From Comamonadaceae bacterium (GTDB lineage Bacteria > Pseudomonadota > Gammaproteobacteria > Burkholderiales > Burkholderiaceae_C): 32,003 bases of DNA. Positions within the stretch are counted from its first letter, which is position 1. The number at the start of each line of letters is the position of its first letter. Location: contig CANFJA010000004.1 in NCBI GenBank assembly GCA_947447235.1, positions 1-32,003 on the forward strand. Direction: 5' to 3'. Below are positions 1 to 32,003 of the stretch, one piece after another. Below the pieces are notes generated by a model that was not told where the DNA came from, did no database searches, and saw nothing but the letters and a program-made list of their open reading frames with translations. The translations under genes were made by a program, and so were the position numbers.

Positions 1-296
1 ATGTCGGCCTTGACGATGCCCCAGTGGTCCACGATGAGGGCGTTGGTGAGCACGGTGTCGACCGCGCCGCCGGCTTGCGGGCCGCTGCCGGTGCCATCAC
101 GCGTGCGCTGGCTTTGGGCCATGCCGTCGCGGATGGTTTTGCCTCCGCCAAATTTGACTTCTTCGCCATAGCCCCCGGCGCGCAGGGTGAAGTCTTGTTC
201 GACTTCAATCACCAGTTCGGTGTCGGCCAGACGAACCCGGTCGCCCACGGTGGGGCCAAACATTTCCGCGTACGCGCGTTTGCCAATCGTTGCCAT
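1..296 (-). CDS. ureC: urease subunit alpha, N-terminal part (runs off the left edge)
   Basis: Reverse-strand translation from ATG at 294-296: [63 protein letters not shown]..., typical UreC N-terminus; directly follows ureB. Confidence 0.95.
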
Positions 297-625
297 CAGT
301 GTTGTCCTTTGACAGGGGCGTCGACTGCGCCGTTGACCAACCCACGAAACCCAAACACGTTGCGGTCACCGCCAAGGTCAACCAACTCCACTGTGCGTTG
401 TTGGCCGGGCTCGAAGCGCACGGCGGTGCCTGAGGCGATGTTCAAGCGCATGCCATGTGCTGCTGTGCGGTCAAAGCCCAGGGCGCCATTGGTTTCGGCG
501 AAATGGTAGTGTGAGCCCACTTGGATGGGGCGGTCGCCGGTGTTTTGCACCACCAGCGTCAGCGTGCGCCGTCCTGGGTTGAGGGTGTGTTCGCCCTCGT
601 CGATGAAGAGTTCTCCGGGTGTCAT
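296..625 (-). CDS. ureB: urease subunit beta
   Basis: [46 protein letters not shown]...; classic UreB motifs (PGE, [17 protein letters not shown]). Confidence 0.96.
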
Positions 626-637
626 GGGCGCCTCGCT

Positions 638-805
638 TTACTTGCCACGACCCGTGAACCACCACAGCAAAGCAGCCACAGCGACAGCGGCCACAAAGCC
701 CACCACATCGGTGGCGTGGTAGTGCGATGCACCTTCAATGCCATGGCCTTCGTGGGCCCAAGCACTCAGACTGAGTGCGCTCAACAGAGAAAGAAGTTTG
801 TTCAT
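638..805 (-). CDS. small His-rich secreted/membrane protein between ureA and ureB (HupE/UreJ N-terminus-like)
   Basis: ORF 638..838 with likely start at 805: MNKLLSLLSALSLSAWAHEGHGIEGASHYHATDVVGFVAAVAVAALLWWFTGRGK; signal-like N-terminus, HEGHG...HYH, one TM. Confidence 0.65.
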   Translation of the reverse strand: MNKLLSLLSALSLSAWAHEGHGIEGASHYHATDVVGFVAAVAVAALLWWFTGRGK

Positions 806-850
806 AGGGGCAGCTCCACAGCGTGTGACACGCAGCAAAAAAAAGCAAAT

Positions 851-1153
851 TCAAAGAATGGGTTGATGGACGGTGACGAGCTTGGTGCCGTCAGGAAAGG
901 TGGCTTCCACCTGAATGTCGGGAATCATCTCGGCCACGCCGTCCATCACGTCGGCGCGTGTGAGGACGTTACGACCTTCGCTCATGAGCTGTGCCACTGT
1001 TTTGCCGTCGCGTGCGCCTTCCATCACAGCGGCGCTGATCAGGGCCACGGCTTCGGGGTAGTTGAGTTTCAAGCCACGAGCTTGGCGCCTCTCAGCCAGC
1101 AAGGCGGCGGTGAAGATCAAGAGTTTGTCTTTTTCGCGGGGTGTGAGTTCCAT
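851..1153 (-). CDS. ureA: urease subunit gamma
   Basis: [57 protein letters not shown]...; textbook UreA. Confidence 0.97.
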
Positions 1154-1251
1154 GGCTTTTTCCTTGCAACTTGCATGCCCTATTGTCTGCTGGACTTGCG
1201 ACAGGAATGTGTGTGCATTGGTGCAAAAGCCCGAGATGGTGCATTTTTGAA

Positions 1252-1268
1252 TGCACTCAATCAGTGCG
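1252..1268. promoter_or_regulatory. NtrC-like enhancer site upstream of urtA
   Basis: TGCACTCAATCAGTGCG against NtrC consensus TGCACY-N5-RGTGCA (11 of 12 conserved positions); additional GGTGCA half sites at 1220-1225 and 1238-1243. Confidence 0.55.
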
Positions 1269-1380
1269 ATTTTGGATTTTTTGGGCTGAGCCCGTTCGAA
1301 GTTGGTGCGTCCTTGGGGCGTGATGGCTTTGTGACTGTCTCTTTATAGGGGCATGTCTGCGCGGTTGGGTCGCTGTGTGC

Positions 1381-1396
1381 TGGCACGGGCTTTGCA
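1381..1396 (+). promoter_or_regulatory. sigma54 (RpoN) -24/-12 promoter of urtA
   Basis: TGGCACGGGCTTTGCA is an exact match to TGGCACG-N4-TTGCW, 64 nt upstream of the urtA ATG. Confidence 0.8.
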
Positions 1397-1459
1397 GAAG
1401 GTGTTGGAGCGCGTCGAGTTGGTCCCGCGTGATGAATTTTCTAATTTGGAGTGAACCCC

Positions 1460-2734
1460 ATGATGAATCGTCGAGGAAACCTCAAGGCCCTGGCCGCAGC
1501 CGCTGCGCTGTCGGTGGGATCGTTCGTAGTCGCACCGCAAGCCTTTGCCGCAGACACCATCAAGGTGGGCGTGCTGCACAGCCTGTCGGGCACCATGGCC
1601 ATTTCTGAGACCGTGTTGAAAGACACCGTCTTGATGGCGATTGATGAGATCAACGCCAAAGGCGGCGTGTTGGGCAAAAAGCTCGAGCCCGTGGTGGTCG
1701 ACCCCGCCTCGAACTGGCCTTTGTTTGCCGAAAAAACCAAGCAGCTGCTCGGTCAAGACAAAGTCTCGGTGATCTTTGGTTGCTGGACCTCGGTGTCACG
1801 CAAGTCGGTGCTGCCCGTGGTCGAAGAAATGAACGGTTTGCTGTTCTACCCCGTGCAATACGAAGGTGAAGAACTCAGCAAGAACGTGTTCTACACCGGT
1901 GCTGCGCCCAACCAACAAGCCATCCCTGCGGTGGATTATTTGATGAGCAAAGATGGCGGCGCGGCCAAGCGCTGGGTCTTGCTGGGCACCGACTATGTGT
2001 ACCCCCGCACCACCAACAAAATCTTGCGCGCTTACCTCAAGAGCAAGGGCGTGAAAGACACTGACATCGACGAGAAATACACCCCGTTTGGCCACAGCGA
2101 TTACCAAACCATCGTGGCTGACATCAAGAAGTTCTCGGCTGGCGGCAAAACAGCGGTGGTGTCCACCATCAACGGTGACTCCAACGTGCCGTTCTACAAA
2201 GAGTTGGGCAACGCAGGCTTGAAAGCCAAAGACGTGCCGGTGGTGGCGTTCTCGGTGGGTGAAGAAGAGCTGCGCGGTGTGGACACCAAGCCGCTGGTGG
2301 GTCACTTGGCGGCATGGAACTACTTCATGAGCATCAAGAATCCGACCAACGATGCCTTCATCAAGAAGTGGAGCGACTACGCCAAGGCCAAGGGCATTGC
2401 GGGTCACAAAGACAAGCCATTGACCAACGACCCAATGGAAGCCACTTACATCGGCATCCACATGTGGAAGCAAGCGGTCGAGAAGGCCAAGAGCACGGAC
2501 GTGGACAAGGTGATTGCGGCCATGGCCGGTCAGACCTTCACGGCACCGAGCGGCATCACCAGCAAGATGGATGAGAAGAACCACCACTTGCACAAGTCGG
2601 TGTTCATTGGCGAGATCAAGGCCGATGGCCAGTTCAACGTGGTGTGGAAGACACCCGGTCCAGTCAAGGCCAAGCCATGGAGCCCGTTCATTGAAGGCAA
2701 CGACAAGAAGCCTGATGAGCCGGTGAAGAAGTAA
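1460..2734 (+). CDS. urtA: urea ABC transporter substrate-binding protein
   Basis: MMNRRGNLKALAAAAALSVGSFVVAPQAFAADTIKVGVLHSLSGTMAISETVLKDT...; UrtA signature, GGAG ribosome-binding site upstream; first of a five-gene urt operon. Confidence 0.95.
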   Translation: MMNRRGNLKALAAAAALSVGSFVVAPQAFAADTIKVGVLHSLSGTMAISETVLKDTVLMAIDEINAKGGVLGKKLEPVVVDPASNWPLFAEKTKQLLGQDKVSVIFGCWTSVSRKSVLPVVEEMNGLLFYPVQYEGEELSKNVFYTGAAPNQQAIPAVDYLMSKDGGAAKRWVLLGTDYVYPRTTNKILRAYLKSKGVKDTDIDEKYTPFGHSDYQTIVADIKKFSAGGKTAVVSTINGDSNVPFYKELGNAGLKAKDVPVVAFSVGEEELRGVDTKPLVGHLAAWNYFMSIKNPTNDAFIKKWSDYAKAKGIAGHKDKPLTNDPMEATYIGIHMWKQAVEKAKSTDVDKVIAAMAGQTFTAPSGITSKMDEKNHHLHKSVFIGEIKADGQFNVVWKTPGPVKAKPWSPFIEGNDKKPDEPVKK

Positions 2735-2758
2735 GCGTTTCTCCTGGGTATGAACTTT

Positions 2759-2786
2759 GGGGGAGGGCGGTGCTCTCCCCCTTTTT
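2759..2786 (+). terminator. intercistronic hairpin plus T-tract (attenuator/partial terminator) between urtA and urtB
   Basis: GGGGGAG-(9 nt)-CTCCCCC followed by TTTTT. Confidence 0.65.
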
Positions 2787-2792
2787 ACTGGA

Positions 2793-4376
2793 ATGTCGAT
2801 GAATCGATTGGCCTACTTTGGAATCGTGTGCGGACTGCTGTGGAGCGCGCATGCGCATGCGCTGACCGCAGAGCAGGCACGCGCCTTGACAGTGGGTGAG
2901 ACCGATGCGCGCATCACGGCTTTGCAACAAGCCCTGGCGTCTCCTGATGAAAAAACGGCTGGCTTCTTGCAAGCGATGGCAGACGATGCCGTCAAGCTCA
3001 GCGGAGCGCAGGTGCTGGTGGTGCGCGAAGGCCAGGCCACCGACCCGGTGACCGGCAGCGCCATGGCCTTGCCTGACGGCACAGAGGATGTGATCAACAA
3101 CAACCGCATGCGCGGTGAAATAGATTCCGCCTTGGCTGCCTTGCAATTGCTCAGCCCCGATGCGGCCAAGCGCTTGGCTGCGGTGAATGCTTTGCTCAAA
3201 GAGCCAGACCCGACCAAGCTGCCCATGTTGGAGAAAGCATTGAGCGCAGAGGCCGATGCCAAAGTCAAAGCACAGATGCTGCTGGCCCGCGCTGCCGTGA
3301 TGCTCAACAGTGACAAGGCAGAGGAACGCTTGGCCTCGGCCAAGGCCTTGGCAGAGAGCCAAACGCCTGACACCCAGTTGTTGCTCAACCAACGCTTGAG
3401 CCAAGAAGAAGACAAACTCGTGCGTGCGCAGCTGGAGTCGTCGTTGCGCACCATCCAGTCGGCCTTGAATTGGGGCGAGAAGCTGGGGGCTTTGTTCACG
3501 GGCATCAGCTTGGGTTCTATTTTGTTGTTGGTGGCCCTAGGGTTGGCCATCACCTACGGTTTGATGGGCGTGATCAACATGGCCCATGGCGAGCTGATGA
3601 TGATTGGTGCTTATGCCACTTACGTGGTGCAAGGTGTGTTCCGTCAGTACCTGCCTGGCGCGTTTGATGCCTATTTGTTGGTGGCGGTGCCCGCTTCATT
3701 TTTGGCGGCAGCCTTGGTCGGCGCTCTGCTCGAACGTGCGGTGCTGCGCCATTTGTATGGCCGCCCACTCGAGACATTGCTGGCGACGTGGGGCATCAGC
3801 TTGGTGTTGATGCAAGGGGTGCGCACCGTGTTTGGCGCACAAAACGTGGGCGTGGAAAACCCATCGTGGATGAGCGGGGGTGTGCAGTTGCTGGCCAATT
3901 TGTCGCTGCCCTACAACCGCTTGGTCATCATTGCCTTTGCGCTGTGTGTGCTGGTAGGCATGACCTTGTTGATTGGCAAAACACGCCTGGGTTTGTTTGT
4001 GCGTGGTGTCACGCAAAACCGGCCCATGGCGTCGGCCTTGGGGGTGAACACCGCGCGCATTGACACCTATGCGTTTTCGCTGGGTTGCGGCATTGCGGGT
4101 CTGGCCGGTTGTGCCCTGAGCCAAATTGGCAACGTGGGCCCTGACCTGGGTCAAAGCTATATCGTGGACGCGTTCATGGTGGTGGTGCTCGGCGGCGTAG
4201 GCCAGTTGGCGGGCACGGTATACGCCGCCTTGGGACTGGGCTTGATGAACAAATTGCTCGAAGGTTTGGCGGGTGCCGTGCTCGCCAAGATCGCGGTGTT
4301 GGTGTTCATCATCGTCTTCATCCAAAAACGTCCGCAAGGCTTGTTTGCCATGAAAGGCCGCAGTGCGGAGGCTTGA
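2793..4376 (+). CDS. urtB: urea ABC transporter permease UrtB (with N-terminal periplasmic extension)
   Basis: C-terminal LivH-like permease (ALGLAITYGLMGVINMAHGELMMIGAYATYVVQ); long Ala-rich helical N-terminal region after a signal-like segment. Start estimated (2793 or 2799). Confidence 0.94.
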   Translation: MSMNRLAYFGIVCGLLWSAHAHALTAEQARALTVGETDARITALQQALASPDEKTAGFLQAMADDAVKLSGAQVLVVREGQATDPVTGSAMALPDGTEDVINNNRMRGEIDSALAALQLLSPDAAKRLAAVNALLKEPDPTKLPMLEKALSAEADAKVKAQMLLARAAVMLNSDKAEERLASAKALAESQTPDTQLLLNQRLSQEEDKLVRAQLESSLRTIQSALNWGEKLGALFTGISLGSILLLVALGLAITYGLMGVINMAHGELMMIGAYATYVVQGVFRQYLPGAFDAYLLVAVPASFLAAALVGALLERAVLRHLYGRPLETLLATWGISLVLMQGVRTVFGAQNVGVENPSWMSGGVQLLANLSLPYNRLVIIAFALCVLVGMTLLIGKTRLGLFVRGVTQNRPMASALGVNTARIDTYAFSLGCGIAGLAGCALSQIGNVGPDLGQSYIVDAFMVVVLGGVGQLAGTVYAALGLGLMNKLLEGLAGAVLAKIAVLVFIIVFIQKRPQGLFAMKGRSAEA

Positions 4377-4377
4377 C

Positions 4378-5505
4378 ATGAACACCACCACTTCTATGAA
4401 TGCAACTCCTGTGAATTTGCCTGCCGCACCCTCTTTGCTGGGGCGCGCTGGATGGGCTTTTTTCTTGGCCGCTGTGGTGGCCCTGTGCGCCGTGGTGCCC
4501 CTGCTCAATCTGTGGGTGCCTGCGGGCAGTGTGTTTCACATGAGCGACTTTGCGGTGGCTTTGGTGGGCAAGATCATGTGCTACGCCATCTGCGCGCTGG
4601 CGATGGATTTGATCTGGGGCTACACCGGCATTTTGTCGTTGGGGCACGGCCTGTTCTTTGCCTTGGGTGGTTATGTGATGGGCATGTACCTGATGCGCCA
4701 GATTGGCACCGACGGCAACTACAAAAGCAACTTGCCCGACTTCATGGTGTTTCTCGACTGGAAAACCTTGCCTTGGCACTGGACCTTCAGCGACAGCTTC
4801 ATCGCCACCTTGATCTTGATCGTGGCAGTGCCCGGTGTGCTGGCCTGGGTGTTTGGGTACTTCGCGTTTCGCTCGCGCATCAAAGGCGTGTACTTTTCGA
4901 TCATCACGCAGGCTTTGACGTTTGCCGCGATGCTGCTGTTCTTTCGCAATGAAACCGGCTTTGGTGGCAACAACGGGTTCACCGACTTCAAACGTGTGTT
5001 GGATTTGCCCATTGCGACGCCGACGATGCGCATGACTTTGTTCGTCTTGACAGCAAGCATGTTGCTGTTGTGCTTTTTGTTTGCCCGCTGGTTGGTACAA
5101 AGCAAATTTGGCCGTGTGCTGCAAGCCATTCGCGATGCCGAGAGTCGGGTGATGTTTTCGGGCTATTCGCCCTTGCCCTACAAGCTGACCATTTGGGTGA
5201 TCTCTGCGGTGATGTGTGGCATTGCTGGCGCTTTGTATGTGCCACAAGTGGGCATCATCAATCCGAGCGAGATGAGCCCGGCCAACTCCATTGAGATGGC
5301 CGTGTGGGCGGCAGTGGGCGGACGCGCCACCCTGATTGGCCCCATCGTGGGCGCCTTCTTGGTCAACGGTGCCAAGAGCTGGTTGACCGTGACAGCACCC
5401 GAATTTTGGTTGTACTTTTTGGGCGCTTTGTTCATTGGGGTCACGCTGTATCTGCCGCAAGGTGTGATGGGCTGGCTCAACAAGCGTGCAGGAGACAAAG
5501 CATGA
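4378..5505 (+). CDS. urtC: urea ABC transporter permease UrtC
   Basis: LivM-like: CYAICALAMDLIWGYTGILSLGHGLFFALGGYVMGMYLM; start refined to ATG at 4378 right after the urtB stop. Confidence 0.94.
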   Translation: MNTTTSMNATPVNLPAAPSLLGRAGWAFFLAAVVALCAVVPLLNLWVPAGSVFHMSDFAVALVGKIMCYAICALAMDLIWGYTGILSLGHGLFFALGGYVMGMYLMRQIGTDGNYKSNLPDFMVFLDWKTLPWHWTFSDSFIATLILIVAVPGVLAWVFGYFAFRSRIKGVYFSIITQALTFAAMLLFFRNETGFGGNNGFTDFKRVLDLPIATPTMRMTLFVLTASMLLLCFLFARWLVQSKFGRVLQAIRDAESRVMFSGYSPLPYKLTIWVISAVMCGIAGALYVPQVGIINPSEMSPANSIEMAVWAAVGGRATLIGPIVGAFLVNGAKSWLTVTAPEFWLYFLGALFIGVTLYLPQGVMGWLNKRAGDKA

Positions 5506-6374
5506 CGCCCGATTTGTTTGAACAAGGCGCTGAACGCTTGGCTCAACACCAAGCGCGCCTGACGCCAGAGGTGAATTCGGGTGACCGCAGCGCGGGCTAT
5601 GGCCGCGTGCATGAGCCTGGCTCGTTGGATGTGACGCACGGCCGCATTTTGTATTTGGAAGATGTGAGCGTGAGCTTCGATGGCTTCAAGGCCATCAATC
5701 ATTTGTCACTCGACATCGCGCCGGGCGAGTTGCGCTGCATCATTGGCCCCAACGGTGCGGGCAAGACCACGATGATGGACATCATCACGGGCAAAACCAG
5801 ACCCGACTCGGGGCAGGTATTTTTTGGCAGCACCATCGACTTGCTGCGGCACAACGAGCCTGAGATTGCCCAGTTGGGCATTGGCCGCAAGTTTCAAAAG
5901 CCCACCGTGTTTGAACACCTGAGTGTGTTTGAAAACCTGGAACTGGCCTTGAAGACGCACAAAGGCGTGGCGGCGTCGATGTTTTTCAAACTCAACGGCA
6001 TTCAACGTGACCGTTTGAGCGAGGTGTTGCACACCATCCACCTGGAAGACAGCGTCACGCGCCAAGCGGGCAACCTGAGCCATGGCCAAAAACAGTGGCT
6101 GGAGATTGGCATGTTGCTCATGCAAGATCCCAAGCTCTTATTGCTCGATGAACCCGTGGCTGGCATGACCGACTTTGAAACCGAGCGCACAGCCGAGTTG
6201 TTCTTGACCCTCAAGGGCAAACATTCGTTGATGGTGGTCGAGCACGACATGAGTTTCATCAACACCATCTCTGACATCGTGACCGTGTTGTGCGACGGCT
6301 CGGTGCTGGCGCAGGGCACGCTCGATCAGGTGCAAGCCGATGAGCGTGTGATTGAGGTCTATTTGGGACGATGA
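5502..6374 (+). CDS. urtD: urea ABC transporter ATP-binding protein UrtD
   Basis: Walker A GPNGAGKTT, LSHGQKQWLEIGMLL, Walker B LLLLDEPVAGM; ATGA overlap with urtC. Confidence 0.94.
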   Translation: MTPDLFEQGAERLAQHQARLTPEVNSGDRSAGYGRVHEPGSLDVTHGRILYLEDVSVSFDGFKAINHLSLDIAPGELRCIIGPNGAGKTTMMDIITGKTRPDSGQVFFGSTIDLLRHNEPEIAQLGIGRKFQKPTVFEHLSVFENLELALKTHKGVAASMFFKLNGIQRDRLSEVLHTIHLEDSVTRQAGNLSHGQKQWLEIGMLLMQDPKLLLLDEPVAGMTDFETERTAELFLTLKGKHSLMVVEHDMSFINTISDIVTVLCDGSVLAQGTLDQVQADERVIEVYLGR

Positions 6375-7105
6375 GTGGCACCATGAATTCAATGAGCAAC
6401 AAGGACCAGCCACTGCTTCAAGTGGCCAATGTCAACCAGTATTACGGCGGCTCACACATCTTGCGTGATGTGAGTTTTGAGGCCCACTTAGGCCGCATCA
6501 CCGTGCTGTTGGGCCGCAACGGGGTAGGTAAAACCACACTGCTGAAATCACTCATGGGTTTGGTGCCTATTCGCAATGGCAGCATGGCGCTCAATGGTCA
6601 AACCATTGAACGTGCCACGCCCTATGAGCGCGCCCGTGCAGGCATTGGCTATGTGCCACAAGGTCGTGAAATATTTGCGCGTCTCACCGTTGAAGACAAT
6701 TTGCGCATGGGGTTGGCGACACAGCCCGCGGGTACGGCCATCCCAACCGAGTTGTTTGAGCTGTTTCCCGTGCTCCAACAAATGCTGCACCGCCGAGGGG
6801 GGGACTTGTCGGGTGGCCAGCAACAGCAGTTGGCCATTGCGCGTGCACTGGCCTCATCGCCCAAATTGTTGGTGTTGGATGAGCCGACCGAGGGCATTCA
6901 GCCCAGCATCATCAAAGACATCGGCCGTGTGATTCGCATGTTGGCCGGTCGAGGTGACATGGCGATCTTGTTGTGCGAGCAGTACTACGACTTTGCCGAG
7001 GAACTCGCCGACGAGTACTTGGTGATGGAGCGTGGCGAGGTGATTGCGCGAGGTGCGGGCCGAGACATGCAAGCCAACGGCGTGCGTCAACTGGTGGCGA
7101 TTTAA
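6371..7105 (+). CDS. urtE: urea ABC transporter ATP-binding subunit UrtE
   Basis: GRNGVGKTTLLKSLMGL, LSGGQQQQLAIARAL, LLVLDEPTEGIQPSI; overlaps urtD stop. Start could be internal (6383 or 6392). Confidence 0.93.
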   Translation: MSGTMNSMSNKDQPLLQVANVNQYYGGSHILRDVSFEAHLGRITVLLGRNGVGKTTLLKSLMGLVPIRNGSMALNGQTIERATPYERARAGIGYVPQGREIFARLTVEDNLRMGLATQPAGTAIPTELFELFPVLQQMLHRRGGDLSGGQQQQLAIARALASSPKLLVLDEPTEGIQPSIIKDIGRVIRMLAGRGDMAILLCEQYYDFAEELADEYLVMERGEVIARGAGRDMQANGVRQLVAI

Positions 7106-7124
7106 ATCGGCTGCCAGTCAGCGA

Positions 7125-7958
7125 TCACATGGCCCAAATACGCGGGGCTGTGTCACCCATCTGCCACAGGCCTCGACGCCAGGCAGCCCACACGGCGCGC
7201 AGCAACTGCTGGGCGGGCTCCACCAAGGGCGAGAGGGTGCGCAGCACCACCACACGCGGGTGTGGCGAGGTGACGCCGGCTTGCACGCCTGCTACCGATT
7301 CGCCCAATGCTTCGCGGGCCAAGCTGAGTGCCAGTTCGCGCCGCTCTCGGTTCAAATCGGCACCGCAGGCAAACACCAGGGTGGCCATGCACCTCTGGCC
7401 TGCCAGCCCCAAGGGGCCATTGAGCAAGCGAAGGTCTTGCGCGTCAATCAGTCCACGCTCTAACCACACACCTTTGATTTCCAGGTGCTGCTGCAGCTGG
7501 CCGTGTTCAAACGGCAAATTGGCGTTGGGCAAGCCCAGTGCGGTGATGTCCCAAGCCATCAACTCGGCGCTGTCTGCCATGTCGAAGCTGGCTTGGTTGA
7601 GCCCATGGCAGCCGTTGTAGGCGATGGTCTCGAGCGGCAACCACTCCAGTCGGCTGTGTTCACCCAATCGCGCGTGAACTTGCTGTGTGGCCAAGCCGTT
7701 TTCGCTGCGGTAAAAACGGGTGGCTCCTGGAGTGGTGATGAGGCCGTGGCTGTGGGCGTCGAGCTGAACCTGGATGTTCAAGGTATCGCCTCCGACCAGG
7801 CCGCCAGGTGGGTGAACCAAGACGTTGTGGCACACACGATCACCCTCCGGATAGAGGCTTTGCAGCACCCGCAAGGGGCCTTGGTGCTCAAAACGAACAA
7901 CCGTGCGAGGTCCCGAGGTGGCATAAGCAAGAGAGAGTTTGGCGTGCCAACCGATCAT
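7125..7958 (-). CDS. ureD: urease accessory protein UreD
   Basis: MIGWHAKLSLAYATSGPRTVVRFEHQGPLRVLQSLYPEGDRVCHNVLVHPPGGLVGGDTLNIQVQLDAHSHGLITTPGATRFYRS...; UreD/UreH family. Confidence 0.95.
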   Translation of the reverse strand: MIGWHAKLSLAYATSGPRTVVRFEHQGPLRVLQSLYPEGDRVCHNVLVHPPGGLVGGDTLNIQVQLDAHSHGLITTPGATRFYRSENGLATQQVHARLGEHSRLEWLPLETIAYNGCHGLNQASFDMADSAELMAWDITALGLPNANLPFEHGQLQQHLEIKGVWLERGLIDAQDLRLLNGPLGLAGQRCMATLVFACGADLNRERRELALSLAREALGESVAGVQAGVTSPHPRVVVLRTLSPLVEPAQQLLRAVWAAWRRGLWQMGDTAPRIWAM

Positions 7959-7985
7959 GCGGTCAGGATATCTGAGTCGCAGGCC

Positions 7986-8195
7986 TCATGCGTCAGGATC
8001 GTCGGTGTTTTTATTTTTTCTTTTGAGGAAAATTTTGTAGAGGGCATAGACCGCGAGCACGGCAGCCAACCCACACACCACCACCTCAGCCAACGTCATC
8101 TCTTGAACGAACCACTCGAGATAGTCGTAGGTCGAGAGTGGCGTGTAGACGTCGGGGTTTTCTTGCTTGTATTTTTGGTAAGCGCCGTTGTCCAT
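7986..8195 (-). CDS. 69-aa single-TM hypothetical protein, last gene of the ion-channel locus
   Basis: MDNGAYQKYKQENPDVYTPLSTYDYLEWFVQEMTLAEVVVCGLAAVLAVYALYKIFLKRKNKNTDDPDA; one hydrophobic span with a basic/acidic tail; 20 nt after the upstream channel gene. Confidence 0.65.
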   Translation of the reverse strand: MDNGAYQKYKQENPDVYTPLSTYDYLEWFVQEMTLAEVVVCGLAAVLAVYALYKIFLKRKNKNTDDPDA

Positions 8196-8215
8196 AGGGG
8201 TAGGTCCGTGTGAAT

Positions 8216-9181
8216 TTAGGATTGTTTGTTGGCCGCTGCGATGTGCTTTTCTTCTTCCATCTGTGTGACGATGGATTGCACTTGTTCGTCGGACATGCCG
8301 AGTTTTGCTTGCATCAATTTGAGTTTGGCTTGCTCTTCTTCGGTGACCACACCGTCTGCCAGCGCAGAGCGCACTTCCATTTCATACATGGCCTGGCGTC
8401 GTTCAACTTGCGCGGTGTAAGCCGTTGCGACCACACCGGTCAAGATGGCGGCCAGTGCGATGGACAAGATTTGCGTGAGGATGACCAGCATCGTTCCTAA
8501 AAATGTTACCGGGTCCACATTGCCCCAGCCCGAGACGATGGTGATGACAAACCAGTGCATGGCCGCGGGAATAGAGGGAAAGACGTCGGGCTGCTCATGG
8601 CCTTCGATGATGTAGATCAGCGAGGAAAACAGCAAGCAACTGATGAACAGTAAGAAGACAGCCGAAGAGAAAGAGTCTTTCTCGGCTTTCACGGCGGCCA
8701 CCATGTCTTCAAAGGCACTGTTGTAGCGTGAGAGTTTGAAAATTCGCATCAGCCGAAACATGCGCAGCACGCGAAGATCGGCGCCAGGGAGCAGCAGCTG
8801 CAAGTAAAACGGCACTGTGCTGACAAAGTCGATGATGCCGTAGAAGCTGAATACATATTCCTTGCGACCTTGCCATGCTGTGCCGCCACTGTGGCTGTAT
8901 TTTTCGCTGTACGACCAAACGCGCAACACAAACTCAACCGAGAACACGGCCACGCTGAAGACGTCAAAAGCATGGAACTCGCGTTCGAAAGCCTCATGGA
9001 TTTCAGGTACCGACTCCAAGATGATGCCAATCACATTGGCCACCACCAAAAGGGCGATAAAAATTTCAACAAAGTGGCTGTACTTGTCGGGTACGGCACC
9101 TTCCATGATTTCGTAGGTACGGCGCTTGATACGCTGGAGCATGGAGGGGGTGGGAGCTGCTGGATTCATGATGGCGCTCAC
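8216..9181 (-). CDS. 6TM voltage-gated-like ion transporter (ion_trans family) with non-canonical filter SGWGN
   Basis: S2 FSVAVFSVEFVLRVW, S3 IIDFVSTVPFYLQL, S4 DLRVLRMFRLMRIFKLSRY, pore VITIVSGWGNVDPVT, C-terminal DGVVTEEE. Confidence 0.88.
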   Translation of the reverse strand: MSAIMNPAAPTPSMLQRIKRRTYEIMEGAVPDKYSHFVEIFIALLVVANVIGIILESVPEIHEAFEREFHAFDVFSVAVFSVEFVLRVWSYSEKYSHSGGTAWQGRKEYVFSFYGIIDFVSTVPFYLQLLLPGADLRVLRMFRLMRIFKLSRYNSAFEDMVAAVKAEKDSFSSAVFLLFISCLLFSSLIYIIEGHEQPDVFPSIPAAMHWFVITIVSGWGNVDPVTFLGTMLVILTQILSIALAAILTGVVATAYTAQVERRQAMYEMEVRSALADGVVTEEEQAKLKLMQAKLGMSDEQVQSIVTQMEEEKHIAAANKQS

Positions 9182-10089
9182 TCGATGGCAGATGATTTGT
9201 TTTTGGCGCGCAGCATCATGGCTTCAACTTGCTCGTCGGTGAGCCTGTAGTGCGCTTGCAAGCGCTTGAGGGTGTCTTGTTCTTCGTCGGAGACATTGCC
9301 GTCTGAGAACACTTCACGCAACTGTGCTTCAAAGGCGGCTTTCTTACGCGCGACTTGGTTGGAGAAGGCCGACGCCACGATACCCGTCATGATGGCGGCC
9401 ATACACACCCCGAGGAAACCGGTGATGAGTGCAATGGTCTCACCGGCTTTGGTCATGGGTTCGACGTTGCCGTAACCTGAGGTGATGGTGACGATGGCCC
9501 AGTAAATGGAGTGCGGGATGGTGCCAAAAAACTCGGGCTGATGATGGCCTTCGGCGAAGTGCATCAACGATGCAGAAACGATGGTGGCGATGGTGAGTAA
9601 GAAGACGGCCGAACCAAAGGCTTGACGCTCTGAGTAAACGGCATGAAACAAATCTTGCAGGGCGGTGTTGTATTTGGACAGTTTCAAAATCCGCAGCAGT
9701 CGCAGCACACGCAAGATGCGCAAATCAAGTGCGGGGAAGAACATGTGCAAGTAATGCGGCATGGTGGCAAAGAAGTCGACCAAACCAAACGGGCTGAACA
9801 TGTACTGGAATCGACCTTTCCATGAGCCACCGTTCTCGCTGTCGTACTTTGCGCCTAAGGACCAGACGCGGGCGATGTATTCGACCGTGAAGAACATCAC
9901 ACTCCAGAACTCGAGCTCATGGAAAAACTCTTTGAATTCAGCGTGAATTTCAGGGACGGAGTCAAGAATCACCGCCGAGCAGTTGACCAACACCACCACG
10001 GTGATGAGCCACTCGACGTAGCGACTGGCCGTGTGATTGGGCGAGCCGTCTAATATTTCCATCAGAGTGGTCTTGAAACCTTTTGTCAT
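9178..10089 (-). CDS. 6TM voltage-gated-like ion transporter with non-canonical filter SGYGN
   Basis: S2 WSVMFFTVEYIARVW, S4 DLRILRVLRLLRILKLSKY, pore AIVTITSGYGNVEPMT, C-terminal DGNVSDEE; 4-nt overlap with the next gene. Confidence 0.88.
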   Translation of the reverse strand: MTKGFKTTLMEILDGSPNHTASRYVEWLITVVVLVNCSAVILDSVPEIHAEFKEFFHELEFWSVMFFTVEYIARVWSLGAKYDSENGGSWKGRFQYMFSPFGLVDFFATMPHYLHMFFPALDLRILRVLRLLRILKLSKYNTALQDLFHAVYSERQAFGSAVFLLTIATIVSASLMHFAEGHHQPEFFGTIPHSIYWAIVTITSGYGNVEPMTKAGETIALITGFLGVCMAAIMTGIVASAFSNQVARKKAAFEAQLREVFSDGNVSDEEQDTLKRLQAHYRLTDEQVEAMMLRAKNKSSAIE

Positions 10090-10136
10090 TGCGATGGTCT
10101 AACGAAATAAATGAATGGAAAGAATGAATAAGCAGC

Positions 10137-10163
10137 AGCGGTCACGCGCCACGCGTGACCGCT
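10137..10163. promoter_or_regulatory. perfect 12-bp-stem hairpin in the intercistronic gap between two channel genes
   Basis: AGCGGTCACGCG-CCA-CGCGTGACCGCT; no strong T-tract on either side, so RNA processing/stabilising element or weak attenuator rather than a classic terminator. Confidence 0.6.
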
Positions 10164-10200
10164 TGGTCAGGAGATCTTTAAAAAAACCCGCCGATGTTTA

Positions 10201-11844
10201 TCAAGCCTTACCTTGAATTTTGTGCCACAAATCAAGTTCGTTTGATGACAGTCGTGCATGTTGTTGCGCGGCTTCTTCAAATTTCGCTTCATCGATTTGC
10301 ACGCCGAGTTGCCGAATTTGCCCCAGTAATACTTTGTAGTGTTCCACGGCCAAGGCTGGGTTTTCGGCAATTTTGTGGATCGGCAGTGGATTGCGCTCTT
10401 CGAGCTCATGCTCTTTGATCACGACTTCGATCAATTTGTTCACTTCTTCCACCGTCAGGTGCAATCGTTTCGCTTCTGAACGAATGATGGCCGCTTCATC
10501 ATCACTGATGTGACCATCTTTCAAAATGGCAAACAGGTTGGCTTTCAACTGATCGCGTTCTTTGACCAATTCATCGCTGAAGGCCGAGGCCAACAAAGCC
10601 GCTGGGATAGCAAAGATACCAATGCCCATCAGCGCCAAGATACTGGTCATGGCGCGTCCCATCGGTGTGACGGGTGAAATGTCGCCATAGCCCACAGATG
10701 CCAAAGTAATTACCGCCCAGTAGATAGAGGTCGGGATGTTTTCAAACTTCTCGGGCTGCGCATCGTATTCAAACAAGTAGCCCAAGCTCGCGGTCAAGAC
10801 CAAGAGCAGCATCATGATGAAGGTGGCGGCTCCCATGACCGGCCATTCGCGCACGACGACCTTCACCAGCACGGCGGTGGCATCGCTGCCGCGTGTGAGT
10901 TTGAGCAGTCGCGCCAAACGGAAGACCCGCAAGAAGCGCAAGTCGATCAAATGGTGCAAAAACACTTCCAAGAAGAAGGGCAAGATCGCCAAAAAGTCGA
11001 TGAATGTGGATGGTGACTTGGCTTGTTTGAGTCGTCCAAGGAACGAGCCTTTGTAACCTGGCTCTTCTACGCAAGAGTAAATGCGCATGCAATATTCAAC
11101 GGTGAAGATGGCAACCGCTACCGCATCTAGGATCACAAATTGCAGATGCAAGATGTAGTTGATGCTCTTGACCGATTCCAAAATCACGGCCAGCACAGAC
11201 AAGATCACCCACACACCAATGAACACTTCAAAAATGTGTTGCATGGTGCCGCCGTAGTTGCTTGGGAACACCAAGGCGTGCACTTTTTGGCGGAAGGTTC
11301 GGTTTTTGTTGAGCTCTTTGAACTCGGAGATGGCGGGAATCAAGACGCGGAACAGCTTCATGATTCGCAACAGTCGCAGGAATCGCAACACGCGCAGATC
11401 AATGGGAATGAAGGCTTGCAAATAGAAAGGCGCAACAGCCAGGAAGTCAATGATGGCAAACGGGCTGGTCACGAAGCCCAAGCGTGCGTTTTTGCGGGAT
11501 TTGAATTCTTCGTCTTCAGGCGCTAAATAAAAGCGCAGGACATATTCAATGGTGAACACGGCCACTGAGAAGATGTCGAAGAATTCAAACCACATACGGT
11601 AGGGCTCGAACACAGCAGGCACGTGCTCGAACATCAACGTGAACAAGTTGATGATGATCAGGTAGCTGATCCACTTGTCTAAGTCTTTTTGAAAGTTACC
11701 GGGAATATTGGGATCAAGCAACCATGAGTACAACCACTTGCGCATGGGCAAATTGCGGTCGATGTTGGCCTCATGGTCTTGGCCCAGGATGGCTTGAACG
11801 TCGAGATCTTCTAAGAATTTATCTTGTTTGGATTGTGTTTGCAT
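10201..11844 (-). CDS. tandem voltage-sensor ion channel: pore-less VSD (4TM) fused to a 6TM K+-type channel
   Basis: First S4 DLRVLRFLRLLRIMKLFRVL followed by about 40 aa linker and a new S1; second S4 DLRFLRVFRLARLLKLTRG; single pore WAVITLASVGYGDISPVT; C-terminal DGHISDDE. Confidence 0.87.
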   Translation of the reverse strand: MQTQSKQDKFLEDLDVQAILGQDHEANIDRNLPMRKWLYSWLLDPNIPGNFQKDLDKWISYLIIINLFTLMFEHVPAVFEPYRMWFEFFDIFSVAVFTIEYVLRFYLAPEDEEFKSRKNARLGFVTSPFAIIDFLAVAPFYLQAFIPIDLRVLRFLRLLRIMKLFRVLIPAISEFKELNKNRTFRQKVHALVFPSNYGGTMQHIFEVFIGVWVILSVLAVILESVKSINYILHLQFVILDAVAVAIFTVEYCMRIYSCVEEPGYKGSFLGRLKQAKSPSTFIDFLAILPFFLEVFLHHLIDLRFLRVFRLARLLKLTRGSDATAVLVKVVVREWPVMGAATFIMMLLLVLTASLGYLFEYDAQPEKFENIPTSIYWAVITLASVGYGDISPVTPMGRAMTSILALMGIGIFAIPAALLASAFSDELVKERDQLKANLFAILKDGHISDDEAAIIRSEAKRLHLTVEEVNKLIEVVIKEHELEERNPLPIHKIAENPALAVEHYKVLLGQIRQLGVQIDEAKFEEAAQQHARLSSNELDLWHKIQGKA

Positions 11845-11852
11845 GGCAGACC

Positions 11853-12443
11853 TCAGAATTCAAATTCAGCAACTTTGATGGCGTAGCCACCTTTGTCACA
11901 TACCGACAAGCGCAGCTGCATCTTGTAGTCAATGGCGTCGGTTTCAACCAACTGCGACGCTACAAAGGGCGTGGCTGAACCAGGAGGGGTGGGCATGAGA
12001 TCTTCCAACAAGATTGCGCCCATCAAGGTGCGGTCTGAAGGAACGCAAGCCGCCACGAAGTGGGGGGGCGCGTTGAAGAAGGGATTGATTTGGTCTTTCA
12101 ATTCCGTTGAGGTGCTCATGATGTGAGCCAAACATGCGCCCCACGTGCCGGGTGTGTCCGCCTTGGCATTAGCCGGTGGCTTGACGCCACCTTGACAAGC
12201 AGGATGCTGAGTGTCGGATTCAAAGCGTGTGGTGCCGGTTTCGGTCAACCAAGCCACCCATGCCTCGCCATTGCTTTTGCTGGTTTCGGTTTTGATGGCC
12301 TCTTTGTAGTTGACAACACCCAACAGGGTGACAGCAATCACAACCAAAACCAAAAAGGCCATAAAGAGTTTGTCGGTCGAGCTGGGGCCGAGTGGTCGGC
12401 TCTCGGATGCGTGGTCTGTTGAAGATGCCATGGGGATCGCCAT
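11853..12443 (-). CDS. membrane-anchored hypothetical protein with Cys-containing extracytoplasmic domain
   Basis: TM FMAFLVLVVIAVTLLGVVNY near the N-terminus, then about 145 aa with four Cys; 8 nt upstream of the tandem-VSD gene. Start may be 12431. Confidence 0.7.
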   Translation of the reverse strand: MAIPMASSTDHASESRPLGPSSTDKLFMAFLVLVVIAVTLLGVVNYKEAIKTETSKSNGEAWVAWLTETGTTRFESDTQHPACQGGVKPPANAKADTPGTWGACLAHIMSTSTELKDQINPFFNAPPHFVAACVPSDRTLMGAILLEDLMPTPPGSATPFVASQLVETDAIDYKMQLRLSVCDKGGYAIKVAEFEF

Positions 12444-12501
12444 TCAAGTAAAGGAAATCCGACGCGTCTAGCGAGGTAGAGAGCCGGGCGAAAGGGTTTT
12501 G

Positions 12502-12532
12502 ATGATATTCGCAAATTTTGCGAATTTGTCAA
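12502..12532 (-). promoter_or_regulatory. putative promoter of the ion-channel operon with dyad in a 19-bp spacer
   Basis: Minus strand TTGACA (12532-12527), 19-nt spacer, TATCAT (12507-12502); perfect dyad ATTCGCAAA-T-TTTGCGAAT at 12507-12525 occupies the spacer. Confidence 0.55.
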
Positions 12533-12584
12533 TTTAACGCTTGAAATTGCATGTACTCACATGGAGCAGTGAGTAGTTAAGGAT

Positions 12585-12616
12585 TCAAAAAACTGTTTTA
12601 TCAAACAGTTTTTTGA
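12585..12616 (-). terminator. inverted repeat downstream of the ABC permease gene (candidate terminator)
   Basis: TCAAAAAACTGTTT-TATC-AAACAGTTTTTTGA, 14-bp perfect stem starting 12 nt past the minus-strand stop; AT-rich, so termination strength is uncertain. Confidence 0.5.
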
Positions 12617-12627
12617 TGTGTGAAATA

Positions 12628-13395
12628 TCAGTGATTTTGCGAGCTGCGGTGAGCCCACGCCGTGGTGTGTTTTTCGACGTAACTGAACAACTCATACATC
12701 ACCATGGCCATGGCACCCACCACAACCAGACCGGCAAAGGCCAGGCCCATTTGCATGGCGGATCCTGCAGAAATCAGCAAATAGCCAATGCCTTCGTTGG
12801 CAGCGGTCATCTCTGACACCGTGGTGCCCACAAAGGCCAGTGTGATGGCCACTTTGAGGGACCCATAAAAGTAGGGCATGGAGCGTGGCAGGCCCACTTT
12901 GACCAGCACGTCCCAGCGCTTGGCACCCAAAACGCGCAACACGTCTTCCAGCTCAGGCTCCAAGGTGGCCAAGCCTGTGGCAATGTTGACCATGATGGGA
13001 AAGAAGCTGATCAAAAAAGCGGTCAAGATGGCAGGTCCCACACCGATGCCAAACCACACCACCAAGATGGGCACAAAGGCTGCTTTTGGCAAGGCGTTGA
13101 AACCCGTCATCAAGGGGTAGACCGCGGCGTAAGCAGTGCGTGAGCTGCCAACGACAAAGCCCAACAACACGCCCACCACAATGGCAATGCCAAAACCCGC
13201 CATGGTGACCCAGTAGGTGCGCCAAGCATGGGCGGCAATGACCTCGCGAAACTCCACCATTTGTTCCCAAATCCGCAATGGGCTTGGAAAGACAAATTCA
13301 GAGACAGAAAAAACAGTGCACAAGCCTTGCCAAGAGATCAGGGTGAGGATCAGCAGCGCCCATGGCGACCAACGTTCGATTTGTTTTTGATTCAT
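12628..13395 (-). CDS. ABC transporter permease, SsuC/TauC/NrtB type
   Basis: WITH-type permease: EFVFPSPLRIWEQMVEF..., NALPKAAFVPILVVWFGIGVGPAILTAFLISFFPIMVN. Confidence 0.9.
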   Translation of the reverse strand: MNQKQIERWSPWALLILTLISWQGLCTVFSVSEFVFPSPLRIWEQMVEFREVIAAHAWRTYWVTMAGFGIAIVVGVLLGFVVGSSRTAYAAVYPLMTGFNALPKAAFVPILVVWFGIGVGPAILTAFLISFFPIMVNIATGLATLEPELEDVLRVLGAKRWDVLVKVGLPRSMPYFYGSLKVAITLAFVGTTVSEMTAANEGIGYLLISAGSAMQMGLAFAGLVVVGAMAMVMYELFSYVEKHTTAWAHRSSQNH

Positions 13396-13414
13396 GGTGC
13401 TTGATTCTTGTTGT

Positions 13415-14239
13415 TTATGGCTCTATGACTGCGGTGGTTTTTCGAATGGCGCCGATGTGCCCGCGCAGTTCATGGACGATGTCGGTGAACTCGGGCGTGT
13501 AAGTCACCTCCAAGTCGCGCGGACGGGGCAGATCGATGTTGCGTTTGACAACAAAGCGACCGGGACTCTTGCTCATCACATACACCGTGTCGGCCAAGAA
13601 AACCGATTCACGCAAGTCATGTGTGACCAAGATGACATTGAACTTTTGCTCTGTCCATAAGTCGCGCAAGGTGCACCAGAGTTCTTCACGTGTGAAGGCG
13701 TCGAGTGCGCCAAACGGTTCGTCAAGCAGCAGCATCTTGGGTTCATGGATCAGCGCACGGCAAATGCTGGCACGCTGTTGCATGCCGCCTGAGAGCTGCC
13801 AAGGAAATTTGCGCTCATACCCGCCCAAGCCGACCGTCTGCAAAAGCTGGATGGCGCGTGCCTCGTACTCTGCCTTTTTGGCTTTGAAGTTGGAACGGTA
13901 GGGTTCCACAATTTCCAGCGGCAGCAACACGTTGTCAAGCGTGGTGCGCCAAGGCAGCAGCGATGAGGCTTGAAAAGCCATGCCACTGATTTTGAGAGGA
14001 CCGTTGACTGCTTGACCGTCGACCAAGATCTCGCCTCGGCTTGGTTTGCGAAGGCCTGTGGTGAGCTTCATGAAGGTAGATTTGCCACAGCCCGAGGGGC
14101 CCACAATGGCGATGAACTCGCCTTGCTTGACCTGTAGGTTGATGTCTTCTACCGCGAAGTGGTTTTGTGCCAGCAGCTCGTCGTTGTAGGCGAGCCAGAC
14201 ATTTTTGAATTCGACGAAGTTGTCAGCAGAGGCAGTCAT
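13415..14239 (-). CDS. ABC transporter ATP-binding protein, SsuB/TauB/NrtD type
   Basis: Walker A GPSGCGKST, LSGGMQQRASICRALI, MLLLDEPFGALDAFTRE. Confidence 0.93.
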   Translation of the reverse strand: MTASADNFVEFKNVWLAYNDELLAQNHFAVEDINLQVKQGEFIAIVGPSGCGKSTFMKLTTGLRKPSRGEILVDGQAVNGPLKISGMAFQASSLLPWRTTLDNVLLPLEIVEPYRSNFKAKKAEYEARAIQLLQTVGLGGYERKFPWQLSGGMQQRASICRALIHEPKMLLLDEPFGALDAFTREELWCTLRDLWTEQKFNVILVTHDLRESVFLADTVYVMSKSPGRFVVKRNIDLPRPRDLEVTYTPEFTDIVHELRGHIGAIRKTTAVIEP

Positions 14240-14253
14240 TGGGCGGTGATCGC

Positions 14254-15288
14254 TTATTTCTTAGGCTTGGGTAAAACGTCGAGTTCTTTGGCGGTGGGCA
14301 AGAAACTGCCATTCCAGATGATGTCGGCATTGACGCGGTTTTTGGTGTTGAACGCATCAGACACCTGCGACGCCATCAGCGACAAGCGCGGGCCTTTGAT
14401 TTGACCAAAGCCTTCTGCGCGCGCGTCTGGGCTGTTGATCACGGTGTCGATGGCCAGTTGCAAGCGACGTGTTTCAAGTTCGGTGTTGATGATGCCGTCG
14501 CGTGCCTTGACCGTTTCAATGGCCGCTTTGGGATCGGCAATCACATCTTTCATGCCTTTGGCGAATGCCGACAAGAAGGCCTTGATGGCTGCAGGATTCT
14601 CTTTGATCAACTTGGGACTGGCGATGATCGCGTTGCCATACAGCTTGACGCCGTAGTCGGGGTATTGCAAGACGACCACATCTTCGGCTTTGACGCCTCG
14701 GGCTTCGATGTTGAGCAGGGATGTGAAGGTGAAGCCTGTGATGGCGTCTACGTCACCACGAACCAGCATGGTTTCACGCAAAGGTGGATCCATCGCTGTC
14801 CAGGCCACGTTGCCGATGTTGTTGGCCTTGGCGAAGATGGGAAACGCCCGACGACCTGCGTCAAAGACGGGGGCACCGAGTTTTTTACCCGCCAAGTCAG
14901 CAGGCGTTTTGATGCCTGATTTTTTCAGGGCCATCACCGAGGCTGGGGTGTTGTTGTAGACCATCATCACGGCCACAGGCTTGTTGGGCGCGTCTGGGTT
15001 GTTGGCGTTGAATTCCATCAAGGCAGCCAAGTCAGCAAAACCCATGTCGTAGGTGCCTGAAGCCACACGCGTCACAGCGCCACCCGAACCGTTGCCGGCA
15101 TCGACGGTCACGTCGAGTTTGGCGTCTTTGAAATAACCTTTGGCCACAGGCACCAAAAACAAGGCGGCGGGGCCTTCAAAGCGCCAGTCGAGTTGGAACT
15201 TGATGGGGGTGGTTTGGGCTTGCGCCAAACCAAAGCTGGCTGTCAAGGCCAAGCTGAGGCCGGTTTTGAGAAATGTGCGTTTGATCAT
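14254..15288 (-). CDS. ABC transporter substrate-binding protein, NMT1/THI5-SsuA type, ligand unknown
   Basis: Signal peptide MIKRTFLKTGLSLALTASFGLAQA, then TTPIKFQLDWRFEGPAALFLVPVAKGYFKDAKLDVTVDAGNGSGGAVTRVASGTYDMGFAD; start refined to 15288. Confidence 0.9.
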   Translation of the reverse strand: MIKRTFLKTGLSLALTASFGLAQAQTTPIKFQLDWRFEGPAALFLVPVAKGYFKDAKLDVTVDAGNGSGGAVTRVASGTYDMGFADLAALMEFNANNPDAPNKPVAVMMVYNNTPASVMALKKSGIKTPADLAGKKLGAPVFDAGRRAFPIFAKANNIGNVAWTAMDPPLRETMLVRGDVDAITGFTFTSLLNIEARGVKAEDVVVLQYPDYGVKLYGNAIIASPKLIKENPAAIKAFLSAFAKGMKDVIADPKAAIETVKARDGIINTELETRRLQLAIDTVINSPDARAEGFGQIKGPRLSLMASQVSDAFNTKNRVNADIIWNGSFLPTAKELDVLPKPKK

Positions 15289-15339
15289 GGGGATGCTCCT
15301 GTTAGGCGAATTGGTGAACACAGTTGTATGCACAGGTCT

Positions 15340-15355
15340 TGCAATAAGGGTGCCA
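15340..15355 (-). promoter_or_regulatory. sigma54 -24/-12 promoter of the NMT1-type ABC operon
   Basis: Minus strand TGGCACCCTTATTGCA: exact TGGCAC-N5-TTGCA, about 52 nt upstream of the SBP start. Confidence 0.75.
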
Positions 15356-15455
15356 GTCGCAAAATCACAGACCGGTGGCTCATGGCTAAATTGTGCGCGA
15401 ATTTGGGGCGGATTTTGGGTGTGTTGATCCAAAACAAGGGTGAACCCTTGAACTG

Positions 15456-15472
15456 CGCACTCTGGCGGTGCC
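15456..15472. promoter_or_regulatory. NtrC-like site upstream of the sigma54 promoter
   Basis: CGCACTCTGGCGGTGCC matches TGCACY-N5-RGTGCA at 10 of 12 conserved positions. Confidence 0.5.
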
Positions 15473-15540
15473 TTTGGCGGTGCGTGCCATGCTCCACCAC
15501 GAGGCATAAATACGCGGGCAAGAGAAGTTTTCGCAAAGAA

Positions 15541-15562
15541 AAGGCCTGCATAGGCAGGCCTT
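15541..15562 (-). terminator. rho-independent terminator of the NCS2 permease gene
   Basis: AAGGCCTGC-ATAG-GCAGGCCTT; on the minus strand followed by TTCTTT, about 40 nt past the stop. Confidence 0.75.
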
Positions 15563-15603
15563 CGGTGCATGCAAAATGCTTGTGCAGTTTGCATGAAGCG
15601 TGA

Positions 15604-17091
15604 TCAGTGGCTGTCGGCTTGGCGTGCGGCTTGTATGGCTGCAGCGTCATCGTCGTGGGCACCATTGAAGAACAAGTTCAAGAGAACAGCCGAGAGCGAT
15701 GCCAACAAAATGCCGGACTCGATCAGCGGGTGCAGGTTGTGCGGCATCCATTGTTTGAAGTTAGGTGCGATCAGCGGAATCATGCCGATGCCAACGGAGA
15801 TGGCGACCACCAAGCTGTTGAAGCGGTTGTTTTTGAAGTCCACCCCGCCCAAGATGCGAATGCCGGTGGCAGCTACCATGCCAAACATCACCAACCCTGC
15901 GCCACCCAGAACCACGGTGGGCAGCGACTCGACCAGAGCAGCCATTTTGGGAATCACGCCCAAGATGATCAAGATGATGCCACCGGCGACGCAGACAAAA
16001 CGGCTCTTCACGCCCGTGACCGCAACGAGTCCGACGTTTTGCGAGAAGCTGGTGTAGGGGAAGGTGTTGAAAATGCCGCCAATCAAGGTGCCCAAGCCAT
16101 CTGTGCGCAGACCACGCGTCAAAGCAGCGCGGTCCACATGACGGTCGGTCATTTCACCCAAGGCCAAGAACATGCCGGTGGACTCGATCATCACCACAAT
16201 CATCACCAGCGTCATGGTCAGGATGAGCACCGGGTCAAACACGGGCATGCCAAATTGGAAAGGCAGCACCACATCAAACCAAGCAGCTTTGCCCACCTTG
16301 TCGAAATTCATCAGGCCCATGGCTGTTGCCACGACTCCGCCCAAGATGATGCCCAGCAACACAGAAATATTGGCCATGAAGCCGCGTGCGTATTTGGCGA
16401 TTAATAAGATCGAGACGAGCACCAGCGCGGCTATGCCGACGCCGGTGAGGTCGGCGTATTTGGGATTGGGCAGTTTGGCTACCAGTGCCAAATCTTTGGG
16501 CACGGGCGGCAGGATGGCGCCCGGCGCAGAGGCTGCTGCCGCCGCATCTGCCAGCCATTTCGCGTGTTCGGGATTCACGATGGACGGTGCCGTGGGGCCA
16601 AAGGGGTTGCCGAAAATCCAGTTGATGCCAATTCGCATCAGGCTGATGCCGATGACGGCAATGATGGTGCCTGTCACCACAGGCGGAAAGAAGCGCAGCA
16701 GTCGGCTGACGATGGGTGCGATCAACATGGAGATCACGCCTGCACCAATGATGGCGCCAAAGATGAGTTGAGCCCCCGCATCGCCAGGGTTGGTGTTGGC
16801 CATCGACACCATCGGTGCCACGGCTGCAAAGGTCACGCCCATCATCACCGGCAGACGGATGCCGAACCATTGCGTTGCGCCCCAAGATTGAATGAGGGTG
16901 ACCAAGCCGCACACAAACAAGTCGGCCGAGATCAGCATCGCCACTTGCTCCGGGCTGAGCTTTAACGCGCGGCCCACGATGAGGGGCACAGCCACGGCCC
17001 CAGCGTACATCACCAGCACATGCTGAAGCCCTAGCGCGGCCAGTTTGCCGGTTGGCAAACGTTCGTCGACGGGATGGGTGGTTTGTGTCAT
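15604..17091 (-). CDS. NCS2 family nucleobase (xanthine/uric acid-type) permease
   Basis: GLQHVLVMYAGAVAVPLIVGRAL, GIRLPVMMGVTFAAVAPM, FNTFPYTSFSQNVGLVAVTGVKSRFV; start refined to ATG at 17091. Confidence 0.92.
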   Translation of the reverse strand: MTQTTHPVDERLPTGKLAALGLQHVLVMYAGAVAVPLIVGRALKLSPEQVAMLISADLFVCGLVTLIQSWGATQWFGIRLPVMMGVTFAAVAPMVSMANTNPGDAGAQLIFGAIIGAGVISMLIAPIVSRLLRFFPPVVTGTIIAVIGISLMRIGINWIFGNPFGPTAPSIVNPEHAKWLADAAAAASAPGAILPPVPKDLALVAKLPNPKYADLTGVGIAALVLVSILLIAKYARGFMANISVLLGIILGGVVATAMGLMNFDKVGKAAWFDVVLPFQFGMPVFDPVLILTMTLVMIVVMIESTGMFLALGEMTDRHVDRAALTRGLRTDGLGTLIGGIFNTFPYTSFSQNVGLVAVTGVKSRFVCVAGGIILIILGVIPKMAALVESLPTVVLGGAGLVMFGMVAATGIRILGGVDFKNNRFNSLVVAISVGIGMIPLIAPNFKQWMPHNLHPLIESGILLASLSAVLLNLFFNGAHDDDAAAIQAARQADSH

Positions 17092-17119
17092 GAGAACTCC
17101 TGAAGGGTCATTGTTCAAC

Positions 17120-17135
17120 AAACTGTATACAGTTT
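17120..17135. promoter_or_regulatory. 16-bp perfect palindrome, GntR/FCD-type operator-like, upstream of the NCS2 permease
   Basis: AAACTGTATACAGTTT with GTATAC core; adjoining 12-bp palindrome TTTGCATGCAAA at 17134-17145. Confidence 0.55.
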
Positions 17136-17252
17136 TGCATGCAAATAATCTAGCGGGAAACCCTTATCGGAGTTTCAATATTTGCGATGGGTTGTCGCCC
17201 CATCACGGCTTAGCCCTGCCTATTCTTGAATTTTTTTCAGGGGCCCAAAGTC

Positions 17253-19427
17253 ATGGATGAACTCGAGCTGCTCAAGTTGTATTGCCAGTTGCACCATCAG
17301 CACATAGAGCTTGATCAACTGAAACACCAATTCGGCCTCTACGACGCGCACAGTCAGCCCATGTCGTTGGGCATAGGTGAGGTGTTGAAAGCCCTGCAGA
17401 GTTTGGCGTTTGATGCAACGTTAAAACACGGCAATACGCGTGCCCTGCGAACGGCCACATGGCCCGCATTGATGCCGGTCAGAGACGGGGGCCTGATGTT
17501 GGTTGGAAAAGTGGATGTCAGGCATCGTGATGGCCCCTGTGTTGTCCTTCAAAAAACAGGGCAAAGCATGCCCGACCAAGTCACGCTGCAAGAGTTTGAG
17601 CAACTTTTTGCAGGGGTCTGGATCGACGCCAAGCCAATGGCCAAAAGACATCTTCAGAGTGCCTCTGCCAATGCAGAACAAGAGGTATTTGGTTTTTCAT
17701 GGTTTTGGTCTTCTTTGAAGAAATACAAGTCGCTGATGGCGGAGGTATTGATCGCGTCGCTGTTTTTACAGATCATTGCCTTGGTCACACCCTTGATCTT
17801 TCAGGGGGTGATCGACAAAGTACTGCCCCACCGAACGCTGTCTACTTTGGACGTGATGGTGTTCGCCTTGCTAGGTGTCAGTATTTTTGAAGTGGCCTTA
17901 GGTGCCATGCGGCACTACTTGCTGAGTCACACCACCAGCCGGGTGGATGTGGAATTGGGCAGCAAATTGTTTCAGCACCTGTTGCACTTGCCATTGACGT
18001 ATTTTGAGAGCCGACGCAGTGCAGACACCGTGGCGCGGGTGCGCGAGTTAGACAACGCCCGCAACTTTCTCACAGGCCAGGCGCTGACATGCTGGCTGGA
18101 TGTTCTATTTGTGCTGGTCTATTTGGCGGTGATGCTGTACTACAGCGTGGCGTTGACCATGGTGGTGATGGCTGCATTGCCGATTTTTTTGGGTGCTTCA
18201 GCAGCGATCACCCCTGTGCTGAGAAAAAAGCTGGAAGATAAATTTACTTTAGGTGCCGACAACCAAGCTTATTTGGTGGAGACGGTGACATCGATCGAGA
18301 CACTCAAGAGCCTTGCGGTTGAACCCCAATGGCAACGCGAGTGGGATAGGCGGCTGTCTGACTATGTGCAGGCCTCATTTGATGGGGGGCATTTGGGAAA
18401 CACGACCCATCAGTTCATCAACTTGACGAGCAAGCTATTGACAGTTGCCCTTTTGTGGCTAGGTGCACGTTTGGTGATTGAGGGTGACTTGACAGTCGGT
18501 GGTTTGATTGCCTTCAACATGCTCAGCGGGAGAGTGAACGCGCCTATTTTGAAGCTGTCTTCTTTGTGGCAAGAGTTTACGCAAATGAAGGTCAGCATCA
18601 AACGTTTGGGCGACATCATGAACGCCCCTAGCGAACCCACATTCAAAGCCAATCGATTTTTGCCTACTGCCTTTCAAGGGCGACTCACGTTTGAGCATGT
18701 TGGGTTTCGTTACGCCGCGCAAGCGCCCGAAGTGTTGAGTGACTTGAGTTTTGATGTTCAAGCGGGTGAGGTGATTGGCATTGTGGGCGTTTCTGGCGCT
18801 GGCAAGACGACCATGATGCGTTTGATTCAACGTCTTTATACCCCTGAACACGGACGCATTTTGATCGATGGTTTGGACTTGAGTTTGGTAGACGCCTCGT
18901 GGTTGCGCCGTCAAATCGGTGTGGTGGGTCAAGACACCCTGTTGTTTAACCGAAGTATCAAAGACAACATCGCATTAGCCGATGCCAGCTTGAGCATGGC
19001 GGCCATCACCGAAGCTGCAGAGTTATCCGGTGCGCATGAATTTATTGTGCAGTTGCCTCAGGGCTATGACACGCTCATCGGAGAGCGGGGCGGAAAACTC
19101 AGCGGCGGGCAGCGTGCGCGCATGGCCATTGCGCGGGCCTTGGTCAGAAGTCCGAAGGTGTTGTTGTTTGACGAAGCCACCGCCTCTTTGGACTATGAGA
19201 GCGAGCGCTTGATCCACGACAACATGGCCGCGATGGCGCAGGGCCGAACAGTGTTCATCGTTGCGCACCGGTTATCTACCTTGCGGTTGGCAGACCGAAT
19301 TTTGGTGTTGGATCAAGGGCGTTTGATGGAGACCGGATCCCACAGTCATTTGATCAAGCAAGAGGGACGCTATGCGGCCTTGTACCAAGCGCACCAAGTG
19401 TTGGAGCGCGAAGGAGTTGCCGCATGA
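17253..19427 (+). CDS. type I secretion system ABC permease/ATPase with degenerate C39-like domain (HlyB/LapB-like)
   Basis: N-terminal C39-like region without DCG catalytic motif; exporter TM domain; VGVSGAGKTTMMRLIQRLY, LSGGQRARMAIARALVRSPKVLLFDEATASLD. Start refined to 17253. Confidence 0.92.
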   Translation: MDELELLKLYCQLHHQHIELDQLKHQFGLYDAHSQPMSLGIGEVLKALQSLAFDATLKHGNTRALRTATWPALMPVRDGGLMLVGKVDVRHRDGPCVVLQKTGQSMPDQVTLQEFEQLFAGVWIDAKPMAKRHLQSASANAEQEVFGFSWFWSSLKKYKSLMAEVLIASLFLQIIALVTPLIFQGVIDKVLPHRTLSTLDVMVFALLGVSIFEVALGAMRHYLLSHTTSRVDVELGSKLFQHLLHLPLTYFESRRSADTVARVRELDNARNFLTGQALTCWLDVLFVLVYLAVMLYYSVALTMVVMAALPIFLGASAAITPVLRKKLEDKFTLGADNQAYLVETVTSIETLKSLAVEPQWQREWDRRLSDYVQASFDGGHLGNTTHQFINLTSKLLTVALLWLGARLVIEGDLTVGGLIAFNMLSGRVNAPILKLSSLWQEFTQMKVSIKRLGDIMNAPSEPTFKANRFLPTAFQGRLTFEHVGFRYAAQAPEVLSDLSFDVQAGEVIGIVGVSGAGKTTMMRLIQRLYTPEHGRILIDGLDLSLVDASWLRRQIGVVGQDTLLFNRSIKDNIALADASLSMAAITEAAELSGAHEFIVQLPQGYDTLIGERGGKLSGGQRARMAIARALVRSPKVLLFDEATASLDYESERLIHDNMAAMAQGRTVFIVAHRLSTLRLADRILVLDQGRLMETGSHSHLIKQEGRYAALYQAHQVLEREGVAA

Positions 19428-20755
19428 CTTCAAGCAAACACATTCATAAGCTGAGCAACCCCTTCGCAAGCGCTGCACTGGCAATGCAGCAGCAACCACC
19501 GCCGTATGTGTTGCGGATGGTGTCATTGAGCGTCTGTGCCATGGCGGCTTTGAGTTTGCTGTTTGCCAGCTGTTCAACCATGGACATCGTGGTTTCTGCG
19601 CAAGGTCGGGTCATCCCGTCGGGCAAAAGCAAAGTGGTGCAGCCCTTAGAGGCTGGTTTGGTCCGTTCTGTGCATGTACGCGATGGCCAGTGGGTTCGCG
19701 AGGGGGATACCTTGTTGGCGCTAGACCCAACCCAAACAGGCGCAGACCGCGAGCGCGTTCAGCGTGAATATTGGGAGGCGCAAACCGATGTATTGCGCTT
19801 TAAAGCGCAGTTGGAGGGGAAGTTTCGGTTGGCTGCATCTCAAGACATTCCGTCAGACATTGTGGCGAATCAATCGGTCATGCTGGAAGGACGCTTGGCA
19901 GAGCAGCGCGCCAAATTGGCGGGCTTGGAGGCGGACTTGGTCAAGCGACGGTCTGATGCAGATGCGATTCAAAGCAATATCACCCAATTGCGCAACAGTT
20001 TGCCCTTGATTCAACAGAAGCATCAAATGCGTGAGGCGTTATCTAAGACGGGACACATTGCACAAACCAGCGTGATAGATGCCAAGCTTGAGTTGATCAC
20101 CGCAGAGAAGGATTTGGCAGTTCAAACGAACCGCCTGAGCGAGTCATTGGCCAATTACCAAGCAGCTGTTGAGCAGCGCACGCAAGCGCTCTCTGAATTC
20201 AAATCGAGGACGAGCACTGAGCTGGCCGAGGCCTTGAAAAAACGAGATGTGATTCAACAAGAGTTCATCAAAACCACCCAACGGCATGCGCAACAAACCT
20301 TGCGCGCACCCATTGACGGCATCGTTCAGCAATTGGCTGTCTCCACGGTGGGTGGCGTGGTGACTGCCGCGCAGCCTTTGCTGACACTCGTGCCCGACAA
20401 CGCTCCGCTCGAGCTCGAAGCTCAAGTGATGAATCGCGACATCGGCCATGTCCATGTGGGGCAGCGCGTGATCAACAAGGTTGAGACTTACGACTTCACA
20501 CGCTACGGATTTATCGATGGTGAAGTTTTGTGGGTAGGAACAGATGCCATACAAGACCCTAAGCTGGGTTTGGTCTATCCGGTCCGAATCAAGCTCGCAC
20601 AAACGCAAACACCCCATGCAGTGAATGGCCGTAAGGGGCTGGTGACTGCAGGCATGAATGTGACCGCAGACATTCGCACCGATGAACGCCGCATGATTTC
20701 GTATTTGCTGGCCCCGATGTTGCGCTACCAACAGGAGTCCTTGCGTGAAAGATAA
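19424..20755 (+). CDS. type I secretion periplasmic adaptor, HlyD family
   Basis: VVSAQGRVIPSGKSKVVQPLEAGLVRSVHVRDGQWVREGDTLLALDPTQTGADRERV; coiled coil; LRAPIDGIVQQLAVSTVGGVVTAAQPLLTLVPD. Confidence 0.94.
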   Translation: MTSSKHIHKLSNPFASAALAMQQQPPPYVLRMVSLSVCAMAALSLLFASCSTMDIVVSAQGRVIPSGKSKVVQPLEAGLVRSVHVRDGQWVREGDTLLALDPTQTGADRERVQREYWEAQTDVLRFKAQLEGKFRLAASQDIPSDIVANQSVMLEGRLAEQRAKLAGLEADLVKRRSDADAIQSNITQLRNSLPLIQQKHQMREALSKTGHIAQTSVIDAKLELITAEKDLAVQTNRLSESLANYQAAVEQRTQALSEFKSRTSTELAEALKKRDVIQQEFIKTTQRHAQQTLRAPIDGIVQQLAVSTVGGVVTAAQPLLTLVPDNAPLELEAQVMNRDIGHVHVGQRVINKVETYDFTRYGFIDGEVLWVGTDAIQDPKLGLVYPVRIKLAQTQTPHAVNGRKGLVTAGMNVTADIRTDERRMISYLLAPMLRYQQESLRER

Positions 20756-22127
20756 ATTAATTCGCCTGTTTTTGAGTAGCAATCTATTGAGCTTTTTTGG
20801 CGTGAGTCACGCCCAGTCTTTGATGGATGTCTACCAAAAAGCAAGACTTCAAGACACGCAATTTCTTGCTGCGCGCAGCGCGTTAGACGCTGCACTTGAA
20901 AAGATACCCCAAGCGCGTGCCGGCTTGTTGCCCGTAGTCAGTGTGGCAGCCAATAAAAATTTTCAAATGGGTGAAGGATTCTTCTCTGGAGAGGGTTATT
21001 CGGGTGTGCCAAATGTGTCACGTGAAGTTCGTGCATGGAGTTGGACGGCTCAACTCACGCAACCTGTTTTTCGCCTGAGCAGTTGGGCTGCGTATACCCA
21101 AGCTGATGCTCAAGTGGTACAAGCGAAAGAGCAATTTTTCTTGGCTGAACAAGAGCTCATCGTTCGGACAGCGCAGATTTATTTTGATCTGCAATTGGCC
21201 ATGCAAAGTGTTCATGTCTCAGACGCACAACTCGAAGCAATGCGCGAACAGCTGATATTGGCAGAACGCACGTTTGATGTGGGAACGGGGACGATCACCG
21301 ACGTGCATGAGGCCAAAGCCAAGCAAGCCTTGAGTTTTGCGCAACGTGCCTCGGCGGTGAACGATTTGACAACCAGGCAGGCTGAATTGGAAAAGCTAGT
21401 GGGCCAATACATGCAACTGGCTCCCACAGAGTTGGTCAAGAGTCTGCCTGAGCTGCAACCCAAGCATGTCAGCGACTGGTTGTCGCTGGCGATGAATCAG
21501 AGTCCACAAATTCGAATTCAGCAAGCAACCTTGAGCGTTGCCCAAAACGAGGTCGCCAAAAACATGGCAGCGCATGCACCGACCTTGGATTTGGTGGCCC
21601 ATCGGATGGCCAACTACAACTCGGGTTCTTTGAGCACGCCAGCTGAATTGTCGGCCCGCGTGAACGCTCACCAGGCAGGCGTGCAACTCAGCATTCCGTT
21701 GTTTTCGGGGGGGGCAACCCAATCCAAAGTGCGTGAGGCCGTGGCTTTAGAGCAAAAAGCCAAAGATGAACTTGTCGGAGCCCAACGCACGACGAGCAGC
21801 TTGGTTAGGCAAACATTTGCAGGCGCTATCAACGGGCAAGCTCAGGTGGATGCATTAGAAGCTGCTGTTGAAGCCAGTCAGAACTCTGTGGCATCGAACA
21901 AAATTGGCTTCAAGATTGGGACGCGCATCAACCCCGATGTGCTCAACGCCGAGCAGCAGCTCTACAGCACGCTGCGCGATTTGAATAAAGCACGCGTGGA
22001 AGTAGTGATGCAGCGCCTGAAGCTCAAAGCAGCAACGGGTTCGTTGAGCCCAGACGATGTGTTGCATCTTGATCGAATATTGGTTCCCACTGTCCTAGAG
22101 ACGCAGCTTGCTGCGTTCCACAGGTAG
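20745..22127 (+). CDS. TolC family outer membrane protein
   Basis: SLMDVYQKARLQDTQFLAARSALDAALEKIPQARAGLLPVVSV...; SLLxxP-type TolC features; overlaps the adaptor gene. Confidence 0.93.
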   Translation: MKDKLIRLFLSSNLLSFFGVSHAQSLMDVYQKARLQDTQFLAARSALDAALEKIPQARAGLLPVVSVAANKNFQMGEGFFSGEGYSGVPNVSREVRAWSWTAQLTQPVFRLSSWAAYTQADAQVVQAKEQFFLAEQELIVRTAQIYFDLQLAMQSVHVSDAQLEAMREQLILAERTFDVGTGTITDVHEAKAKQALSFAQRASAVNDLTTRQAELEKLVGQYMQLAPTELVKSLPELQPKHVSDWLSLAMNQSPQIRIQQATLSVAQNEVAKNMAAHAPTLDLVAHRMANYNSGSLSTPAELSARVNAHQAGVQLSIPLFSGGATQSKVREAVALEQKAKDELVGAQRTTSSLVRQTFAGAINGQAQVDALEAAVEASQNSVASNKIGFKIGTRINPDVLNAEQQLYSTLRDLNKARVEVVMQRLKLKAATGSLSPDDVLHLDRILVPTVLETQLAAFHR

Positions 22128-22135
22128 CCCCTGAC

Positions 22136-23497
<1,362 letters not shown>

Positions 23498-23815
23498 TCA
23501 ACCGAAGTGGCAGATGTAGTGGTAGGGCTCGGTGACACGGATGTCAAATTTGGAGTTGCCGGGAACGCTGAATTGCTCACCAGCGCTGGACTTGACCCAG
23601 TCGTTGCTGCCGTCGAGCTTGTATTCGCAAAAGCCAGCTACACACTCCATGATTTCAGGTGCGCTGGTATTGAAGGTCAGGTTGGCGGGCAAGATGACGC
23701 CCACAGACAGCTTGGTGCCGTTGCTCAGGGTCAGCGCGTGGCTCACGCACTTGCCGTCAAAGAACACATTGGCTTTGGTGGTGACGCTGACGCTGTCGAT
23801 TTTTTCTGTGGTCAT
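23498..23815 (-). CDS. ppnP: pyrimidine/purine nucleoside phosphorylase (DUF1255/YaiE)
   Basis: MTTEKIDSVSVTTKANVFFDGKCVSHALTLSNGTKLSVGVILPANLTFNTSAPEIMECVAGFCEYKL...GEQFSVPGNSKFDIRV. Confidence 0.93.
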   Translation of the reverse strand: MTTEKIDSVSVTTKANVFFDGKCVSHALTLSNGTKLSVGVILPANLTFNTSAPEIMECVAGFCEYKLDGSNDWVKSSAGEQFSVPGNSKFDIRVTEPYHYICHFG

Positions 23816-23896
23816 GGTGCTGGGGTGTGAAAGATTCAAAACCATTGATTTTAGTGGACAGCCCCCTGCCAGCAGCGCCTGACGCTGACTGGGCAA

Positions 23897-23922
23897 ACAA
23901 AAAGCCGCAGAACTGCGGCTTT
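23897..23922 (-). terminator. rho-independent terminator of the glycine-zipper gene
   Basis: AAAGCCGCAG-AA-CTGCGGCTTT; minus strand continues TTGTTTG; about 22 nt past the stop. Confidence 0.8.
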
Positions 23923-23943
23923 GTTGGAAGGCTTGAGGCTTGA

Positions 23944-24489
23944 TCAGTAGCGGGGCGCAGAGCCGGGTGGGGGCACATTGCCGTAGTTTTGGGCGGGAGG
24001 TCCAGCCATTGGCGTGATTTGCAGTCGCACGGTGGGGCCCGGGTCGCTGGGCATTTGCACCGTGTACTGCTTGCCAGCAAATTCATAGACGATGTTGTAG
24101 GCCATGGTGCGGTTTTCATAAAACATTTGCTGCGTGCAGTTTTGCACGTTGCGCACTTCAGCCGGTGCATTGCCTTCAACTTTGTCACCCAAGATCGCCC
24201 CACCAAACAGGCCCAACATGGTGGCAGCCGCACGACCTGAGCCTTGGCCCATGCTATTGCCGATGGCGCCACCTGCAATGGCACCCATCGCAGCACCCGC
24301 ACCTGATTTTTGACCTGGGGTGACCACTTGTTCGTTGTTGCACACCTGACGTGGGACAGCGACTTGCTGAATGATGGGCGTGCTCGAGATGACGCGACCC
24401 ACTTCTTGGGATTGCGCGGACAGGCAGAGCAAGGAAAGCGCTGCCATCAGGCTCCCCATCAACGAGGTTTGGATTTGGATGTTTTTCAT
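23944..24489 (-). CDS. glycine zipper 2TM domain-containing protein
   Basis: MKNIQIQTSLMGSLMAALSLLCLSAQSQEV...GQKSGAGAAMGAIAGGAIGNSMGQGSGRAAATMLGLFGGAILGDKVEG; start refined to 24489. Confidence 0.88.
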   Translation of the reverse strand: MKNIQIQTSLMGSLMAALSLLCLSAQSQEVGRVISSTPIIQQVAVPRQVCNNEQVVTPGQKSGAGAAMGAIAGGAIGNSMGQGSGRAAATMLGLFGGAILGDKVEGNAPAEVRNVQNCTQQMFYENRTMAYNIVYEFAGKQYTVQMPSDPGPTVRLQITPMAGPPAQNYGNVPPPGSAPRY

Positions 24490-24566
24490 GGCGTGTCTCT
24501 GGTTGTGTGACAGGTTGGGAAGTTTAGTCTGTGCGTGCACAAGATCTGTAAAGCAAAGGTAAAAGT

Positions 24567-24926
24567 TCAACCTAGAACGTTTTGCCAAGCTGGTGGGTTG
24601 ACGCCCACGATGACTTGCCCCTGCAGCACGCACACCGGACGCTTGATGACGCTGGCATGTTCGAGCATGACTTGTCGAGCACTTTGGCTGTCGATGACGC
24701 TGGCTTGCAGGGACGGCTCGAGCTTGCGCCAGGTGGTGCCTTTGCGGTTGAGCAGCGTTTCCCAGCCTACTTGAGAAAGCCAAAAGTCAAGCGCCTGCGG
24801 TGGGACACCTTCTTTTTTGAAGTCGTGAAAGACGTAATCTGCGCCGCGCTCCGCAAGCCAAACACGGGCTTTCTTCACGCTGTCGCAGTTGGGTATGCCG
24901 TAAACGGTGAGAGGTATGGATGTCAT
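24567..24926 (-). CDS. ArsC/Spx family protein (YffB-like)
   Basis: MTSIPLTVYGIPNCDSVKKARVWLAERGADYVFHDFKKEGVP...LLNRKGTTWRKL...SVIKRPVCV. Confidence 0.9.
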   Translation of the reverse strand: MTSIPLTVYGIPNCDSVKKARVWLAERGADYVFHDFKKEGVPPQALDFWLSQVGWETLLNRKGTTWRKLEPSLQASVIDSQSARQVMLEHASVIKRPVCVLQGQVIVGVNPPAWQNVLG

Positions 24927-24982
24927 GGGGTGAATGATGCCCCAAAGCACGCGGCGCAAAACCGTGGGCGACAATTCACCCC

Positions 24983-26290
24983 ATGAATTCATTGGACAGT
25001 TGGCTCGCGCACTGCGAGCGTTTACACCCCCACAACATCGAGATGGGCTTGGACCGTGTGCGCATGGTGGCCGAACGGATGTCTTTGCACTTTGACTGCC
25101 CTGTGTTCACGGTGGCGGGGACCAATGGCAAGGGCTCGACGTGTGCCATGTTGGAGGCTTGTTTGCTTCAGGCAGGGTACCGCACAGGGGTGTACACCTC
25201 GCCGCATTTGGTGCACTTTCAAGAGCGTTGTCGCATCCACGGCGAGACGGTAGAGCCCGACCATTTATTGCCGCACTTTGAGCGTGTGGAGCAGGCGCGC
25301 TTGGGCGGCGGGTCAGCAGACGCGGTGTCGCTGACCTATTTCGAGTTCACCACTCTGGCGATTTTGAGTTTGATGGCGGCTTCGAATTTGGAGGCAGCCA
25401 TCTTGGAGGTGGGCTTAGGCGGAAGGTTGGATGCGGTCAATGTGTTGGACGCCGACTGTGCGGTGATCACCAGCATCGACCTCGATCACATGGATTGGCT
25501 GGGCGCTGACCGAGAAAGCATTGGCCGTGAAAAAGCCGGCATCATGCGCACCGGACGGCCTGTGATCGTCAGTGACCCAGTGCCACCTCAGAGCGTGTTG
25601 GACCATGGCTTGGAAATTGGTGCAGACTTGTGGACACTGGGTCGGGATTTCAACTTCACTGGCGACAAGCAGCAATGGGGCTGGGCCGGGCGAGGGCGGC
25701 GATACAGCGGCTTGGCCTACCCGGCTTTGCGCGGGGCCAACCAATTGGTCAACGCCAGCGGTGTGTTGGCCGCGTTAGAGGCCATGCGCAGCCGCATTCC
25801 GGTGACAGCCCAAGCGGTGCGCAATGGACTGGCCATGGTGGAGTTGCCGGGGCGGTTTCAGATCGTGCCGGGTCAGCCAGCGCTGGTTCTTGATGTGGCC
25901 CACAACCCCCATGCTGTGGCGGCTTTGACTGAGAACTTGGATGCGATGGGCTTTTATCCAACCACCCATGCCGTGTTTGGTGCCATGGCCGACAAAGACG
26001 TGGTGCCCATGCTGGAGCGTGTGGGGGGATTGGTCGATCGCTGGTATTTCTGTGATTTGCCTACCCCCCGTGCTGCCAGCGCTGAGCAACTGCAGCTGCA
26101 GTTGCAAGCCAGTCATCAAAGGCCTGGTGTGAAAGCAGGTACTTACACAGATCCTCAGTCGGCGCTTGACGCCGCAGTGGCCGCAGCAGACCCCGCTGAT
26201 AGAATTGTGGTGTTTGGATCGTTCTTCACGGTCGGCGGGGTTTTAAAGAACGGAACTCCCCGTTTAGATGCCCCACATTTGAGTTCCTGA
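24983..26290 (+). CDS. folC: bifunctional folylpolyglutamate synthase/dihydrofolate synthase
   Basis: FTVAGTNGKGSTCAMLEACLLQAGYRTGVYTSPHLVHFQERCRI; EVGLGGRLDAVNVLDADCAVITSIDLDHMDWLG. Confidence 0.95.
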   Translation: MNSLDSWLAHCERLHPHNIEMGLDRVRMVAERMSLHFDCPVFTVAGTNGKGSTCAMLEACLLQAGYRTGVYTSPHLVHFQERCRIHGETVEPDHLLPHFERVEQARLGGGSADAVSLTYFEFTTLAILSLMAASNLEAAILEVGLGGRLDAVNVLDADCAVITSIDLDHMDWLGADRESIGREKAGIMRTGRPVIVSDPVPPQSVLDHGLEIGADLWTLGRDFNFTGDKQQWGWAGRGRRYSGLAYPALRGANQLVNASGVLAALEAMRSRIPVTAQAVRNGLAMVELPGRFQIVPGQPALVLDVAHNPHAVAALTENLDAMGFYPTTHAVFGAMADKDVVPMLERVGGLVDRWYFCDLPTPRAASAEQLQLQLQASHQRPGVKAGTYTDPQSALDAAVAAADPADRIVVFGSFFTVGGVLKNGTPRLDAPHLSS

Positions 26291-26298
26291 GACCCCCC

Positions 26299-27030
26299 AT
26301 GGCATTTTTTAAGTTTCGATTGCCCAGCCAAACCGAAGGCGATGCACAGGGCAATTTCAGCAATGCACCGGCACAAAGTGTGGATGCCTTGAGACGTCGT
26401 GCACGTCATCGCTTGATTGGCGCTTCGTTGCTGGTGTTGGTGGCCGTGGTGGGTTTTCCCTTGTTGTTTGACACCCAGCCTCGTCCTGTGTCGGTTGACA
26501 TTGCGGTGGTCATTCCTGAGCGTGCCACCAGCAAGCCCCTGGTGGCTAATCCCGCATCGACCAAGCTACCTTTGGCCGCAAGCTCTGGCCTAGACCCCAA
26601 AGAAGAAGTGGTGGCTGCGCCTAAGACAGAGAGCAAATCGCAAGCGCCGGTTGCTGCTGTGGTGCCAGTGACCAAACCAGAGGCCAAACCGGCCGAGGCT
26701 AAACCAGACAACAAGACAGAAGGCAAGGCTGAAGCGAAACCCGAGCCCAAAGCAGAAGCCTCTGCTGCCAAGCCAGACGCTTCCGACAGCAAGGACACAG
26801 CCCCCAGATTTGTGGTTCAAGTCGGCGCCTTCTCTGAAGAGAGCAAAGCACGCGACGTGCGCGCCAAGCTTGAAAAGGCAGGCTTCAAAACCTACACCCA
26901 TGTGGCCGAAACCAAAGAAGGCAAACGCACGCGCGTGCGCGTGGGCCCTTTTGGCAGTCGCGATGAGGCCGATAAAGCGGCCCAAAAGATCAAGCAACTG
27001 CAATTGCAGCCTGCTGTCTTGAGTCTGTGA
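26299..27030 (+). CDS. SPOR domain-containing protein (DedD-like)
   Basis: Single TM, Lys/Pro/Ala-rich linker, C-terminal SPOR FVVQVGAFSEESKARDVRAKLEKAGFKTYTHV...RVRVGPFGSRDEADKAAQKIK. Confidence 0.9.
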   Translation: MAFFKFRLPSQTEGDAQGNFSNAPAQSVDALRRRARHRLIGASLLVLVAVVGFPLLFDTQPRPVSVDIAVVIPERATSKPLVANPASTKLPLAASSGLDPKEEVVAAPKTESKSQAPVAAVVPVTKPEAKPAEAKPDNKTEGKAEAKPEPKAEASAAKPDASDSKDTAPRFVVQVGAFSEESKARDVRAKLEKAGFKTYTHVAETKEGKRTRVRVGPFGSRDEADKAAQKIKQLQLQPAVLSL

Positions 27031-27524
27031 TGCCGACGGTTTCCGCGGTCGACTGGATTTTTCTGGCCGTCCTGGGCCTGTCTGCTTTGCTGGGTTTGTG
27101 GCGCGGCCTGGTGCAAGAGGTCTTGTCCCTCGCAGGTTGGGTGCTTGCTTTTTTTGTGGCACCAATGTATGCGCCAGCTGCGGCCAACTGGTTGCCCATG
27201 TCTGGCAGCAGCGACATGTTGCGTTATGCAGCTGGCTTTGTGCTCGTGTTCGTGGCTGTGTTGATAGCCACAGCGTTGGTCAGTTGGATGATCAAAAAAT
27301 TAGTCTCTGCAGTTGGACTAGGCCCCTTGGACCGATTGCTGGGCAGCGGATTTGGACTCTTGCGAGGCTTGGTGCTGTTGTTGGCTGTGACGGTGGTGGT
27401 GTGCATGACGCCATTGCGTGACAACGAATCTTGGCAAAGCGCCCAAGGTACACCTTGGCTGCAACAGACATTGAATGCGTTGAAGCCGGTGTTGCCGGTG
27501 GATTTCAGAAAGTTTTTACCCTGA
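27030..27524 (+). CDS. cvpA: CvpA family protein
   Basis: VDWIFLAVLGLSALLGLWRGLVQEVLSLAGWVLAFFVAPMYAP; sits immediately upstream of purF. Confidence 0.92.
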   Translation: MPTVSAVDWIFLAVLGLSALLGLWRGLVQEVLSLAGWVLAFFVAPMYAPAAANWLPMSGSSDMLRYAAGFVLVFVAVLIATALVSWMIKKLVSAVGLGPLDRLLGSGFGLLRGLVLLLAVTVVVCMTPLRDNESWQSAQGTPWLQQTLNALKPVLPVDFRKFLP

Positions 27525-27537
27525 CTGGGCTTGAAAT

Positions 27538-29052
27538 ATGTGTGGAATCGTCGGCGTTGTCAGCAACGCACCTGTCAATCAGCTGATTTATGACGCTTTG
27601 CTGCTTTTGCAGCACCGTGGTCAAGACGCGGCTGGCATCGTGACCCAGTTGGACCGTAAATTTTTCATGCACAAAGCCAAGGGCATGGTGCGTGATGTCT
27701 TTCGCACCCGTAACATGCGCGCCCTGCCTGGCAACAACGGCTTGGGGCAAGTGCGCTACCCCACGGCGGGCAATGCCTACAGCGAAGAAGAAGCACAACC
27801 GTTTTACGTCAACGCACCATTTGGTCTGGTGCTGGTGCACAACGGCAATTTGACCAATGCGCACGCCCTCAAAGCGGAGTTGTTTTCAGAAGATCACCGC
27901 CACATCAACACCGAGAGCGACTCTGAGGTGTTGCTCAACGTGCTGGCGCACGAGTTGGAAAAAACCACGCGTGGCTTGCCTTTGACTCCCGGCGATGTGT
28001 TTGAAGCCGTGCGCAGGGCACACCGGCGCATCAAGGGCTCGTATGCGGTCATCGCTTTGATCTCGGGTCATGGGGTGCTGGCTTTTCGCGATCCATTTGG
28101 CATTCGCCCTTTGTGCATTGGGCGCGGCAAAGATGGCACGATCATGGTGGCCAGTGAGTCGGTGGCACTCGAGGGCACTGGCCATCGGCTAGAGCGCGAT
28201 TTGGCTCCTGGCGAAGCAGTCTTCATCACGGACGATGGGCAAGCTCACTTTCAGCAATGCGCCGATACGCCTCAGCTCAAGCCGTGTATTTTTGAGTATG
28301 TGTACTTGGCCCGTCCCGACTCCACTCTGGACGGCATCTCTGTTTATCAAGCGCGTTTGAACTTGGGCGAATCCTTGGCCAAGCGCGTGGTCTCCACGGT
28401 GCCGCCCAATGACATTGATGTGATCATTCCCATCCCAGAGTCGAGCCGTCCCAGTGCCACGCAGTTGGCGCATTTGCTGGGCGTGCCGTATCGCGAAGGA
28501 TTTGTCAAAAACCGCTACGTCGGTCGAACCTTCATCATGCCGGGGCAGGGCGTGCGAAAAAAATCTGTACGCCAAAAGCTCAACGTGATTGCGAGTGAAT
28601 TCAAAGGCCGCAATGTGTTGCTGGTGGACGACTCGATCGTGCGCGGCACCACCAGCCGCGAGATTGTGCAAATGGCACGTGATGCTGGTGCACGCAAGGT
28701 CTACATGGCCAGTGCTGCGCCACCGGTGCGTTTTCCCAATGTGTATGGCATTGACATGCCCACGCCCGAAGAGTTGGTGGCGCACAACCGCACCATTGAC
28801 GAAGTGCGTGAATTGATCGGATGCGATGCCTTGATTTACCAAGACGTGGACGCGATGAAGCAGGCTGTGCTCAGCGCTGCTGCGCCTGGAGCTCCTAAGC
28901 TCGATGGTTTTGATGCATCGTGCTTTGATGGTGTGTACGTGACTGGCGACATTTCGTCGCTAGACATTGTGCGATTGAACGAAAAACGCGTCGGTCAAGA
29001 AGATGGCGCTGAAGACAATTCGCGCTTGGCTTTGCCCAACGCCTCGGAGTGA
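27538..29052 (+). CDS. purF: amidophosphoribosyltransferase
   Basis: MCGIVGVVSNAPVNQLIYDALLLLQHRGQDAAGI; PRTase loop VLLVDDSIVRGTTSREIVQMARDAGARKVY. Confidence 0.97.
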   Translation: MCGIVGVVSNAPVNQLIYDALLLLQHRGQDAAGIVTQLDRKFFMHKAKGMVRDVFRTRNMRALPGNNGLGQVRYPTAGNAYSEEEAQPFYVNAPFGLVLVHNGNLTNAHALKAELFSEDHRHINTESDSEVLLNVLAHELEKTTRGLPLTPGDVFEAVRRAHRRIKGSYAVIALISGHGVLAFRDPFGIRPLCIGRGKDGTIMVASESVALEGTGHRLERDLAPGEAVFITDDGQAHFQQCADTPQLKPCIFEYVYLARPDSTLDGISVYQARLNLGESLAKRVVSTVPPNDIDVIIPIPESSRPSATQLAHLLGVPYREGFVKNRYVGRTFIMPGQGVRKKSVRQKLNVIASEFKGRNVLLVDDSIVRGTTSREIVQMARDAGARKVYMASAAPPVRFPNVYGIDMPTPEELVAHNRTIDEVRELIGCDALIYQDVDAMKQAVLSAAAPGAPKLDGFDASCFDGVYVTGDISSLDIVRLNEKRVGQEDGAEDNSRLALPNASE

Positions 29053-29056
29053 CCTG

Positions 29057-30271
29057 ATGAGCCAACACCCTTTACCTGATAACTTGCACATTGACACCCT
29101 GGCCGTGCGTTTAGCGGTCGATCGCAGCCAATATGGCGAAAACTCTGAAGCGCTTTATCTCACCAGCGGCTTTGTTCAGCCTTCGGCTGAAATTTCAGCC
29201 CGTCGCTTTGCTGGCGAAGAAGACGGCTACACCTATGGCCGCACAGGCAACCCCACCGTCAGCAGCTTTGAGATGCGCTTGGCCGCGCTTGAGGGCAGCG
29301 AGGCTGCACTGGCCACCTCGTCGGGCATGTCGTCGGTGATGTTGATGTTGTTCAGCTTGCTCAAAGCAGGGGACCATGTGCTGTATTCGCAGTCGATGTT
29401 TGGCTCCACCATCAAGCTGATTGGGTCGGAATTTGCGCGTTTTGGCGTGGAGTCCACCATGGTGTCGCAAACCGATCTGGCTGCTTGGAAAGCCGCCATT
29501 CGTCCCAACACCAAAATCTTGTTTGCCGAGACGCCCACCAACCCTTTGACCGAGGTGTGCGACATCGCTGCATTGGCAGACTTGGCGCACAACGCGGGCG
29601 CGTTGCTGGCGGTGGACAACTGTTTTGCCACGCCTATTTTGCAGCGACCCATGGGCATGGGCGCCGATATCGTGATGCACTCTGGCACCAAGTATTTGGA
29701 CGGTCAAGGGCGCGTCATGGCAGGTGCTCTGTGTGCCAGTGAAAAGATGGTGCTTGAAAAGTTTTGGCCCGTCATCAGAAACGCCGGCATGGTGCTGTCG
29801 CCATTCAACGCTTGGGTGGTGCTCAAAGGCTTGGAAACACTCAACATTCGCATGCGTGCGCAAAGCGCACGTGCGCATGAGTTGGCGCTCTGGCTTGAGC
29901 AACACCCCCGCGTAGCTCGTGTGTATTACCCTGGGCTGACCAGTCACCCGCAACACGACTTGGCGATGAAACAGATGTCGGGCATGGGTGGCGCTGTGCT
30001 GTCTTTCGATGTCAAAGCTCCCGACCCGCAGACAGCCCGCACGCAGGCCTTTCATGTGCTCGACAGCTTGCGCGTGCTTTCGCTGTGTACCAACTTGGGC
30101 GACACCAAAACATTGTTGACACACCCTGCCAGCACCTCGCACGGCAAACTCTCTGAAGACCAGCGACAAGTTGCAGGCATTGGCCAAGGCTTGATCCGTG
30201 TGGCGGTCGGTTTGGAGCACTTGGACGACCTCAAGGCTGACTTGTTGCGCGGCCTCGATACCCTTGGATGA
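29057..30271 (+). CDS. metZ: O-succinylhomoserine sulfhydrylase
   Basis: Cys/Met PLP family: [53 protein letters not shown]. Confidence 0.93.
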
Positions 30272-30281
30272 CAAGCTCCGC

Positions 30282-31667
30282 ATGACCAAAATTCGCACCC
30301 GCTTTGCCCCGTCTCCTACGGGCTTTATCCATCTTGGCAATATCCGCTCGGCACTCTATCCGTGGGCGTTTGCTCGCGCCACAGGGGGTGACTTCATATT
30401 GCGCATTGAAGACACCGACCTTGAGCGATCCAACCAAGCCTCGGTGGATGTGATCATCGAAGGCATGGCTTGGTTGGGTCTTGACCACGACGAAGGCCCG
30501 TTCTATCAGATGCAGCGCATGGACCGCTACAAAGAGGTGTTGGCCCAGCTGCAAGCTGCTGGCCAGGTGTACCCCTGCTACATGAGCGTGGCCGAGCTTG
30601 ATGCGTTGCGCGAGCACCAAATGGCCCACAAAGAAAAACCACGATACGACGGCACTTGGCGCCCTGAACCTGGTAAATACTTACCTCCGGTCCCTGAGGG
30701 TGTGCAACCCGTGTTGCGCTTTAAAAATCCGCAAGGCGGTGTCGTGGCTTGGGACGACAAGGTCAAAGGCCGCATTGAAATCAGCAACGACGAGTTAGAC
30801 GACTTGGTCATCGCGCGTCCTGACGGCACACCCACCTACAACTTTTGCGTGGTCGTTGACGACATCGACATGGCCATCACCCACGTCATTCGTGGTGACG
30901 ACCATGTCAACAACACGCCACGCCAAATCAACATCTTCAAAGCCTTGGGCAAAGAACCCCCGGTGTACGCCCACTTGCCCACGGTGCTCAACGAGCAGGG
31001 CGATAAGATGAGCAAGCGCAGTGGTGCCAAAGCGGTCACCCAATACCGTGATGAAGGCTACTTGCCCGACGCCATGGTCAACTACTTGGCTCGTTTGGGG
31101 TGGAGCCATGGCGACGATGAAATTTTCAGCCGCGCCCAATTCTTGGAATGGTTCAATCTTGACCACCTCGGACGCAGTGCTGCCCAGTTTGACGAAGCCA
31201 AGCTGCGTTGGGTCAACGCCCAACACCTCAAGGCCATGGCCGACGATGCGCTGGCGCCATTGGTGCAAACACAATTGGCCAAACGCAACATCAACACCGA
31301 TGAGCGTTTGCCGGCCTTGTGTGGTTTGCTCAAAGACCGTTGTGACACCACGGTGGCATTGGCCGATTGGGTCATGGCTTTTTATGGTGATGTATCACCC
31401 ACAGCCGACGAACTGGCTCAGCACATCCCCCCCACTGTTTTGCCTGCGCTGACCATGTTGCGTGACAAGTTGACGGTCTGCGCTTGGAGCAAAGAGGCGA
31501 TCAGCACTGCCATCAAAGAAGTGTTGGCAGCCACTGGGCTGAAGATGCCGCAGTTGGCCATGCCTGTGCGTGTGTTGGTGATGGGAACCCCACAAACCCC
31601 CTCGCTAGACGCAGTGCTTGCACTGTGCACCCGCGAAAAAGTTTTGCAGCGTTTGCTGGCGCCTTGA
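30282..31667 (+). CDS. gltX: glutamyl-tRNA synthetase
   Basis: [55 protein letters not shown] motif DKMSKRSGA. Confidence 0.96.
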
Positions 31668-31682
31668 AAAATTGGTTATACT
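31653..31682 (+). promoter_or_regulatory. putative sigma70 promoter of the tRNA cluster
   Basis: TTGCTG, 18-nt spacer, TATACT; ends 20 nt before the tRNA-Ala start and overlaps the gltX 3' end. Confidence 0.5.
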
Positions 31683-31701
31683 CACGGACTCGACACCCGA
31701 T

Positions 31702-31777
<76 letters not shown>

Positions 31778-31812
31778 AACAGGACGTCGAGTTGGTTTAG
31801 TCCACAGGTTAT

Positions 31813-31888
31813 GACCCTATCGTCTAGAGGCCTAGGACATCACCCTTTCACGGTGAGTACCGGGGTTCGAATCCCCGTAGGGTCGCCA
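31813..31888 (+). tRNA. tRNA-Glu(TTC)
   Basis: GACCCTA...CTTTCAC anticodon loop...TAGGGTCGCCA. Confidence 0.95.
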
Positions 31889-31946
31889 AGTTTTGCAACA
31901 CTTGGCTTTGGTGCCACAAGCACTGAAGCAAACGTTGCAACCACGT

Positions 31947-32003
31947 GGAGTGGTAGTTCAGTTGGTTAGAATACCGGCCTGTCACGCCGGGGGTCGCGGG
32001 TTC
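31947..32003 (+). tRNA. tRNA-Asp(GTC), truncated by the window end
   Basis: GGAGTGGTAGTTCAGTTGGTTAGAATACCGGCCTGTCACGCCGGGGGTCGCGGGTTC; anticodon loop CTGTCAC. Confidence 0.93.

Follow-up and report, generated by a model that had tools for sequence, protein, structure and literature searches.

A conserved bacterial gene pair predicted to encode a voltage-gated K+ channel with two sensors per subunit and an orphan partner protein

The window analysed here, a 32,003-nucleotide stretch of a Comamonadaceae genome (assembly GCA_947447235.1, contig CANFJA010000004.1), carries a minus-strand gene pair that, judging from its sequence and conservation, we consider somewhat more probably than otherwise to encode a voltage-gated K+ channel with two sensors per subunit together with its auxiliary protein; on the same reading, the two genes that follow make up a second channel module with altered selectivity filters. 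We refer to the products by short names: CYS (196 aa) and TAN (547 aa) for the first pair, K1 (303 aa) and K2 (321 aa) for the second, and TM69 (69 aa) for the small protein encoded after them. TAN would assemble as a tetramer with one K+ pore and eight voltage sensors, each subunit having, ahead of a standard VSD2-pore unit, a further voltage-sensor domain (VSD1) with its full set of charges. Depolarisation would move VSD2 and the pore would then open, with VSD1 tuning or steepening this response, or contributing a second voltage range. CYS, whose four-cysteine domain is probably periplasmic, would set the gating or the assembly of TAN. K1 and K2 are probably a heteromeric partner pair or a separate cation channel whose filter would be short of one K+-coordinating layer. 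The features of the locus are as follows, in the direction of transcription.

12586-12617, minus strand: A/T-rich hairpin with a T-run, separating CYS from the ABC permease gene that precedes it (z -5.7)
11853-12443, minus strand: CYS, 196 aa, one TM helix and four near-invariant cysteines (C83, C104, C133, C182)
10201-11844, minus strand: TAN, 547-aa tandem-VSD channel, from Pfam, alignment, hydropathy and AlphaFold
10137-10163, minus strand: TAN-K1 hairpin, 12-bp RNA stem with compensatory changes in relatives; candidate terminator or attenuator
9178-10089, minus strand: K1, 303-aa 6TM channel protein, filter TITS-GYGN
8216-9181, minus strand: K2, 6TM channel protein, 321 aa when read from GTG, filter TIVS-GWGN
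7986-8195, minus strand: TM69, 69 aa with one TM helix, confined to close relatives of the window
7125-7958, minus strand: ureD, urease accessory protein gene; a neighbour that is adjacent in part of the genus

All five open reading frames of the original prediction are present on the minus strand at the positions and spacings it gave, with intergenic gaps from CYS through TAN, K1, K2 and TM69 to ureD of 8, 111, -4, 20 and 27 nt. An alternative in-frame ATG for K2 at 9169 would change the K1-K2 gap from -4 to +8, and CYS may start at ATG 12431 instead of 12443. The presence of several distinct voltage-gated-like channels was borne out by Pfam, which placed two Ion_trans domains in TAN (E 4e-46), one in K1 (1e-28) and one in K2 (3e-25). 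The gene after TM69 matched UreD (E 7e-45); CYS and TM69, each with one TM helix by hydropathy, matched no Pfam family above the cut-off. A search of Rfam over positions 7000-13500 gave zero matches, and a promoter scan returned sites more rarely than expected by chance. Both hairpins listed above, like the shortened filters of K1 and K2, had been absent from the original prediction.

The hydropathy profile of TAN consists of four TM helices followed by six with a P-loop, and the Pfam match to Ion_trans_2 is restricted to residues 345-422; TAN is therefore composed of VSD1 (residues ~55-170), VSD2 and one pore (~203-425, with the filter TLASVGYGD at 380-388). The C-terminal domain is helical and contains the motif DGxxSxxE (443-450). 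VSD1 shares 37% identity with VSD2 and 43% with the sensor of K2, and thus the extra sensor derives from the same channel family. When 45 TAN proteins were aligned, the six positive S4 charges of VSD1 (positions 151, 154, 157, 160, 163 and 166) and of VSD2 (303, 306, 309, 312, 315 and 318) had no more than two exceptions at any position. The S2 Phe and Glu and the S3 Asp of the charge-transfer centre (F97/E100/D133 in VSD1, F247/E250/D283 in VSD2) were invariant, as was the canonical K+ filter SVGYGD (S383-V384-G385-Y386-G387-D388). With its charges and charge-transfer centre conserved in this way, VSD1 is constrained like a working sensor. VSD-only proton channels have their own S1-S4, gating charges and charge-transfer centre, and since VSD1 is likewise complete in all three, it might instead provide a permeation path of its own (an Hv1-like proton current or an omega current), which would make TAN a dual conductor of protons and K+. 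However, the conserved set is no different in VSD2, and ordinary Kv sensors have it too; we regard this possibility as very improbable.

Our preferred reading of TAN as a two-sensor K+ channel also draws on comparison with characterised channels. The second half of TAN matched human KCNQ, Kv2 and Kv4 channels with E values down to 2.7e-24 and, in agreement with this sequence search, KCNQ and Kv4 were the best Foldseek matches of the TAN model. That model, an AlphaFold monomer of moderate confidence (pLDDT 78, pTM 0.63), has its helices as expected and a poorly modelled filter. TAN shares with eukaryotic and prokaryotic Kv channels (KCNQ, Kv2, Kv4; PF00520) the S1-S6 Ion_trans core with a charged S4 and the K+ filter, its SVGYGD fitting the pattern T/S-V-G-Y/F-G-D/N, but differs in having a dedicated partner gene and an extra S1-S4 domain in front of the 6TM unit, so that each subunit holds two complete VSDs where a Kv subunit holds one. 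More than one VSD per polypeptide is also found in the two-repeat TPC and the four-repeat Nav/Cav channels; TAN resembles these in having several VSDs, but has one pore domain per subunit, with a single P-loop and one S5-S6, where TPC has two pore domains in a 2 x 6TM arrangement. Like Hv1, TMEM266 and the voltage-sensing phosphatases, VSD1 is a voltage sensor without pore helices of its own, but whereas in Hv1 a VSD without a pore domain is the whole channel, VSD1 is joined to another VSD with a pore, that is, to a 6TM channel.

Searches of the open-access literature returned nothing relevant on tandem or extra VSDs in bacterial channels, on Limnohabitans ion channels or on unusual filters, and a 2024 review of voltage sensors makes no mention of tandem VSDs (PMC13095418). 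The parts of TAN are known, as members of the Ion_trans superfamily, and what could be new is their apparent combination into a one-pore subunit with two intact VSDs and an orphan partner. If TAN does gate with two charged sensors in each subunit, it would be a natural experiment on the coupling of sensor to pore, and would pose the question of whether a second, covalently attached sensor steepens the response, shifts it or gates independently.

We next consider how TAN and CYS are distributed. Four sets of genomes were covered: 120 members of the family, 84 genomes of the window's genus, 150 Polynucleobacter genomes and 85,462 species genomes. Among the 120 sampled family members, CYS and full-length TAN were both restricted to the window's genus, where TAN-A and CYS were each found in 72 of the 84 genomes. 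CYS lay directly upstream of TAN in 72 of the 77 CYS matches in this genus, and the other five were on contigs with no TAN-A start alongside, two of them being fragments. In Polynucleobacter, high-scoring matches came from 26 of the 150 genomes and were mostly to the tandem channel, and every TAN-A locus read there had CYS directly upstream, in surroundings that differ from those in the window's genus. The scan of 85,462 genomes recovered 80 loci, with CYS directly upstream of 68 of the 79 testable TAN genes; five of the 11 misses were of the TAN-B subtype.

Taxa recovered in that scan included Polynucleobacter, Limnohabitans, Ramlibacter, Polaromonas, Rhodoferax and Paucibacter MAGs, as well as two Methylococcaceae and one Rhizobiales isolate, with the caveat that the taxon names of MAGs are imperfect. 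The CYS-TAN pair of the Methylococcaceae and of the Rhizobiales sits in unrelated surroundings, and a whole-genome check found a CYS gene in six of six cases, the Rhizobiales and one Methylococcaceae among them. In a quick TAN tree the Methylococcales sequences were nested within the comamonad part, which suggests transfer, within the limits of such a tree and of MAG naming. Spread of TAN by plasmids was rejected, as no match in the plasmid collection covered 80% of TAN; the best was a tandem homologue on a plasmid of Gemmobacter aquarius in which S4 of VSD1 has lost charges and which has no CYS upstream.

The partner protein itself has no relative in Pfam, nor in the PDB by sequence. Of the 69 proteins compared, 68-69 retain its four cysteines, and the TM helix has a conserved acidic residue where it begins. 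AlphaFold modelled CYS confidently (pLDDT 94.6) as a 50-residue N-terminal helix followed by a small alpha/beta domain, a model that gave no significant match to PDB folds or to viral fold libraries. The charges flanking the TM helix were indecisive between the two orientations under the positive-inside rule, and a periplasmic location of the domain is suggested by its Pro/Ala-rich linkers and the invariance of its cysteines. Since its long N-terminal helix begins with an acidic residue and is followed by sheet, CYS was considered as a type IV pilin. This identification was rejected: Asp/Glu24 is kept, but the Gly(-1) of a prepilin cleavage site is found in only 17 of 46 proteins, and no pilin was among the PDB fold matches listed by Foldseek.

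Distance matrices of CYS and TAN were correlated at r 0.89, against a maximum of 0.23 in 2000 shuffles, although this statistic ignores shared species history. Based on the linkage of the two genes and these correlated distances, we propose CYS as an orphan family whose predicted role is that of an auxiliary subunit dedicated to TAN. The linkage could also reflect co-regulation instead of a complex. TAN might even work alone, with CYS an independent envelope protein that is merely co-transcribed; in keeping with this, CYS has no relative that reveals a function and a few TAN genes have no CYS directly upstream (e.g. those at loci L184, L189 and L200), which indicates that CYS may not be strictly required by TAN. 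It would nevertheless be unusual for unrelated products to remain side by side across families and surroundings as CYS and TAN do, and we therefore think independent action of TAN unlikely.

As a predicted auxiliary subunit, CYS is comparable to KCNE and BK gamma, which are likewise single-pass proteins associated with voltage-gated channels, but it has no sequence or fold kinship to any solved protein, and its own association is a prediction. Auxiliary subunits of channels have so far been studied mainly in animals. If our assignment is right, a small bacterial channel with a dedicated one-helix partner would offer a simple model for them.

K1 and K2 differ from TAN at the filter. Compared with TAN or Kv channels, they have one residue fewer between the pore-helix Trp and the GYG or GWG motif, which shows as a gap in HMMER alignments, for K1 in that to Kv2.1. 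In place of the Kv filter TVGYG with all of its coordination layers, the window has TITSGYGN in K1 and TIVSGWGN in K2, and across 23 loci each the patterns TITS-GYGN and TI(V/I)(S/A)-GWGN are near-invariant. Because their filter is one residue short, K1 and K2 are probably not K+-selective; by analogy with known K+ filter structure, the loss of a coordination layer predicts channels that are probably either poorly K+-selective or silent and modulatory. These filters would provide a means of probing how many coordination layers K+ selectivity requires.

Within the 84 genomes of the genus, K1 was found in 55 and K2 in 57, and in 54 of 58 matches K2 was the gene immediately following K1. Two loci bear on the history of the filter: at L161 a K1-like gene beside CYS-TAN has a canonical TTVGYGD filter, and at L199 K1 (TSGYGN) is present and K2 absent. 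Together they suggest that a canonical ancestor was first shortened and then duplicated into K1 and K2. The loss of one filter residue, relative both to Kv channels and to the canonical gene at L161, could also mean that K1 and K2 are decayed, non-functional Kv duplicates rather than functional partners. We consider such decay highly improbable, as the altered filters are near-invariant, the S4 charges and charge-transfer centre are intact in both proteins and the pairing of K1 with K2 has been maintained. A role in a defence system was also rejected, since what PADLOC returned were no more than weak matches between PDC-S48 and the C-terminus of K1/K2.

The two modules occur independently. K1-K2 is found without TAN-A (e.g. 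in genomes G123, G128, G144, G146 and G178), and CYS-TAN stands without K1-K2 at every Polynucleobacter locus read, in some members of the genus and at many other loci. This does not agree with the five-gene system of the original prediction, nor does the distribution of TM69, which is confined to close relatives. Of the two accessory candidates put forward, CYS was upheld as part of a conserved unit with TAN, whereas TM69 was not.

The TAN-K1 gap likewise argues against a single transcription unit. Over 12 sequences, 98% of the stem cells of the TAN-K1 hairpin pair, and four of nine pairs have two-sided changes, a result exceeding that of nearly every shuffle and of every slid control. Hairpins of differing sequence occupy the same position in relatives; some relatives (L072 and L212) have an unmistakable terminator there, with a GC stem and a T-run, and in other relatives the gap is merely 7-15 nt. 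The T-run of the window's own hairpin is weak (GCTGCTTATTC), and partial read-through is therefore possible. The strong hairpin between the ABC permease gene and CYS, which has a T-run, may terminate the operon that lies upstream. The simpler reading is that there are two transcripts, CYS-TAN and K1-K2(-TM69-ureD).

The original prediction had joined all five genes in one transcription unit, as a multi-subunit excitability or ion-flux system tied through ureD to the handling of urea, ammonium or pH. The shared strand and short gaps are compatible with such a unit; as had been noted, the 27-nt gap before ureD contains no terminator-like hairpin (z = 0.1), and in 35 genomes of the genus the channel genes are followed by ureD at a distance of 2.5 kb or less. 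Yet a covarying hairpin parts TAN from K1, CYS-TAN lacks an adjoining K1-K2 in many genomes and in Polynucleobacter, TM69 is lineage-specific, and 28 genomes with both ureD and the channel genes have ureD at another place. We consider the five-gene unit improbable. With 35 genomes adjacent against 28 not, the conserved ureD or urt linkage that would mark a urease or urea-uptake operon was not found, and the CYS-TAN neighbourhoods of other genera are unrelated. The tie to urea is weak, and would be one of genomic neighbourhood and not of a conserved functional unit; we count TM69 and ureD as adjacent genes that do not belong to the core. On the plus strand of the window, urtABCDE is convergent with ureD.

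Returning to the two channel modules, a broader interpretation is possible, which we offer tentatively: a new class of K+ channel, with eight sensors and an auxiliary protein of new fold, together with a heteromeric, non-K+ K1-K2 channel and the BacNaV channels of relatives, may amount to a dedicated membrane-excitability toolkit of freshwater bacteria. With voltage-gated channels so densely represented (K+ and K+-like ones, joined in relatives by Na+ ones), one may ask what electrical signalling these bacteria with their small genomes use. BacNaV (the NavMs/NavAb family) is absent from the window, and TAN, K1 and K2 are not BacNaV; in close relatives a BacNaV gene lies beside the cluster, for example at L224:12709-13569 (E 3e-72 to a solved member of the family).

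The run of channel genes continues beyond the cluster in close relatives of the window, where a DUF4337 gene is followed by a Kv-type gene and then by a gene of the bacterial voltage-gated Na+ channel family (BacNaV):

L224 11387-15179, L174 10809-15172 and L226 7211-11606: extended channel neighbourhood

In these three loci the Kv-type gene lies in the opposite orientation and encodes 343 aa with a canonical filter; the BacNaV gene overlaps TAN-B, a second type of tandem channel, by 4 nt. The two form a coupled gene pair, comprising one Na+ type and one K+ type channel. Six voltage-gated channels lie within roughly 9 kb. Further channel genes occur on other contigs of the window's own genome:

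C3 26309-27106 and C134 2050-3201: BacNaV gene and an additional Kv-like relative of the tandem-VSD channel TAN

Within the genus, BacNaV is present in 47 of 84 genomes, some of which carry 2-3 copies.

A tandem-VSD homologue was also identified on a Gemmobacter aquarius plasmid, where the S4 of VSD1 is decayed and the gene lacks an upstream CYS, the single-TM candidate partner:

L228 3626-5194: WP_159082572.1, ion transporter

Additional observations concern the 6TM channels K1 and K2:

Window 10090-10110, minus strand: motif TTCGTTAGACC(N)TCGC, immediately 5' of the K1 start codon
Window 9178-9300 and 8216-8460, minus strand: C-terminal regions of K1 and K2, resembling TerB-like helical domains

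The motif is kept in most close relatives and stands where an obvious Shine-Dalgarno sequence would be expected. For K2, Pfam gives weak matches to TerB and DjlA; the PADLOC candidate PDC-S48 weakly matches both C-termini.

At the other end of the cluster, ureD (7125-7958) is the last gene on its strand and convergent with urtE, and thus no further urease gene directly follows it; relatives repeat this ureD-urtE arrangement. One lineage carries an intervening gene:

L069 10980-12365 and L070 5141-6547: 461-468 aa protein between K2 and ureD, a ZIP-like membrane protein with an inserted cyclic-nucleotide-binding domain
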